Assembly: GCA_945871955.1 (NCBI GenBank) | Contig: CAMBXR010000001.1 | Coordinates: 34,513 to 98,512, forward strand | Reading direction: 5' to 3' | Origin: an uncultured Clostridium sp. | GTDB lineage: Bacteria; Bacillota; Clostridia; Peptostreptococcales; Peptostreptococcaceae | DNA: 64,000 bases | Shown here: piece after piece, positions 1 through 64,000 of the stretch | Layout of the letters: each line of letters starts with the position of its first letter | Numbering within the stretch: the first letter of the stretch is position 1 | The notes under the pieces: model-generated | What the model was told of the DNA's origin: nothing | The model's input: only the letters and a program-made list of their open reading frames with translations | Databases searched by the model: none | Position numbers and translations under genes: made by a program

Positions 1-482
1 CTATAGCTTGTAAAAATAAACAATTTATGGCTGAAGTTATGAAAGTATGCCAAGGAAGACTTTGTGTTGCTACTATAGAACAACTTGGAGCTGCCGCTTT
101 ATACGACACTCCTAAATCTTATTTCAAAGAAGTTAATGATGAATATAGAAAAAGAAGAGATGTATTATATGATGAATTAATGAAGGCTGAAGGTGTAATT
201 TGTGAAAAACCTATGGGTGCATTTTATATCGTAGCTAAATTACCTGTTGAAAATGCTGAAGACTTCGTTGCTTGGACATTAAAAGAATTCAGAAGAGATA
301 ATGAAACTGTTATGTGTACACCTGCTGAAGGATTCTATTCAACTCCAGGTCTAGGTAAAAATGAAGTCAGACTTGCTTATGTATTAAAAGAAGAAAGTCT
401 TAGAAGAGCTGGTCAGTTATTAAGAGAAGCCTTAGAAGAATACACTAAGTTAGAAAAAGAAACTGCTTTAGCTAAAGCTTAA
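1..482 (+). CDS. PLP-dependent aminotransferase, C-terminal part (5' end outside window)
   Basis: The reading frame is open from the window edge (codons from base 3), so this is the last ~160 residues of a longer protein; the ATG at 27 in the ORF track is internal. The text fits the small C-terminal domain of class I/II (aspartate-type) aminotransferases, with the family's 'MGAFYI' segment and the 'NEVRLAYVL' stretch that carries the substrate-carboxylate arginine in this fold. The catalytic lysine lies upstream and is not visible. The substrate cannot be assigned from this part; aspartate aminotransferase is the likeliest. A strong terminator follows directly. Confidence 0.85.
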   Translation, partial: IACKNKQFMAEVMKVCQGRLCVATIEQLGAAALYDTPKSYFKEVNDEYRKRRDVLYDELMKAEGVICEKPMGAFYIVAKLPVENAEDFVAWTLKEFRRDNETVMCTPAEGFYSTPGLGKNEVRLAYVLKEESLRRAGQLLREALEEYTKLEKETALAKA

Positions 483-511
483 TATATATTTATAAATTCA
501 TTTCTTGAATT

Positions 512-546
512 AAAAAACCATCTTATTTTTATAAGATGGTTTTTTT
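512..546. terminator. Bidirectional intrinsic terminator
   Basis: An A-run, the stem AACCATCTTAT/ATAAGATGGTT and a T-run form a hairpin with U-tracts on both strands. It sits between convergent genes and can end both the aminotransferase and the MarR gene. Confidence 0.9.
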
Positions 547-551
547 AAGTA

Positions 552-1004
552 TTAATTTAATTCTTCTTTATTTAGTATGTATTGAAGAGTTTCTAAAGCT
601 TCTTGATATTTTATTCTATCACTTTCATCTAATCTATCTAGTTTTTGTTCTAAATCATTGCTTAGCTTACTAGTGAAATCTACAGCTAATTTCTCCCCTT
701 CTTCAGTTATCATTATCATGTATTTTCTTCTGTCTGATAGATCCTTTTCCCTATAAACATAACCCTTTTTAGTTAAATCATCTATCATGCTTGTTAAACT
801 ACCTTTTTCTATGTTTAATTTAGCACATAATTCTGTCATACTTATACTTCCATGATTTTTTATAAATACTAAAGCTTTTAATTGTGTTTTATTAACATTA
901 TATAATGCCGAATATTTTTTTAGGTATTCTAAGTATAGACTTGAATAAATTTTAGGGAATGTTTTTGATAAAAACCCTATTGTATTTGTTACTATACAGT
1001 TCAT
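552..1004 (-). CDS. MarR-family transcriptional regulator
   Basis: This 150-residue protein has the MarR winged-helix layout. An N-terminal dimerisation helix is followed by a helix-turn-helix ('SMTELCAKLNIEKGSLTSMI', about residues 54-74). Next comes the wing with the DxRRKY-type motif ('LSDRRKYMIMITEEG', about 88-102) and a C-terminal dimerisation helix. Such proteins are usually dimeric repressors released by small ligands or oxidation. The single Cys in the HTH ('ELCAKL') is not a recognised redox site. GAGGTG sits 7 nt before the ATG. No divergent target gene is adjacent, so the regulon is unknown. Confidence 0.9.
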   Translation of the reverse strand: MNCIVTNTIGFLSKTFPKIYSSLYLEYLKKYSALYNVNKTQLKALVFIKNHGSISMTELCAKLNIEKGSLTSMIDDLTKKGYVYREKDLSDRRKYMIMITEEGEKLAVDFTSKLSNDLEQKLDRLDESDRIKYQEALETLQYILNKEELN

Positions 1005-1140
1005 TTAATCACCTCAGATGCTTAATTTATTAACTTTTTTACCACTTCTATAGTTTACAATAAAAATATTTCCAGTACAATACTTTTTAAAAATATATCT
1101 ATTGTTATATTTAATATTATTTTAGCTTATATTTAAATTT

Positions 1141-1240
1141 TGTCATAAAAAATTCGCTTCGCTCATGTCGCCAACGTCTAAGTCTTCGCTACCGCTTCAG
1201 ACTTATCCCGTTGCTCAAAATTTACTTTTTTACTACGAAT
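1141..1240. repeat. GC-richer hairpin-forming intergenic element, possible dispersed repeat
   Basis: Within the 346-base gap between the MarR gene and purB lies a compact block with clearly higher GC and CG/GC-rich words (TTCGCTTCGCTC). It folds as CAACG(1172-1176)-TC-TAAGTCT(1179-1185)-13-nt loop-AGACTTA(1199-1205)-TC-CGTTG(1209-1213). No ORF or protein motif is present. Its base composition differs sharply from the flanks. I infer a small non-coding repeat of the kind scattered in clostridial genomes. Copy number cannot be tested here. The rest of the gap shows only a short hairpin at 1263-1281 and the purB terminator. Confidence 0.5.
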
Positions 1241-1313
1241 TATACATATTGATAATACTTAATTGTAGGAGTTTTCTACAATAAAAATGATAATATAGTG
1301 TCCTAGTAAGTAA

Positions 1314-1345
1314 AAAATAAAGAGCCAAATGGCTCTTTATTTTTT
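1314..1345 (-). terminator. Terminator after purB
   Basis: The stem ATAAAGAGCCA/TGGCTCTTTAT has an AA loop and a U-run on the minus strand. It ends six bases after the purB stop. Confidence 0.9.
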
Positions 1346-1350
1346 ATAAT

Positions 1351-2796
1351 TTATACTTTTAAATCTACTTCTAAACCAATACAATCTTTAAATTCTGATA
1401 TAGCTGGTTCTAAATATTCGTTAACAAATTCAACAACTTGCTCAGGTGCTCTTCCTACGAAGTTCATAGGGTCTAAAATAGATAATATCTCATCTTTATT
1501 TAACATGCTAAATGCATCATCTTCAATAATTAAATCTATTAAATTATTGTTTAAACCTTCATGTTTCACCCTATAAGCAGCTTTCATAGATAACTCTCTT
1601 ATTACCTCATGTAGTTCTTGTCTATCTCCGCCTCTTTTTACAGCTTCCATAAGTATGTTTTCTGTAGCCATAAATGGTAATTCTTCATCTATATGTTTTC
1701 TTATCATATTTTCATATACAACTAGACCATCTGTTACATTTATACCTATTTCAAGTATAGCATCTGTTGCCATAAACGCTTGTGGTATAGCAAGTCTTTT
1801 ATTAGCAGAATCATCTAAACTTCTTTCTAACCATTGTGTAGCTTCAACTAAAGCTGGTGAAATTGATTCTGATATTATATATTTTGATAAAGAAGCTATT
1901 CTTTCACTTCTCATAGGATTTCTTTTATAAGCCATAGCAGATGACCCTATTTGATTTTTTTCAAATGGCTCTTCTATTTCTTTTAAACTTTGTAATAATC
2001 TTATATCATTTGTCATTTTATGCATACTTTGAGCTATTCCAGCTAGTACATTTAAAACTTGAGAATCTAATTTTCTTGTATAAGTTTGTCCACTTACTTT
2101 ATAAGATTCTTTATATCCCATTTTTTCACATACTATTTTATCTAACTCTTTTATTTTATCTGCATCGTTTTCAAATAAACTCATGAAACTAGCTTGAGTA
2201 CCAGTTGTACCTTTAACTCCTCTAAGTTTCATATTATCAAGTCTATAATTTAAGTCTTCTAAATCTATTATTAAATCTTGTGCCCATAAAGTAGCTCTTT
2301 TACCTACTGTTGTAAGCTGTGCTGCTTGGAAATGAGTAAATCCTAAAGTTGGAACATCTTTGTATTTTAAAGAGAATTCTTTAAGGTTATCTATTAAGTT
2401 AACAAGCTTTACTCTTATTAATTTTAAAGCTTCATTCATTTGTATTACATCTGTGTTGTCTCCAACATATGCTGAAGTAGCACCTAAATGTATTATACCT
2501 TTTGCTTTTGGGCATTGTAATCCATAAGCTTTTACATGACTCATTACATCATGTCTTACTTCTCTTTCTATTTTTCTTGCTTCATCAAAATTTATATCAT
2601 CTACATGAGCTTTTAATTCTTCAATTTGCTCATCTGTTATATTTATTCCTAATTGCTTTTCTCCTTCAGCTAATGCAATCCATAACTTTCTCCAAGTTGA
2701 AAATTTAAATTGTGGAGAAAAAATATAACTCATGTTTTTACTACAATATCTGTCTGTTAAAGGATTTGAATATGTTGTATATTTATTATCTATCAT
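1351..2796 (-). CDS. purB: Adenylosuccinate lyase
   Basis: The enzyme catalyses two fumarate-releasing steps of purine synthesis, SAICAR to AICAR and adenylosuccinate to AMP. The fumarase/aspartase superfamily signature 'GSSAMAYKRNP' (catalytic serine loop) lies at about residue 285. 'HLGATSAYVGDN' and 'THFQAAQ', with the active-site His, are also seen. The ORF track starts 7 codons upstream, but AAGGACGG lies just before the second ATG, so I place the start at 2796 (481 residues, the size of the larger PurB type). It stands alone with its own terminator, apart from other pur genes. Confidence 0.95.
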   Translation of the reverse strand: MIDNKYTTYSNPLTDRYCSKNMSYIFSPQFKFSTWRKLWIALAEGEKQLGINITDEQIEELKAHVDDINFDEARKIEREVRHDVMSHVKAYGLQCPKAKGIIHLGATSAYVGDNTDVIQMNEALKLIRVKLVNLIDNLKEFSLKYKDVPTLGFTHFQAAQLTTVGKRATLWAQDLIIDLEDLNYRLDNMKLRGVKGTTGTQASFMSLFENDADKIKELDKIVCEKMGYKESYKVSGQTYTRKLDSQVLNVLAGIAQSMHKMTNDIRLLQSLKEIEEPFEKNQIGSSAMAYKRNPMRSERIASLSKYIISESISPALVEATQWLERSLDDSANKRLAIPQAFMATDAILEIGINVTDGLVVYENMIRKHIDEELPFMATENILMEAVKRGGDRQELHEVIRELSMKAAYRVKHEGLNNNLIDLIIEDDAFSMLNKDEILSILDPMNFVGRAPEQVVEFVNEYLEPAISEFKDCIGLEVDLKV

Positions 2797-2885
2797 TTTT
2801 ATACCGTCCTTATTCATTTATTCTACAAAGACTATTATACATAATATAACGAACTATAACAATATTTTTTATTTATTTGTTCACA

Positions 2886-3794
2886 TTATTTTTTATTTAA
2901 TTTAAAATTATCTTTTTCTAGCAGATAATCTATACTTTCACTATCCACAAAATTCAGTACATGTTTATATCTAATAGCATAGTATTTATCGCTCCAGCCA
3001 AGCTGTTTTTTTATATCTTCTTTATCTGCACCAAGCATTAAAGAAATGGCTGCATATGAGTGTCTCAAATCCTTTGCAGAATACTGTGGTAAACCAGCCA
3101 TTTCAAAAGCTTTTTTAACTATAAGTCTTACATTTCTATCTGTAATAGACTGACTTTTTTGTGTGGTAAATATGTATTCATCAGTAGGTATTATTATTTC
3201 ACTAAGACCTGAAAAATATCTATAACTTTCTATTAATTTAAAACAATAAGGATGTAGTTTTACTACTCTCTCTTTTTTACCTTGTCCTAATCTTACATAG
3301 AAATTATCTTCTTCATCGACAATTAAATCCTTCCACTTTACTTTTACTAGCTCATTTAATAAACAACCTGTTGTAACAAGAAATACCATTATTAATCTAT
3401 CTCTTGCATTTAATTTATATAATGAGTCTATAAGCTTATTAATTTCTTGTATGCTTAGTACATCTTTTTTACCTTTTTCTCTTGTCACCATAGGTTTTTT
3501 TACAAAGGTAAATGGGTTTATCTCTATATATTTTTCCCTCTTCATAAAAGCATAAAAACTATGCAAATAACTAAAAATTTTCTCACATGTTGAAAGAGCA
3601 TATTCTTCTTCAATGGATGATATGAAATCTCTACATTCATTTTTAGTTACTTCCAATAAATCTTCTACTTTGCTACTCTCTTTAAATAAGATTATTTTAC
3701 TTAAGTAGTCTTTTTTTGTTGCTGGTGTCATTTTTATTGAGAATAATTGAAATATTTCATACTCTTTATTACTTAATATGTAATTTTCCTCCAT
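2886..3794 (-). CDS. Tyrosine recombinase/integrase-like protein with degenerate active site
   Basis: This 302-residue protein has an N-terminal SAM-like core-binding region (about 20-90) and a C-terminal phage-integrase fold (about 110-285). C-terminal landmarks are readable: a Lys hairpin 'GKKERVVKLH', 'DLRHSYA' with the second Arg (R244), 'LGWSDKYY', and a Tyr in 'RYKHV' (Y276). The first catalytic Arg, expected in a 'TGxR' motif, is Leu in 'TTGCLLNEL', and the first His of HxxR is Lys ('KDLR'). This suggests lost or altered strand-exchange activity. It follows the helicase gene by 14 bases and is almost surely co-transcribed. AGAAGGAG precedes the ATG. The recombinase fold is secure; the role is unknown. 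Confidence 0.8.
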   Translation of the reverse strand: MEENYILSNKEYEIFQLFSIKMTPATKKDYLSKIILFKESSKVEDLLEVTKNECRDFISSIEEEYALSTCEKIFSYLHSFYAFMKREKYIEINPFTFVKKPMVTREKGKKDVLSIQEINKLIDSLYKLNARDRLIMVFLVTTGCLLNELVKVKWKDLIVDEEDNFYVRLGQGKKERVVKLHPYCFKLIESYRYFSGLSEIIIPTDEYIFTTQKSQSITDRNVRLIVKKAFEMAGLPQYSAKDLRHSYAAISLMLGADKEDIKKQLGWSDKYYAIRYKHVLNFVDSESIDYLLEKDNFKLNKK

Positions 3795-3808
3795 AATATC
3801 TCCTTCTA

Positions 3809-5596
3809 TTATTCTTTATTTATAGAATCTACTATTATTTTTATCAATTCACTAGAATTCTCATTAAAAGTAGTAGTAATCGTTAAATACTCACTAGCTC
3901 TATTCATTACCATATATATTTTATTTAAATCTCCTACAAAATCATTAACTTGATAGTCTTGATCATTTTCACTTATTGTTTGATTATATAACATCTCTAA
4001 TTCGCAGAATACCACAGCTTTAAACTCTAAATTTTTAATAAAATATAAATTAGATATAGTTATTCCACTTCTTTTAGCATGTTTAGTTAAATTTTCATCC
4101 CCCATAATATATGGTATACTTACATCATCCAATGCTTTTCTTAATAAATATTGGAAATATATTGTCTTACCATTTTTTAATCTTTTCTTGTTATAAGGAA
4201 ATACTATGGCTATATCGCTATAGTTTAATCCTTTATTATTTAGCAAATATTTAATTTCCCATAATATAGAGCTAATCTGGTCTTCTAAATCCTCAGCTTT
4301 TACTATTTGTGCCATAATTCCATCTTTCATAATAGATTTACTTGGCTTGTATATTTCTCTTTTTATATTATTTCTTAAAGATTTTATATATTTATTGGCA
4401 TTTTTACAGAATTCATTAGAAAAATCAACAATTGCTTTTTTCTGTCTATAGTTTTCATCAAGTAAAACTTCTTCATCAAACTCTATATAATCTAATGTTT
4501 TTTTGAATATATTTACATTATTATAAATATTTAAATATTCACAATAATACATATTAAAGATATATTTTTTTTCATATAAAAACTCTTGAATAAACTCCAC
4601 ATATTTTTGCTCAAAACATTCGCTCTCATCTATAAATATACCTTTGTACATTCTTTTATTTTTTATAACATTTTTAGCTTGTTTTATTAAATTATTAAAA
4701 GTTTTTTCATAATCCTTTTTTAGCATATTATGGTCTAATACTAAATTATATCTTTTAGATAATTTAAATACAAAAGAAGAAATCGTATGTACTTCTAAAT
4801 TATTATTTTCTTTATATAATAATTTGATGCTTTCTTTCAGTTGATTACAAAGTTGTTTTGTGTGAGTAAAAATTACAAAGTTATGATGTGGATAAATACG
4901 AGCTAATTTTATTGCTCTACTAAGCATAATAGTAGTCTTTCCACTTGCCGTTGGACCTTGAATCAATGATTTACCATAATTTATACTTAAGGCCTTCTCT
5001 AATTGATTATTAGTAAGCATATTAGCCGTATAAGTGTAATCATCTTGAGAAAAAGTAATTTTCTTAAACTCTTTATTAAGATGATAAGCACCATTTAGTT
5101 CATAATACTCAGGACATATATCCAATAAATATAGGTTTAATTCTATTTCATTATTTTCTTCACTTAAATATTTTTCTAATTCTTTAGGTTTATTTATTAT
5201 ATTCTTTAATTTATTTTTATCTATTATATTATTATTTACAAACTCCTCAAAACCATAGTCATCTTCTATAGTTACATATGGCATAATAAATACATAATTA
5301 AAACTAATATTGCTATGTAATTGAGCCATCTTCAACTTTAATAGTTCATTTTCTTCATTCATTACTTCTATTAGTTCTTCATCTAATATGGAAAACAAAT
5401 CTTCACTAGTATCCATGAACTTAACAAAAAGTATTTTATTATCCTTAATATATAATAAATCTGTATTAATTCCTCTAAAAGGAGTAACTTTTGGCACTAC
5501 ATTTGTATTGTCATTAATTTTTTCGTAAAAAATTTTTTCTACTTCTTTTACTCTCAATGCATCTAATTGTGAATCTATTTTTATATTTTGTCTCAA
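3809..5596 (-). CDS. UvrD/Rep-like SF1 helicase with nuclease-like (NERD-like) N-terminus
   Basis: The C-terminal two thirds is a superfamily 1 ATPase. A Q-motif glutamine is seen at about 198, Walker A 'GPTASGKTT' at about 214, and motif Ia 'FTHTKQL'. Walker B is 'FIDESE' (about 321), motif IV-like 'LDENYRQ' (about 379), motif V-like 'KNLEFKAVVF', and arginine-finger motif VI 'YMVMNRASEYLTI' (about 561). The first ~185 residues lack helicase motifs. They contain 'GINTDLLYI' and 'ILFVKF', reminiscent of the D...(E/V)xK core of NERD/restriction-like folds; that part is inference. The start codon is TTG with GGGGGA upstream. At 595 residues it is shorter than UvrD/PcrA. It forms a two-gene unit with the recombinase-like gene. 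Confidence 0.8.
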   Translation of the reverse strand: MRQNIKIDSQLDALRVKEVEKIFYEKINDNTNVVPKVTPFRGINTDLLYIKDNKILFVKFMDTSEDLFSILDEELIEVMNEENELLKLKMAQLHSNISFNYVFIMPYVTIEDDYGFEEFVNNNIIDKNKLKNIINKPKELEKYLSEENNEIELNLYLLDICPEYYELNGAYHLNKEFKKITFSQDDYTYTANMLTNNQLEKALSINYGKSLIQGPTASGKTTIMLSRAIKLARIYPHHNFVIFTHTKQLCNQLKESIKLLYKENNNLEVHTISSFVFKLSKRYNLVLDHNMLKKDYEKTFNNLIKQAKNVIKNKRMYKGIFIDESECFEQKYVEFIQEFLYEKKYIFNMYYCEYLNIYNNVNIFKKTLDYIEFDEEVLLDENYRQKKAIVDFSNEFCKNANKYIKSLRNNIKREIYKPSKSIMKDGIMAQIVKAEDLEDQISSILWEIKYLLNNKGLNYSDIAIVFPYNKKRLKNGKTIYFQYLLRKALDDVSIPYIMGDENLTKHAKRSGITISNLYFIKNLEFKAVVFCELEMLYNQTISENDQDYQVNDFVGDLNKIYMVMNRASEYLTITTTFNENSSELIKIIVDSINKE

Positions 5597-5695
5597 TTTG
5601 CATTCCCCCTTTATAGTAATTATATCATTTAAACATATATTTTACTATATTATCAAATATATACATTTCGTTACAATAAATTTCCCTAAGTATTA

Positions 5696-5724
5696 AAAAA
5701 AGGAGAGTGAAAACTCTCCTTTTA
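5696..5724 (-). terminator. Terminator after rny
   Basis: AAAAGGAGAGT-GAAA-ACTCTCCTTTT forms a stem with a GNRA-like loop and a U-run on the minus strand. It lies directly after the rny stop codon. Confidence 0.9.
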
Positions 5725-5725
5725 A

Positions 5726-7264
5726 TTATTTAGCATATTCTATAGCTCTTGTTTCTCTGATTATACTTACTTTTATTTGACCTGGATATTCAAGCTCATC
5801 TTCAATTTGTTTAGTCATCTTTCTAGCTAATAAATGAAGTTCTTCATCATTAATAGCTTCAGGTTTAACCATTATTCTTATTTCTCTACCAGCTTGAATT
5901 GCATAAGATTTTTCTACACCTTCATAAGAGCTAGCTATTTCTTCAAGTTTTTCTAATCTCTTAATATAAGCTTCTAAAGTTTCTCTTCTTGCTCCTGGTC
6001 TTGCTGCAGATATAGCATCTGCTGCTGTAACTAGTACTGCTTCAACACTTTGTGGCTCATAATCTCCATGGTGAGTACTCATAGCATGTATAACTTCCTT
6101 AGATTCTTTATATCTTCTAAGTAAATCCATACCTATTTCAACATGTGTACCTTCCATTTCATGATCCACAGCTTTACCTATATCATGAAGTAATCCAGCT
6201 CTTTTAGCTAATTTTATGTCTGCACCTATTTCCGCAGCCATAATTCCAGCTATATGAGCAACTTCTATTGAATGCTTTAATACATTTTGACCATAACTAG
6301 TTCTATAGTTTAGTCTACCTAGTAATTTAACTAATTCAGGATGTAGAGAATGTACACCAGTTTCAAATATAGCTTGTTCACCATATTCTTTTATGATGTT
6401 TTCCACTTCTTTTCTTGATTTTTCAACCATTTCTTCTATTCTTGCTGGATGTATTCTTCCATCTGATATTAGTTTTTCTAATGCAATTCTTGCAACTTCT
6501 CTTCTAATAGGATCGAACCCTGATAAAATCACAGCTTCTGGAGTGTCATCAATTATAAGATCTATACCTGTTAAAGTTTCTAATGTTCTTATATTTCTTC
6601 CCTCTCTACCTATTATTCTCCCCTTCATTTCATCGTTAGGTAAATTAACTACTGTAACAGTAGTTTCTGCAACATGATCTGCTGCACATTTTTGAATAGC
6701 ATAGCCTATTATTTCTCTAGATTTCTTTTCAGCTTCTTCTTTAGCTTGAGTTTCTATATCCTTTATCATTATAGACATTTCATGTCTTACTTCTCTTTCA
6801 GCATTTGCAAGAATTATTTCTTTAGCTTTTTCAGATGTAACTCCAGATATATCTTCAAGTTTTTCAAGCTGTTTAACTTTTATTTCTTCTACTTCTTCTT
6901 CTTTCTTTTGTACTGATTTTAGTTTTTCATTTAAACTAAATTCTTTACTTTCTAGGTTTTGTTGCTTTCTTTCGATAGCTTCTTCCTTTTGAAGAACTCT
7001 TCTTTCATATTTTTGAACTTCATTACGTCTTTCTCTTTGCTCTTTTTCAGCGTCAGTTCTCCATTTATGAATTTCTTCTTTTGCTTCTAATAATTTTTCT
7101 TTTTTTATTGTTTCTGAGTCTTTATTTGCTTTATCTATTATATCATTGGCTAGAGCTTTAGCTTCACCAATTTTAGTTTCAGATATGTTTTTTCTAACAA
7201 AATATCCAACTATAATACCAATAGCTAAACCAAGTATGCTGGCTATTATTTCTATGACATCCAC
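5726..7264 (-). CDS. rny: Ribonuclease Y
   Basis: This is the membrane-anchored endoribonuclease that starts mRNA decay in Firmicutes. The domain order is textbook: one N-terminal membrane helix (about 4-24), a long charged coiled coil (about 30-200), a KH domain with '[15 protein letters not shown]' (about 215), and an HD domain '[12 protein letters not shown]' (about 358). Length is 512, close to the family norm. The start is odd. The only in-frame GTG directly abuts the AAAGGAGG ribosome site, leaving no spacer, and no other standard start fits; an ATA three codons later has ideal spacing. A good promoter lies ~170 bases upstream. Confidence 0.95.
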
Positions 7265-7433
7265 CTCCTTTGTAATAATCCCAAAATATCAATATCATTC
7301 TTTAACATCATTTAAATTATGCCCTTTTTAGACTAGAAGGCCCAAGTTTAAAATTTAATAAAGTTTCTTTATCTATAATCTTGGAATACTTTAAATAAAA
7401 CCATCTTAATTTAAAATATTTTATCCTCATTTA

Positions 7434-7462
7434 ATTTTATAATTTTTTCTATATCATGTCAA
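7434..7462 (-). promoter_or_regulatory. Sigma-A-type promoter for rny
   Basis: On the minus strand TTGACA (7457-7462), a 17-bp spacer and TAAAAT (7434-7439) are present. Transcription would give a 5' leader of about 160 bases before rny. Candidate only; it lies in the recA-rny gap. Confidence 0.65.
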
Positions 7463-7490
7463 GTTTATAGGAGGTGTGTATATATTTTTA

Positions 7491-8519
7491 TTATTCAATT
7501 TCTTGATTTTCTTCAACTATTGTTTTATCAAGGTTATAATGTTCTCTAACTTTAGCATTAATTTCATCTGTTAAATCCATATTATCTGCTAAGAACTTCT
7601 TAACATTTTCTCTACCTTGTCCAAGTTTTATATCATTATATGCGTACCAAGATCCTGATTTTTTAACTATATCTATATCAGCAGCAATATCTAATAAATC
7701 ACCTATTTTAGATATACCTTCCCCGTACATTATATCAAATTCAGCTTGTTTAAATGGTGGAGCAACTTTGTTTTTAACAACTTTTACTCTAGTTCTATTT
7801 CCTAAAACTTTATCACCTTGTTTTATACTATCTATTCTTCTTACATCAAGTCTTACTGATGAATAGAATTTAAGAGCACGTCCACCTGTAGTAGTTTCAG
7901 GATTACCAAACATTATACCAACTTTTTCTCTTAACTGGTTAATAAATATAGCAACACAATTAGATTTTTTAATTGATCCTGTTAATTTTCTTAATGCTTG
8001 AGACATAAGTCTTGCTTGTAAACCTACGTGAGAATCTCCCATTTCTCCTTCAATCTCAGCTTTTGGAACTAATGCTGCAACTGAGTCAACTACTATTATA
8101 TCTATAGCACCAGATCTTATTAATGCCTCTGTTATTTCTAGAGCTTGTTCCCCTGTATCTGGTTGAGATATTATTAAGTTATCTATATCTACACCTAAAG
8201 CTTTAGCATAAACTGGATCTAGAGCATGTTCTGCATCTATGAATGCTGCTATACCACCATTTTTTTGCGCTTCAGCTACTGTATGTAGAGCAACTGTTGT
8301 TTTACCTGAAGATTCTGGTCCATATATTTCAACTATTCTTCCCTTTGGAAGTCCACCTATACCAACTGCTATGTCAAGTCCTATTGAACCTGTTGATATA
8401 GCTTCAACACCCATTGATGATGCTTCCCCAAGTCTCATAACTGACCCTTTTCCAAAATCTTTTTCTATTTTTCCTAAAGCCTGATTAAGGGCTTGTAACT
8501 TTTCTTGTTCTATACTCAT
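7491..8519 (-). CDS. recA: Recombinase A
   Basis: RecA is the strand-exchange ATPase of homologous recombination and the co-protease for LexA. Walker A 'GPESSGKTT' lies at residues 67-75 and the L2 segment '[13 protein letters not shown]' is intact. The ORF track opens at 8546, but AAAGG lies 9 nt before the ATG at 8519 (protein MSIEQEK...). The in-frame ATG before that overlaps the ribosome site. The resulting length of 342 is normal. It has its own promoter and a LexA-like site. No cinA lies between it and pgsA, unlike Bacillus subtilis. Confidence 0.97.
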
Positions 8520-8544
8520 ATTATTCATCCTTTCTTTTTCTAAC

Positions 8545-8556
8545 AAACATTTGTTC
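8545..8556 (-). promoter_or_regulatory. LexA (SOS) operator-like box of recA
   Basis: GAACAAATGTTT on the minus strand matches the Gram-positive LexA consensus GAAC-N4-GTTC except for the last base. It lies about 15-25 bases downstream of the recA -10 box, where bound LexA would block elongation or initiation. The next T's make the dyad weaker on that side. Confidence 0.65.
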
Positions 8557-8570
8557 TATTTATCATACTT

Positions 8571-8599
8571 ATTATATCCTATAAAACTTTCGTAGTCAA
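8571..8599 (-). promoter_or_regulatory. recA promoter
   Basis: TTGACT (8594-8599), exactly 17 bp and TATAAT (8571-8576) give a near-consensus sigma-A promoter reading into recA. Confidence 0.85.
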
Positions 8600-8831
8600 T
8601 TGAATTTATACTTGTAAAAACTCATACAATAAAAAAATTTATTTTTATTAAACTACTACATGTTTATTACACCTCATATATACAACTTCATGTTTTTATT
8701 ACTATCATAGCCACCCATTAATTAAAGTCTTATACTCATAATATATATTATAAGTTATTTTTTCTGTAAAGACGTACATTTATATTTATAAACTTATAAT
8801 CTATCTTTTATACGAATATTTTTTATTTTCT
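8600..8831. other. Gap upstream of recA with nothing recognised
   Basis: About 230 AT-rich bases lie between the recA promoter and the pgsA terminator. I see no ORF with a ribosome site, no strong hairpin and no repeat here. Confidence 0.6.
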
Positions 8832-8871
8832 AAAAAAATCCTTCCTTAATTTAATCAAGGAAGGATTTTTT
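8832..8871 (-). terminator. Terminator of the rimO-pgsA operon
   Basis: The stem AAAATCCTTCCTT/AAGGAAGGATTTT has a 9-nt loop and a U-run on the minus strand. It begins three bases after the pgsA stop. Confidence 0.92.
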
Positions 8872-8873
8872 GT

Positions 8874-9416
8874 TTATTTACTATTCATAAATAATTCTTT
8901 ATTTTTATATAAATAATCTATACCTGAGTATAAAGTAAATATTGTTGCAATTATCATAAATATTGTTCCTATTTGTAATAATAAATTGTTATTTATATTT
9001 GCTCCAAATAATAATATTATTATTGCCAACATTTGACTAATAGTTTTAATTTTACCCCCACCACTTGCAGCAATAACTTTTCCATCAGCTGCAGCAATAG
9101 CTCTTAATATACTTACAGTAAGTTCTCTTGAAACAATAATTATAACCATCCATCCAGCAACTAAATTTGATTCTATCATACATATAAGTGCTGATATTAC
9201 TAATAATTTATCTGCTAGAGGGTCCATAAATTTCCCAAAGTCAGTTACTAAATTATTTTTTCTTGCAATATATCCATCTAGGGCATCTGTTATGGATGCA
9301 ATAATAAATATTAAACAAGCTATTAAATAATGATTAGTTATATTACTTATCATTATTATTATAAATACCGGTATTAACAAAATCCTAAGTAATGTTAATT
9401 TATTTGGCAAATTCAT
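8874..9416 (-). CDS. pgsA: CDP-diacylglycerol-glycerol-3-phosphate 3-phosphatidyltransferase
   Basis: The enzyme makes phosphatidylglycerol phosphate, the committed step to phosphatidylglycerol and cardiolipin in the membrane. The CDP-alcohol phosphotransferase signature D-x2-D-G-x2-A-R-x8-G-x3-D-x3-D is complete in 'DALDGYIARK...FGKFMDPLAD'. About five hydrophobic helices are spread over 180 residues, the usual size. Its start overlaps the end of rimO by 17 bases, indicating translational coupling. GGGGG lies about 10 nt upstream. Confidence 0.95.
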   Translation of the reverse strand: MNLPNKLTLLRILLIPVFIIIMISNITNHYLIACLIFIIASITDALDGYIARKNNLVTDFGKFMDPLADKLLVISALICMIESNLVAGWMVIIIVSRELTVSILRAIAAADGKVIAASGGGKIKTISQMLAIIILLFGANINNNLLLQIGTIFMIIATIFTLYSGIDYLYKNKELFMNSK

Positions 9417-10737
9417 CTTGAATATCCCCCATTAAATCATACTCTAGAGCTGTATTTATTTTTACATTTACAAAGTCTCCTGGTTCTAATTCAGTATGAG
9501 ATTTTACATATACGATACTGTCTATTTCTTCTGCATCAAACTGAGTTCTTCCCACATAAACATTATTTTCTATTTGTTCTTCTATTAAAACTTCATAAGT
9601 ATTTCCTACTTTGTTTTTGTTTATTTCTTCAGAGATTTCTTGTTGTATCATCATTATAGTATCTCTTCTTTGCTCTTTTACTTCTTGTTCTAAATGATTT
9701 GGAAGTTTATCTGCTGCTGTTCCTTCTTCTCTTGAATAAGGGAATACACCAAGTTTATCAAACTTAACTTCTTTAACAAATTCCACAAGCTCCTCAAAGT
9801 CTTTTTCATCTTCTCCTGGGAATCCCGTTATTAAAGTTGTTCTTAATGTTGCATTTGGTATAGCACTTCTAATCATATTAACTTTTTCTAATAATTCTTC
9901 TTTAGTAGTTTGTCTATTCATTAGTTTTAATATTTTATTACTTGCATGTTGTATTGGCATATCAAAGTAAGAACAAATATTATCATGTCTTCTTATTACA
10001 TCAACTAACTCTTTTGTTATTGACTCTGGATATGAGTACATTATTCTTATCCATTTTAATCCTTCTATTTTTGCAAGTTCTTCTAATAACTGTGGAAGTC
10101 TAGCTTCACCGTATATATCTGATCCATACATCGTTGAATCTTGCGCTATAACTACAAGCTCTTTTACTCCATTTTCTGCAAGAGATTTTGCTTCAGCTAC
10201 TATGTCTTCTATTTTTCTACTTTTTTGTTTTCCTCTTAATTTAGGTATTATACAATAAGTACAGTGCTTATCGCATCCTTCACTTATTTTTAAATAAGCC
10301 ATATATTCTGGTGTAGAAACATATCTTGGAAGATCTTCATTGTAAACAACTTCTATATCTTTTAAAGATACTATTTGCTTTTCTTTTTGTAATCCTTCTA
10401 ATATCTCATCTATATTTTGATAACTTCCTGTTCCTACTATGGCATCTATTTCAGGTATTTCTTGTTTTAATTCATCAGAATATCTTTGTGCTAAACATCC
10501 TGTAACTATAAGTAATTTTAAATTTCCAGTTTCTTTAAGATTTGCAAATCCTATTATTGTATCTATAGATTCTTGTTTTGCTGATTCTATAAATCCACAT
10601 GTATTTACTAATATTACATCTGCTTCTTCAAAATCTCCTGTTAATTTATATCCTTTTTTATTTAATATACCCATCATTATTTCTGCATCTACTAGGTTTT
10701 TTGAACAACCTAATGATTCTAGTGCTATTTTTAACAT
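9400..10737 (-). CDS. rimO: Ribosomal protein S12 methylthiotransferase
   Basis: This radical-SAM enzyme adds a methylthio group to the conserved aspartate of ribosomal protein uS12. The UPF0004 domain comes first ('ESLGCSKNLVDAE', 'NTCGFI' and 'GCLAQRY' supply the auxiliary-cluster cysteines). The radical-SAM triad 'GCDKHCTYCIIP' follows at about residue 150, and a C-terminal TRAM domain ends the protein. At 445 residues it is of normal length. 'LGCSKNLVD' favours RimO over the tRNA enzyme MiaB. It is first in an operon with pgsA. Confidence 0.95.
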   Translation of the reverse strand: MLKIALESLGCSKNLVDAEIMMGILNKKGYKLTGDFEEADVILVNTCGFIESAKQESIDTIIGFANLKETGNLKLLIVTGCLAQRYSDELKQEIPEIDAIVGTGSYQNIDEILEGLQKEKQIVSLKDIEVVYNEDLPRYVSTPEYMAYLKISEGCDKHCTYCIIPKLRGKQKSRKIEDIVAEAKSLAENGVKELVVIAQDSTMYGSDIYGEARLPQLLEELAKIEGLKWIRIMYSYPESITKELVDVIRRHDNICSYFDMPIQHASNKILKLMNRQTTKEELLEKVNMIRSAIPNATLRTTLITGFPGEDEKDFEELVEFVKEVKFDKLGVFPYSREEGTAADKLPNHLEQEVKEQRRDTIMMIQQEISEEINKNKVGNTYEVLIEEQIENNVYVGRTQFDAEEIDSIVYVKSHTELEPGDFVNVKINTALEYDLMGDIQDEFAK

Positions 10738-10926
10738 TGTTTAACTCCTTCCGCTGCTGTCTTATGAAAACTAGTTAATTTATCTTTTATGTCTTTTATG
10801 TTTTCAAATATTATTACGTCATTATATTAATATATAATCATCATTATATTCTTTTTCTCTTATTACATCAATAAAAATTGTGTTTTCAAACTCTAAAATA
10901 TTCTCTATATTGATTATTTTCAGGTT

Positions 10927-13326
10927 TTATTGTTCTTCTAATTTAGCTAACTCTTCCATTGTTATTAATACTTTTCTAGGTTTACTTCCTTCACTCGGTC
11001 CAACTATACCTCTTTCTTCCATAGAATCAATTAGTCTAGCCGCTCTATTAAACCCTATTTTATATTTTCTTTGAAGCATTGAAGATGATCCTTGACCACT
11101 TTGTACTACAAAAGCAATGGCATCTTCTAAAAATTCATCTACATCATCATTTTTTATATTAGCAGTTTTTGATATAGTTTGAATTATTTCTTCTTCATAC
11201 TTAACTTCTTCTTTTACTTGACTCTTTACAAAGTTTATTACTTTATCTGAATCCTCTTCAGATATATAAGCTCCTTGTAATCTAACTGGTTTAGCTGCTC
11301 CTAGTGGATAGAATAACATATCACCTTTTCCAAGTAATTTTTCAGCTCCACCCATATCTAATATTGTTCTAGAGTCAGTTTGTGATGAAACTGCAAAAGC
11401 AATTCTAGATGGAACATTGGCTTTTATTACTCCTGTTATTACATCTACAGAAGGTCTTTGTGTAGCTATAATTAAATGCATACCTGCAGCCCTTGCCATT
11501 TGTGCTAATCTACAGATATAATCTTCCACTTCATTTGCACATGCCATCATTAAGTCGGCAAGCTCATCTATAATTATTACTATTTTAGGAAGTTTAGTCT
11601 CACTTTTTGAGTTATAACTAGTAATATCTTTAACACCAATCTCTGCAAATAATTTATATCTTTTATTCATCTCTACAACTGCCCAACTTAAAGCATTTGC
11701 TGCTTTTTTAGGATCAGTTACAACTGGTGATAATAAATGAGGAATTCCATTATAATGAGCTAGTTCAACTACTTTTGGGTCTATAAGTAATAATTTAACC
11801 TCATCAGGTGTAGCTTTATATAATAAAGAGTTTATTATTGTATTTATACAAACTGATTTACCTGAACCTGTAGCCCCTGCCACAAGTAAGTGAGGCATTT
11901 TACCTATATCTGCTATAACAGGATTTCCACTTATATCTTTTCCTAGTCCTATAGAAAGAGACGAGTCATTTTCTTTAAACTCTTTACTCGCAAGAACATC
12001 TCTAAGTCCCACAACTTGAGGCTCATCATTTGGAACCTCTATACCTATAGCACTTTTCCCTGGAATAGGAGCTTCCATTCTTATGCTTTTTGCAGCTAAA
12101 GAAAGCGCTATATCATCACTTAAGTTTACTATTCTACTTACTTTAACACCTGGATTTGGTTGTACTTCATATCTAGTTATTGTTGGACCTAAAGTTACTT
12201 GACCCATTTTTGTATCTACACCAAAATTAGATAATGTCTTAATTAATAAAGATGCATTTTCTAATGCCTTTCTTTTATCATTTTCATTACCTTTGTGACT
12301 AATTTTAGTCAATAAATCTAAACCTGGCTTTTTATAATTTTCATAACTTGATTGACTATTTATTTCTAATTCATTAGTATTAACTAAATTTATAGGTGAA
12401 GTCTTCTCTAAAGTTATATTATTATTAGCTCTAATATTTGGGTTTGTGTTTTGTAAATCTTTTAGTACATCTAATTCTGGCATACTATTTGTACCTTCTA
12501 AAATTTCTAAATAATCATCATCACTTTTATTAAAACCTACAATTTTTATAGTTTTGTCTTCATCAACTAAAGTTGAGTCTACTATAGTATTTTCTACTTC
12601 TTCGTTTTTGTGAAGAACATTTTTGAAAAATCCTTTTTTATTTTTTTCTACTTGAGTAGTTTCATCAACTTCTTCAGTCATTAAATTAATTGCAGACTCT
12701 TTTAAATTTGACATCTTATCTTTTACACTTACATTTCCACTTTTAATTTTATTTATTTTTTCACTGCTGCCTTCTATTAAGTCTTTCAATGAAATATTAA
12801 AAGTATACATAACTGTAATAAATAAAGTAAATAAGCTTATTAACCAACCACCTGTTAGTCCAATTACTTCTTTAATAAAATATGCTATTGTCGATGTAAT
12901 TAAGCCTAGGCCTGTTCCATTGATACCCATTTGCATAACATCTGCATACATATTAGCTTTTAGAGGATTTTCTATTGGTATTTTTCTTGCATTAAATAAT
13001 CCATAGAAAACAAATAGAAATGCTATAAAAATATAAACTGTTTTACTTTTTTTCATTCTATAAACATATTCATTTCTTTCGAAAAATCCTAAAACACCTA
13101 TAATTATTATTAATACTGGAATAAGTATAGCAAGAGCTCCAAATAACCCTTTAAAAGTATCTTGTATAAATTGACCTATAAGACCCATAGAATTTGAGTT
13201 TAAACTATATAATAAGAAAATTCCTATAAATATAGTTACTAGATTGTAATATTCACCTGAAACTATTATTTTGTCCTTGTTATACTTTTTTTTGTTCTTA
13301 GCGCCTTTACTTTTTTTCTTAGCCAC
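10927..13326 (-). CDS. ftsK: DNA translocase FtsK/SpoIIIE
   Basis: This hexameric DNA pump clears chromosome DNA through the division or sporulation septum. Four to five N-terminal membrane helices (about 25-185) are followed by a charged linker and a motor with Walker A 'GATGSGKSV' (about 490) and '[13 protein letters not shown]'. A C-terminal gamma winged helix ('[23 protein letters not shown]') reads orienting sequences. The ORF track opens at GTG 13335, but AAGAGGTG is best spaced for the GTG at 13326 ('AKKKSKG'). In Bacillus subtilis this locus is spoIIIE, next to tepA as here. The name depends on whether a second paralogue exists. Confidence 0.93.
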
Positions 13327-13363
13327 CAATCTCACCTCTTATTTCTTATACCCTATCAATTCA

Positions 13364-13402
13364 AATTAAAAGTGTTAATGGCATTCATTAACACTTTTAA
13401 TT
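13364..13402 (-). terminator. Terminator between tepA and ftsK
   Basis: The 17-bp perfect stem AATTAAAAGTGTTAATG/CATTAACACTTTTAATT has a 5-nt loop and U-rich flanks. It lies downstream of tepA on the minus strand. Confidence 0.8.
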
Positions 13403-13443
13403 ATTAAATCATTATATCACATATTACTTATTTTAAACAAATC

Positions 13444-14262
13444 TTATTTATTTCCTTCATTTTTATCTTCTTTTATTAATTCTCTTAGTTTAGCTAAAGC
13501 TTCTTTAAGTCCACCAACTTCATCAATAAGACCACATTCTACTGCTTCCTTTCCTATAAGTACACTTCCTACATCACTTACAAGTTCATCTTTAGCATTC
13601 ATAAGTTTATTTAATTCTTCTCTTTCAATGTTGGAAGTTCTTGTTATAAATTCAACTATTCTTTCTTGCATTTTCTTAAAGTATTCAAAAGTTTCATTAA
13701 CTCCTATTACAAGGCCATTTGTTCTAATTGGATGAACTATCATTGTAGCAGTTGGTGCTATATAAGAATAATCTCCTGATGTTGCAAGAGGGACACCTAT
13801 AGAATGACTTCCCCCTAATACTAATGTAACTACTTTTTTAGATATACTATTTATTAACTCCGCCATGGCAAGACCTGCTTCCACATCTCCACCAACAGTA
13901 TTTAAAATTACAAGAATTCCTTTAATTTCACTACTTTCTTCTACTGAATATAAAAGAGGAATTATATGCTCATATTTTGTGGATTTTTTTTGTGGATTTC
14001 CAACAAAGTGCCCTTCAATTTCTCCTATAATTGTTATACACTGAATTTCTTTTGGCGAATTAGAAGGCATATTAGGTACTCCCATTTGTTTTATATCTTG
14101 AATTTTATCACTATCATTTTCTTCATTATTTTCATTTGTATTATTTGATGATGTATTTTTTGATTTATTATTATCAGATTCAAATTGAATATTATTTAAA
14201 TCATAACTATTATAATTATCTTTATTTATGTATTCATTCATATTATTTTCTCTTTTTATCAT
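13444..14262 (-). CDS. tepA: ClpP-like serine protease (TepA/YmfB family)
   Basis: The ClpP/crotonase fold lies at about residues 75-265. The nucleophile segment is 'GGSHSIGVPLATSGD', equivalent to ClpP's ASMG, and a histidine sits in 'TMIVHPI'. TepA in Bacillus subtilis lies next to spoIIIE and has been linked to protein export and spore protein turnover; the same neighbour is kept here. The first ~65 residues are Asn-, Asp- and Glu-rich low-complexity sequence, an unusual extension not needed for the fold. GAGGTG sits 6 nt before the ATG at 14262, supporting the long form. Confidence 0.88.
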   Translation of the reverse strand: MIKRENNMNEYINKDNYNSYDLNNIQFESDNNKSKNTSSNNTNENNEENDSDKIQDIKQMGVPNMPSNSPKEIQCITIIGEIEGHFVGNPQKKSTKYEHIIPLLYSVEESSEIKGILVILNTVGGDVEAGLAMAELINSISKKVVTLVLGGSHSIGVPLATSGDYSYIAPTATMIVHPIRTNGLVIGVNETFEYFKKMQERIVEFITRTSNIEREELNKLMNAKDELVSDVGSVLIGKEAVECGLIDEVGGLKEALAKLRELIKEDKNEGNK

Positions 14263-14475
14263 TTATTTCACCTCATATATATATATTTAATTTTATATTT
14301 CCCAATGAGTATGAAATAATTCTATACTTTTCACAAAGCAAAATCTTATAGTATTCAAACTTTCATTATAATTTATATTCATAATAATATTTTTACTAAA
14401 GGTAAGATAAAAATAAATTTAAAAATAATAATTATATAAACAATAACAAAGCGTTTATTTTATAATTACTAAAAT

Positions 14476-14518
14476 ACCCTATACAGATAAATATATCTAC
14501 TATTTTTCTGTATAGGGT
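14476..14518 (-). terminator. Terminator after aspartokinase
   Basis: The stem ACCCTATACAGA/TCTGTATAGGGT has a long AT-rich loop and ends in a U-rich run on the minus strand. It closes the mlpA-ymxH-aspartokinase operon. The ~210 bases on toward tepA hold nothing else recognised. Confidence 0.8.
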
Positions 14519-14553
14519 TTATTTAAATTTAATATATCTTAATTTATTTCTTA

Positions 14554-15762
14554 TTAATCTGTAAACTCTTTGTGAATAGCATGAACTGTATTTATCATAT
14601 CTTCTTCTTTTACTAAACATGTAAGGCATGTATATGAATCTGATGATTGTAAAAGTGAAATTCCTGCTTTTGATAAAGATCTAACTATTCTAGCAATTAC
14701 ACCAGGAGTTTCTGTTATTTTGGAACCAATTAATGTTACTTTTGCACAGTGTTTTCTAACTTCATATTCCACATTATATTTTTTTAAAATCTTTTCAACT
14801 AAAGAAATGTTATTTTGGTCTAAAGCAAAAGCTTTTTCTTCTGCAAAGAAGTTTATCATATCTAAGTTAATTTGTTTTTCTTCCATTTCATTTAATATTT
14901 TAGAAAACAATTCTTCAGAAGACTTAACTTTTACTTGAACTATATTATCTTTATGAGCTACTGCTGTCATAAATCTAGCTTTAAAATCTTCATAATCATT
15001 ACTTACTACACCGCGAGTAAGTCCTATTCTTGTTCCTTTACAAGTTGGATTTAAAGTATTTTTTATTTCTAATACTATATCTCCATTTTTAGCTAATTCA
15101 ACAGCTCTTGGATGAATAACCTTAGCTCCTTTTTCAGCCATTTGGAATACTTCTTCATAGTCACAGTAATCCAATATTTTTGCAGATGGTTCTATTCTTG
15201 GATCTGCTGTCATTATTCCATCCACATCTGTATAAATTTGTACTGTTTCACAACCTAGTGATTTTCCTATGGCAACTGCACTAGTATCACTTCCACCTCT
15301 ACCTAAAGTTGTGATTTCTCCATCTTCAGTTGCTCCTTGAAAACCTGCAATAACAACAACCTTTCCTTCATCTAATTCTCTGTGAATTCTTGTAGGATTT
15401 ATTTCTTTTATTTTTGAATCAGAATAAATTTTTGTTGTTACTATTCCAGCTTGCATTCCTGTTAGAAATACTGATGGTATACCTCTTGCTTCTAACATAG
15501 ATGACAATATTGTTCCTGATATTATTTCTCCACAAGACATAATTAAGTCAAGTTCTCGTTTTTTAGGTTTTTGATTAACTTTAGTACATAAATTTATTAG
15601 TGTATCAGTGGCATACGGCTCTCCTTTACGCCCCATGGCTGATACTACAACCACTAAGTCATTCCCCTTTTTTCTATAGCATTCTATTATATTACATACT
15701 TCATTCATTTTTTCAACTGATGCTACTGATGTACCACCAAATTTTTGTACTAGAATCCCCAT
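14554..15762 (-). CDS. dapG: Aspartokinase
   Basis: It phosphorylates aspartate, the first step to lysine, diaminopimelate, threonine and methionine. The amino-acid kinase domain starts with 'VQKFGGTSVAS' and shows 'GRGGSDTSAVAIG' (about 153) and 'YTDVDGIMTADP'. Two ACT domains follow (about 265-400; 'VAHKDNIVQVKV' and 'LIGSKITETPGV'). Length 402 is that of the monofunctional enzymes. The symbol rests on gene order: Bacillus subtilis has mlpA-ymxH-dpaA-dpaB-asd-dapG, and here the three middle genes are absent. Other aspartokinase isozymes elsewhere would be expected. Confidence 0.88.
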   Translation of the reverse strand: MGILVQKFGGTSVASVEKMNEVCNIIECYRKKGNDLVVVVSAMGRKGEPYATDTLINLCTKVNQKPKKRELDLIMSCGEIISGTILSSMLEARGIPSVFLTGMQAGIVTTKIYSDSKIKEINPTRIHRELDEGKVVVIAGFQGATEDGEITTLGRGGSDTSAVAIGKSLGCETVQIYTDVDGIMTADPRIEPSAKILDYCDYEEVFQMAEKGAKVIHPRAVELAKNGDIVLEIKNTLNPTCKGTRIGLTRGVVSNDYEDFKARFMTAVAHKDNIVQVKVKSSEELFSKILNEMEEKQINLDMINFFAEEKAFALDQNNISLVEKILKKYNVEYEVRKHCAKVTLIGSKITETPGVIARIVRSLSKAGISLLQSSDSYTCLTCLVKEEDMINTVHAIHKEFTD

Positions 15763-15771
15763 AATTACCCC

Positions 15772-16017
15772 CTAATATACTCCATCGTACTCAATGATTA
15801 TCATATCATTACCGATTTTTTTTACATTCCTCCACGGAATTTCTATATCTCCTCTGTCTCTTCTTATGCCAAAGAATCCTTTTTCTCTTGGTATGGAAAG
15901 TGCTAAAATTTTACCTGTAGTCTCATCTATTATGATATCACACTCTCCTATTACACCAAGTCTTTCCCCACTAATTAAGTTAACTATTTCTTTTCCAGCT
16001 AATTCAGATAAATTCAT
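15772..16017 (-). CDS. ymxH: YlmC/YmxH-family PRC-barrel sporulation protein
   Basis: This is a short PRC-barrel protein (81 residues) with the family core 'LAGKEIVNLISGERLG', 'IDETTGKILAL' and a terminal 'WRNVKKIGNDMII'. Members are linked to sporulation, but their biochemical role is not settled. The ORF track adds 18 upstream codons, yet GGGGTGAAAAT places the start at the ATG at 16017. It lies between mlpA and aspartokinase, the same company as in Bacillus subtilis. Confidence 0.88.
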   Translation of the reverse strand: MNLSELAGKEIVNLISGERLGVIGECDIIIDETTGKILALSIPREKGFFGIRRDRGDIEIPWRNVKKIGNDMIIIEYDGVY

Positions 16018-16048
16018 ATTTTCACCCCAATAATTTAAAATATTTTTC

Positions 16049-17290
16049 TTATATCTGAACACCTTCCACATCTTTTCCTACTATACATACTGCCAAGTTC
16101 TCTATATTAAATACTTTATTAATAATTGCCTTAACTTGTTCCATATTTACACTATTTATATGTTCTATAATTTCATCTTCGTCTTTTATTTTATTGTTAA
16201 GCAGCATAGACTCACCATTAGATAACATTTTTGAGTTAATGCTTTCTAAACTTAATATATAATTACCTTTCAACTGTTTTTTACTTTGTTCAAGTTCTTC
16301 TTCTGTAATATAGTTTTCTCTTATATTTTTTATTTCTTTTATTATTAAGTCATAAACTTCTTTTAAATATTCTTCGCTAGTGCTAGCAAATATACCTAAC
16401 TCTCCACATTTTCTAAATAATGTCTGAGATGAGTATATAGAATATACTAATCCTCTATCTTCTCTTATATTTTGGAAAAGCCTAGAGCTAGTACTACCAC
16501 CGAATATATTATTTACAACAGATAAAGCATATGATTCTTTTTCATTTTCCTCTGGTATTGCTTTTAAATTTATAGCTATATTAACTTGTTCGCTATCCTT
16601 GTTTTTAGCTATAAAACATGGATGATAAGTAGCTTCTTTAACATCTATATTTACTTGTTTTTTCTCCCATGTATCAAATTTTTCTTCTATAACTTTAATT
16701 ACTTCTTCAAAATTAAAGTTACCACAAATTGATATAACTGCATTATTAGGCACATAGTACTTATTATAATAATTTAAAATATCTTCTCTACTTAAATTCT
16801 TAATAGTATTTCTATTTCCTAAAATATTTCTACCAAGACCATCATTTAAGTATACATTTTCTACTAATAAGTCATAAGATAAGTCATCTAAAGAATCTTC
16901 ATACATTTTTAATTCTTCAAGTATAACAAATCTTTCTTTATCTATATCATTATTATCAAAAGATGAGTTTAATATCATATCGCTTAATACATCTATACCT
17001 TTATTTATATGTTCATCTAAAAGGTGAACATAATAACATGTACATTCTTTATTTGTAAAAGCATTTATTTCCCCACCTAAACTATCAATTTCTCTTGCTA
17101 TATCTTTAGCACTTCTATTTTTAGTTCCTTTAAATAGCATATGCTCTATAAAATGAGATACACCACTTTCCTTTTCTGACTCCAATCTAGAACCTGTATT
17201 TATCCAAATACCTAAAGATACGGATTTTAAATAAGGTATTTCTTCTCCCACAATAGTAAGCCCATTTTTTAAGGTTTGGCATTTATACAT
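16049..17290 (-). CDS. mlpA: M16-family zinc processing peptidase (MlpA/YmxG)
   Basis: This is a pitrilysin-type peptidase of 413 residues. The inverted zinc motif HxxEH is intact in 'VSHFIEHMLFKG' (about residue 47), and the downstream glutamate lies in 'NKECTCYY...', about 75 residues on. The C-terminal half carries the inactive-looking second M16 domain, with the conserved 'SSRLFQNIREDRGLVYSIYS'. The ORF track opens at a TTG, but TTGGAGGACAAA is the ribosome site for ATG 17290. It heads the operon with ymxH and aspartokinase. Confidence 0.93.
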   Translation of the reverse strand: MYKCQTLKNGLTIVGEEIPYLKSVSLGIWINTGSRLESEKESGVSHFIEHMLFKGTKNRSAKDIAREIDSLGGEINAFTNKECTCYYVHLLDEHINKGIDVLSDMILNSSFDNNDIDKERFVILEELKMYEDSLDDLSYDLLVENVYLNDGLGRNILGNRNTIKNLSREDILNYYNKYYVPNNAVISICGNFNFEEVIKVIEEKFDTWEKKQVNIDVKEATYHPCFIAKNKDSEQVNIAINLKAIPEENEKESYALSVVNNIFGGSTSSRLFQNIREDRGLVYSIYSSQTLFRKCGELGIFASTSEEYLKEVYDLIIKEIKNIRENYITEEELEQSKKQLKGNYILSLESINSKMLSNGESMLLNNKIKDEDEIIEHINSVNMEQVKAIINKVFNIENLAVCIVGKDVEGVQI

Positions 17291-17383
17291 TTTGTCCTCC
17301 AAATTATCACCACGTCATTATATCTATTAAATTTTATAAATCATTAAAAATTTATAGTATTAATTATAATTTAGTAATGAAAT

Positions 17384-18133
17384 TTAATCAACTACAAACA
17401 CATCACTAAGTCTTCCTGGTTTAAGATTTTTATCTCTAATAATTTGAATAATATCATCTAAACATTTTGTTGTAGCATTTGTTGGATGCATCAAAACAAT
17501 ACTTCCATCTACTATGTCTTTATTTTTTATCCTTTCAATAATTCTTTGTGGATTATCTTTATCTTGCCAATCTATAGTGTCCACATCCCATTTAAAACAT
17601 ATGTAATTTAAACTTTCTGCAGCTTTTACTGTGTCTGAACCAAAAGAACCTGATGGTGCTTGAAAAAATTTCGTTTCTTCTCCTAAAGCTTCTTCTATTA
17701 TTTTTTTTGAAGTACTTATTTGCTTATAATTGTCATCATAAGATAAGGTAGCATAATCTAAATGCTTATATCCATGATTTCCTATTTCATGTCCCTCATT
17801 TTTTATTTTCATCAACAAGTCCTTTTTGTTTTCAGCCCACTTTCCCGTCACATTAAAAGTAATATGAACATTTTCTTTTTTGAGAGTTTCTAATATTGAT
17901 ATTACATACTCATCCTCCCACCCCAAATCTACATTGCATGTTAATGCAACATAACCACTATTTTTTTTAGTTCCCTGGGTGTAGGGAGCCTTTGCCAAGT
18001 CTAAAATATTTATACTTGGAGTTGCTTCATTTCTTTTAACTGTAAACACTATCCCTCCTAGTATAAGCAAAAGTATTAAGATGAAAATTATTATTTTTTT
18101 TAATTTACCTTTGTTTAATACCATCATTATCAT
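17384..18133 (-). CDS. ylxY: Polysaccharide deacetylase-like protein (YlxY/PdaB type), membrane anchored
   Basis: A basic N-terminus and a hydrophobic helix (about 14-30) anchor a NodB-fold domain outside the cell. The two metal histidines are present ('EIGNHGYKHLDY'), as are 'VDTIDW' and 'SIVLMHPT'. The first NodB motif, normally TFDDG, reads 'LTCNVDLGW', so the catalytic-base and metal aspartates are not in their standard places. The motif-3 arginine is also Gln ('FFQAPSG'). This resembles the spore-linked YlxY/PdaB branch, in which chemistry is uncertain. Position between pnp and mlpA matches ylxY. AGGAGG supports the ATG at 18133. Confidence 0.82.
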   Translation of the reverse strand: MIMMVLNKGKLKKIIIFILILLLILGGIVFTVKRNEATPSINILDLAKAPYTQGTKKNSGYVALTCNVDLGWEDEYVISILETLKKENVHITFNVTGKWAENKKDLLMKIKNEGHEIGNHGYKHLDYATLSYDDNYKQISTSKKIIEEALGEETKFFQAPSGSFGSDTVKAAESLNYICFKWDVDTIDWQDKDNPQRIIERIKNKDIVDGSIVLMHPTNATTKCLDDIIQIIRDKNLKPGRLSDVFVVD

Positions 18134-18240
18134 AGGCTATCCTCCTAATATATACAAATTATTTACTAGTTAATTTTATTATTACAACTTCTAATTTATT
18201 CTTCTTACTTGGACTTGCTAATTAATTATAAATTTATAAC

Positions 18241-18265
18241 AAAAAAAACGAGACTATGTCTCGTT
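18241..18265 (-). terminator. Terminator after pnp
   Basis: On the minus strand AACGAGACATAGTCTCGTT is followed by eight U's. It lies about 20 bases past the pnp stop. Confidence 0.92.
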
Positions 18266-18287
18266 CCCTTATTTTAAAAATAAATTA

Positions 18288-20393
18288 TTATTTATTTTTT
18301 CTTTCTGGTTTTGGAAGTAATACTTTTCTAGATACATTTACTCTACCTTTGTCATCTATTTCAGTAACCTTAACTTCTACTTCATCTCCAACATTTAAAA
18401 CATCTTCAACTTTTTCTATTCTTTCATGAGCTATATTTCCTATACGAAGTAATCCTTCTTTTCCTGGAAGTAACTCAACAAAAGCACCGAAGTTAACTAT
18501 TCTAGTTACTTTACCTTTGTATACAGCATTAAGTTCAACCTCTGCAACTATATCAGATATTTTTTGCTCAGCTAATTTTATCATATCCATATCAGTACCA
18601 GCTATGAATACTTCACCATCTTGTTCTATATCTATTTTAACACCAGTTTCATCTATTATCTTAGTTATTACTTTACCACCAGCACCTATAACGTCTCTTA
18701 TTTTGTCTGGATTAATTCTCATAGTAACTATTTTTGGTGCATATTTAGATAACTCAGCATTTGGTTTATCTATACATTTTTTCATTTCATTTAATATATG
18801 AAGTCTACCAACTCTAGCTTGAGATAATGCTTGAGTTAATATTTCTTTATCTATACCAGCTATTTTTATATCCATTTGTATAGCAGTTATACCTTTTTCA
18901 GTACCTGCAACTTTGAAGTCCATATCTCCTAAATGGTCTTCCATACCTTGTATATCTGAAAGTATAGCCATTTTTCCATCATGTTCTATAAGTCCCATTG
19001 CTATACCTGCAACCATATCTTTTAAAGGTACACCAGCATCTAATAAAGATAATGTTGAACCACAAACAGAACCTTGAGATGTAGATCCATTTGAACTTAA
19101 TACTTCAGACACAAGTCTTATTGCATAAGGGAATTCTTCTTTTGAAGGTATTACTGGAAGTAATGCTCTTTCTGCAAGGGCACCATGTCCTATTTCTCTT
19201 CTTCCTGGTCCTCTTGATGGTCTAGCTTCACCAACAGAGTATGCAGGGAAGTTGTAGTGATGCATATATCTTTTATTTTCTTCTTCATCAAGTCCATCTA
19301 ATATTTGAACATCACCTAAAGCTCCTAAAGTTGTAACTGTCATTACTTGAGTTTGTCCTCTTGTAAATAATCCTGAACCATGAGCTCTTGGTATAAATCC
19401 ATGGTCACACCAGATCGGTCTTATTTCATCAGTTTTTCTTGCATCTGGTCTTCTACCTTCATGTACTATAGCTTTTCTAACTTCTTCTTTTATTATGGCA
19501 TCTAAAGTTGCTATTATATCATTTCCAAACTCTTCTAAGGTTTCTTCATCAAAGCTATTTATAGTTTGCTCTTTAACTGCATCCATAGCCTCTTGTCTTT
19601 CTAATTTTTCAACTACTTTTACAGCTTCTTTCATACCTTCAGTAGCTATTTCTCTAACTTTAGCTTCTATTTCAGCATTTGGTTTAGTCTCTTCAAATTC
19701 CATTTTTTCTTTTCCAACTTCAGCTTGGATTTGTTCTATGAATTCAACTATTTTTTTGATTTCTTCATGAGCTTTTAATATTGCTTCAAGCATTAATGAT
19801 TCTGGCACTTCATTTGCTCCAGCTTCAACCATCATTACTGCTTCTTTAGTTCCTGATACTACTAAGTGTAATTCACTTTTTTCTCTTTCTTCTGCTGTAG
19901 GATTTACTACTAATGCTCCATCAACTAATCCTATACATACAGAACCTGTTGGACCATTGAATGGTATTTCTGATATTGATAAAGCAACTGAAGACCCTAT
20001 CATAGAAACTATATCAGGAGTACAGTCTTGATCTACTGATAGAACTGTAGCAACTACTTGTACATCATTTCTAAAAGTTTTTGGGAATAAAGGTCTTATT
20101 GGTCTATCAATAAGTCTTGATGTAAGTATAGCTTTTTCTGATGGTTTACCTTCTCTTTTTAAAAATCCACCTGGTATTTTACCAACTGAATATAATTTTT
20201 CTTCATAATCAACGCTTAGTGGGAAGAAGTCAACACCGTCTCTTGGTTGAGCTGATTTTGATACATTGACCATAACCATAGTCTCACCATATCTAAGAAT
20301 TGCACTTCCACTTGCAAGTTGTGCTATTTTGCCTATTTCAACAGAAAGTTCTCTTCCTGCTAAATCCATTGTAAAAATTTTATGTTCAAACAT
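18288..20393 (-). CDS. pnp: Polyribonucleotide nucleotidyltransferase (PNPase)
   Basis: This is a phosphate-dependent 3'-5' exoribonuclease. It has two RNase PH domains joined by an all-helical linker, the second holding '[21 protein letters not shown]' and '[10 protein letters not shown]'. A KH domain ('[15 protein letters not shown]', about 560) and an S1 domain ('[25 protein letters not shown]', about 625) follow. At 701 residues it is full length. AGAGGAGG precedes the ATG. It lies between ylxY and a degV-family gene and has its own promoter. Confidence 0.97.
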
Positions 20394-20442
20394 TAATGCT
20401 TGTACCTCCTCTTATACTGAAACCACTTTTTCTCTATGTACT

Positions 20443-20471
20443 ATATTAACAAAATTACTACTAATTAACAA
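20443..20471 (-). promoter_or_regulatory. pnp promoter
   Basis: TTGTTA (20466-20471), a 17-bp spacer and TAATAT (20443-20448) on the minus strand read into pnp, giving a leader of about 45 bases. Confidence 0.6.
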
Positions 20472-20524
20472 TATAATTATATTGTAGAAAATTTGTGTTT
20501 CTAGTATATCTTCTTATTTATTAA

Positions 20525-21367
20525 CTAACTTGAAGAACTTATAGCTAAAATTTCTGGTCCTGTATGTGAACATATACAAGATCCGCCTCTAGTAATAAAT
20601 ACTTTTTTTGCTTTTACTCTTTTTGCTACTTCTTCTTTAAGTTTTTCAAAATCTGATTCATTGGATCCATATCCAATTGTAATTATTTTAGATTCTAAGT
20701 CATTGTCATTAGCTTCTAAAATCATGTCTACTAATTTAGAAGCTACTTGCTTAGTTCCTCTAACTTTTGATACTATTTTACTTTTACCATCTTCCATAGT
20801 ACATATAGGCTTTATATTTAACATATTTCCTACAAATGATACTACGCTAGGTAATCTTCCACTTTCTTTTAAATAATCAAGTGTAAATGGAACAAAGAAT
20901 AAATTGACACTTCCCCTGATTTCTTCTAATTTATCAACTATTTCTTTTGCACTTAAGTCACTTTCCTCTATTAATTCACAGGCTTTTATTATATATTGTC
21001 CACTCCCAAGAGATAAAAATAATGTATCAAAAATATAAATATTTCCCTCTACATCATTTTTAGCCATTGTAGCACTTTGATATGTTCCCGAAGCTTTTGA
21101 TGAACCTGTAAAACAAATAACATCATATCCCTCACTTACGTATTTTTCAAAACTCTCTTTAAATTGCATATATGTAGCCTGAGATGTTTTAGGTAAATTC
21201 TCACTAGTTTTTAAAATATGATAAAATTCTTCTTTTGTGAAATCTACGCCATCTTTATATTCTTTTCCATCTATATTGATAGTAAGTGGAATTATTTCTA
21301 AATAGTCTTTTTCTTTTATTTCTTCAGGAATATCACACATACTATCATATAATATTTTAATATTCAT
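20525..21367 (-). CDS. DegV-family fatty-acid-binding protein
   Basis: This 280-residue protein has the DegV/FakB fold. N-terminal 'ILYDSMCDIPEE' corresponds to the usual DSxxDLP. 'PKTSQATYMQF' and 'FTGSSKASGTYQSA' carry the conserved Thr-Ser-Gln and Ser positions that hold the fatty-acid carboxylate. 'KESGRLPSV' and a C-terminal 'SCICSHTGPEILAI' complete the pattern. FakB-type members hand exogenous fatty acids to the kinase FakA; which DegV subgroup this is cannot be told. GGGGGTAGTAGTT supports the ATG at 21367, not the ORF-track start nine codons upstream. Confidence 0.88.
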   Translation of the reverse strand: MNIKILYDSMCDIPEEIKEKDYLEIIPLTINIDGKEYKDGVDFTKEEFYHILKTSENLPKTSQATYMQFKESFEKYVSEGYDVICFTGSSKASGTYQSATMAKNDVEGNIYIFDTLFLSLGSGQYIIKACELIEESDLSAKEIVDKLEEIRGSVNLFFVPFTLDYLKESGRLPSVVSFVGNMLNIKPICTMEDGKSKIVSKVRGTKQVASKLVDMILEANDNDLESKIITIGYGSNESDFEKLKEEVAKRVKAKKVFITRGGSCICSHTGPEILAISSSS

Positions 21368-21413
21368 AACTACTACCCCCTTGTAGAAACCCATTACTTT
21401 TTCTTTATCAATA

Positions 21414-21450
21414 CAAAAAAAACAGGTACTATAGTATACCTGCTTTTTTT
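21414..21450 (-). terminator. Terminator after rpsO
   Basis: On the minus strand GCAGGTATACTATAGTACCTG(T) is followed by a run of U's, with A's before it. It ends the rpsO transcript. Confidence 0.92.
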
Positions 21451-21464
21451 ATAAAGTAATAAGA

Positions 21465-21719
21465 TTATTTTCTTAATCCTAATTTAGCTATTAATGATCT
21501 GTAACCTTCTAAGTCTTTTTCTTTTAAGTAAGCTAATAAGTTTCTTCTTCTACCAACCATTTTTAATAATCCTCTTCTTGAGTGGTGGTCTTTTTTGTGA
21601 ACTTTTAAGTGTTCGTTTAACTCGTTTATTCTAGCTGTTAATAAAGCTATTTGAACTTCTGGAGAACCAGTATCTCCTTCTTTTCTTCCGAATTCTCTTA
21701 TTATTTCTGTTTTATTCAT
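21465..21719 (-). CDS. rpsO: 30S ribosomal protein S15
   Basis: S15 (uS15) binds 16S rRNA at an early assembly step. The 84 residues contain the family text '[17 protein letters not shown]', '[19 protein letters not shown]' and 'RRNLLAYLK'. Length fits. GGAGGT lies 7 nt before the ATG at 21719, so the ORF track is five codons too long. It has its own promoter inside the 3' end of ribF, a structured leader and a terminator, as for many autoregulated rpsO genes. Confidence 0.97.
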
Positions 21720-21752
21720 TTGATGTACCTCCAAATATTTTTAATATAATCG

Positions 21753-21797
21753 CCATTTACTAAGCATTGATTGGAGTATTCATATGCCGAGTAATGG
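21753..21797 (-). ncRNA. Structured rpsO leader, candidate S15 autoregulatory element
   Basis: The leader between the rpsO promoter and start can fold CCATTACT (top of the transcript) with AGTAAATGG, plus inner GCAT/ATGC pairs. This gives a bulged stem about 30-80 bases upstream of the ATG. Feedback by S15 through its mRNA leader is established in several bacterial groups; assignment to a known Firmicute class is inference. Confidence 0.5.
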
Positions 21798-21808
21798 TTA
21801 CCTTCATT

Positions 21809-21837
21809 ATTCTATCATATCTTAGCTACTTTTGCAA
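21809..21837 (-). promoter_or_regulatory. rpsO promoter
   Basis: TTGCAA (21832-21837), a 17-bp spacer and TAGAAT (21809-21814) on the minus strand straddle the last bases of ribF and give a leader of about 80 bases. Confidence 0.7.
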
Positions 21838-22751
21838 ATATACTTTTTATATATATAATTAGTATCCATCTTCAATTGTATTTTTAGTTCATTTAAATCC
21901 TTAAATTTCTTTTCATCTCTTATTCTTTCCAAAAACTCAAGTTTTATAGTTTTACCATAAATATCTTTATCAAATTGCAATATATTTGTTTCTATAGATA
22001 TTTTTTCTCCATTTACAGTAGGATTATAACCTATATTTGTAGCTCCAACATAAACTTCACTATCAATATATACCTTTGTAGCATATATTCCTATTTTAGG
22101 TATAATTAAATTTTCTTCTAGCTTAAGATTGGCTGTAGGAAATCCAATAGTTCTTCCTATTTGTTTTGCATAAATTACTTTACCTTCTATAGTGTAATTT
22201 CGTCCCAAATAGTCTTTTATTTCCTCCACTCTACCTGCATATATTAAATCTTTTACATAAGTACTACTTACCCTTATATTTTTAACAGTTACAGGTTCAA
22301 TTACATCTACTGTAAATCCATACTTCTTACCTAGTATTTTAAGTATAGTTGGAGTGCCTTCTCTATTTCTTGCAAAAGCAAAATCATGGCCAATAATTAA
22401 TTTCCTAGCACCTAGTTTTTTTACTAAAACTTCTTTTACAAAGTTTTCTGCAGAAATATTAGCCATATCTTTATTAAAAGGTATATCTATAACTACATCT
22501 ATACCACAAGATTTAAGCTTATTTATTTTTTCTTTTTCTGTAATTATTTCTCTCGTTATGATATTAGAAAAGTAACTAATAGGACTATTTTTAAAAGTAA
22601 ACACTATACTTTTTAGTTTTTCTTTTTTACCATAATAGACAGCTTTTTCTATTAGCACTTCATGACCTTTGTGAATACCGTCAAATTTACCTATAGTAAC
22701 AACACTTTTATCAAAACTATCTATTTCATTTAAAGAATTTATAATAATCAT
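21822..22751 (-). CDS. ribF: Bifunctional riboflavin kinase/FAD synthetase
   Basis: It converts riboflavin to FMN and then FAD. The N-terminal nucleotidyltransferase domain shows 'GKFDGIHKGHEVLI' (the HxGH motif) and 'GHDFAFARNREGT' (about residue 120). The C-terminal kinase domain begins near 185 with 'GRTIGFPTANL' and has 'GATNIGYNPTV'. At 309 residues it is normal. It follows truB by 24 bases in the infB-region operon, as in other Firmicutes. Confidence 0.95.
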   Translation of the reverse strand: MIIINSLNEIDSFDKSVVTIGKFDGIHKGHEVLIEKAVYYGKKEKLKSIVFTFKNSPISYFSNIITREIITEKEKINKLKSCGIDVVIDIPFNKDMANISAENFVKEVLVKKLGARKLIIGHDFAFARNREGTPTILKILGKKYGFTVDVIEPVTVKNIRVSSTYVKDLIYAGRVEEIKDYLGRNYTIEGKVIYAKQIGRTIGFPTANLKLEENLIIPKIGIYATKVYIDSEVYVGATNIGYNPTVNGEKISIETNILQFDKDIYGKTIKLEFLERIRDEKKFKDLNELKIQLKMDTNYIYKKYICKSS

Positions 22752-22775
22752 GTCTTTTCCCCACTGATATAATAA

Positions 22776-23684
22776 TTATTCTATAAAAATTTTATCACTT
22801 TTTAGACTAATAGTGTTATTATTTTTTAATAATTTTCCAGTTCCTATAAATTCATTATTGCAGTATACTCTAACATATTCATCATCTTTTGATAAATTAT
22901 CATTTGTAAATCTTCTAGAATCTATTATTCCGCCATTTCTATAATATTTAAGAGCAGAATCCATTAATTTAACTTTTTTAAAATTATCTAGAACAAAATC
23001 AATATCATATAAGTAATTTTCTAGTGTATTATCATTATAATATCTTTCTAATTCTTCTAGAGTTATTGAGTTTTCTAAGTTAAATTTACCCGAAGATGTT
23101 CTAAGTAAAAAGGACATATGTCCTCCACATTTTAAATAGTTACCAATATCATGACATATACTTCTCACATATGTACCTTTTGAACATTTTACTAAAAATA
23201 ATATTTTATTATCATTTATATTTAGTATTTTAATATTCTCTATTTTGACTTTTCTCGGTTTAATTTCTATATTATCTGCTTTTCCTTTTCTAGCTAAATC
23301 GCACATTTTTTGTCCATTAACCTTAAGAGCCGAATAAACGGGTGGATATTGGTCAATCTCTCCCTTTTGTGTTTCAAAAGCTTTATAAATATCTTCTTTT
23401 GTAATATTTGAAGTATCCCCTTCAAATGTTATAACTCCTGAAGAATCATAAGTATCTGTAGCAGCACCTAGTGTCAATTCACATATATATGATTTTTCTT
23501 TGTTTAAAATAAGCTCACTTACTTTAGTCGCTTTATTTAAACATATTGGAAGAACTCCTGCTGCATCAGGATCTAGTGTCCCTGTATGACCTACTTTTTT
23601 CATACTTAAAATTCTTCTCACCCTACTTACCACATCATGAGATGTCATTCCTGTAGGTTTTAATATATTTACTATTTTATTCAT
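22776..23684 (-). CDS. truB: tRNA pseudouridine-55 synthase
   Basis: It makes pseudouridine at position 55 of the tRNA T-loop. The catalytic aspartate lies in 'HTGTLDPDAAGVLP' (about residue 40), with 'YICELTLGAATDTYDSSG' and 'KCSKGTYVRSICHDIG' also family-typical. A C-terminal region of about 70 residues is poorly conserved. At 302 residues it has normal length. It lies 12 bases after nrnA and is co-transcribed. Confidence 0.96.
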   Translation of the reverse strand: MNKIVNILKPTGMTSHDVVSRVRRILSMKKVGHTGTLDPDAAGVLPICLNKATKVSELILNKEKSYICELTLGAATDTYDSSGVITFEGDTSNITKEDIYKAFETQKGEIDQYPPVYSALKVNGQKMCDLARKGKADNIEIKPRKVKIENIKILNINDNKILFLVKCSKGTYVRSICHDIGNYLKCGGHMSFLLRTSSGKFNLENSITLEELERYYNDNTLENYLYDIDFVLDNFKKVKLMDSALKYYRNGGIIDSRRFTNDNLSKDDEYVRVYCNNEFIGTGKLLKNNNTISLKSDKIFIE

Positions 23685-23696
23685 TAAAAATCATCC

Positions 23697-24677
23697 TTAA
23701 ATTTCTTTTAATGCTTGTTCTACTATTTTTATTTTTGCATTGTTTATATTATCATTTATAGTACAGCCAGAAGCCCTCATATGGCCTCCTCCGCCAAATA
23801 CTTTAGCTATTTTACTCACATCTACAAAGGATTTTGATCTTAAGCTAACCTTAATTTCATTATTACCTTTCTCTTTAAGTAAAATTCCTATTTCCACGTT
23901 TTCTATATCTCTAGCATAAGGAACGATTCCATCTACATCCTTAAAATCAATATTGTATTTTTTTAGCATTTCTTGAGTAACCATCATTACTGCTATCTTT
24001 GTATTGATTATTTCTAGAGTATTTAATGATGCACCTAATAATTTATAAAAATTAAAAGGATTGCTACCAAATACATTTTGAACTACTTTTTGTGTATCAG
24101 CTTTACGTAATAATAATTCTTTTGCCATATCAAAACTACTTGCATGAGTATTTGAGTACGTCAGTTTCCCTGTATCTGTCATAAGTCCTGTATAAAGAGC
24201 TGTAGCAATATTTTTATCTATAGTTTCAACACTATTTATTTCTTCATTTCTTTTAAGAAGATTATATACTAACTCACAAGTTGAAGATTCTTCGGCCATA
24301 ACATAATTTAAATCTCCATAAAAATCATTACTTGCATGATGATCTATATTAATTAACTTAGTACAGTTATCTTTAATTTCATCATCTAAACATATTCTAT
24401 TTTTATCCCCACAATCTAAAGTAATCAGATTATAATCTTTTATATTCAGCTCTTTAAATTCTTGAGAGTTTATTATGTTTATGTCTTCTATAAGAAATTG
24501 CATGTTTATAGGCATACTATCATTCATAACATAGTAAACCCTCTTATTAATTTTTTTTAAGAAATAATAAATTGAAAGAGTTGAACCAATATTGTCTCCG
24601 TCTGGATTAACATGAGAAGTAACGACAAAGTCGTCACTTCCATGTATATATTTTAAAATAGTATCTATACTATTCAT
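23697..24677 (-). CDS. nrnA: DHH-DHHA1 bifunctional nanoRNase/PAP phosphatase
   Basis: NrnA degrades 2-5 nt RNA fragments and dephosphorylates pAp. DHH-domain metal motifs are visible: 'SHVNPDGDNIGS' (about residue 26), 'LDCGD' and 'NIDHHASNDFYG'. The DHHA1 signature 'FGGGGHMRASGC' lies near the C-terminus. The ORF track starts at an upstream TTG, but GAGG sits 9 nt before the ATG at 24677, which overlaps the rbfA stop by 8 bases. The order rbfA-nrnA-truB is common in clostridia. Confidence 0.92.
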   Translation of the reverse strand: MNSIDTILKYIHGSDDFVVTSHVNPDGDNIGSTLSIYYFLKKINKRVYYVMNDSMPINMQFLIEDINIINSQEFKELNIKDYNLITLDCGDKNRICLDDEIKDNCTKLINIDHHASNDFYGDLNYVMAEESSTCELVYNLLKRNEEINSVETIDKNIATALYTGLMTDTGKLTYSNTHASSFDMAKELLLRKADTQKVVQNVFGSNPFNFYKLLGASLNTLEIINTKIAVMMVTQEMLKKYNIDFKDVDGIVPYARDIENVEIGILLKEKGNNEIKVSLRSKSFVDVSKIAKVFGGGGHMRASGCTINDNINNAKIKIVEQALKEI

Positions 24678-25053
24678 TTTCATTATCCTCAACTTGAGGT
24701 CTTTCTTGATCTTTTTGTGATACTTTCTTTATAAGGCTGTCCATATACATACCTTTTATTAAAGAATCGTCTATTTTGAATATGATTTGTGGGATATGTC
24801 TTATTTTTATATTTTTACCTATTTCTCTTCTGATATAGCTTTCTGCACTACTTAAACCTTGTAAAGTAGATTCTTCATCTCCACCTAAAATACTTACGTA
24901 TACATAGGCATAGCTTAAGTCGCTAGTTACTTCTACATCTGTAACACTTACCATAGAGTTTATTCTAGGGTCTTTTATTCCGTTAATAAGCATTGTACTT
25001 ACTATTTTTCTAATCTCTTCGCCTATTCTACGTGTTCTATTATATGATGCCAT
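24670..25053 (-). CDS. rbfA: Ribosome-binding factor A
   Basis: RbfA is a small KH-like factor that matures the 30S subunit. It has the expected text 'RIGEEIRKIVSTML' and 'VSVTDVEVTSDLSYAYVYVS', and near the end 'RHIPQIIFKIDDSL'. Length 127 fits. It lies 33 bases after infB. In Bacillus ylxP (DUF503) sits between the two; here that gene is elsewhere in the window. Confidence 0.95.
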   Translation of the reverse strand: MASYNRTRRIGEEIRKIVSTMLINGIKDPRINSMVSVTDVEVTSDLSYAYVYVSILGGDEESTLQGLSSAESYIRREIGKNIKIRHIPQIIFKIDDSLIKGMYMDSLIKKVSQKDQERPQVEDNENE

Positions 25054-25086
25054 AATATCAACCTTCTTTATCTATTGTTAATTTGT

Positions 25087-27024
25087 TTATAATTTTCTTT
25101 CTACTTCTTTTGTTATATAAGCTTCAACTATATCTCCAACTTTTATGTCATTGTAGTTTACGAAACTCATACCACATTCGTAACCAGAATTTACTTCTTT
25201 TACATCGTCTTTAAATCTCTTAAGAGCTAATATTTCACCTTCGTGGATTATTATACCGTCTCTTACTATTCTTACTTTACCATTTCTGAATATCTTACCG
25301 CTTGTTACATAGCATCCAGAAACTGTACCAACACCAGATATTTTGTAAACTTCTCTTATTTCAGCTTTACCTGTGTCTTCATCTCTGTATTCAGGATCTA
25401 ACATACCGCTCATAGCTGCTTGTATATCTTCTATAGCTTTGTATATTATAGTGTAACTTCTTATATCTACATTTTCTTTTTCTGCTAAAGATTCAGCACC
25501 AGATACTGGTCTTACGTTGAATCCTATTATTATTGCATTTGATGCAGCAGCAAGTGTAACGTCTGATTCATTTATTGCTCCAACACCACCGTGTATTACT
25601 CTTACTCCAACTTCATCGTTAGATAATTTTTCAAGAGATTGTTTAACCGCTTGAACTGAACCTTGAACGTCTGCTTTTATTATTACGTTAAGATCTTTTA
25701 CTTGACCTTCGTTCATTTGATCGAAGAATTGATCAAGTGACATTCTTTGGTTAGATTTTAACATTTCTTCTCTTGCTATTTGTTGTCTTTTTTCTGCTAT
25801 ATTTCTAGCAACTTTATCTGAAGGAACTGCAACAAATTGATCTCCACCTTGTGGAACTTCAGAAAGTCCTAATATTTCTACAGCTGTTGATGGACCAGCA
25901 GTTTTAACTCTTTTACCTTTTGAGTTTATCATTGCTCTAACTTTACCACAAGCAACACCACAAACTATTGGATCTCCAACTTTTAAAGTACCACCTTGTA
26001 CAAGTACTGTAGCAACTGGACCTCTTCCTTTGTCAAGTTCAGCTTCTACAACTGTACCTACAGCTCTTTTATCTGGATTAGCTTTTAATTCTTCCATTTC
26101 AGCAACTAAAAGTATCATTTCAAGTAATGTATCTATTCCTGTTTTTTGTCTAGCTGAAACTGGAACTGCTATAACATCTCCACCCCAGTCTTCAACAAGT
26201 AATCCTTGTTCAGATAATTCTTGTTTAACTTTATCTGGGTTAGCTGATGGTTTATCTATTTTATTTATAGCTACTATTAGTGGAACCTCTGCTGCTTTAG
26301 CATGGTTTATAGCTTCTATAGTTTGAGGCATTATACCATCATCTGCTGCAACAACAAGTATAGCTATATCTGTAACTTGTGCACCTCTAGCTCTCATTGC
26401 TGTGAAAGCCTCATGTCCTGGAGTATCTAAGAATACTATCTTTTGTCCATTTATAGATACTTCAGAAGCACCTATATGTTGAGTTATTCCACCTGCTTCG
26501 CTATTAGTAACATGTGTACTTCTTATAGCGTCAAGTAAAGAAGTTTTACCGTGGTCAACATGTCCCATTACTGTTACAACTGGTGGTCTTGGTTTTAAAT
26601 CTTCTTCTCTATCTTCTTCTATTTCCATTAATGCTTCTATTTCTTCTTCAGCATCTTCATCATTTCCACCTGCAACTAATGTAAATCCATAGTCACTTGC
26701 TAAGTGAGATGCTATTTCAAAGTTAACTTCTTGGTTAAGTGAAGCCATAGTTCCCATTTTCATAAGTTTCATTATAACTTCTGTAGCTGGTTTTCCTAAT
26801 GCTTCAGCTAATTGTTGAACTGTTAAAGTTCCATCAACTGTTATTATATTTTCATCAGATCCTTTTTCTTCTTCTAAAAGATCCATTAATAATTCAACTT
26901 CTTCTTCTTCTAATTCAGCTTTTTCGTTTTGTGCTTCAATTCCTAATTCTTTTAATTTCGCTAAGATGTCCTTATTTGACATTCCTACTTCTTCTGCTAT
27001 TTGGTAAACTCTTGTTTTTTTCAC
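25087..27024 (-). CDS. infB: Translation initiation factor IF-2
   Basis: IF-2 is the GTPase that brings initiator tRNA to the ribosome. Two short N-terminal IF2N modules come first (from residue 1 and about 62). The G domain holds '[14 protein letters not shown]' (about 153), '[15 protein letters not shown]' and 'NKIDKP', followed by the beta-barrel and C-terminal domains. Length 645 is at the short end because the N-terminal region is brief, as in clostridia. The start is GTG with GGGGGTG upstream. It belongs to the nusA-infB operon. Confidence 0.97.
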
Positions 27025-27048
27025 AAGATCACCCCCTATTATTATTTG

Positions 27049-27357
27049 TTAATCAATTAACTGTATTATTTTATTTGCAAATCCTATATCTTTAATTCCT
27101 ATAACTGCTCTAGAATCTTTACCAATAGATATTCCTAAATCACTTTTAGTAGATAATTCTATACAGTTTACATGTCTGAAAGATGATTTATCTTTAAATA
27201 ATTTTTTAGTATTATTTGATGCATCTTCTGCTACAATAACTAAATTTAATTTTCCTTTTTTTAAATCTATCATAGTACCATCTTCACCAGATACTAATTT
27301 ACCTGCTCTCATGGCAATACCTAATAATGAGTGTATTTTTTGCATATTATTTGTCAT
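27049..27357 (-). CDS. ylxQ: L7Ae/L30e-family RNA-binding protein (YlxQ)
   Basis: This 102-residue single-domain protein has 'LLGIAMRAGKLVSGEDGTM' and 'LVIVAEDASNNTKK', the pattern of bacterial L7Ae-like kink-turn binders. The exact ribosomal or RNase P-related role is not settled. Its start overlaps the rnpM/ylxR stop by 11 bases (coupled translation), and it lies 24 bases before infB. Confidence 0.9.
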   Translation of the reverse strand: MTNNMQKIHSLLGIAMRAGKLVSGEDGTMIDLKKGKLNLVIVAEDASNNTKKLFKDKSSFRHVNCIELSTKSDLGISIGKDSRAVIGIKDIGFANKIIQLID

Positions 27358-27622
27358 AAGCTTCTAACTCCACTAATAATTTTTCATATACCTCATCTGG
27401 CACTTCCATTTTAAAAGCTCTATTTAAAGCTTTACTTTTTATAGCTTTTTTTAGACATTCAGAATCCTTGCATATGTATGCTCCTCTTCCATTTGCTTTG
27501 CCTGTTAAGTCTATAAATATTTCGCCTTCTTTATTTTTTACGATTCTCATAAGTTCTTTTTTATTGTCTCTATCTTGACAGACAATACATTTTCTTTGAG
27601 GTACTTTTTTTACTTTCTTCAA
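27347..27622 (-). CDS. rnpM: YlxR/RnpM, RNase P-associated RNA-binding protein
   Basis: The protein has 91 residues and the family motif 'PQRKCIVCQDRDNKKELMRIV', followed by 'DLTGKANGRGAYIC' near the middle. YlxR has been reported to bind the RNase P RNA and modulate it, hence RnpM. The start is TTG after GGAGGGATTGCT. It lies between nusA and ylxQ in the standard order. Confidence 0.92.
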   Translation of the reverse strand: MKKVKKVPQRKCIVCQDRDNKKELMRIVKNKEGEIFIDLTGKANGRGAYICKDSECLKKAIKSKALNRAFKMEVPDEVYEKLLVELEAYDK

Positions 27623-27634
27623 AGCAATCCCTCC

Positions 27635-28690
27635 TTACTCTTCATCGTTTAGTTGAGATTCACTTTTAATGTCTATTTTCCAATTCGTAAGTTTTGCAGC
27701 AAGTCTAGCATTTTGTCCTGCTTTTCCTATAGCTAAAGATAATTGATAATCAGGAACTACAACTAATGCTGATTTTTCTTCTTCATTAACTTCAACTTTA
27801 ACTACTTTTGATGGGCTAAGTGATGCAGATACAAACTCAGCTGGATTTTCACTGTAGTTTATTATATCTATTTTTTCTCCACCTAATTCATCAACTACAT
27901 ATTTAACTCTAGTTCCTTTTGGACCTACACAAGCTCCTATTGGATCTATTTTTTCATCTATAGAATGAACTGCCATTTTAGTTCTTGATCCTGCTTCTCT
28001 AGATACAGATTTTATTTGTACTATACCTTGGAATATTTCAGGTACTTCTGATTCAAATAATCTCTTAACTAAGTTTGGATGACTTCTAGATACTACTATT
28101 TGTGGTCCTTTATTAGTTTTCTTCACTTCTAATATATAAACCTTTATTTTATCTCCTGCTTTGAAGTTTTCTCCTGGTATTTGCTCAGTTTCTGGCATAG
28201 AAGCTTCTATTTTACCAAGTCTTACATAAACAACTTTTTTATTGTCAGATACTCTAGCAACTTCTCCTGTTACTAATTCTCCTTCTTTTTCTATAAATTC
28301 GTTGTATATTATTTCTCTTTCAGCTTCTCTTATTCTTTGAACAACTACTTGTTTAGCAGTTTGTGCAGCTATTCTTCCGAAATCTTTTGGAGTTACTTCG
28401 TTTTCTAATATATCTCCTAATTCATATTTTGGATTTATTTGTCTTGCTTCTGATAATTCTATTTCTAAGAAGTTATCGTATAAATCAGACTCATCCACAA
28501 CTCTTCTTTGAGAGTAAACTTTAACATCACCTTTTTCTCTATTGAAATCTATTCTAACGTTTTGTGATGAACCAAAGTTCTTTTTGTATGCAGTAAGTAA
28601 TGCTTGTTCTATTGTGTCTATAAGTATATCTTTATCAATACCTCTATCTTTTTCTAATTCATCTAATGCTTCTATGAATTCATGATTCAT
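27635..28690 (-). CDS. nusA: Transcription termination/antitermination factor NusA
   Basis: An N-terminal RNA-polymerase-binding domain (about 1-125) is followed by an S1 domain (about 135-200, 'GELVTGEVARVSDNKKVVYVRL'). Two KH domains close the protein ('DPIGACVGPKGTRVKYVVDELGGEKID' and 'LAIGKAGQNARLAAKLTNWKID'). Length 351 is the short Firmicute type without the C-terminal acidic repeats. It lies between rimP and rnpM. Confidence 0.97.
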   Translation of the reverse strand: MNHEFIEALDELEKDRGIDKDILIDTIEQALLTAYKKNFGSSQNVRIDFNREKGDVKVYSQRRVVDESDLYDNFLEIELSEARQINPKYELGDILENEVTPKDFGRIAAQTAKQVVVQRIREAEREIIYNEFIEKEGELVTGEVARVSDNKKVVYVRLGKIEASMPETEQIPGENFKAGDKIKVYILEVKKTNKGPQIVVSRSHPNLVKRLFESEVPEIFQGIVQIKSVSREAGSRTKMAVHSIDEKIDPIGACVGPKGTRVKYVVDELGGEKIDIINYSENPAEFVSASLSPSKVVKVEVNEEEKSALVVVPDYQLSLAIGKAGQNARLAAKLTNWKIDIKSESQLNDEE

Positions 28691-28719
28691 GATTTTATCC
28701 TCCCTATATTATGTTACCA

Positions 28720-29181
28720 CTAAAATTTAATCGCTAATCTTATAAGTGCAACATCTTTTTTATTAAATTCAACTTCTTCATTATCTATTATAACTTTTAT
28801 ATTTTTATCTTCTGTTAACCCAACAAGTTCTCCTTCATGTAGTTTAGAACCGTTTATTGGTTTATAAAGTTTGATTTCCACATCTCTACCTTGGTATCTA
28901 ACAAAATCTTTGTCTTTTTTAAGTGGTCTATCTAGACCTGGAGATGATACTTCTAAATAATAATTATCCTTTATTGGATCTTTTTCATCTAGAATTGGAT
29001 TTAATGCTCTTGTAACTAATTCACATTCGTTTAAAGAAACTCCACCTTCTTTATCGATGTAAACTCTAAGAAAGAATTCTCCACCTTCTTTAACATACTC
29101 AACGTCTACTAATTCTAGTCCATTGGCATCAGTTATTGGTAATACTAGCTTTTCTATTTCAGTAGCTATATTCTTTTTCAT
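28720..29181 (-). CDS. rimP: Ribosome maturation factor RimP
   Basis: It assists 30S assembly. 'LELVDVEYVKEGGEFFLRVYID' and 'EVSSPGLDRPLKKDKDFVRYQG' are the two family blocks, and the C-terminal barrel follows. Length 153. It is the first gene of the rimP-nusA-infB operon, 30 bases before nusA, with GGAGGT upstream. Confidence 0.95.
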   Translation of the reverse strand: MKKNIATEIEKLVLPITDANGLELVDVEYVKEGGEFFLRVYIDKEGGVSLNECELVTRALNPILDEKDPIKDNYYLEVSSPGLDRPLKKDKDFVRYQGRDVEIKLYKPINGSKLHEGELVGLTEDKNIKVIIDNEEVEFNKKDVALIRLAIKF

Positions 29182-29217
29182 ATTATTTACCTCCTATTCA
29201 GTTGTAGTCATAGTATT

Positions 29218-29252
29218 TAAAATAAAAGAGTGAGCACAGATGTCTCACTCTT
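29218..29252 (-). terminator. Terminator between polC and rimP
   Basis: AAGAGTGAG/CTCACTCTT with a 9-nt loop and a TTTTATTTT tract on the minus strand ends polC transcription before rimP. Confidence 0.82.
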
Positions 29253-29316
29253 AGTTTCTGCAAATATACTATTTTATATATCACTATATCATAAAAATGT
29301 TATGTTTACAAGCATA

Positions 29317-32300
29317 TTAAAATAATGAAAGTTGATTTTTTTCACTCATATTATCTAAAGCTCCATGAATAGTTAAAGTTTCAATTACAGTTTTTGATAT
29401 CTTAGTTCTTTTTTGTAAATCTTCTTTAGATATAAACTCTCCATTTCCTCTTTCTTGTTGAATATGAATAGCTGCATTTTCTCCTACTCCTTGTAGAGCT
29501 ATCATTGGAGGTAAAATTTGCTTTTCTCCTACAACTTTAAACTCCTTAGCATCAGATTCATAAATATCTACTGGAAGTATTTTGATTCCTCTAGCATACA
29601 TTTCATATGCAACTTCTAAAACAGTAAACATATTTTTTTCTTTTGCTGTGGCATCATTTCCCATAGATGTAATTTCATCCATTTTATTTTTTATAGCATC
29701 TAGACCTTTTACTATTAAGTCCGCATCAAAATCTTCCGCTTTCATAGTAAAGTAAGTAGCATAAAAAGCTTCAGGATAATGAACTTTATAATATGCCAAT
29801 CTAAAACTCATCATTACATAAGCAACAGCATGTGCTTTTGGGAACATGTATTTTATCTTCTGACATGAGCCAATATACCAATCTGGCACATCATTTTTTT
29901 TCATTTCTTCTATAAATTCCGGCTTTAATCCCTTACCTTTTCTAACACTTTCCATTATAGTAAAGGCCATTTTAGGAGGAAGACCTTTAAATATCAAGTA
30001 GTTCATTATATCATCACGAGTAGATATAACTTCTTTAAATTCAACAGTTCCTTCCACAACTAAATCTTGTGCATTATTTAACCAAACATCAGTACCATGT
30101 GATAGACCTGAAATACGTACAAGTTCAGCAAATGTCTTTGGCTTTGTATCAAGAAGCATTTGTCTAACGAATTTTGTACCAAACTCAGGTATGGCAAGAC
30201 ATCCTATCGGACAATTTATTTCCTCTGGTGTTACTCCTAGGGCCTCTGTTGATGTGAATAAAGACATAGTTTCTTTATCATCTAAAGGAATTTCTGTAGC
30301 AATCTTACCAGTAATATCTTCAATCATTCTGATGATGGTCGGAACATCGTGCCCAAGTATATCAAGTTTTAATATCCTACCACTTATAGAGTGATAATCA
30401 AAGTGTGTAGTTATAACTCCACAACTTGGATCATTAGCAGGATATTGTATTGGTGTAATATCATAAACATCTATATAATCCGGAATAACCATTATTCCAC
30501 CAGGATGCTGTCCTGTTGTTCTTTTTACTCCTGTACACCCACTGGCCAACCTTAAAACTTCTGCTGAAGTAGAGTTTAAATCATTTTCTTCAACGAATTT
30601 TTTTGCATAACCAAATGCAGTTTTTTCAGCAACAGTACCTATAGTTCCCGCCTTGTAAGTATGACCTTCACCAAATAGTACTTCTGTGTATTTATGAATT
30701 ACAGGCTGATAACTTCCTGAGAAGTTAAGATCTATATCAGGCTCCTTATCTCCCTCAAATCCAAGGAAAACTTCAAACGGTATATCATGTCCATCTTTTT
30801 TCAATGGTCTGCCACACTTTGGACAATCCTTATCTGGTAAATCTGCTCCTGAACCCCATTCACCGATTTCATAGAAATAAGAATATTTACACTCAGGATT
30901 TTCACAAACATAATGAGCTGGAAGTGGATTAACTTCTGTTATATCACTCATAGTTGCAGCTAAAGATGATCCAACAGATCCCCTGGAACCAACTAAGTAT
31001 CCATCAGCAAGAGATTTAGTAACTAGCTTTTGAGCTATTATATACATAACAGCATATCCATTATTTATAATAGAGTTTAACTCTCTATCAAGTCTTTTTC
31101 TAACAACATCAGGTAGAGGTGATCCATAAATTCTCTCTGCCTTTGCATTACACATATCTCTAAGTTCTTTATCTGAACCTTCAATTCTTGGAGGAAAAGT
31201 TTCATTTGGTATAGGTAATATATCCTCTACCATATCTGCCACTTTATTAGTATTTTCTACTACAACTTCATAAGCTAAGTCTTCACCTAAGTATTTAAAC
31301 TCCTCCAACATTTCATCTGTGGTTCTAAAGTGAAGATAAGTTTCTTCTTCATCAACTTTAAATCCTTGAGAGTACTTAAGCACTTTTCTAAATACAGCCT
31401 CATGCTTATCTATAAAATGAACATCTCCTGTGGCAACTGGTATTTTGCCAAACTTTTTTGCAACTTCTATTAATCTTTTATTTAGTTCTCTTAATTCCTC
31501 TTCATCTTCCACTTCGCCCTTATCTATCATAAATCTATTATTATCTATGGGCATAACTTCAATATAGTCGTATAGAGATATTATTCTCTCTAACTCCTCT
31601 TCACTTTTATTTTGTTTAACTGCTTGGAATACTTCTCCCGCTTCACAAGCAGAGCCTACAATAATGCCTTCTTTATACTGCTCTAAAACACTTTTTAGAA
31701 TTCTAGGTGCTCTATGATAATGATTTATATGAGCATCTGATACTATTTTATATAAATTTTTAATTCCCACTTGATTTTTAGCTATTAAGGTAACATGATT
31801 TGTTGTAAGCTTTGTGTAATCTATATCACCTAAGATTTCATTTACATCACTTAACTTTTCTCCACCTTTTTTCTTTATCATTTCTAAAAATTTAATAAAT
31901 ATATGAGCAGTTGCCTCTGCATCATCAACGGCCCTATGGTGATTAAGAAGAGGTATACCTAACTCCTTAGCTATAAGATTTAATCTAAATCTTTTCATAT
32001 GAGGAAGTAGAGTTCTTGCAAGTGTTAATGTATCTACTGATGTATTTTTAAATTCAATATTTTGTTCTCTACATTTTTGTTGCATAAATCCCATATCAAA
32101 GTTGGCATTATGTGCAACTAATACACTATCACCAATAAATTCAACAAATTTAGGTAGTATTTCTTCAATAGTCGGTTTATCTTTTATTAAATCATTTGTA
32201 ATTCCAGTAAGTTCTTGAACTTTATAAGAAATATCCTTTTGAGGATTAATTAGCTGACTAAACCTATCTACAATTTTAAAGTTTTCTACTTTAACAGCAC

Positions 32301-33612
32301 CAATTTCAGTTATCTTGTCATTTTTATTTGAAAAACCTGTAGTTTCCAAGTCGAATACTACAAATGTTTGAGATAATTCTTTATCATTGGCATTTTGTAT
32401 TACTGGTAGATTATCTTCTACTAAATAACCTTCCACACCGTAAAGTATTTTTATATTATTAGCTTTTCCTGCATCCATAGCTTCTGGGAAAGCTTGTACC
32501 ACACCATGGTCCGTTATAGCTATAGCTTTATGCCCCCAAGCAGCAGCTTGCTTTACTAATTTTTTTGTAGAACATAATGCATCCATAGAAGACATTTGTG
32601 TATGAGCATGCAGTTCCACTCTTTTTCCTCTTTCACAAGTATCTTTTCTTTGTGGTTTTTCTTCTTCTCTTATACCACTTATGGTCATAGTTAATTCCCT
32701 TTGATAAGTATCAAATAAGACATCACCTTTAATTTTTACATAAGATCCTTCTTTTACCCTATCTAGCACTTTATCCTTATTCAAGTCATTTAAGAATAAT
32801 TTACAATTTATTGAACTAGTATTATCTGTAATAGACATAATAGAAAGAATTTTACCATTTCTAAGTTCTTTATTTTCTATATGGAATACTTCTCCCACTA
32901 CTGCCACAGTTTTAGAGTTTTGATTTAGTTCTTTTATAGGATGTACTAAGCTATTTACATCTTCTCCATAAATTAAATGTTCATCATGTTCATCTTTTAT
33001 TACATAACCTTCTTCTTCATCCTTTTCATCAATCACATCAAATTCTAGTTCTTTTATTAGTTCTTCGATTTCTTTATCTGTTTTTTCTATTAATTTTTTT
33101 CTATCTATTTTTTCACCAACGGCTTTTTCTACCTGAACCTGATAATCAATTCCCAATTCTTCTAGTAATACAGTTCTTATAACTTCTTCTATATTATTCT
33201 TTTTTAATTTTTCATAAAAAATTTCTTTAGGAATCTTTATTTTAAGCATATTATCTAAGCACATAAATTCAACTTGTTTTTTCCACCCTTCAATAGCTGG
33301 ACAGATTGTTTTTAGTATATATAAAATATTGTTCCAATAAGCTTTTACTATATCTTTTTCAGATTTTCTACCAAAACCAGTAAATTTTATTTTTATTCTA
33401 ATATTTTTAAAGTATTTTAATTTACCTAGTAATTCTTCCCTTAATAAATCTAAAATCTCATGAGATATCATTTCCCTCGATAATAAATACATATATATAA
33501 TTCTATCTTCTTTAAAATATATAACCTTAGAAACTTGTACTTCTTTTAATTGTTTTTCTAATCTATTATTTTTTATTTCTAATTTTTCTAAATAGTCCTT
33601 AATATTATCCAT
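29317..33612 (-). CDS. polC: DNA polymerase III alpha subunit, PolC type
   Basis: This is the replicative polymerase of low-GC Gram-positives. The 1431 residues hold an N-terminal domain (about 1-220) and an OB fold. A PHP domain starting 'RVELHAHTQMSSMDALCS' follows; its second part lies after an inserted 3'-5' exonuclease ('FVVFDLETTGF', 'VAHNANFDMGF', 'NHHRAVDDAEATA'). The polymerase core includes a four-cysteine zinc site ('CENPECKY...CPKCGRP'), 'GSRGSVGSSLAATM' and 'EPDIDLNFSG'. Full length and intact. It has its own terminator and faces a plus-strand gene. Confidence 0.98.
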   Translation of the reverse strand: MDNIKDYLEKLEIKNNRLEKQLKEVQVSKVIYFKEDRIIYMYLLSREMISHEILDLLREELLGKLKYFKNIRIKIKFTGFGRKSEKDIVKAYWNNILYILKTICPAIEGWKKQVEFMCLDNMLKIKIPKEIFYEKLKKNNIEEVIRTVLLEELGIDYQVQVEKAVGEKIDRKKLIEKTDKEIEELIKELEFDVIDEKDEEEGYVIKDEHDEHLIYGEDVNSLVHPIKELNQNSKTVAVVGEVFHIENKELRNGKILSIMSITDNTSSINCKLFLNDLNKDKVLDRVKEGSYVKIKGDVLFDTYQRELTMTISGIREEEKPQRKDTCERGKRVELHAHTQMSSMDALCSTKKLVKQAAAWGHKAIAITDHGVVQAFPEAMDAGKANNIKILYGVEGYLVEDNLPVIQNANDKELSQTFVVFDLETTGFSNKNDKITEIGAVKVENFKIVDRFSQLINPQKDISYKVQELTGITNDLIKDKPTIEEILPKFVEFIGDSVLVAHNANFDMGFMQQKCREQNIEFKNTSVDTLTLARTLLPHMKRFRLNLIAKELGIPLLNHHRAVDDAEATAHIFIKFLEMIKKKGGEKLSDVNEILGDIDYTKLTTNHVTLIAKNQVGIKNLYKIVSDAHINHYHRAPRILKSVLEQYKEGIIVGSACEAGEVFQAVKQNKSEEELERIISLYDYIEVMPIDNNRFMIDKGEVEDEEELRELNKRLIEVAKKFGKIPVATGDVHFIDKHEAVFRKVLKYSQGFKVDEEETYLHFRTTDEMLEEFKYLGEDLAYEVVVENTNKVADMVEDILPIPNETFPPRIEGSDKELRDMCNAKAERIYGSPLPDVVRKRLDRELNSIINNGYAVMYIIAQKLVTKSLADGYLVGSRGSVGSSLAATMSDITEVNPLPAHYVCENPECKYSYFYEIGEWGSGADLPDKDCPKCGRPLKKDGHDIPFEVFLGFEGDKEPDIDLNFSGSYQPVIHKYTEVLFGEGHTYKAGTIGTVAEKTAFGYAKKFVEENDLNSTSAEVLRLASGCTGVKRTTGQHPGGIMVIPDYIDVYDITPIQYPANDPSCGVITTHFDYHSISGRILKLDILGHDVPTIIRMIEDITGKIATEIPLDDKETMSLFTSTEALGVTPEEINCPIGCLAIPEFGTKFVRQMLLDTKPKTFAELVRISGLSHGTDVWLNNAQDLVVEGTVEFKEVISTRDDIMNYLIFKGLPPKMAFTIMESVRKGKGLKPEFIEEMKKNDVPDWYIGSCQKIKYMFPKAHAVAYVMMSFRLAYYKVHYPEAFYATYFTMKAEDFDADLIVKGLDAIKNKMDEITSMGNDATAKEKNMFTVLEVAYEMYARGIKILPVDIYESDAKEFKVVGEKQILPPMIALQGVGENAAIHIQQERGNGEFISKEDLQKRTKISKTVIETLTIHGALDNMSEKNQLSLF

Positions 33613-33769
33613 GAGATTATCACTTCCTTTCCTAGATAAATTATTATATCACATCTAAAAATAAATTTATCCCCAGTAATATAAAATTTATTTTTTGGAT
33701 TAGCTTCAAAATTATACTTATTTAATATTATATAATATGAACACAATTCAAACTAAGGCGGTGTTAAAT

Positions 33770-34450
33770 ATGGCTTGTGAAAATATTTTTGATATAAATT
33801 ATATTTCCAAATATTATGATAACCTGGGAGGGAAAAAGTTATTTAAAAATTGTATAAAAGATCTTAATTCAAAAATAGATAAAAAAGTATATCTTTATTA
33901 TTCATATAGAAAAGATATACCCATATGTGCACTGCCAAAACTTAAAGTATTATTAGTATCTAAAATTGGCTTTTTATCTTTTTGTTATAACTTTTATTTT
34001 TATGTAAATACTTTTGATTATTATAATATTAATATTTCAAAGGAAAATTTAGAAACTATAGCTAGATGTGTTACCTCTCATGAAGTTGGCCATATACTCG
34101 ATGATAGCATCTCCAATAATAGATGGGAAAATTCCAAAATACTAACAGATATTCTAGAAAAAATGATTAATTACAATATTGATATTTCTAAAACAGATTT
34201 TCATAAAAAGAATTTACCTAGTGATCTTGAAGATAGTGTTTTAAGTTTCAAAAAAAACTTAGTAGAAAGAGAATCTACTGCTTGGGAAATTGCAAAGTCC
34301 ATTATAACCTTAAAAAATACAAATGAAGAATTTATATTTAATAAAATCAAAGAATATGCTCTTGCAACATATAATTATGGTGATTTAAAAACTATTATAA
34401 AAGAAAATAATTTAGATGTTTTCTTTAAATATAAAAGATATTTTGCTTAA
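33770..34450 (+). CDS. Putative HExxH zinc metallopeptidase, orphan
   Basis: I do not recognise the family. The protein (226 residues from the ATG at 33770) has a clear zinc-peptidase motif 'TSHEVGHILDD' (His104, Glu105, His108). A helix 'VERESTAWEIAKSI' about 60 residues on could give a third Glu ligand, as in gluzincins. No signal peptide is seen; a short hydrophobic stretch (about 60-80) precedes the motif. The ORF-track ATG abuts a TATAAT box, while AAGGCGGTG precedes 33770, so the shorter form is likelier. It is one of few plus-strand genes. ImmA/IrrE-like or a private family are both possible. Confidence 0.7.
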   Translation: MACENIFDINYISKYYDNLGGKKLFKNCIKDLNSKIDKKVYLYYSYRKDIPICALPKLKVLLVSKIGFLSFCYNFYFYVNTFDYYNINISKENLETIARCVTSHEVGHILDDSISNNRWENSKILTDILEKMINYNIDISKTDFHKKNLPSDLEDSVLSFKKNLVERESTAWEIAKSIITLKNTNEEFIFNKIKEYALATYNYGDLKTIIKENNLDVFFKYKRYFA

Positions 34451-34627
34451 TAATTATAAAAGTCTTTAGAATAAAAATATTTATTACTAGAGACTTTTAT
34501 AGAATTTATCTTATAGGTTTACTTTAAATTTTCAAAATAATCACATTTTTTTGCATACTTATACTTATTTTGGTAAATATTTGATATTATAATGTTATAT
34601 AAATATTATTTTAGGAGGTATCTATAT

Positions 34628-35362
34628 ATGGTTGATAATATTGAAAAATTAAAAGAACTTATAGATAGTCATAATAATATTGTATTTTTTGGTGGAGCAG
34701 GTGTATCAACAGAATCTAATATTCCAGATTTTAGAAGTGCCTCTGGTTTATTTAATGAGAAGTTAAATAAAAATTTCACTCCTGAACAATTAGTATCTCA
34801 TACTTTTTTTATGCGATATCCCGAAGATTTTTTTAAATTTTATAAAGATAAATTAATCTATAAAGATGCCAAGCCAAATAAAGCTCACTTATCACTAGTC
34901 AAATTAGAAAATATGGGTAAATTAAATGCCATAATCACTCAAAATATTGATGGTCTTCATCAAATGGCTGGAAGTCAAAATGTTTTAGAACTTCATGGAT
35001 CAGTACATAGAAATCATTGCACTAAATGCGGTAAATTTTTTGACTTGCAACAAATGTTAGATTTAGAAGGAATTGTTCCTTACTGTGATGTTTGTGGAAG
35101 TATAGTTAAACCAGATGTAGTTTTATATGAAGAACCTTTAGATAACAAAGTTGTAAATCATACAGTAAATGCTTTACTTAATGCCGACTTATTAATTATT
35201 GGAGGAACTTCACTAGCTGTTTATCCTGCAGCAAGCTTTATAGATTATTTCAATGGAGATAGTATAGTTCTAATAAATAAAAGTAGTACGGGTTACGACT
35301 CAAAAGCTTCTTTACTTATTAATGATTCCATAGGAAAAGTACTTTCACAAGCTGTATTGTAG
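34628..35362 (+). CDS. NAD-dependent protein deacylase, sirtuin family
   Basis: Sirtuins remove acetyl or other acyl groups from lysines using NAD. All landmarks are present in 244 residues: 'FFGGAGVSTESNIPDFRS', the catalytic histidine in 'TQNIDGLHQMAGS...ELHGS', and a zinc site of four Cys ('CTKCGKFF' and 'CDVCGS'). 'KPDVVLYEE' and 'LIIGGTSLAVYPAA' follow. AGGAGG sits 9 nt before the ATG at 34628, so the 12 upstream codons in the ORF track are not used. It is a single gene facing polC's upstream region; its acyl preference is unknown. Confidence 0.95.
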   Translation: MVDNIEKLKELIDSHNNIVFFGGAGVSTESNIPDFRSASGLFNEKLNKNFTPEQLVSHTFFMRYPEDFFKFYKDKLIYKDAKPNKAHLSLVKLENMGKLNAIITQNIDGLHQMAGSQNVLELHGSVHRNHCTKCGKFFDLQQMLDLEGIVPYCDVCGSIVKPDVVLYEEPLDNKVVNHTVNALLNADLLIIGGTSLAVYPAASFIDYFNGDSIVLINKSSTGYDSKASLLINDSIGKVLSQAVL

Positions 35363-35377
35363 ATAAAATTTATGCAT

Positions 35378-35412
35378 TAAAATAAGGTAAGATTTAATCC
35401 TACCTTATTTTT
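35378..35412. terminator. Bidirectional terminator after the sirtuin gene
   Basis: AATAAGGTA/TACCTTATT hairpin with a T-run on the plus strand and U-rich sequence on the minus strand. It separates the sirtuin from the convergent small ORF. Confidence 0.85.
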
Positions 35413-35549
35413 TATTCTTTTTCTTTTTCATACACATCTTTATATATTAAAACAGCTTCATAATACGCTTCTTCTTCACTTATACCTTTTTCTTGTGCTA
35501 TTTTCTCAGCCGAGTCCTTTATAATCGATGCCGCTTCAAGTATGTTCAT
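35412..35549 (-). CDS. Small protein of 45 residues, not in ORF track
   Basis: An ATG at 35549 with AGGTAGGTG spaced about 7 nt upstream opens a 45-codon frame ending at TAA in the terminator arm. The product is helical and acidic ('LEAASIIKDSAEKIAQEKG', 'EEEAYYEAVLIYKDVYEKE') with no membrane segment or cysteines. The strong ribosome site, clean stop and terminator argue for a real gene. Its function is unknown. Confidence 0.6.
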   Translation of the reverse strand: MNILEAASIIKDSAEKIAQEKGISEEEAYYEAVLIYKDVYEKEKE

Positions 35550-35655
35550 AGAAACACCTACCTATTTATTGTCCTACTTCTTCTTAAAACATATTATTCC
35601 CAACAACAACTATAAAATTACCTTAATTTATTAAAAATTACATTTATTTATTAAT

Positions 35656-35699
35656 AAAAAATAAGTCTTTGACATAATTTGCAATAAGACTTATTTTTT
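35656..35699 (-). terminator. Terminator after gerW
   Basis: The 14-bp arms AAAAAATAAGTCTT/AAGACTTATTTTTT lie just after the gerW stop and have U-runs on both strands. Confidence 0.88.
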
Positions 35700-35705
35700 A
35701 GTAAT

Positions 35706-36140
35706 TTATTCTTTTTTATTTTTATTACATTCATCAATATCTTCTTGGAATTTAATATTACTATCATGTTTTAATATTTTTTGCACTTTATCTATTATTC
35801 GTGGAGTTACTGTTAATATATTATCTACTAAATTCACATTATCTTCAAGAGAAATCAGACGTGTTTCTCCATTTTCTACTACAACAAAAGCTACAGGAGA
35901 TATGGTTATAGCACCACCACTTCCGCCAGCAAAATTAGTATCACAATTAACACTTGTCTTAGTATTTTTATTGTATTCACCCCCACCAATACCAAATCCT
36001 ACAGTTACCTTTGATATGGGCACAATTACAGAAGCTTCTGCTTTTATTGGATTTCCTACTATGGTATTGGAATCTATAGAGTTTTTAATAGTTTCTAAAG
36101 TTGTCTCCATAATACTTTGTATAGAGTTAGTTGCTGTCAA
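35706..36140 (-). CDS. ytfJ: GerW/YtfJ-family spore protein
   Basis: The protein (about 144 residues) has the YtfJ pattern: 'SIQSIMETTLETIKNSID', 'VIVPISKVTVGFGIGGGEY' and the glycine-rich 'GGSGGAITISPVAFVVV'. In Bacillus YtfJ (GerW) is a forespore-made protein affecting germination. The start is unusual: the ORF-track GTG abuts the ribosome site, and AAGGAAGGTG is better spaced for the TTG at 36140. It overlaps the upstream DUF2953 gene, the same pair as ytfI-ytfJ in Bacillus. Confidence 0.9.
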   Translation of the reverse strand: MTATNSIQSIMETTLETIKNSIDSNTIVGNPIKAEASVIVPISKVTVGFGIGGGEYNKNTKTSVNCDTNFAGGSGGAITISPVAFVVVENGETRLISLEDNVNLVDNILTVTPRIIDKVQKILKHDSNIKFQEDIDECNKNKKE

Positions 36141-36675
36141 CTTCTTCACCTTCCTTAGTCCTGTATTTTAATATTATAGTTCTTATAAGTATTGGAATTA
36201 ATTTAAACATTATAATAGGTCTAAATTTTATATGTATTGTTATACTTCCTTTTATATTATTTTCTGTAAATTTAGGAGTAATATTTAAATATAATTTTTC
36301 ACAGTTAAGTATATTTATTATATTTCCATATATGATATTAATTAATGCACATATATATGTAGTTATGTATGGATTAAGATTGCTAAAATATATGTCTGAA
36401 TATAGTTTTACTATTTTTATTTTTTTTATTAAGTCAACAATGTTACTTAATTCTCTTTTTAGGAGTTTTATATCTTTTAAACTTCCTTTCTTTTTTTTAT
36501 TATTTTTCTTAGGAGGATATAATTGTATATTAATTTTTATAAAATTAAACATTATTTTAATTTTTAGTTTTATTAGTACTTTTTTATTATTAAAATCTAT
36601 AGAAAATATAAAATGGCAATAAGATATTAATAATACAATTAATATTAATAAAAAACATAAACTTATATATTTCAT
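36127..36675 (-). CDS. DUF2953 membrane-associated sporulation-linked protein (YtfI-like)
   Basis: A 182-residue protein with an N-terminal hydrophobic helix (about 3-25), a lysine-rich linker and the DUF2953 region ('IYFSNLNPYITTYICALI'). It ends with a small-beta segment ('LNITPKFTENNIKGSITIHIKF') and a last hydrophobic helix. DUF2953 genes are typically found directly before ytfJ in spore formers, as here, with coupled overlap. The molecular role is not known. Confidence 0.82.
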   Translation of the reverse strand: MKYISLCFLLILIVLLISYCHFIFSIDFNNKKVLIKLKIKIMFNFIKINIQLYPPKKNNKKKKGSLKDIKLLKRELSNIVDLIKKIKIVKLYSDIYFSNLNPYITTYICALINIIYGNIINILNCEKLYLNITPKFTENNIKGSITIHIKFRPIIMFKLIPILIRTIILKYRTKEGEEVDSN

Positions 36676-36710
36676 ATTCTATATTGTTTGTAAAACTTAT
36701 GGATATATAC

Positions 36711-36742
36711 AAAAAATCATAGGCTATAGACCTATGATTTTT
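36711..36742 (-). terminator. Terminator after the small membrane protein gene
   Basis: AAAAATCATAGG/CCTATGATTTTT with a 7-nt loop follows the stop of the 77-residue gene on the minus strand. Confidence 0.88.
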
Positions 36743-36756
36743 AATTTTAACAATTT

Positions 36757-36990
36757 TTATTTAATTTTAGATTTCTTTTTACTATTTTTGTTTGGCATAG
36801 AAGATGACAGTCTTTGCTTTTCTCTTCTATTCATGTTGCTGTTATTGTATATGCACATACCCCAACACACAACAGCTACCATAAATAGTACTCCTCTTAG
36901 AGTATCCCCCATTTTAAACATTGTAATACCAAAGAAAAAACTGGCTATTGCAAATAATATATATATGCCCATTGCAAGTTTACTTTTCAT
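36757..36990 (-). CDS. Small two-helix membrane protein, unknown
   Basis: The 77 residues contain two hydrophobic segments ('MGIYILFAIASFFFGITMF' and 'GVLFMVAVVCWGMCIY') followed by a basic, Ser-Lys-rich tail ('KKKSKIK'). That suggests an inner-membrane hairpin with a cytoplasmic tail. GGGGGC sits before the ATG. It follows scpB by 18 bases and is likely the last gene of the scpA operon. I do not recognise a family. Confidence 0.7.
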   Translation of the reverse strand: MKSKLAMGIYILFAIASFFFGITMFKMGDTLRGVLFMVAVVCWGMCIYNNSNMNRREKQRLSSSMPNKNSKKKSKIK

Positions 36991-37008
36991 ATATTGCCCC
37001 CTAGTTTA

Positions 37009-37545
37009 TTATATTTCTTCTTCCTTTTCAAAACTATCTATTGGTGGTAAATCTTTTAAACTTTCTATTTGTAGTAGTTTTAAAAATTCTCCTGTAGTTT
37101 TGTAAATAATAGGTTTACCTATTTTATTAAGCCTACCTGCTTCTCTTATTAGTTCATGCTCTAAAAGAGTCTGTAATACTTTATCACATTTAACACCCCT
37201 AATACTTTCTATTTCCACTTTAGTAATAGGCTGTTTATATGCAATAATTGTCAATGTTTCTAATGTGGCCTGACTTAAAGATTTTCTTTTTTTAGGTTCT
37301 AACACCTTTTTTATATAATCAGCATAATCTTTGTTAGTACACATTTGATATTTATTTTCTAGTTTTATTATTTGAATTCCTCTATTATTTTCTCTATATT
37401 CTTCTATTAAAGAATTTAGCATAAATTCAATTTCTTTCGGTGAAAGTTCTTCATTTATAACGCTATTAAGCTCTTTTATACCAATTGGTTCTCCATATGC
37501 AAACATAATAGATTCAATTATATGCTTTATTTCTTGTCTATTCAT
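37009..37545 (-). CDS. scpB: Segregation and condensation protein B
   Basis: ScpB is the winged-helix subunit of the SMC-ScpAB condensin. 'IKHIIESIMFAYGEPI' and 'LSQATLETLTIIAYKQPITKVEIESIRGV' are the family blocks, and 'LGRP'-like text appears as 'GRLNKIGKPIIYKTT'. The ORF track adds four codons; GGAGTGGAAA favours the ATG at 37545 (178 residues). It overlaps the scpA stop by 8 bases. Confidence 0.95.
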   Translation of the reverse strand: MNRQEIKHIIESIMFAYGEPIGIKELNSVINEELSPKEIEFMLNSLIEEYRENNRGIQIIKLENKYQMCTNKDYADYIKKVLEPKKRKSLSQATLETLTIIAYKQPITKVEIESIRGVKCDKVLQTLLEHELIREAGRLNKIGKPIIYKTTGEFLKLLQIESLKDLPPIDSFEKEEEI

Positions 37546-38266
37546 TTTCCACTCCACGTCTTACTATAAGAATATCGTCAAAAAATTTATTTTGAACTAC
37601 AACTATTAATTTTTCCTTTATTAATTCAAGAATAGCTAAGAAGGTCGCTATGGTTTCATCCTTATCATAAGGCCCAACTAACTTAACAAAGCTAACTTCA
37701 TTTTCTTTTGACATTAATTCTCTTAAATCTTCCATTTTTTCTTCTGAAGAAACTACTCTTTTTTTAACTATAATATCAAGATCTTCATTTTTATCAAAGT
37801 TTTCTATTACTTTTGTTTTTAATATTATCGGAAGAATCTTTCTAATAGCATCTATAGATATTTCATCTAAATCTATTTTATTATCTACTACCATTTCTTC
37901 CTTTGCTCTAAAGAAAGTGTCACAAGTATAATGGACATTTTCTTTTAAATTTAAAGATGCCTCCTTAAATTTCTTATATTCTTCTAATTGACCTACTAAT
38001 TCTAATCTTGGATCTTCTTCATTTTCTTCATGATGTTGTTTATATAATAGGTATTTAGATTTTATCTCAACAAGTTTTGATGCCATAATTATAAATTCAC
38101 TGGCAACTTCTAAATCCATCTCATTTAACATATCTATATATGCTAAATACTGACTTGTAATTTCCGATATTGATATATCTTTTATATCTATCTTTTGCTT
38201 TGAAATTAAATCACAAAGCAGATCTAAAGGTCCATCATAGACATTTAAGTGTATATTATATTTCAT
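37538..38266 (-). CDS. scpA: Segregation and condensation protein A
   Basis: ScpA is the kleisin that bridges SMC heads. The N-terminal motif 'YDGPLDLLCDLISKQKIDI' and 'YLAYIDMLNEMDLEVASEFIIMASKLVEIKSKYLL' are diagnostic. The C-terminal winged helix includes 'TFLAILELIKEKLI' (about residue 205). Length 242. It precedes scpB with overlapping frames and follows the M50 protease gene by 11 bases. Confidence 0.95.
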   Translation of the reverse strand: MKYNIHLNVYDGPLDLLCDLISKQKIDIKDISISEITSQYLAYIDMLNEMDLEVASEFIIMASKLVEIKSKYLLYKQHHEENEEDPRLELVGQLEEYKKFKEASLNLKENVHYTCDTFFRAKEEMVVDNKIDLDEISIDAIRKILPIILKTKVIENFDKNEDLDIIVKKRVVSSEEKMEDLRELMSKENEVSFVKLVGPYDKDETIATFLAILELIKEKLIVVVQNKFFDDILIVRRGVENE

Positions 38267-38277
38267 TCAATTACCTC

Positions 38278-38868
38278 TTACACGAATATACTAACTATAG
38301 TATAAAATGCTATAGTTATAGGCTTTGTAAATATTAAATATGCATCTGTAAATATAGCAATTAATAATACTACATAACCTACATTTTCATATTTATAAAT
38401 AAAATCATTAAACTTATATGGTAGTAATGATGATAATACTCCCCATCCATCAAGAGGCGGTATAGGAAGTAAGTTAAATGCACCAAAGTAAATATTTATC
38501 CACATGGCATTATAAAAAATTAAATTTATTGCATACATATTTGAATATTTTGCAATTATCCCACAAAGTATGGCTCCAAATAAATTTCCTATTGCTCCTG
38601 ATAAAGAAACTATAACATTTCCTAATTTATAATTTTTAAAATTATTTGGATTAACTGGTACTGGTTTTGCCCAACCTATACGAAATAATAATAAAGTTAT
38701 CAGTCCTATAGGGTCAACATGCTTTGCTGGGTTTAAAGTCATCCTACCATTATATTTAGCAGTATCATCACCTAATAGATGAGCTGAATATGCATGTCCA
38801 AACTCATGAACTGATATGGCTATGGCAATACCAACCATTGATACTAATAAATTGCTTAAATTAAACAT
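38278..38868 (-). CDS. Site-2-type (M50) membrane zinc metalloprotease
   Basis: A 196-residue polytopic protein with the intramembrane zinc motif 'SVHEFGHAYSAHLLGDD' in the first helix region and the third ligand in 'FNLLPIPPLDGW' (about residue 133). About four to five membrane helices are seen. It belongs to the YwhC/YydH-like S2P subgroup without a PDZ domain, often next to scpAB in Firmicutes. Its substrate is unknown. Confidence 0.9.
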   Translation of the reverse strand: MFNLSNLLVSMVGIAIAISVHEFGHAYSAHLLGDDTAKYNGRMTLNPAKHVDPIGLITLLLFRIGWAKPVPVNPNNFKNYKLGNVIVSLSGAIGNLFGAILCGIIAKYSNMYAINLIFYNAMWINIYFGAFNLLPIPPLDGWGVLSSLLPYKFNDFIYKYENVGYVVLLIAIFTDAYLIFTKPITIAFYTIVSIFV

Positions 38869-38956
38869 ATCTACTCTCTCCTATTATTTTTTTGTAATAC
38901 TATTATTATATCATTTATAAAATTATAATCAAAATATTTATATATTTATTCATAAT

Positions 38957-38997
38957 AAAAGCTATGAAGCATATAAAAATATACTTCATAGCTTTTA
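38957..38997 (-). terminator. Terminator after the dacF-like gene
   Basis: The 13-bp arms AAAAGCTATGAAG/CTTCATAGCTTTT have an AT-rich loop. On the minus strand the hairpin follows the carboxypeptidase stop. Confidence 0.85.
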
Positions 38998-38999
38998 TC

Positions 39000-40151
39000 T
39001 TATACTAAATTATTTATAACTCTTTTTAACATTTGAAGATAAGATGCTTTATTTATATCTTCTGTATTAATTATCTTAGTTTCTCCTACAAGTTCTTTTC
39101 CTCTATAAACTTTTACAACACCAAGTTCTGTATTTTTTTCTATAGGTAGTTTTAAGTCTTGTTTTATCTCAACTTTCTTTTTAAAATCTTTATTTCCACC
39201 TTTTTTAATTAATACACATAAATCATCTTTAGCTACTAAATCTACATTTTCTTTTTCACCTTTTTCAAATTTCACTGTAGCTATTTTATCATTAGCTCCA
39301 CATATTTTTACTGTTTCATAATTGGCAAATCCATAATTTAATAAACTTGTTGCGTCTTTAAATCTTATTGGTGATGTTTCAGCACATAATGTAACTGCTA
39401 TTAAATGTGTATTATTTCTAAGAGCTGATGCTGAAAGACAGTATTTAGCTTGTTGAGTAAATCCTGTTTTTACTCCTGTTGCTCCTGTATAATGTTTTAC
39501 TAATTTATTTGTGTTTGATATACCTATCTTAGCTTGTTTTTTTCCAACTACTACTTCGTCCATCCATGTAGTTAAGTATTTAGATATTTTTTCATGTTTA
39601 AGTAATTCTTTAGACATTAAAGCTATATCATAAGCTGAAGTGTAGTGATTATCAACAGGAAGTCCATTGGTATTCACAAAATTTGTATCTTTCATTCCAA
39701 GTTCTTTGGCTCTTTTATTCATAAGAGCTACAAATTCTTCAACACTACCACCCACATATTCTGCCATAGCTACACATGCATCATTGGCTGAGGCAACAGC
39801 TATAGATTTTAATAATGTATCTACTTTTTGCACTTCTCCCACTTCTAAAAATATTTGACTTCCTCCCATACTAGCAGCTACTTCACTTATTTGAACATCA
39901 TCATCTTCTTTGATTTTGCCACTTTCTAGTGCTTCACATATTAAAAGCATAGTCATAACTTTTGTTACACTTGCAGGAGGTAATTTTTCATGGCAGTTTT
40001 TTTCATATAAAACATTACCTGTAGATGCGTCCATTAGTATAGCCGACTTAGAAGCTATATCTAATTTAGCATCTTGAGTATTTGCAAAAATAATATTTAC
40101 TTGGTTTGATACAATAAGTAATGTAATTAAAAAGCTAATAAACTTTTTCAT
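39000..40151 (-). CDS. dacF: D-alanyl-D-alanine carboxypeptidase (DacF/DacB-like, S11)
   Basis: This is a penicillin-binding enzyme trimming cell-wall pentapeptides. A signal peptide (about 1-24) precedes the S11 domain. 'PPASVTKVMTML' holds the nucleophile Ser and Lys (about residue 61), 'SANDACVAMAEYVGG' the SxN motif (about 119), and 'TGVKTGFTQQA' the KTG (about 225). A C-terminal beta domain starts near 280, and a final amphipathic helix could anchor it to the membrane. Length 383 fits DacF-type proteins, which in spore formers act in the forespore; that specificity is inference. Confidence 0.9.
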   Translation of the reverse strand: MKKFISFLITLLIVSNQVNIIFANTQDAKLDIASKSAILMDASTGNVLYEKNCHEKLPPASVTKVMTMLLICEALESGKIKEDDDVQISEVAASMGGSQIFLEVGEVQKVDTLLKSIAVASANDACVAMAEYVGGSVEEFVALMNKRAKELGMKDTNFVNTNGLPVDNHYTSAYDIALMSKELLKHEKISKYLTTWMDEVVVGKKQAKIGISNTNKLVKHYTGATGVKTGFTQQAKYCLSASALRNNTHLIAVTLCAETSPIRFKDATSLLNYGFANYETVKICGANDKIATVKFEKGEKENVDLVAKDDLCVLIKKGGNKDFKKKVEIKQDLKLPIEKNTELGVVKVYRGKELVGETKIINTEDINKASYLQMLKRVINNLV

Positions 40152-40265
40152 TTTGTCACCTCTTAATTGTCTTTAATTTTATTAACACCTTATATTATTT
40201 CTCTTATATTATTTTTTACCAATACTTCTAATTTATAATTAGTATCTTTTACATGTTATATTTTA

Positions 40266-40553
40266 TTAATAATTTATTATTTCACTTTCAATGTTAATTA
40301 TTTCTGCTTCACAGTTATCTTCAATAAAATCTATAATTTTTTCTTGCGATTTATCACTATCCTTTCTATTCAAATCAAGCTTTACTATTCCAATACTTAT
40401 TAATTGGTGCAAGTCTTGGTTTTCAACCTCCCTTATACTAATATTAAACTTATTTTGTAATTTAGCTATTATACTTTTCACTATCATTCTCTTTTCTTTT
40501 AAAGAATGTACGTATGGCGCTCTTAAATCAATTTTAATAGCTAGTATTTTCAT
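40266..40553 (-). CDS. DUF503 protein (YlxP-like)
   Basis: A 95-residue protein matching DUF503: 'IKIDLRAPYVHSLKEKRMIVKSI', 'NISIREVENQDLHQLISIGI' and a final 'CEAEIINIESEIINY'. The family's role is unclear; in Bacillus ylxP sits between infB and rbfA. Here it is about 13 kb away, 15 bases downstream of a ylbF-like gene, with GAGAGGAAA upstream of its ATG. Confidence 0.85.
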   Translation of the reverse strand: MKILAIKIDLRAPYVHSLKEKRMIVKSIIAKLQNKFNISIREVENQDLHQLISIGIVKLDLNRKDSDKSQEKIIDFIEDNCEAEIINIESEIINY

Positions 40554-40568
40554 GTTATTTCCTCTCTT

Positions 40569-40904
40569 CTACTTATAATCTTCATCTATAGTGTTGGCTA
40601 TTATCTTATTTATATTATCCATCATTAAATTAAATTTTTGTTCAGCTAACAAGTAGTTATATATTTTTTCATTATTTCTAATTTTATTTTGAATTTCTTC
40701 CATCTTTTTTAATGATTTTTTATCTATTTTTTTATTGTTCATAGTTGCATATTGAAGATTATACTGCGTCTTTTTATATTCACCTAGTAAGTATTCATTA
40801 TTTTTATCTCTTTTTATATTTTTCATATTTTCCACAAATTCTATATATTCTTTGCTACTTTTAATTTCACTAGCTAATTTAGTAGCTGTATCATATACAC
40901 TCAT
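40569..40904 (-). CDS. YlbF/YmcA (Ric-family) protein
   Basis: The 111 residues are mostly helical with the family layout 'VYDTATKLASEIKSSKEYIEF', a mid-helix block 'LGEYKKTQYNLQYATMNN' and a C-terminal 'LMMDNINKIIANTID'. In Bacillus the Ric complex (RicA-RicF-RicT) works with RNase Y in mRNA processing and carries Fe-S clusters. No Cys-rich tail is visible here, so cluster binding cannot be claimed. It is followed by DUF503. Confidence 0.82.
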   Translation of the reverse strand: MSVYDTATKLASEIKSSKEYIEFVENMKNIKRDKNNEYLLGEYKKTQYNLQYATMNNKKIDKKSLKKMEEIQNKIRNNEKIYNYLLAEQKFNLMMDNINKIIANTIDEDYK

Positions 40905-40984
40905 ATTCTCCTCCTAGTTTAACTTTTTAAATTTAAGTTTTATAAGTATATATTCATTTTTAATATGGTTTTATTTATAATATT

Positions 40985-41030
40985 AAAAAAATACCTCAGT
41001 ATTTTTCATTCAAATACTGAGGTATTTTTT
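40985..41030 (-). terminator. Terminator after rnjA
   Basis: AAAAAATACCTCAGTATTT/AAATACTGAGGTATTTTTT, a 19-bp stem with a 7-nt loop and U-runs. It lies immediately after the RNase J stop. Confidence 0.93.
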
Positions 41031-41031
41031 A

Positions 41032-42711
41032 TTATACTTCCATGATTATTGGTAATATCATTGGATTTCTCTTTGTTTTTATATATAAATATTCTTTTAA
41101 GTTTTCTTTAATATTATTTTTTAAATATGCCCACTCTTTTATATTTTTTTCTTCACATTCATTTAAAACATCTTTAATTATATTTTTTGCACCATCCATT
41201 AAATCTTCTGATTCTCTAACATAAACAAATCCTCTAGATATAATATCTGGGCCTGCAAGCACTTTTCCATCTTCTTTAGAAATAGTAACTACAACTATCA
41301 TAAGACCATCTTCAGATAAGTGTTTTCTATCTCTAAGTACTATATTTCCTACATCTCCTACTCCAAGTCCATCAACAAGCACATTTCCTGTCGGTACTGT
41401 AGTAGTAACTCTCGCAGAATTTCTATCTAACTCTAGCACTTGACCTGTTTGCATAACAAATATATTTTGTTCTGGCATTCCTAATTCTTGCGCTAAAGTT
41501 GCATGACGTTTTAACATTCTATATTCACCGTGTACTGGCATAAAGAATTTTGGTTTTACCATTCTATTTATTAGTTTTAAATCTTCTTGAGCAGCATGTC
41601 CTGATACGTGTATATCAGCAATATCATTGTAAACAACTCTAGCTCCTCTTTCGAATAAAAGATTTATTACTTTTGAGATTAGTTTTTCATTTCCTGGTAT
41701 TGGATGAGCTGAAATAATAACTAAATCTCCTTTTTTAATTTCTACTTTTTTATGTTCGCTACTTGACATTCTTGCAAGAGCCGACATAGGTTCTCCTTGA
41801 GTTCCTGTAGTTATAATTACTAATTCCTTATCTTCATATTTAGATATATCATTTAAGTCTATTAATGTATCATCGTCCATCTCTAAATATCCTAGTTCTT
41901 TAGCAACACCTATAACATTAATCATTGATCTTCCTGAAATAGCAACTTTTCTATTAAATTTAACTGCCATATTTATGATTTGTTGTAATCTATGAATATT
42001 AGAAGCAAAAGTAGATACTATAATTCTACTACCATTAGCTTTTCTGAATAAATCATCAAGACCTGCTCCTACCGTTTTTTCAGACATAGTAAACCCTGGT
42101 TTTTCTACGTTTGTACTATCAGCTAGCATTAAAAGAACTCCCGCACTTCCAAGCTCACATATTCTGTGAATATCCATAACATCTCCGTCTATTGGTGTAA
42201 GATCTATTTTAAAGTCTCCTGTATGGAAAATAACCCCTTGCTCTGTATGTATTGCTAATGAGCATGATCCTGGTATACTGTGGTTATTTTTTATAAATTC
42301 TACACTAATATTTTTAAGCTTAATTATTTGTTTAGGAGTAACAACATTTAATTTTACATTATTAAGTTTGTGTTCCTTTAATTTAACTTCAATTAGCCCA
42401 ATACTAAGTCTAGTCCCGTACACAGGTACATCGATTTTTTTAAGTATATATGGAAGAGCTCCTATATGGTCCTCATGTCCGTGTGTTATAAATATACCCC
42501 TTACTTTATCTTTATTTTTTAGTAAATAAGTTATATCAGGTATAACTATATCAACACCTAACATTTCATCTTCTGGAAAGCTTAGTCCCGCATCTATTAC
42601 AACGATCTCATCCTTATACTCTATTACGGTCATGTTTTTGCCTACCTCGTTAAGACCACCTAAAGCCATTACTTTAACCTTGTTGGTGTTTTTCTTAAAC
42701 AATTGCATCAT
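41032..42711 (-). CDS. rnjA: Ribonuclease J
   Basis: A metallo-beta-lactamase/beta-CASP 5'-exo- and endoribonuclease. The zinc motif 'FITHGHEDHIGALPYIL' (about residue 75) and 'VIFHTGDFKID' are intact. The beta-CASP core includes 'VSTFASNIHRLQQII' and 'TGTQGEPMSALARM', and 'FMPVHGEYRMLKRHA' supplies a later zinc ligand. Length 559. The ribosome site AGGAGATG overlaps the first ATG, so initiation a few codons in (TTG) is possible. The A or B paralogue cannot be settled from the window. Confidence 0.93.
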   Translation of the reverse strand: MMQLFKKNTNKVKVMALGGLNEVGKNMTVIEYKDEIVVIDAGLSFPEDEMLGVDIVIPDITYLLKNKDKVRGIFITHGHEDHIGALPYILKKIDVPVYGTRLSIGLIEVKLKEHKLNNVKLNVVTPKQIIKLKNISVEFIKNNHSIPGSCSLAIHTEQGVIFHTGDFKIDLTPIDGDVMDIHRICELGSAGVLLMLADSTNVEKPGFTMSEKTVGAGLDDLFRKANGSRIIVSTFASNIHRLQQIINMAVKFNRKVAISGRSMINVIGVAKELGYLEMDDDTLIDLNDISKYEDKELVIITTGTQGEPMSALARMSSSEHKKVEIKKGDLVIISAHPIPGNEKLISKVINLLFERGARVVYNDIADIHVSGHAAQEDLKLINRMVKPKFFMPVHGEYRMLKRHATLAQELGMPEQNIFVMQTGQVLELDRNSARVTTTVPTGNVLVDGLGVGDVGNIVLRDRKHLSEDGLMIVVVTISKEDGKVLAGPDIISRGFVYVRESEDLMDGAKNIIKDVLNECEEKNIKEWAYLKNNIKENLKEYLYIKTKRNPMILPIIMEV

Positions 42712-42882
42712 CTCCTCTGTCTATTCAATTTTCAATTTACTTTGCATATAAAAACAATATTAAATCACGCACTTTTACCAACTAATTTTATTGTATCATA
42801 AATCACTTTATATTTTAAGTATATTTAGAATTCTTTTATCCATAATATGACTTATTTGTTTTTTTATATATATAAATTTAAA

Positions 42883-42914
42883 AAGATATAAGTTCTACTC
42901 TGAACTTATATCTT
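42883..42914 (-). terminator. fur terminator overlapping the coding end
   Basis: The perfect 13-bp stem AAGATATAAGTTC/GAACTTATATCTT with a 6-nt loop is followed by U's on the minus strand. The upstream arm codes for the last residues of Fur, and the stop codon begins in the loop. Confidence 0.88.
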
Positions 42915-43350
42915 CATCACAGTCTTCACATAGGCCATAAAACTTGATATCATGGTCAAATATTTTAAACTTATAAGCACTTTCTATTTCATTTTCCACA
43001 TTGTCCATTAAATCATCTTCAACTTCAATTATTTTACCACATTTTTTACAAATTAAATGGTGGTGATTATGGGATTCTGATTTATTTAAATTTATTTCAT
43101 ATCGAATACATCCATCATCTAAATTTAGTTTTGATATAACACCTATTTCATCTAATAATTGCATTGTTCTGTATACTGTTGCAAGACCTATTTCTGGACA
43201 ATTTTCCCTTACTAAGTCATAAATTTCTTCGCTACTTAGATGTCTATTTTCATTATCTAGAAGAATATTTATTATAGCTCTTCTTTGAGGAGTAATTTTA
43301 AGTCCAGATTCTTTTAATTTACTTTTTAAATTTTCCATTGTATTGCACAT
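42895..43350 (-). CDS. fur: Fur-family metal-responsive regulator
   Basis: A dimeric repressor with an N-terminal winged helix ('LKITPQRRAIINILLDNENRHLSSEEIYDLV', 'GLATVYRTMQLLDEIGVI') and a C-terminal metal domain. The His cluster 'ESHNHHHLICKKCGKIIEV' gives the regulatory ligands and the first CxxC; 'GLCEDCDE' is the second CxxC of the structural zinc site. Fur, rather than PerR or Zur, is preferred by likeness and by position near alaS-ireB-ruvX as in clostridia, but is not proven. GGGTGG precedes the ATG at 43350 (151 residues). Confidence 0.88.
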   Translation of the reverse strand: MCNTMENLKSKLKESGLKITPQRRAIINILLDNENRHLSSEEIYDLVRENCPEIGLATVYRTMQLLDEIGVISKLNLDDGCIRYEINLNKSESHNHHHLICKKCGKIIEVEDDLMDNVENEIESAYKFKIFDHDIKFYGLCEDCDEDISSE

Positions 43351-43385
43351 AATACCACCCGTTTTCAATTGATAATCTTTTGTAA

Positions 43386-43401
43386 TTATTGTAAATGATA
43401 A
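43386..43401 (-). promoter_or_regulatory. Candidate Fur operator over the fur -10 box
   Basis: TTATCATTTACAATAA is an imperfect dyad (arms TTATCAT/ACAATAA) that encloses the -10 hexamer. Position and Fur/PerR-box-like words suggest autoregulation. The match to the classic 7-1-7 box is partial. Confidence 0.45.
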
Positions 43402-43416
43402 CTTTCCTAATGTCAA
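43388..43416 (-). promoter_or_regulatory. fur promoter
   Basis: TTGACA (43411-43416), 17 bp and TACAAT (43388-43393) on the minus strand, near consensus. The leader before the ATG at 43350 is about 30 bases. Confidence 0.85.
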
Positions 43417-43468
43417 TGTTTAGAGAATTATTATTATATTTATTTTTTTATAACTATATTGATTATGC

Positions 43469-44353
43469 TTAATTATATATAAATTCATGTAATAATCTTA
43501 TATTTTCTTCTTTTTTCCACACTATAATATATTGGGAATTATTCTTTAATGTTCCATCTTCTCTAAAATTATCCACTGGAAATTCTAATTGTTTTATCTT
43601 ATAACTAGTTAAATTTCTGGATATTATTGATAATTCAAGTATTTTATCATATGATATATTTACTTTTACGTATTTTAATAAAATACTAATTAACTTAGGG
43701 TATTTAAATATTGATACTTTTGATAATTTATGTGCTAAACTTTCTATAACTTTTCTTTGTCTAGCATCTCTATAAAAACAATTATCTATTTTTCTAAGTC
43801 TGCAATAAGCAAGTGCTTGATACCCATTTAATAAATGATTTCCACTACTAGTTATATACTCTATATTATTACCCTTATTTCCTATTTCTAATCCATAACA
43901 TGCATCAATTATTTTATTTAATTCTTCTATTTCCCTATCTTCAATATTTATTTCAACTCCGCCCAAAACATCTATTACTTCTACAAAACTTTTAAAATCT
44001 ACTATAGCATAGTCTTTAATATCTAAATCAAAATTATAATTAATAGTTTTTAATAATAAATCACAACCTCCATAAGCAAAAGCATGGTTTAATTTATCAT
44101 ATCCTCTTTTAGGTATATATACTAATGTATCTCTTGCCAAAGAAGTTAATTTTAATCCTTTATTTTTATTATCTATGGTTAATATAATCATAGTATCTGC
44201 TCTTGATTTTTTTTGCGAAATTCCATCTTTACCAATCAATAAAATATTATAAACATCATTTTTTTCATTTGTATTTATATCTTTTGCTAAGACAAAATTA
44301 TAAGAAAAAATCATAAAAACACATATCAATATAATTAAAGCCTTTTTTTTCAT
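43469..44353 (-). CDS. LCP-family (LytR-CpsA-Psr) cell-wall polymer ligase
   Basis: LCP enzymes attach teichoic-acid-like or other polymers to peptidoglycan. An N-terminal membrane helix/signal (about 4-23) is followed by the LCP domain. The polyprenyl-phosphate-binding arginines lie in 'KSRADTMIILTID' and 'TSLARDTLVYIP', then 'KLNHAFAYGG' and 'GYQALAYCRLR...FYRDARQRKVIE'. At 294 residues it is a compact member. AGAGGG supports the ATG. The attached polymer is unknown; the gene stands alone. Confidence 0.93.
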   Translation of the reverse strand: MKKKALIILICVFMIFSYNFVLAKDINTNEKNDVYNILLIGKDGISQKKSRADTMIILTIDNKNKGLKLTSLARDTLVYIPKRGYDKLNHAFAYGGCDLLLKTINYNFDLDIKDYAIVDFKSFVEVIDVLGGVEINIEDREIEELNKIIDACYGLEIGNKGNNIEYITSSGNHLLNGYQALAYCRLRKIDNCFYRDARQRKVIESLAHKLSKVSIFKYPKLISILLKYVKVNISYDKILELSIISRNLTSYKIKQLEFPVDNFREDGTLKNNSQYIIVWKKEENIRLLHEFIYN

Positions 44354-44430
44354 TAAATTTCCCTCTTTTGTTTTTCATTATTTTTCCCTATAAAAAATAA
44401 ATTACACTGTATTATAATTATTTTATACAA

Positions 44431-44467
44431 AAATAAACTACCTATTTAATAAATAAGTAGTTTATTT
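44431..44467 (-). terminator. Terminator after the DUF1292 gene
   Basis: AAATAAACTAC/GTAGTTTATTT forms the stem. On the minus strand it lies ~20 bases past the DUF1292 stop with a U-rich tail. Confidence 0.75.
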
Positions 44468-44488
44468 TAAATAAAATATTAGATTTAA

Positions 44489-44761
44489 TTAAAACTCAGA
44501 ATCGTCATTAAGACCTTCTTCGTCCATTAATGTATTATAAACATCAACAACGATTTCGTATTCTTTATCATCTTCTAAAGGAACTAACATTTCTCCTTCT
44601 TCATCTTGGTCTATTCTAAATACTAACGCTTCTTCTGCTTCTTCGTCATCAACAGGCATTAATATAGCATATTCCTTATTTTCTGCTTCTAATGTTAATA
44701 TTACTTCGAATTGACTTTCTACTCCATTTTCGTCTAGTAAGCTTATTATATTATCTTGCAT
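44489..44761 (-). CDS. DUF1292 protein (YrzB-like)
   Basis: A very acidic 90-residue protein with the family pattern 'ISLLDENGVESQFEVILTLE', 'EYAILMPVDDEEAEEALVFRI' and 'YEIVVDVYNTLMDEE'. The function is unknown, but the position after ruvX in the alaS-ireB-ruvX cluster is widely kept in Firmicutes. GAGGTG lies 9 nt before the ATG. Confidence 0.92.
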   Translation of the reverse strand: MQDNIISLLDENGVESQFEVILTLEAENKEYAILMPVDDEEAEEALVFRIDQDEEGEMLVPLEDDKEYEIVVDVYNTLMDEEGLNDDSEF

Positions 44762-44829
44762 CTAAATCACCTCAAATTCTTTCTTCTTTTTATATTATAT
44801 ATTATACTTAAGCTTTTTCAAATATATTA

Positions 44830-45255
44830 TTAAAAATTTCTTTTTAAATCTAAATAACCTTGTAATATTATTACTGCTGCCAGCATATCTATTACTTTTT
44901 TTCTATTTTCTCTTCTTACATTTCCTTCTATAAGAGATCTTTCAGCTGCAACTGTAGATAGTCTCTCATCCCAAAACTCTATTGGTAGATTAGTTTCTTC
45001 CTTTAGTAACTCACAGAATTTTTGAACTTTTTCTCCTTGTGGTCCAACAGTTCCATTCATATTTTTAGGAAGCCCTGAAACTATTTTATTTACTTGTTTT
45101 TCAGCTATTATTTGTTTTATTGCTTCTATATCCTTTTTCTTTCCAACTCTTTTTATAGTTGTTACACCTTGAGCAGTTAATCCCATTAAGTCACTTACAG
45201 CAACTCCTATAGTTTTATCTCCTATATCAAGGCCCATTATTCTTCCATCAAGCAT
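44830..45255 (-). CDS. ruvX: Putative pre-16S rRNA nuclease / RuvX-YqgF family
   Basis: An RNase H-like fold of 141 residues. '[17 protein letters not shown]' holds the first catalytic Asp, '[13 protein letters not shown]' and '[20 protein letters not shown]' the others. YqgF in Escherichia coli finishes the 16S rRNA 5' end; the Holliday-junction role implied by the name RuvX is less supported. AAGGAG precedes the ATG. It lies between the 725-residue membrane protein and DUF1292. Confidence 0.93.
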
Positions 45256-45384
45256 ATCTGTCTCCTTTATGTATTGCTTATCATTTTATTTAATTATTAT
45301 ATAATAAACTTTATATAAAATTAATCAAGATTTTATTATTTTTTCTTATTTTATTTTTATCATACATTATTTTATATTATATTT

Positions 45385-45418
45385 AAAAAATTAGCCAGAA
45401 TTTAATTCTGGCTAATTT
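45385..45418 (-). terminator. Terminator after the 725-residue membrane protein
   Basis: AAATTAGCCAGAA/TTCTGGCTAATTT with a 5-nt loop lies just after the stop on the minus strand. Confidence 0.9.
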
Positions 45419-45423
45419 AATAA

Positions 45424-47601
45424 TTATTCTATTTTATCATTAAAGATTATCATATTAATACTAATAATTAAAATTGGTATTAGTATATAAATAGAAGCTG
45501 TTGCTGCTGAGACAATACCAGAGTCATTTACTAACATTGTAACGATACATCCTACCATAGCAGCTATAAATCCTTTAAATATCATCGGATATTTATTAGA
45601 AATATTTTTCATATGTCTAGATGGTCTAAATATAAATATACCTATTACAGCTATTCCTACTAAAAGTATATTTACCCATACTGAGGACTTAGCAAGTTTT
45701 AAATTCATAGATATTTTTCTACCAAATGTATTAAATATAGCTTGTGGTCCTTCTTGAAGTATTTGCATTACAAATGCACCTAAATGAGATTCTGTTCCCA
45801 TAATTAAGTCTAGGCCAGCAAATCCAAATACTAATACTACTGCTGCTAGTCCTAAAATCATTATCTTCTTATAGTCTAGTTTAACATGATATATTAACAT
45901 CATAAATAACAAGAATGCAATACATTCAGATATAGATGCTCCAACATTTGCGCCCATAAATGGTGCTGCAGTTGTAATTAATATTACAACAAATAATAAT
46001 CCAACTAAATATTTAGGTATTTTATTGTAGTTTAATAAAACTGCTAACCCAAATAGAGCACTTCCTATAATAACACCTTGATATTCATTACCTACACCAT
46101 AGTATCTAGCACCTACTATAGCATCATAACTCATTACACTATACTTCATAAAGAATGTTCCTATTATTGAGTCAAATACTACAAGAGCTATAGTTAGTAA
46201 AGCATAGTATGACATTTGTTTTATATCACTTTGTTTAAACAATAATCTTCCAGATAAGTATATTAATATAGTCATTACTGTAACACTTATTATTATACCC
46301 ATTTGAGTTTTAGCATTAAATATAGGTGCTGATAATAAAGTAAGAGGCATTATTAGACCTAATTTAATAAATTCTTTTAAAGTTACAAATACTTTTTCTT
46401 TATGAGGTAATTTATCTTTAAATAATAGGGCTAACATTGCTAATACCCATGATACAGATACAATACCTACAAAAGTATTTACCACAGTAGATCTTATATT
46501 ATTAGTTGAAACCATTTTTTCATATTCATTAGTTAAAGAGATTATATTGTCATCTTTCTCTACATTATTTAAAACTCTTCCTATCATGATTTCATTTTTT
46601 AGACCAAGTTCATTTAAAATATCTACACCTAAGTCTAAGTTACCTATTATTCCCTCTCTTCTTGTAGTCGAACTTTCTAATAGTCCTTTTTTATTATCAG
46701 AGAATTTAATAACAGGCGATAAACGTCTTTTATTTTTGTAATCTAATTTACTTGGAAATTCACTTACAACGTATACAACATCATTTTCACTAACCATATT
46801 AAATACTTCTTCTAAATAAGTATTTATATTAGAGTGTATTTGTGTTTTAATTTTTTTATATGTTTTTTCATTTAAATTAGATTTATATTCATCTAATCTA
46901 TATGTATCTCCAAGTTCTATAAATAATGCATCACTATTTTCATAATAGCTTTTAGTTTCTTTTATTAATTTATCGTAGTCAGTTCTAATTCCATAAGGCA
47001 TAGATAAATCTTGTATGTTTATATCATCCACATTACCAGATTCTACTCTACCCATCATATCCATAGATATGAATCCTGCATTTCTTATTTTGATTAAATT
47101 ATCATTTTCTACAATATCACTATTCCCTAGTAATGCAACTTTTTTATTATTGTCGGATAATGTTTGACCAAGTAATCCTAGTGTAGATCCATAAGTACCT
47201 TTTTCAGCATTATTATTAATAAATTTGTTAATGTATGAGTTGTTTATTTCTTTTGGATTTTCTCCTGTAAGAGATTTATATATTTTACTGTTATCATCAG
47301 TTAAGTTTTCAAAAGAAATAGATTCATCATTAACTATATTAGCTCTACATCCTGCACCTATACTTGCATACGATCTAGCATCATCGGTACCTTGATCTCC
47401 TTTGATGTTCATTAACCCAATATACCCTCTTTTACTTAAGTTTTCTTGTAAAACAGGTATATCTTGAAAATCATCCATATTACTTCTATTTATACTAATA
47501 TAAATAATTTTATTTGCTTTTTGCTCTGCAAAGGAATAATTAGGAATAAATCCAATACATATCATAATTAACAATAATAATGATATTATTTTTTTCCTCA
47601 T
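45424..47601 (-). CDS. Large unknown membrane protein with exported N-terminal domain
   Basis: The 725 residues start with a signal peptide (about 1-25, ending 'NYSFA'). An extracytoplasmic domain to about 370 has alternating beta/alpha text ('IIYISINRSNMDDF', 'KKVALLGNSDIV', 'DALFIELGDTYR', 'NDVVYVVSEFPS'). This vaguely recalls alkaline-phosphatase-like folds. About nine to ten membrane helices follow (about 375-720), with a motif 'ARYYGVGNEYQGVIIG' between helices. I do not recognise a named family. It lies 15 bases after ireB inside an otherwise conserved cluster and ends at its own terminator. Confidence 0.75.
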   Translation of the reverse strand: MRKKIISLLLLIMICIGFIPNYSFAEQKANKIIYISINRSNMDDFQDIPVLQENLSKRGYIGLMNIKGDQGTDDARSYASIGAGCRANIVNDESISFENLTDDNSKIYKSLTGENPKEINNSYINKFINNNAEKGTYGSTLGLLGQTLSDNNKKVALLGNSDIVENDNLIKIRNAGFISMDMMGRVESGNVDDINIQDLSMPYGIRTDYDKLIKETKSYYENSDALFIELGDTYRLDEYKSNLNEKTYKKIKTQIHSNINTYLEEVFNMVSENDVVYVVSEFPSKLDYKNKRRLSPVIKFSDNKKGLLESSTTRREGIIGNLDLGVDILNELGLKNEIMIGRVLNNVEKDDNIISLTNEYEKMVSTNNIRSTVVNTFVGIVSVSWVLAMLALLFKDKLPHKEKVFVTLKEFIKLGLIMPLTLLSAPIFNAKTQMGIIISVTVMTILIYLSGRLLFKQSDIKQMSYYALLTIALVVFDSIIGTFFMKYSVMSYDAIVGARYYGVGNEYQGVIIGSALFGLAVLLNYNKIPKYLVGLLFVVILITTAAPFMGANVGASISECIAFLLFMMLIYHVKLDYKKIMILGLAAVVLVFGFAGLDLIMGTESHLGAFVMQILQEGPQAIFNTFGRKISMNLKLAKSSVWVNILLVGIAVIGIFIFRPSRHMKNISNKYPMIFKGFIAAMVGCIVTMLVNDSGIVSAATASIYILIPILIISINMIIFNDKIE

Positions 47602-47616
47602 TAGTTGACCTACTTT

Positions 47617-47874
47617 CTATTTAGACAAATAATACTTTAGAATTTCTTCTAATAATTCATCTCTTTCATATTTTCTTATTACTGTTCTAGCGTCCTTGTG
47701 ACTTGTTATATAGCTTGAGTCGCCAGATAGGATGTACCCTATCATCTGATTGATAGGGTCATATCCTTTTTCTTGTAAAGCATGATATACATAAGTTATT
47801 GTTTCACCCGGGCTCATATTTTTATTTTCTGTAACTCCTTCAAATTTAACTGTGTAATCAAATTTGTTATCCAA
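47617..47874 (-). CDS. ireB: IreB-family regulatory phosphoprotein (DUF965)
   Basis: A small cytoplasmic protein of 85 residues. 'GYDPINQMIGYILSGDSSYITSHKDARTVIRKYERDELLEEIL' matches IreB/YrzL. In Enterococcus IreB is phosphorylated by the PASTA kinase IreK and affects cephalosporin resistance. The start is TTG after GGGGGGAATTATT. It lies 20 bases after alaS, the usual neighbour. Confidence 0.95.
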   Translation of the reverse strand: MDNKFDYTVKFEGVTENKNMSPGETITYVYHALQEKGYDPINQMIGYILSGDSSYITSHKDARTVIRKYERDELLEEILKYYLSK

Positions 47875-47893
47875 AATAATTCCCCCCTTATAG

Positions 47894-50533
47894 TTATTTT
47901 ACTTGGCTTTTTATAACCTCACTTGCATAACTTAAAGCTTCATCTACTTTTGATACATCAGTTGCTCCAGCTTGTGCCATATTAGGTCTTCCTCCACCTT
48001 TACCGTTAGCTATTTTTGCAACTTCTCTAACTATGTTACCTGAGTGAATTCCTTTTTCTATAACATCTTGAGTTGCAGTAACTACAAAGTTTACTTTACC
48101 TTCTGCTACATTTGAAAGAACTACTACACCACTACCTACTTTGTCTCTTAAAGTATCAGCAGTTTCTTTTAATGTGTTCATATCTATGTTTTCAAATTTA
48201 GCACATAATAAGTTAACTCCGTTTACTTCAACTTTTGCATCTAATAGGGCATCTACTGATTGTAAATTTAATTTAGTTTTAGTTTCATGTAATTCTTTAG
48301 CTAAAGATTTATTTTCTTCAACTAAATGCTCAGCTCTTTGAACTAAGTTATCTTCTTTAGTTTTTAAAGCTACACAAACTTCATTTATCATATTATCTTT
48401 TTGTGTTAAGTATTCGTATACAGCTTTACCTGTTATAGCTTCTATTCTTCTAACACCAGCTGCAACTCCACCTTCAGATAATATTTTAAATAATCCAACT
48501 TGAGAAGTGTTGTTTAGATGAGTTCCTCCACAAAGCTCTACTGAATAGTCGCCCATAGATACAACTCTTACCTCATTACCATATTTTTCGCCAAACAGTG
48601 CCATAGCTCCTTTTTCTTTTGCATCTTTTATATTCATTATTTCCCATTTTATATCTAATGAATTTAAAATAGCTTCATTTACTTTTTCTTCAATTACTTT
48701 TAACTCTTCTTTTGATATTGGTTCAAAGTGAGTTACGTCAAATCTAAGTCTTTCTGGAGTTACTAAAGAACCAGCTTGGTTAACATGATCACCTAAAACT
48801 TGTTTTAGCGCTTCATGTAATAAGTGTGTAGCAGTATGGTTTCTTGCAGAGGCCATTCTTACTTCTTTATTAACTTTTGATTCTAATTTATCTTCTACGC
48901 TTATTTTTCCTTTTTTAACAAATCCTATGTGTTTTATAGTATTATTAGCACCTTTTTTAGTGTCAACAACTTCAAATATAGCATCTTCATTTTCTAAAGT
49001 ACCTACATCTCCAGCTTGACCCCCACCTTCTGCATAGAATGAAGTTTCATCTAATACTATTATAGCTTTTTCACCTTCATTTATAGTGCTAACTATTTCG
49101 TCTTCTTTCACTATTGCAGTTACTTTACCGCATACATTTAAGTTTTCATATCCATCAAATGTAGAAGCTATGCTTTCATCTAGTGAAGATAATGGATCTT
49201 CCTTCCAACTTTCATCTTCCATAGCACCTCTATCTGCTCTTGCTCTTTGTCTTTGGGCTTCCATTTCTTTATGGAATCCTTCTTCATCTATTTCAAATCC
49301 TTGCTCTTCAAGAATCTCTTCTGTTAAGTCCATTGGGAAACCATATGTATCATATAATTTGAATGCATTAGCTCCACTTAAAACTTTTTCGTTATTTTTC
49401 TTTAATTCTTCTATATATGAATTTAATATTTCTACACCTTGGTCTAGAGTTTCATTGAATTTTTCTTCTTCTATCTTTATAACTTTTTTAACGTAGTTTT
49501 CTTTTTCTACTAATTCTGGATAAGCATCTCCACTTACTTCTTTAACTCTGTCATATAATTTATATAAGAAATCTTCTTTTATTCCTAGTAATTTACCATG
49601 ACGAGCCGCTCTTCTAAGTAATCTTCTAAGAACATATCCTCTTCCTTCATTTGAAGGTAATACACCATCAGCTATTAAGAAACTCATAGCTCTCATGTGG
49701 TCTGTTATTATTCTTACAGATACATCTTTTTTAGCATCTTCTCCGTATTTGATATTTGCTAATTCTTCTATTCCTTGGATTATATATTTTATAGTATCTA
49801 TTTCAAATATATTATCAACATCTTGCATTATACAAGCCATTCTTTCAAGACCCATACCTGTATCTATGTTTTTATTTTCAAGTTCAGGATAAGTTCCATC
49901 TTCTTGTCTATCGAATTGAGTGAAAACTAAGTTCCAGAATTCTAAATATCTATCGCAGTCACATCCTGGTTTACAATCTGGACTATCACATCCATATTTT
50001 TCACCTCTATCGAAGTATATTTCTGTACAAGGTCCACATGGTCCAAGACCTATTTCCCAGAAGTTATCTTCTTTTCCAAGTCTAACTATTCTGTTTTCTG
50101 GAACACCTATTTCTTTTGCCCAAAAATCATGTGCTTGATCATCATCTAAATAAACAGTTACCCATAATCTATCTTCTGGTATTTCTAAATGTTCTCTTAT
50201 GAATTCCCATGCCCAAGTTATAGCTTCTGGTTTGAAGTAATCTCCAAATGAGAAGTTACCCATCATTTCGAAGAAAGTACCATGTCTTGCAGTTTTACCT
50301 ACATTTTCTATATCACCTGTTCTTATACATTTTTGACAAGTAGACATTCTTTTACTTGGTGGCACTTCCACTCCTGAGAAGTAGTTTTTAAGTGGTGCCA
50401 TACCTGAGTTTATAAGTAATAAACTTTTATCGTTGTTTGGTATTAAAGATGAACTTTTACCAACATAGTGTCCTTTAGATTCAAAGAAATCTAAAAATCT
50501 TTTTCTAATTTCATTAGTTCCTAATTTTTGCAT
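47894..50533 (-). CDS. alaS: Alanyl-tRNA synthetase
   Basis: Class II synthetase, 879 residues. The catalytic domain starts 'GTNEIRKRFLDFFESKGH' with motif 2 in 'RHGTFFEMMGNFSFGDYFK'. A cysteine-rich insert 'DSPDCKPGCDCDRY' follows. The editing domain holds 'HTATHLLHEAL' (about 565) and 'CGGTHL' (about 667), and a C-Ala domain closes it with 'GKGGGRPNMAQAG' (about 845). It is controlled by the T-box leader upstream and heads the cluster with ireB. Confidence 0.98.
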   Translation of the reverse strand: MQKLGTNEIRKRFLDFFESKGHYVGKSSSLIPNNDKSLLLINSGMAPLKNYFSGVEVPPSKRMSTCQKCIRTGDIENVGKTARHGTFFEMMGNFSFGDYFKPEAITWAWEFIREHLEIPEDRLWVTVYLDDDQAHDFWAKEIGVPENRIVRLGKEDNFWEIGLGPCGPCTEIYFDRGEKYGCDSPDCKPGCDCDRYLEFWNLVFTQFDRQEDGTYPELENKNIDTGMGLERMACIMQDVDNIFEIDTIKYIIQGIEELANIKYGEDAKKDVSVRIITDHMRAMSFLIADGVLPSNEGRGYVLRRLLRRAARHGKLLGIKEDFLYKLYDRVKEVSGDAYPELVEKENYVKKVIKIEEEKFNETLDQGVEILNSYIEELKKNNEKVLSGANAFKLYDTYGFPMDLTEEILEEQGFEIDEEGFHKEMEAQRQRARADRGAMEDESWKEDPLSSLDESIASTFDGYENLNVCGKVTAIVKEDEIVSTINEGEKAIIVLDETSFYAEGGGQAGDVGTLENEDAIFEVVDTKKGANNTIKHIGFVKKGKISVEDKLESKVNKEVRMASARNHTATHLLHEALKQVLGDHVNQAGSLVTPERLRFDVTHFEPISKEELKVIEEKVNEAILNSLDIKWEIMNIKDAKEKGAMALFGEKYGNEVRVVSMGDYSVELCGGTHLNNTSQVGLFKILSEGGVAAGVRRIEAITGKAVYEYLTQKDNMINEVCVALKTKEDNLVQRAEHLVEENKSLAKELHETKTKLNLQSVDALLDAKVEVNGVNLLCAKFENIDMNTLKETADTLRDKVGSGVVVLSNVAEGKVNFVVTATQDVIEKGIHSGNIVREVAKIANGKGGGRPNMAQAGATDVSKVDEALSYASEVIKSQVK

Positions 50534-50667
50534 TATTGTGTCCTCCTATTTATTAATTGATTTAATTATTTTTACAAATAAAACTTATTCTTACATAATA
50601 TGTAACTTATACCTTATATCAATTAAAATATATCTTTACCAAAATTATAAAAATATATTTTAAAAAT

Positions 50668-50905
50668 TAAAAAACCTCGCACCTATATAAAACTATATAG
50701 GGGCGAGGTATATTCGCGGTACCACCCTAATTATCACAAAATATGATATCTTCGGAAAACCTTAGCTATAACGTAACTACCGTCAATCTATACTTAGTTT
50801 CCAGATTGATACTCCAAGACTGCTTCAAATATTCTATTCTAGGAGTTCTCACCATTTCTCCTTCTCTGTGAAGACATCAAATATTTTACTACTTCTTTTC
50901 ATTGT
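50668..50905 (-). ncRNA. Alanine T-box riboswitch upstream of alaS
   Basis: Read on the minus strand, the leader shows stem I elements AGAGA and GGTGAGAA. A specifier-loop word GAAGCAG follows, whose GCA codon (50821-50823) is alanine. The T-box core GGGTGGTACCGCG (50715-50727) and a terminator (GCGAGGT region, 50668-50709, then U-run) come last. Uncharged tRNA-Ala would pair with the specifier and T-box bulge and stop the terminator forming. This occupies most of the 444-base gap before alaS. The other ~130 bases next to alaS hold nothing recognised. Confidence 0.93.
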
Positions 50906-50977
50906 ATTTAAATTATTTGTAAAATCTTATTTGCATATAGTAATTCTACTAAATTTTTAAATCTTAATCAAGAGTTA

Positions 50978-52066
50978 TTATAAACTTTTATCTATAATTC
51001 CTCCACCAACTACTTTATCACCTTGATACATTACCACTGATTGTCCTTTTGTTATGGCTCTTTGTGGTTCGTCAAATACTATTCTTATTGAATCTTTACC
51101 ATTGTTGTATACAGTAGCTGCAGCTGGTCTTGCAGAATATCTTATTTTAGCTTCTACTCTTATTGGTTCTGTAATCTCATCCACCGTAATTAAGTTTACA
51201 TCTTTTGCAATTAATTCATTGCTAAATAAATCATCATTAGATCCTAATATAACTTCATTTGTTTCTGGATTTATATCAAGAACGAACATTGGCTTACCAA
51301 AAGCAATACCAAGTCCTTTTCTTTGACCTATAGTATAGAATACTATACCTTTGTGTCTTCCAAGTATATTACCTTTAGTATCGACAAAGTTTCCTTCTTT
51401 TATATCTTGATTTGCATGTCTTTTTACGTAATTTGCATAATCATTGTCTTTTACAAAGCATATTTCTTGGCTATCTGGTTTATTATGCACCTCTAAACCT
51501 AATTCTTTTGCCATTTCTCTTACTTTTTCTTTTTCATAGTTTCCTATAGGAAGAAGAGTATGTTCTAATTGCTCTTGCGTTAAATTGTAAAGTGCATATG
51601 TTTGGTCTTTTTTATCTGTAACAGACTTTACAAGTTGATATCTTCCAGTCTCTTCATCTTTTTCTATTTTTGCATAATGACCAGTAGCTACATAGTCACA
51701 TCCTAGAGCCATAGCTCTTCTATATAAATCATCAAATTTTATATGTTTATTACATGCTATACAAGGGTTTGGAGTTCTTCCTTGTAAATATTCGTCTATG
51801 AAATAATCTATAACTTTTTCTTTAAATACTTCTTTGAAGTTTAATACATAAAATGGTATTCCCAGTTTATCTGCCACACGTCTAGCATCTTCTACTGCCT
51901 CTAGAGAACAACATCCACCTTCATTTTCAATTAAATCATATTCTTCATCGTCTTGCCATAATTTCATGGTAACACCGATTACTTCATATCCTTGTTCTTT
52001 TAATAAGTAAGCTGCAACAGAACTATCTACTCCACCACTCATACCTATCATTACTCTTTTGCTCAT
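50978..52066 (-). CDS. mnmA: tRNA 2-thiouridine(34) synthase
   Basis: It thiolates U34 of tRNA-Lys, -Glu and -Gln using sulfur from IscS. The PP-loop '[15 protein letters not shown]' opens the protein. The catalytic cysteines are in '[12 protein letters not shown]' (about residue 102) and '[12 protein letters not shown]' (about 200). A '[10 protein letters not shown]' stretch is typical of MnmA. Length 362. It lies downstream of iscU but past a terminator, so it likely has its own promoter. Confidence 0.96.
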
Positions 52067-52201
52067 ATTATCAAATCACCTCATTCTCTATATTATATAT
52101 ATTTTTAAAGAATTTTAAAAGTATAAATTTAACTTATATAAATTCTCTATATACATACTTAAATTTATTATTTATATATTTATTATTATAAATTATGAAC
52201 A

Positions 52202-52237
52202 AAAAAAATCTTTGAGATAATTACCCCAAAGATTTTT
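52202..52237 (-). terminator. Terminator of the isc operon
   Basis: AAAAATCTTTG/CAAAGATTTTT with a loop of about 14 nt lies after the iscU stop on the minus strand and has flanking A- and U-runs. Confidence 0.85.
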
Positions 52238-52249
52238 ATATTTTAATTA

Positions 52250-52696
52250 TTAGTCTTCATCTTCTATATCATGGTGATGATCATGATCATCATCTATAAC
52301 TACACCATCAAGTTCTGGTATGTGTATGTTATTTTTCTTAGCATAATCTATTAATGCAGCTTTTATAGCTTGTTCTGCTAATACTGAACAGTGCATTTTT
52401 ACTGGTGGAAGTCCATCTAAAGCTTCTGCAACTGCTTTATTAGTTACTTCTAAAGCTTCATGTATAGTTTTTCCTTTTACCATTTCAGTTGCCATTGATG
52501 AAGATGCTATTGCAGATCCACATCCGAAAGTTTGGAACTTAACATCTTTTATTATTTCATCTTCTATATCTAAGAATATTTTCATTATATCCCCACATTT
52601 AGCATTTCCTACTTCACCAACACCACTTGCATCTTCTATTTGTCCTACATTTCTTGGGTTTAAGAAATGATCCATTACTTTATCACTATATTGCAT
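52250..52696 (-). CDS. iscU: Iron-sulfur cluster scaffold protein IscU/NifU-like
   Basis: Scaffold on which clusters are built with IscS. The three ligand cysteines lie in 'VGNAKCGDIMKIF' (about 34), 'FQTFGCGSAIASSS' (about 60) and 'PPVKMHCSVLAE' (about 103). 'HFLNPRNVG' is also diagnostic. The last ~15 residues are an Asp/His run ('DDDHDHHHDIEDED'), an extra tail beyond the fold that could bind metal. Length 148. It is third in the iscR-iscS-iscU operon. Confidence 0.95.
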   Translation of the reverse strand: MQYSDKVMDHFLNPRNVGQIEDASGVGEVGNAKCGDIMKIFLDIEDEIIKDVKFQTFGCGSAIASSSMATEMVKGKTIHEALEVTNKAVAEALDGLPPVKMHCSVLAEQAIKAALIDYAKKNNIHIPELDGVVIDDDHDHHHDIEDED

Positions 52697-52725
52697 AATT
52701 TTTTCCTCCTAACATTATACACTCT

Positions 52726-52757
52726 ATCTTATTATCTTATTATCTTATTATCTTATT
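52726..52757 (-). repeat. Four tandem copies of an 8-bp unit between iscS and iscU
   Basis: Four perfect head-to-tail copies of ATCTTATT (AATAAGAT on the coding strand) are followed by a degenerate fifth. They sit about 30 bases before the iscU ATG and just after the iscS stop. Confidence 0.9.
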
Positions 52758-52769
52758 TATCTTAATTTA

Positions 52770-53960
52770 TTATTTATTTTGTTCTTTTAAAAATGTTTGA
52801 TATAAAGGTGACATTTCTCTAAGTCTTGCTATAACTTTTGGTAAATTTTCTAATATATAATCTATATCTTCATCAGTAGTAAAGTCACCTACAGTAAGTC
52901 TTAAAGAACCATGAGCCCATTCATGAGTTAATCCTATAGCCATTAAAACATGTGATGGATCTAGAGAACCAGATGTACAAGCTGATCCACTTGATGCAGC
53001 TATTCCTAATTGATCTAATAATAGAAGTATTCCTTCACCTTCTATAAATTCAAATGAGAAGTTTGCATTTCCTGGTAATCTATCTGTTAGGTGTCCATTA
53101 AGTCTTGTATAAGGTATAGACTCTAATACACCTTTTATTAATTTATCTCTAAGTCTAGTAAGCTCTGCTATATGATTTTCCATATTTTCTTTTGCCATTT
53201 CAGCAGCTTTTCCATATCCTACTATTGCAGGTATATTTTCTGTACCAGCTCTTTTTCTTCTTTCTTGAGCTCCACCATGTATAAGGTTGTGTATTCTTAC
53301 ACCTTTTTTCATATACATAGCTCCTATACCTTTTGGTCCATATATTTTATGACCTGACATACTCATTAAATCTACGTCTAAGTCTTTAACATCTACAGGT
53401 ATATTTCCTGCTGCTTGAACTGCATCTGTATGCATTAGGGCACCATGTTCATGAGCTATTTTAGCTATTTCTTTTATAGGTTGTATAGTTCCTATTTCAT
53501 TGTTAGCATACATTATACTTACTAATATAGTAGTATCTTTTATTTCTCTTTTTAATTGTTCTAAGTCAACTTTACCGTCTTTATCTACATCTAAATAAGT
53601 TACTTCGAATCCATGAACTTTTTGTAAGTATTCACATGTATGAAGTATAGCATGGTGCTCTATTTTACTTGTAATTATATGATTTCCTTTATCTCTTCTA
53701 GCAAAAGCTGTTCCTTCTAAGGCCCAGTTATCACTTTCACTTCCGCCATTTGTGAAATATATTTCATTTGGGTCTGCATTAACAAGTGAAGCTATTTGTT
53801 TTCTTGATTTATCTAATGCTGTTTTTACTTCTCTACCAAATAAGTGGAAACTTGAAGCGTTTCCAAAATACTCTGTAAAATATGGCATCATTTCTTCTAC
53901 TACTTCTTTTTTAGTTGGAGTAGTTGCTGAATAATCCATATATAATCTTCTTTTTTCCAT
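52770..53960 (-). CDS. iscS: Cysteine desulfurase
   Basis: PLP enzyme that takes sulfur from cysteine for clusters and tRNA thiolation. 'YMDYSATTPTKKEV' begins the fold. The PLP lysine is in 'SGHKIYGPKG' (about residue 206) and the active-site cysteine in 'SGSACTSGSLDPSHVL' (about 328), the long-loop IscS/NifS type. Length 396. It is 15 bases after iscR and supplies the adjacent IscU and probably MnmA. Confidence 0.96.
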   Translation of the reverse strand: MEKRRLYMDYSATTPTKKEVVEEMMPYFTEYFGNASSFHLFGREVKTALDKSRKQIASLVNADPNEIYFTNGGSESDNWALEGTAFARRDKGNHIITSKIEHHAILHTCEYLQKVHGFEVTYLDVDKDGKVDLEQLKREIKDTTILVSIMYANNEIGTIQPIKEIAKIAHEHGALMHTDAVQAAGNIPVDVKDLDVDLMSMSGHKIYGPKGIGAMYMKKGVRIHNLIHGGAQERRKRAGTENIPAIVGYGKAAEMAKENMENHIAELTRLRDKLIKGVLESIPYTRLNGHLTDRLPGNANFSFEFIEGEGILLLLDQLGIAASSGSACTSGSLDPSHVLMAIGLTHEWAHGSLRLTVGDFTTDEDIDYILENLPKVIARLREMSPLYQTFLKEQNK

Positions 53961-53975
53961 ATCCTAGTTCATCTC

Positions 53976-54434
53976 CTATTTATTATTCATTAACTTTGTT
54001 ATATCAAATTCTTTCAAATTATTCTTCTTATTATAATCATCAATCATATCTTGTAGCGTAATTGAATTTAATACATCTTCAATTCCCTTTTTCAATTTTT
54101 CCCATACTAGCTTTGTGGAACAGTCATTAGCATTTTCACAACAACCCTCATCTATAATACATTTAGATAATGCTACAGGGCCTTCAAGTATAGTAAGTAC
54201 ATCTCCTACTGTAATACTCTTAGGATCTTTGTTAAGAAAATATCCACCCTGAGCTCCTCTTACACTAGTTATTAATTGTGATTTTTTTAGCTTAGAAAAT
54301 ATCTGTTCTAAATATTGTTCTGGTATTTTTTGTCTACTGGCAATTACATTCAAAGGTACAGGGCCTTCATTAACATGTAAAGACAGTTCAAATATTGCCT
54401 TAAGTCCATATTTACCTTTAGTCGATAATTTCAT
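53976..54434 (-). CDS. iscR: Rrf2-family iron-sulfur regulator IscR
   Basis: The 152-residue winged-helix regulator shows 'LSTKGKYGLKAIFELS', 'ASRQKIPEQYLEQIFSKLKKS' and 'SVRGAQGGYFL'. Cysteines in 'SKCIIDEGCCENANDC' match the cluster-binding loop of IscR rather than the cysteine-free CymR. It heads the isc operon, and a long perfect palindrome just after its promoter is a natural autoregulatory site. Cluster content itself is inference. Confidence 0.93.
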   Translation of the reverse strand: MKLSTKGKYGLKAIFELSLHVNEGPVPLNVIASRQKIPEQYLEQIFSKLKKSQLITSVRGAQGGYFLNKDPKSITVGDVLTILEGPVALSKCIIDEGCCENANDCSTKLVWEKLKKGIEDVLNSITLQDMIDDYNKKNNLKEFDITKLMNNK

Positions 54435-54460
54435 TTTTTATCACCCTCTATGTCCAATGC

Positions 54461-54485
54461 AATTCATACTAAATTTGTATGAATT
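54461..54485. promoter_or_regulatory. Palindromic operator upstream of iscR
   Basis: AATTCATAC-TAAATTT-GTATGAATT is a perfect 9-bp inverted repeat with a 7-bp spacer. It lies just downstream of the transcription start predicted from the -10 box, ideal for repression. Most likely the IscR site. Confidence 0.75.
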
Positions 54486-54496
54486 ATTCTGATATC

Positions 54497-54525
54497 ATTG
54501 TATTATTTCCTACTATTTTTGTCAA
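54497..54525 (-). promoter_or_regulatory. isc operon promoter
   Basis: TTGACA (54520-54525), 17 bp and TACAAT (54497-54502) on the minus strand give a strong sigma-A promoter reading into iscR. Confidence 0.88.
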
Positions 54526-54608
54526 GATTATTTTTGACTATTTTTATCAGAATTAAATATTAATCTTATTTAAAATATTTATACTAGATTAATACCCAAA
54601 AACATAAA

Positions 54609-54640
54609 AAGATAACTTGAAAATTCAAATTATCTTATTT
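54609..54640 (-). terminator. Terminator overlapping the acetyltransferase stop
   Basis: AAGATAA-TTGAA/TTCAA-TTATCTT with one mismatch near the middle has U-runs on both strands. The stop codon of the GNAT gene lies inside the stem. Confidence 0.75.
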
Positions 54641-55409
54641 TTTTATATATACTCCAATATCCAATTTTTTCAAAACCAAGCTTCTTATAAATTGTAATCG
54701 CTGCTTCATTATCACAAAATAAACAGGGTACCCTATTTTCTTGTAATAACTCATGACATATTTTTACTATACATTTAGTAGCATAGCTTCTATTTCTATA
54801 TTTAGGATGAGTTCCAACGCCTATAATCATAGCATTAGATTTATTTTCAGAAGTGGTCTTTGCCATAGATACAGCCTTACCTTTTCTTTCTATAAAATAC
54901 CCCCTTCCTGTTTTTAGACTTGCTTTAATATTATCTACTGTAGTATTTTCAAATTCATCTATTTCTTCATAGAGTCTTGCAATTTTATTTAAATTACCAA
55001 ATCTTATTTTTCTAAGCTTAATATTGTCTTCTTCATAATCTGGCAGTAAGTTTATATTTACCAATTTAAATATATTCACTTTTCTATATATTTTTAAATC
55101 AATTTTATCGTCTAACATTTCTAAAACTTGGGACTTTCCGCAAATCTCTTCACAATCACTTTCATTAATAAATTTGGCAAAGTCATCTACATCAAATTTA
55201 TCATAGGCATAAAAAATAATAAATTCAAAACATTTTAATAAAATACCTTCTATTTCACCATTTTCATTTATACCACCATAAATACTAAATAAATAACTAT
55301 CATACCCAAATCTTTCTATATCACTAATCAAAAATATATTAATTTCTTTTTCTCTATATAGGTATTCAATAACTTTTTTATGATGTGTATTATTAAGCCT
55401 TTGAATCAT
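54630..55409 (-). CDS. GNAT-family N-acetyltransferase
   Basis: The 259 residues have an N-terminal region (about 1-125) with weak GNAT-like text and a C-terminal acetyltransferase domain. Motif A is 'IIGVGTHPKYRNRSYATKCI' (acetyl-CoA loop, about 200-220) and motif B-like 'FCDNEAAITIYKKLGFEKIGYW'. The double-domain size suggests a two-GNAT arrangement. The ORF track opens 26 codons too early; GGGGGAG supports ATG 55409. The substrate is unknown. Confidence 0.85.
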   Translation of the reverse strand: MIQRLNNTHHKKVIEYLYREKEINIFLISDIERFGYDSYLFSIYGGINENGEIEGILLKCFEFIIFYAYDKFDVDDFAKFINESDCEEICGKSQVLEMLDDKIDLKIYRKVNIFKLVNINLLPDYEEDNIKLRKIRFGNLNKIARLYEEIDEFENTTVDNIKASLKTGRGYFIERKGKAVSMAKTTSENKSNAMIIGVGTHPKYRNRSYATKCIVKICHELLQENRVPCLFCDNEAAITIYKKLGFEKIGYWSIYKKIR

Positions 55410-55611
55410 TAGCACTCCCCCTGATATTACTCCTAAATTTACAATCCCCTCAATATTAATATTAAGTTTCTTTAATCTTACTTGCAATTAAAAATTATAC
55501 CTATAGTATATATACAAAAAAATTCAAACTTACTATTGGTAATTTTTATAAGAATTTTAAAATGATATAAAACAAATAATAATCTTATAAAATTATTAAG
55601 GATGTGAGTAA

Positions 55612-55827
55612 ATGACTGATAAAAAAAGACCTAGCACTAAAAAAATGAAAGATTTAGAAAATGAAAAACTTGAAATAGCTGATGAATTAGGCACTGGTCA
55701 TGCAAATGACGTTGAAGTAAATGTAAAAATAGCATCTCAAAATGAAGCTGAATTCAGTAAAAAAACTAGAACTAAGCAACATAATTTAAATAACCAAATG
55801 AAAACAACACCTCATGAAAAGGTATAA
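55612..55827 (+). CDS. Small hydrophilic protein of 71 residues, unknown
   Basis: It has AAGGATGTG before the ATG and a terminator after the stop. The product is highly charged and lacks hydrophobic segments, Cys or Trp. Words such as 'LEIADELGTG' and an Asn/Gln-rich tail ('TKQHNLNNQMKT') faintly recall small acid-soluble spore proteins, but the SASP signature (GGxxTKxxV, or the gamma-type repeat) is not there. I cannot name a family. It lies alone on the plus strand between GNAT and rarA. Confidence 0.65.
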   Translation: MTDKKRPSTKKMKDLENEKLEIADELGTGHANDVEVNVKIASQNEAEFSKKTRTKQHNLNNQMKTTPHEKV

Positions 55828-55855
55828 TTTCAATTAATTATGTAACATATAATAT

Positions 55856-55893
55856 AAAAAGCTATGAAGATATATATTTTTCATAGCTTTTTT
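55856..55893. terminator. Bidirectional terminator between the 71-residue gene and rarA
   Basis: AAAAAGCTATGAA/TTCATAGCTTTTT with U-runs in both directions; the flanking genes converge on it. Confidence 0.88.
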
Positions 55894-55935
55894 ATTATAT
55901 TGATATTAAGTTAAAATTTATATTTTTCATATACT

Positions 55936-57216
55936 TTATTTATTTGTTTTGTTTTTTATTACATTCCAATAATTTTTAAATGCATTTTCATTTTTATTGT
56001 TGCCGTGAATGTAATACTTTTTATCTTTTATAGGATCAGGTAAATATTGCTGTTCAACATAATTGTTTTCAAAATTATGAGGATATTTATATTCTACTCC
56101 TCTTCCCAGTTTTTTTGCACCTGCATAATGGGCATCTTTTAAATGAATTGGTATATCTCCTGTTTCCATATTATCTAAGTCATATATAGCCATATCTATG
56201 GCATTAATTACAGAGTTAGACTTTGGACACTGGGCCAAATATATAGTTGCCTGGGCAAGAGGTATACGAGCTTCTGGAAATCCCAGTTGAAGAGCTGCAG
56301 ATACACAGGCCTCTGTTATTGTTATAGCTTGTGGTACAGCTAACCCCACATCCTCACTTGCTACACATAATAATCTTCTTGTTATAGATTGAATATCCCC
56401 TGCTTTAATAAGTCTAGCCAAATAATGAATAGCCGCATCAGCATCTGAGCCTCTAAGTGATTTATGAAATGCTGACAAAATAGAATATCCATCATCTCCA
56501 CCTCTATCATAATTTAAAATCTTAACAGAAGAACAATTTATAACATCATCTAAAGTTACTTTTACAGAATTAGTAGGAATATCTATTCCCACATTAAAAG
56601 CTAATTCCAATTTATTAAGAGCACTTCTCATATCACCGTTGCACGTCTGAGCAATATATTCAATGGCTTCATCTTCTATATGAATATTTTCATAGGTATA
56701 TAAGTCATTAAGCTTAAGGATTGCTCTTTCTAACCCTTTTATTATGTCATTTTTCTCAATAGGTTTAAATTCAAAAATAGTACTTCGACTTAATATGGCT
56801 TTATATATAACAAAATAAGGATTATCTGCCGTACTCGCTATTAGTGTTACTGAACCATCTTCTATTACTTCCAATAAAGATTGTTGTTGCTTTCTATTTA
56901 GAGCTTGAATTTCATCTAACATTAGAAGTATACCATTATAAGAAAATAAATCTTGTTTATTAGCATCTATTACTTCTTTAATTTCTTTAACTCCACAATT
57001 TACTGCATTAAGTTTTACATATTTCTTATTTGTGCACTTTGCAATAATATTAGCTAAAGTTGTTTTTCCTGTACCTGGAGGTCCGTATAAAATCATATTA
57101 GGTATAGTGTTATTATCTAATAATTTATTTATTATCTTACCCTTGCCAATTATATGACTTTGACCAACCATATCATAAATATTTTTAGGTCGTAATTTAT
57201 CTGCTAAAGGTTGCAT
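55936..57216 (-). CDS. rarA: Replication-associated AAA+ recombination factor RarA (MgsA/YrvN)
   Basis: A clamp-loader-like ATPase acting at stalled forks. Walker A 'GPPGTGKTTLANII' (about residue 45) and Walker B 'LMLDEIQALNRKQQQSLL' are followed by sensor 1 'LIASTADNPYFVI'. The C-terminal tetramerisation part has 'SILSAFHKSLRGSDADAAIHYLARLI' and 'SEDVGLAVPQAI'. Length 426. Position beside iscR matches yrvN-cymR of Bacillus. GGAGG precedes the ATG. Confidence 0.95.
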   Translation of the reverse strand: MQPLADKLRPKNIYDMVGQSHIIGKGKIINKLLDNNTIPNMILYGPPGTGKTTLANIIAKCTNKKYVKLNAVNCGVKEIKEVIDANKQDLFSYNGILLMLDEIQALNRKQQQSLLEVIEDGSVTLIASTADNPYFVIYKAILSRSTIFEFKPIEKNDIIKGLERAILKLNDLYTYENIHIEDEAIEYIAQTCNGDMRSALNKLELAFNVGIDIPTNSVKVTLDDVINCSSVKILNYDRGGDDGYSILSAFHKSLRGSDADAAIHYLARLIKAGDIQSITRRLLCVASEDVGLAVPQAITITEACVSAALQLGFPEARIPLAQATIYLAQCPKSNSVINAIDMAIYDLDNMETGDIPIHLKDAHYAGAKKLGRGVEYKYPHNFENNYVEQQYLPDPIKDKKYYIHGNNKNENAFKNYWNVIKNKTNK

Positions 57217-57261
57217 AATTTACCTCCTTTATTTATAATCAATATAATTTCTTAATAATTT

Positions 57262-57290
57262 AAAAAGGTATCTTATAAAGATACCTTTTT
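57262..57290 (-). terminator. Terminator after codY
   Basis: AAAAAGGTATCTT/AAGATACCTTTTT with a 3-nt loop lies directly after the codY stop. Confidence 0.9.
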
Positions 57291-57291
57291 A

Positions 57292-58077
57292 CTAATAATT
57301 ACTTCTTACTTTTTTAAGTTCTGGTATTAACTTATCATTAAGAATTTTTATATGAGTTCCCTTCATTCCTAAAGATCTAGACTCAATTACTCCTGCACTT
57401 TCAAATTTTCTAAGAGCATTAACTATTACTGATCTTGTAATTCCTACTCTATCTGCTATTCTACTTGCAACAAGTAAACCTTCATTTCCTTCTAGTTCTT
57501 TAAATATATGCTCTACAGCTTCAAGTTCAGAATAAGATAAAGTTCCTATAGCCATTTGAACAACAGCAGTTTTTCTCATTTCAACTTCCATTTCTTCACT
57601 TAAGCCTCTTAAAACTTCCATACCCATTACTGTAGCACTATATTCAGATATAACTAAGTCATCATCTGTAAATATATCATTATATCTTGATATAACTAGT
57701 GTACCAAGTCTTTGTCCACTTCCTAATATAGGAACAACAGTAGTATATTTTTCTAATCTTTCTTGTTCATACGGAAATACTTCTAATAATTTTTCACCAG
57801 TTAAATTTTCTAACGTTTCATTTATTTTTAAAACACTATCTGTATATACTTTAGGGAAAATTTGTAGTTTAGTTTCTTCATCTTCTATAACAGAGCTATC
57901 TTGAACATCTTTTAAGTAAAGGCCAATTACCTTTCCTTTTGCGTTAATCACATATATATTAGCCCCTAGAACTTCTCCTAAAGTTTCCGCTAATAAATCA
58001 AATGATACACTGCTCCCTCCGCTTGTTTGAAGAGTTTTATTAATTTTCCTTGTCTTTTGTAATACTTCACTTGCCAT
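57292..58077 (-). CDS. codY: Global nutrient regulator CodY
   Basis: CodY senses GTP and branched-chain amino acids and represses stationary-phase, metabolic and often toxin genes. An N-terminal GAF domain (about 1-155, 'SFDLLAETLGEVLGANIYV') joins a C-terminal winged helix. The invariant recognition text is 'ASRIADRVGITRSVIVNALRKFESAGVIESRSLGMKGT' in pattern (about 203-240). Length 261. It follows topA by 157 bases, carrying its own promoter. Confidence 0.97.
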   Translation of the reverse strand: MASEVLQKTRKINKTLQTSGGSSVSFDLLAETLGEVLGANIYVINAKGKVIGLYLKDVQDSSVIEDEETKLQIFPKVYTDSVLKINETLENLTGEKLLEVFPYEQERLEKYTTVVPILGSGQRLGTLVISRYNDIFTDDDLVISEYSATVMGMEVLRGLSEEMEVEMRKTAVVQMAIGTLSYSELEAVEHIFKELEGNEGLLVASRIADRVGITRSVIVNALRKFESAGVIESRSLGMKGTHIKILNDKLIPELKKVRSNY

Positions 58078-58161
58078 TTAATCATCTCCTTAACAAAGTT
58101 TAAGGTTTCAAGAATTTTATATTCTCTAGTTTCTTAGTTATACGCTTAGTTTCCCTACTAT

Positions 58162-58190
58162 ATTTTAACATAAGATTACATACTTAACAA
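58162..58190 (-). promoter_or_regulatory. codY promoter
   Basis: TTGTTA (58185-58190), 17 bp and TAAAAT (58162-58167) on the minus strand. Confidence 0.6.
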
Positions 58191-58211
58191 TAAAACATTC
58201 ACATTTTTCTT

Positions 58212-58226
58212 AATTTTCTGTCATTT
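58212..58226 (-). promoter_or_regulatory. Weak CodY-box-like site upstream of codY
   Basis: AAATGACAGAAAATT matches the CodY consensus AATTTTCWGAAAATT at 12 of 15 positions and lies about 20 bp upstream of the -35 box. Three-mismatch sites are common by chance in AT-rich DNA. Confidence 0.3.
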
Positions 58227-58234
58227 ATGTAATT

Positions 58235-60310
58235 TTATTCAATTATTCTACCTTCAGCCTTACATTCCTTATTAGAACATACTTCTTTTGTCTCATTTTT
58301 AGTTCGCTTTTCTATCATATAAGACCCACATTCTTTGCATACTTCTCCTGTAGGTTTATACCAACTTATAAAATCACATTCAGGATAGTTTGAACATCCA
58401 TAAAAGGCTTTACCTTTTTTAGATTTTCTAAGAATAATGTCTCCTTCTTTACATTTAGGACATTTAACACCAACTTTATTTACTAATGGTTTTGTATTTT
58501 TACACTCAGGGTAATTTTTACATGCCATAAATCTACCAAATCTACCGTATTTAATTACCATGTTAGATCCACATAATTCACAAATCTCATCAGTTTCTTC
58601 ATCCATATTTATCTTTTCTATTTTTTCATTAGCTTCTTTTATAGCTTCTTTTAGAGGTTCATATACTTCTGATACAACACTCTTCCACTTAATATTGCCT
58701 TCTTCTATTTCATCTAATTTATTTTCCATTTGGGCAGTAAAGTCCACATCAATAAATTTTTGGAAGTTTATATTTAGGATATCTGTAACTATCATTCCTA
58801 GTTCAGTTGGATGAAGACTGTTACCTTGTTTTTCTACATATCCTCTATTTAATATGGTTGCTATAGTTGGTGCATAAGTACTAGGTCTACCTATTCCAAG
58901 TTCTTCTAGAGTTTTTACTAAACTAGCCTCCGTATATCTTGCTGGAGGTTGAGTAAAATGTTGTTCTGGAATAAATTTATTAACTTCAAGCTCATCATTT
59001 TCTTCTATTATAGGTAGTATTTTATCTTCTCTTTCTGTAAAGTTATAAACTTTAGTATAACCATCAAACTTCATAACAGAACCTGTAGCTCTAAATAATG
59101 CATCACCTATTTTACAATCCACATTCAATACATCAAATACAGAGTCTTCCATTTGACTAGCTACAAATCTTCTCCAAATTAAATTATAAAGTTTAAATTG
59201 ATCTTTACTTAATGAAGACTTAACACTTTCTGGCGTTCTATGTATAGAAGTTGGTCTGATGGCTTCATGAGCATCTTGTACTTTCTTCTTTTCTTTATTT
59301 TCTTTTTTCTCACTATTTTCTTTGTAGTATTTTTCTCCTAACTCATCTAAAATATATGACTTAGCTTTTTCTCTTGCCTCATCAGATATTCTCTTAGAGT
59401 CTGTTCTTATGTAAGAAATTAGACCTACAGTTCCTTCTCCTTCAATATCCACACCTTCATATAATTCCTGCGCTACTATCATTGTCTTTTTAGTTGTAAA
59501 AGACAGCTTATTAGCAGCATCTTGTTGAAGCACACTTGTTGTATATGGTTTTGGAGCTGATTTTCTTCTCGTTTTAGATTCAATTTTTTCTACTGTAAGT
59601 TTTTTATCTTTTATATTTTCTAAAATTTTATTAACATCTTCTTCACTATTTAAATCTACTTTTTCATCATTGAAGGAAACAAACTTAAATAATATATTTT
59701 CATCATCTTTAGTTTTTCCTTCTATATCTAGACTCCAGTATTCTTTAGGTACAAACTCATTAATCTCTTTTTCTTTTTCACAAATTAATTTTGTAGTTAC
59801 TGATTGTACCCTACCTGCACTAAGCCCTTTTCTAACTTTTACCCAAAGAATTGGACTTATCTGATATCCTAAAAGTCTATCAAGAACTCTTCTAGCTTGT
59901 TGAGCGTCTACAAGTTTTAAATCTATACTTCTTGGATTTTTTATTGCCTTTTTGATAGCATCCTTTGTTATCTCATTAAATTCTATTCTACATTCATCAT
60001 GTTCATCAATTCCAAGAATATAAGCTAAGTGCCAAGATATAGCTTCTCCCTCTCTATCTGGATCGGTAGCTAGATATACTCTCTTAGATTTTTTAGCTTC
60101 TTTTTTTAATTCTTTTATTAAATCACCTTTTCCCCTGATATTAATATATCTAGGTTCAAAATTATTTTCTATATCAACACCTAAAGTACTTTTAGGTAAA
60201 TCTCTCACATGACCAACTGAAGCCTTTACAGTATAGTGACTTTTTCCTAAGAATTTTTCAATTGTTTTAGCTTTTGCAGGCGATTCCACAATTACCAATG
60301 TTTTCGCCAT
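58235..60310 (-). CDS. topA: DNA topoisomerase I
   Basis: Type IA enzyme that relaxes negative supercoils. A Toprim domain ('LVIVESPAKAKTIEKFLG', 'ATDPDREGEAISWHL') is followed by the catalytic tyrosine in 'GLISYIRTDSKRIS' (about residue 300). Three C-terminal four-Cys zinc modules close it ('CELCGSNM...CKNYPEC', 'CPKCKEGD...CSNYPEC', 'CKECGSYM...CSNKEC'). Length 691. It is 28 bases after dprA. Confidence 0.98.
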   Translation of the reverse strand: MAKTLVIVESPAKAKTIEKFLGKSHYTVKASVGHVRDLPKSTLGVDIENNFEPRYINIRGKGDLIKELKKEAKKSKRVYLATDPDREGEAISWHLAYILGIDEHDECRIEFNEITKDAIKKAIKNPRSIDLKLVDAQQARRVLDRLLGYQISPILWVKVRKGLSAGRVQSVTTKLICEKEKEINEFVPKEYWSLDIEGKTKDDENILFKFVSFNDEKVDLNSEEDVNKILENIKDKKLTVEKIESKTRRKSAPKPYTTSVLQQDAANKLSFTTKKTMIVAQELYEGVDIEGEGTVGLISYIRTDSKRISDEAREKAKSYILDELGEKYYKENSEKKENKEKKKVQDAHEAIRPTSIHRTPESVKSSLSKDQFKLYNLIWRRFVASQMEDSVFDVLNVDCKIGDALFRATGSVMKFDGYTKVYNFTEREDKILPIIEENDELEVNKFIPEQHFTQPPARYTEASLVKTLEELGIGRPSTYAPTIATILNRGYVEKQGNSLHPTELGMIVTDILNINFQKFIDVDFTAQMENKLDEIEEGNIKWKSVVSEVYEPLKEAIKEANEKIEKINMDEETDEICELCGSNMVIKYGRFGRFMACKNYPECKNTKPLVNKVGVKCPKCKEGDIILRKSKKGKAFYGCSNYPECDFISWYKPTGEVCKECGSYMIEKRTKNETKEVCSNKECKAEGRIIE

Positions 60311-60338
60311 TTTTACACCCCCACCCTTATTTCTTCTT

Positions 60339-61433
60339 TTAATTTATACTATACATTTTATTATTCATTTCAACAACTAAATCTCTTAATAATAATTCAT
60401 TTATTATAGAATTTACATTTTTTATATCCATACCAGTATTATCACAAATCTCATCAATTTGCAAGATACCTTGCTTCTTAATTGCATTTATTATTTTTAA
60501 TTCTTCATTATTTAAGTCCTTAATTTCATATTCTATACTAATTTTATTATTAAAACTACTATTATTATATTCCTCTAAAACATCCTCAATATTTTCTATT
60601 AATTTTGCACCTTCTTTTATTATTTTATGACATCCTCTGCTCATTTCTGAATGAATATTACCTGGAAGTGCAAATATGTTTTTGCCTTGTTCTAAACCTA
60701 AATCAGCTGTAATTAGAGCACCACTTTTTTTAGCAGCTTCCACAACAATTATTCCATCACTTATTCCACTTAGAATTCTATTTCTACATGGAAAGTTTCC
60801 ACGAGTCACATAGTGCCCCACATTATATTCTGATATAAGTAAACCACCATTTTCTAATATTTCATCAGCTAAAGGCTTATTTTGTGTTGGAGTAATATTT
60901 TCTAGAGAAGATGCCAAAACAGCAATAGTTTTGCCCTTTGCTTTTAAACACCCTTTATGACAAATAGCATCAATACCTAAAGCAAGGCCACTAACTATAT
61001 TAATATTTCTCTGAGATAATTCATAACTTATTCTTTCAGCACAGTCAATTCCATAAGATGTAGGTTTTCTTGAACCTACCATGGCTATGTTCAAAGTATT
61101 ATTTATTACTGATAAATCTCCTTTGTAAAATAATAATGAGGGAGGATTATAAATATTTCTAAGTTTAGCTGGATACTCTTCATCTTCTATACAAATATAC
61201 TGAATAGAATTTTTATATAATTCTTCCTTAATTTCATCTAAATTGAAATGACTAATATATTTTACTAGATTTTCTTTAATATTTAAACTTATATTTTTCA
61301 AATTGTAAATATCTTTTTCTTTAAGATTTATAATTTCCTCCACACTTCCTACTTCCTCTATTATTTTACCAATAGTTATACTACTTATTCCCTTTATCGA
61401 TTTAATATATAAATAAATATCCTTTTTATCCAT
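60339..61433 (-). CDS. dprA: DNA-processing protein DprA (Smf)
   Basis: It loads RecA on incoming single-stranded DNA in natural transformation. A SAM-like N-terminus (about 1-65) precedes the Rossmann-type domain: 'IAMVGSRKPTSYG', 'VSGLALGIDAICHKG', 'FPCRNRILSGISDGIIVVEAAKKSGALITA' in pattern. A C-terminal winged helix lies near 300-360. The usual 'G.D..YP..N' reads 'SSLENITPTQNK', a mild deviation. It forms an operon with comM and topA. Confidence 0.95.
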   Translation of the reverse strand: MDKKDIYLYIKSIKGISSITIGKIIEEVGSVEEIINLKEKDIYNLKNISLNIKENLVKYISHFNLDEIKEELYKNSIQYICIEDEEYPAKLRNIYNPPSLLFYKGDLSVINNTLNIAMVGSRKPTSYGIDCAERISYELSQRNINIVSGLALGIDAICHKGCLKAKGKTIAVLASSLENITPTQNKPLADEILENGGLLISEYNVGHYVTRGNFPCRNRILSGISDGIIVVEAAKKSGALITADLGLEQGKNIFALPGNIHSEMSRGCHKIIKEGAKLIENIEDVLEEYNNSSFNNKISIEYEIKDLNNEELKIINAIKKQGILQIDEICDNTGMDIKNVNSIINELLLRDLVVEMNNKMYSIN

Positions 61434-61442
61434 ATTTTTCTC

Positions 61443-62969
61443 CTATTTAAAATAATTATAATAAGCTTTTCTAAAAGCAAATGCTTCTAAAACATGATTG
61501 GAATTTATATTCTCTTCTTCTTCCAAGTCGGCTATAGTTCTAGACATCTTTATTAATTTCATAAAACTTCTATTACTTAATTTATACTTATTAAAAATTT
61601 TATTTATAACTTCTCTACTTTTATCATCTAATGTACAGTATTTATCTATCATTGTTGATGTCATTTCATTATTAGTTGATATATTTTCATTTTTAAATCT
61701 TATATTTTGTATTTCTCTTGCTACTTCCACTCTCTTTCTTATATCTTCAGATTTTTCTTCCTCAGATTTTTTATTAAGCTCATTACAAGAAATCTGATTT
61801 ACTTCCACAAACATATCAAATCTATCTAAAAAAGGTCCTGATAATTTATTTTTATATCTATTAATTTCATAAGTTGCACACCTACATTCTTTATTTGACA
61901 TATAAAATCCACAAGGACAAGGATTCATTGCACCTATAACAATCATTTTACAAGGATATTTTATACTATATTTAAGGCGACTTATGTTTACATATCCATC
62001 TTCCATAGGTTGTCTTAAAGTTTCTAAAGTCCTTTTTTCATATTCTCCCACCTCATCTAAAAAAAGAACACCTTTATGTGACAGAACAATTTCTCCAGGT
62101 TTACAATTATATCCACCACCTATTAATGATTGTATAGTTGTACTGTGATGAGGTGATCTAAATGGTCTTTCTTTGATAATTCCATATTCTTCATCAAGCA
62201 TTCCTGCTATACTATAAATCTTACTTATTTCAATTATTTCATCTTTATTTAGCTTAGGTAGTATGGTCCTAATACGTTTAGCAATCATTGTTTTGCCAGA
62301 ACCAGGAGGACCTATCATCATCAAGTTATGATTTCCTGATGCTGCTATTTCAACTGCTCTTTTTACGAAATAATTTCCCTTTACATCTTGAAAGTCTTCT
62401 GTATAAGAATTTTGTATATCATCTATTTGTAAGTCTTTATAATCAGTAGATATATGATGATTGCCGTTTAAATAATTAATACATTCATTTAAGTTTTTTA
62501 TAGGTATTATTTCTATTCCATCAATAAAATTACTTTCTTTAAAATTATCATAAGGTATAAAAATTCTTTTAAAATTTTCTTTTTTTGCTCCAATTACTAA
62601 AGGTAAAATTCCTTTTACCTTTCTCAAATGGCCATCTAAGGATAACTCTCCCACAAATATACATTCTTCTAAGTATGAATCATTTCTATTTATATATTTT
62701 CTAAGAATACCTATACACATGGGTAAATCTAAAAAAGAACCTTCCTTTTTTATGTCCGCTGGAGATAGATTTACTACTATTCTAGAGTTTGGAAAGTCAT
62801 ATCCTGCATTGATTATGGCTGATTTTACTCGCTCTCTAGCCTCTTTCACCTCTGTACCTGGAAGTCCCACAATATTAAAAGAAGGTATACCTCTAGTTAT
62901 GTCTATTTCCACCTTAACTAAGAAGCTATCTATTCCTATTAAATTATTTGAATTAATTATACTTAACAT
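61443..62969 (-). CDS. comM: YifB/ComM-family AAA+ Mg-chelatase-like ATPase
   Basis: ComM homologues are branch-migration helicases aiding integration of foreign DNA. The N-terminal Lon-protease-like domain has 'FNIVGLPGTEVKEARERVKSAI'. The ATPase carries Walker A 'GPPGSGKTMIAKRI' (about residue 217), 'RPFRSPHHSTTIQSLIGGG', Walker B 'GVLFLDEVGEY' and 'MNPCPCGFY' with a cysteine-rich turn. Length 508. It lies 10 bases before dprA. Confidence 0.94.
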   Translation of the reverse strand: MLSIINSNNLIGIDSFLVKVEIDITRGIPSFNIVGLPGTEVKEARERVKSAIINAGYDFPNSRIVVNLSPADIKKEGSFLDLPMCIGILRKYINRNDSYLEECIFVGELSLDGHLRKVKGILPLVIGAKKENFKRIFIPYDNFKESNFIDGIEIIPIKNLNECINYLNGNHHISTDYKDLQIDDIQNSYTEDFQDVKGNYFVKRAVEIAASGNHNLMMIGPPGSGKTMIAKRIRTILPKLNKDEIIEISKIYSIAGMLDEEYGIIKERPFRSPHHSTTIQSLIGGGYNCKPGEIVLSHKGVLFLDEVGEYEKRTLETLRQPMEDGYVNISRLKYSIKYPCKMIVIGAMNPCPCGFYMSNKECRCATYEINRYKNKLSGPFLDRFDMFVEVNQISCNELNKKSEEEKSEDIRKRVEVAREIQNIRFKNENISTNNEMTSTMIDKYCTLDDKSREVINKIFNKYKLSNRSFMKLIKMSRTIADLEEEENINSNHVLEAFAFRKAYYNYFK

Positions 62970-62980
62970 ATTATTCCTTC

Positions 62981-63325
62981 CTAAAATGCATTTACTATAT
63001 GATTTATTTTTTTATCTTTTAAATAAATTTCAATTACATCAAATCTTATAGATACATTTTCCAATGAATTATTTAAAATATAATACTTGGCCACGTTAAT
63101 TATTTTTCTTTGCTTTTTATAATTTACTGCTTCACTGGGATATCCATAATTTATATTACTTCTACTTTTCACTTCCACAAAAACTAATTCTCCATTGATT
63201 TGTACGATTAAATCTACTTCTCCCATTTTTGTTCTATAGTTTTGTTCAATAACTTTTCCACCTTTAGAAGTAATATATTTAGATGCTATTTCTTCTCCCA
63301 ACTTGCCTTTTTCTATATTATTCAT
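62981..63325 (-). CDS. yraN: YraN/UPF0102 endonuclease-fold protein
   Basis: A 114-residue protein of restriction-like fold. 'KGKLGEEIASKYI' opens it, and the D-ExK-type core is seen in 'TKMGEVDLIVQINGELVFVEVKSR' in pattern (about 33-55). The role is unknown; genes of this family are linked to comM/dprA in many bacteria. GGGTG precedes the ATG. Confidence 0.92.
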   Translation of the reverse strand: MNNIEKGKLGEEIASKYITSKGGKVIEQNYRTKMGEVDLIVQINGELVFVEVKSRSNINYGYPSEAVNYKKQRKIINVAKYYILNNSLENVSIRFDVIEIYLKDKKINHIVNAF

Positions 63326-63396
63326 ATTTTCACCCTATTATTTTTATTATGGAATTATTGTCAAGGTAATCAGTATATATACAAAATCTTTTTTAA

Positions 63397-63425
63397 TTGC
63401 CAAATTATTCCAAATTATATATGAT
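63397..63425 (+). promoter_or_regulatory. Promoter for the capA-like gene
   Basis: TTGCCA (63397-63402), 17 bp and TATGAT (63420-63425) on the plus strand, about 45 bases before the ATG. Confidence 0.6.
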
Positions 63426-63469
63426 TAATGTAGATAAATTAAGTTTAATTTAAAATTAAGGGGGTAGTT

Positions 63470-64000
63470 ATGTCTAGTAAAAAACATAATAAAAAGAGAA
63501 AACTAAGCTTTAAGGGGATTTTAATTATTTGTATATTTATTGCTATTTGTGTATCTGGAGGAACTTTTATTTTTAAAAATATAAATAATAACTCTGATAA
63601 CTTAGGTAAAAATACAAATATAGATGCTACATCAGTTTTCAATGAAGAGGTGGAGACTTACGAAGCTTCAGTTTTTGCTGTTGGTGATGTAATGGTTCAT
63701 TCACCTCAACTAAAAGCTCAGTATGATTCATCCACTGGTACATATAATTTCGATAACAATTTTAAGCATGTAAAAAAATATATTGAAAAAGCTGATTATA
63801 GTTTGGCAAATTTAGAAACCACTCTTGCAGGAAATGATGTATATGCATATAGTTCTTATCCTTTATTTAACTCACCAGATGAGCTAGCTGATGCATTAAA
63901 AAACGCTGGATTTGATTTAATCTCTACTATAAATAACCATAGTTTTGATAAGGGAGACTTAGGTGTGGAGAGAACATTATCAACTTTAAAAGAAAAGGGA
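63470..64000 (+). CDS. CapA-family (PGA-synthesis-like) membrane-anchored protein, 3' end outside window
   Basis: Not in the ORF track because no stop is reached. GGGGG precedes the ATG at 63470. The 177 visible residues begin basic ('KKHNKKRKL'), then a membrane helix (about 16-36), a linker and the start of a CapA/metallophosphatase-like domain. The domain shows 'FAVGDVMVHSP', 'ADYSLANLETTL', 'YPLFNSPDELADALKNAGF' and 'STINNHSFDKG'. CapA proteins act in poly-gamma-glutamate capsule export in Bacillus, but many clostridial members have unknown roles. Confidence 0.9.
   Translation, partial: MSSKKHNKKRKLSFKGILIICIFIAICVSGGTFIFKNINNNSDNLGKNTNIDATSVFNEEVETYEASVFAVGDVMVHSPQLKAQYDSSTGTYNFDNNFKHVKKYIEKADYSLANLETTLAGNDVYAYSSYPLFNSPDELADALKNAGFDLISTINNHSFDKGDLGVERTLSTLKEKG

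Follow-up and report, generated by a model that had tools for sequence, protein, structure and literature searches.

The window, by which we mean the whole 64,000-nucleotide stretch of DNA analysed here, contains two neighbouring genes coding for a helicase-like protein (Hel) and a tyrosine recombinase homologue (TyrRec), and the locus raises the question of what task such proteins serve in a chromosome and whether they serve it together. An initial annotation had read them as a two-gene unit that might process DNA ends or branched DNA, represent a domesticated mobile module, or act as a defence pair. The basic layout that it gave is exact (Table 1): the two minus-strand reading frames have the coordinates and spacing described, and each has a ribosome site of its own, with a Shine-Dalgarno-like AGGAG 5 nt 5′ of the TyrRec ATG and a GGGGG about 9 nt 5′ of the Hel TTG. 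The flanking purB and rny genes were also correctly named, to which recA can be added next to rny, and a MarR-type gene is also found downstream of TyrRec with purB. With a terminator-like hairpin lying between rny and Hel, Hel and TyrRec may be transcribed separately from rny. Both reading frames are genuine genes, since full-length orthologues are present in dozens of genomes and dN/dS values are 0.02–0.14 for both in most close pairs. The closest named records to the window's Hel are from Terrisporobacter and one Clostridium sp. MAG (79–82% Hel identity), which places the window in Terrisporobacter (Peptostreptococcaceae); public records annotate the proteins as 'DNA helicase' and 'tyrosine-type recombinase/integrase', and no described family or function for either was found in the libraries and literature searched, beyond the Tn-seq entry discussed below.

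Table 1. Features of the Hel-TyrRec locus (positions in the window; residues are those of the encoded protein).
Feature	Position	Strand	Description	Basis
purB	1351..2817	-	kept downstream neighbour	ORFs and neighbourhood comparison
TyrRec gene	2886..3794	-	302 aa, ATG start; Xer-fold tyrosine recombinase homologue without Arg-I	
TyrRec stretch with Arg-II (R244), Trp267 and Tyr276	2967..3065	-		alignment
TyrRec Arg-I region	3345..3374	-	residues 141-150, TTGCLLNELV; Arg replaced by Leu145	alignment
Hel-TyrRec gap	3795..3808	-	14 bases; holds TyrRec ribosome-binding site	ORF list and sequence
Hel gene	3809..5596	-	595 aa, TTG start	ORF list, family, fold, distribution
Hel motif II	4619..4636	-	FIDESE, residues 321-326; catalytic Glu kept in the window	alignment
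Hel motif I (Walker A)	4931..4957	-	GPTASGKTT, residues 214-222	alignment
Hel N-terminal domain	5042..5596	-	about residues 1-185	secondary-structure order and residues in model, alignment
Terminator-like hairpin	5698..5723	.	T-rich flanks; between rny and Hel	sequence
rny (RNase Y)	5726..7264	-	kept upstream neighbour	ORFs and neighbourhood comparison
recA	7491..8546	-	kept neighbour, adjoins rny	ORFs and neighbourhood comparison

It is close to certain that Hel and TyrRec are conserved, vertically inherited core genes of the Peptostreptococcaceae. Of the family's 71 genomes, 66 carry Hel (E < 1e-230) and 52 carry TyrRec, always alongside Hel; the 14 genomes with Hel and no TyrRec comprise nine Peptostreptococcus, three Peptacetobacter, and two others (G056 and G057). 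Among 297 genomes of the order, and weak matches aside, Hel occurs outside the family only in family f9 (Acetoanaerobium and its relatives), and a search of 391 genomes of the class yielded nothing beyond weak motor matches. Relatives of TyrRec with about 28–36% identity are found in three further families, f11, f5 and f6. The dN/dS values of both genes are somewhat higher than those of recA, rny and purB and far below neutrality, the highest (0.26 and 0.31) coming from a single divergent pair (L163 and L172).

In most genera recA and rny are followed by Hel (with a 93-aa gene before it in some), then by an opposite-strand uppP, TyrRec and purB. No uppP separates Hel from TyrRec in Terrisporobacter, Intestinibacter, Asaccharospora and two Romboutsia-like genomes, and the 14-base gap is peculiar to the window's genome, with 69–95 bases separating the genes in other Terrisporobacter. 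Because an opposite-strand uppP intervenes in most genera, the tight adjacency seen in the window is, judging from these gene orders, derived, and a conserved or ancestral Hel-TyrRec operon is refuted. The proposal of a fixed two-gene unit is thus not supported: the genes co-occur and share a neighbourhood, TyrRec never being found without Hel, but strict adjacency does not hold, as they are usually apart and Hel stands alone in 14 of its 66 genomes. The neighbours are core rather than variable, with synteny of recA, rny, uppP and purB across most genera, and the suggestion of a core, non-mobile ('domesticated') setting is borne out by these invariant neighbours and by vertical inheritance. 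Many genera also have a conserved protein of 93–99 aa between rny and Hel (e.g. L064:8839-9117); it is absent from this position in Terrisporobacter, and has no Pfam or NCBIfam match.

A mobile-element module was considered and rejected. The phage search gave no match to Hel, and the phage matches to TyrRec are integrases with 23–31% identity; the plasmid matches are to a Tepidibacter record that includes a run of core genes and to a chromosome-sized Acetoanaerobium record of 2.6 Mb. The former (NZ_OW235316.1, Tepidibacter aestuarii pT8CH; our locus L231) is a 38-kb 'plasmid' record containing Hel, uppP, TyrRec, purB and other core genes, and in G084, apparently from this organism too, contigs C1 and C2 give identical scores for Hel and TyrRec; the record may reflect an error of assembly or the duplication of a piece of chromosome.

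What kind of protein is Hel? Pfam matches are only of the DEAD/ResIII type and begin at residue 200, and the N-terminal domain had no profile match in a Pfam search of the whole protein. An AlphaFold model built from 21 orthologues (pLDDT 86, pTM 0.89) has UvrD (E 5e-15), PcrA and Rep as its top solved structures by Foldseek, with HelD ranking far beneath, and with TM-scores of just 0.45–0.5 across the whole chain. By its predicted model Hel is a UvrD-like SF1 protein with the two-domain SF1 fold, in line with the SF1 helicase originally proposed; it was not found to belong to a named repair family in the libraries and papers searched. The window's Hel keeps motifs I, II (DE), IV and VI, and the Walker A lysine is invariant in all 64 distinct sequences; motif III (GDxxQ) is not recognisable in the alignment, and its glutamine is missing. 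The motor motifs are eroded in some lineages: the motif II glutamate is lost in six distinct sequences (from Tepidibacter, a two-genome MAG genus, and G018), the motif II aspartate is lost in Peptostreptococcus anaerobius, and the motif VI arginine is lost in ten distinct sequences. Given these losses, and because the Tepidibacter Hel without the glutamate still has a dN/dS of about 0.1, with selection not relaxed, ATP hydrolysis may be dispensable in some lineages.

The N-terminal domain had been called nuclease-like, and this description fits the order of its secondary-structure elements but not its catalytic residues. In the predicted model, residues 1–185 have the order helix-strand-strand-strand-helix-strand, which is that of the restriction endonuclease core, and D46 and K59 are invariant in the alignment and placed as in a PD-(D/E)xK site; secondary-structure order and residues together point to a PD-(D/E)xK/NERD-like domain. 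The canonical D...(D/E)xK set is not present in the alignment, the acid position before x-K being occupied by F57, a phenylalanine in 58 of 58 family sequences and leucine, isoleucine or phenylalanine in f9. Since this acid is replaced, nuclease activity of the domain is not established. Two glutamates, E77 and E82, are invariant on the helix following K59, and one of them could be a migrated acid of the nuclease site.

TyrRec matches the Pfam Phage_integrase domain (9e-21) together with a SAM-like core-binding domain, and its model has the Xer fold, with XerA and XerH (5hxy and 5jk0) as best matches in the fold search. Scores against the XerC and XerD NCBIfam models are 107–109 bits, far below the equivalog cut-offs of 329.6–335. 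Loss of the first catalytic arginine (Arg-I) is close to certain: among 45 distinct family sequences this position is leucine in 41 and methionine in 4; it is threonine in ten sequences of the f11 and f5 relatives, with arginine found only in two f6 sequences. None of R244, W267 and Y276 varies across the 57 sequences of the family and the f11, f5 and f6 relatives. The catalytic lysine of the beta hairpin is a glutamine in the window, is kept in 33 of 45 family sequences, and is lost in f11 and f5. Judged as a catalytic tyrosine recombinase, TyrRec thus lacks the Arg-I (T/S)GLR motif and the lysine, and retains Arg-II, Trp/His-III and the tyrosine. A recombinase-fold partner with a crippled active site had been anticipated, and we can add that the fold is that of Xer, that Arg-I is lost family-wide, and that the gene is under purifying selection; TyrRec is probably a selected, non-cleaving Xer-like DNA binder. 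The literature on inactive tyrosine recombinases yielded nothing on this family. Three more distant relatives from the class-wide search (L228-L230) have lost further catalytic residues, including the tyrosine nucleophile in L228 and L229.

TyrRec-type proteins form one group in the tree, apart from XerD (support 100/99), and a separate XerD-type gene (C1:148739, 292 bits) was identified, XerD being present in the same genomes as TyrRec. We therefore reject TyrRec both as a missing XerC and as the sole chromosomal Xer protein: in neighbouring families the best XerC-model matches mostly coincide with the XerD matches, Peptacetobacter has XerD without TyrRec, and Peptostreptococcus lacks both. 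All nine Peptostreptococcus genomes (G010 and G067-G074) have no XerD match at 1e-45 and no TyrRec, which raises the question of how they resolve chromosome dimers. In all eight f11 loci examined (L210-L217) a tyrosine recombinase homologue of 181–192 aa that has the TGLR motif sits beside the TyrRec relative (e.g. L213, 6837-7382), and on the other side some of these loci have recN-like, spoIVB-like and spo0A-like genes, named here from sequence rather than by profile.

A different association of Hel is seen in the sister family f9, where in six loci (L193, L194, L195, L196, L197 and L075) it immediately precedes a type IV pilus/ComG-like operon and is collinear with it. The pilus genes (GspE/PilB, GspF and pilins) were identified by profile in L193, L195 and L196, and for the first pilin only in L075; those of L194 and L197 were named by size and order. 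The Hel and PilB genes overlap by 4 bases in L196 and are separated by 13 in L195, and the upstream context varies, being rny-Hel-pilus in two loci and ftsZ-nrdR-Hel-pilus in others. If Hel was ancestrally associated with DNA uptake, this arrangement is the strongest hint of it. A strict tie between Hel and the presence of a pilus is unsupported, as PilB-type genes are found in nearly every genome, with or without Hel.

Some information on function comes from C. difficile. CDR20291_1171, a 593-aa UvrD/REP-type helicase, is essential by Tn-seq in a 2025 CRISPRi and Tn-seq study, which also reports it as essential or ambiguous in a 2015 screen, and finds no viability defect on CRISPRi (PMC12548448); it belongs to a set of 15 functionally uncharacterised genes that two C. 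difficile Tn-seq studies agree in scoring as essential, or as at least ambiguous in the case of the older one. Because CDR20291_1169 is recA (PMC4234289), the order is recA-rny-Hel, and the C. difficile Hel (locus L148) is 593 aa long, Hel is the orthologue of CDR20291_1171, an assignment made by gene order and size and not by the sequence of that strain. The same recA, rny, Hel order, without an inserted gene, is seen in L198, from the same genus as the C. difficile-like loci. By this order TyrRec would be expected near CDR20291_1174. The next gene in C. difficile (L148) is transcribed towards Hel, which makes a polar effect on a gene downstream an unlikely cause of the essentiality.

The reading that we favour, with a probability of about 0.45 for the statement as a whole, is that Hel serves in chromosome maintenance and that TyrRec is an accessory, probably non-cleaving DNA binder. 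Hel, with its atypical N-terminal domain resembling a restriction fold, would be a DNA motor or clamp of the SF1 (UvrD) type that binds ATP, serving a vegetative chromosome-maintenance task beside recA, and most likely handling DNA ends, gaps or branched intermediates whose removal is needed for viability. TyrRec would be a former Xer-type recombinase whose Arg-I has changed to leucine or methionine and whose capacity for strand exchange has probably gone; it would now bind DNA at particular sequences or junctions, as an accessory within the neighbourhood or pathway of Hel, and be dispensable in some lineages. The data show the folds, the distribution, the synteny, the selection and the loss of Arg-I, and the essentiality is carried over from the literature; the handling of branched DNA, a TyrRec that acts without catalysis, and a functional link between the proteins are inferences. 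Several observations run against this reading: CRISPRi of CDR20291_1171 gave no viability defect, the losses of the motif II glutamate and motif VI arginine are odd for an obligate motor, the coupling of Hel to the f9 pilus operon points to another function, and a pure binder has no obvious need for an invariant tyrosine nucleophile and Arg-II. A more ambitious form we consider improbable: that a UvrD-type protein whose nuclease domain has been remodelled and a non-cleaving recombinase that reads sites or junctions make up an essential clostridial machine for chromosome processing, derived from or shared with a DNA-uptake (ComG-like pilus) operon of the sister family.

Other explanations account for parts of these data. 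Hel could handle DNA brought in by a type IV pilus/ComG-type machine, having been split from that operon and yet kept in the Peptostreptococcaceae; in the six f9 loci the linkage of Hel to the pilus genes persists although the gene on its other side differs, but in the Peptostreptococcaceae the PilB genes sit elsewhere in the genome than Hel, genomes without Hel still carry PilB, and G068 has Hel and no GspE match. The essentiality in C. difficile is also a misfit for a purely uptake-linked role, and we regard it as rather unlikely. It is unlikely, too, that Hel is a non-helicase accessory or regulatory protein, either HelD-like or tied to RNase Y and RNA, acting through ATP binding and protein contacts with hydrolysis dispensable. 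Such a role would suit the combination of an invariant Walker A lysine with losses at motifs II and VI, the sustained selection on the Tepidibacter protein, the unrecognisable motif III, and the frequent proximity of rny; most sequences, that of the window among them, nevertheless keep motifs I, II, IV and VI, and the fold search places UvrD, PcrA and Rep first with HelD far below.

TyrRec might still be an active recombinase, the missing Arg-I being compensated by another residue or by a catalytic partner such as the mini-recombinases of 181–190 aa. The invariance of Arg-II, Trp and Tyr in 57 sequences, the small TGLR-keeping homologue beside the TyrRec relative in all eight f11 loci, and the retention of Arg-I in the distant lineage f6 would all fit; however, Arg-I is leucine, methionine or threonine in 55 of the 57 sequences, the catalytic lysine is lost in several, and no invertible or dif-like site has been linked to TyrRec. 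Among eight conserved C. difficile recombinases tried on the flagellar switch, a set that may or may not include TyrRec, RecV alone was active (PMC5386303). We think activity of TyrRec distinctly unlikely. Least likely of the readings, and very improbable, is a defence pair akin to NERD-UvrD or Gabija-like systems. The PADLOC NERD+UvrD model C3a187 matches Hel residues 194–576 (7.5e-19) and GajB also matches (3.7e-8), both over the helicase part only, against which stand the near-universal carriage (66 of 71), neighbours that are fixed core genes, vertical inheritance, low dN/dS, the lack of any phage match to Hel, and the lack of an island-like setting in the neighbourhoods compared; with a distribution that is neither patchy nor island-borne we reject defence, which the initial annotation had entertained.

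Through these comparisons CDR20291_1171 gains a family, kept neighbours, residues that are candidates for catalysis, a possible partner, and a natural series of variants that lack one motif or another. The TyrRec clade illustrates that a Xer-fold protein can lose Arg-I and stay a strongly selected core gene across many genera, and it offers a direct way to test whether recombinase folds can serve without catalysis.

Among known systems, Hel resembles the UvrD/PcrA/Rep SF1A helicases in its two RecA-like domains, Walker A, DE-box, NYR, and motif V/VI positions, but with only about 12% identity, a motif II of DExE rather than DExQ, an unrecognisable motif III, catalytic motifs that are eroded in some lineages, and an additional restriction-fold-like N-terminal domain. 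It shares with NERD+UvrD (C3a187) the arrangement of an N-terminal nuclease-like part followed by a UvrD-type motor, but differs in having no match to that model over the N-terminal domain, in its core chromosomal setting, and in replacement of the E-x-K acid. TyrRec shares the fold, Arg-II, Trp/His-III and Tyr with XerC, XerD, XerA and XerH, from which it is set apart by loss of Arg-I, a variable lysine, scores below the equivalog cut-offs, and a clade separate from the XerD of the same genomes. The streptococcal XerD-like protein (XerDL) is a chromosomal Xer-like protein reported to take no part in dif recombination, and is encoded near scpAB, a setting unlike that of TyrRec; we treat it as a lead only. 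CDR20291_1171, an uncharacterised C. difficile helicase, corresponds to Hel in its position relative to recA and in length (593 aa, compared with 595 aa in the window); in C. difficile uppP and a 182-aa gene precede TyrRec.
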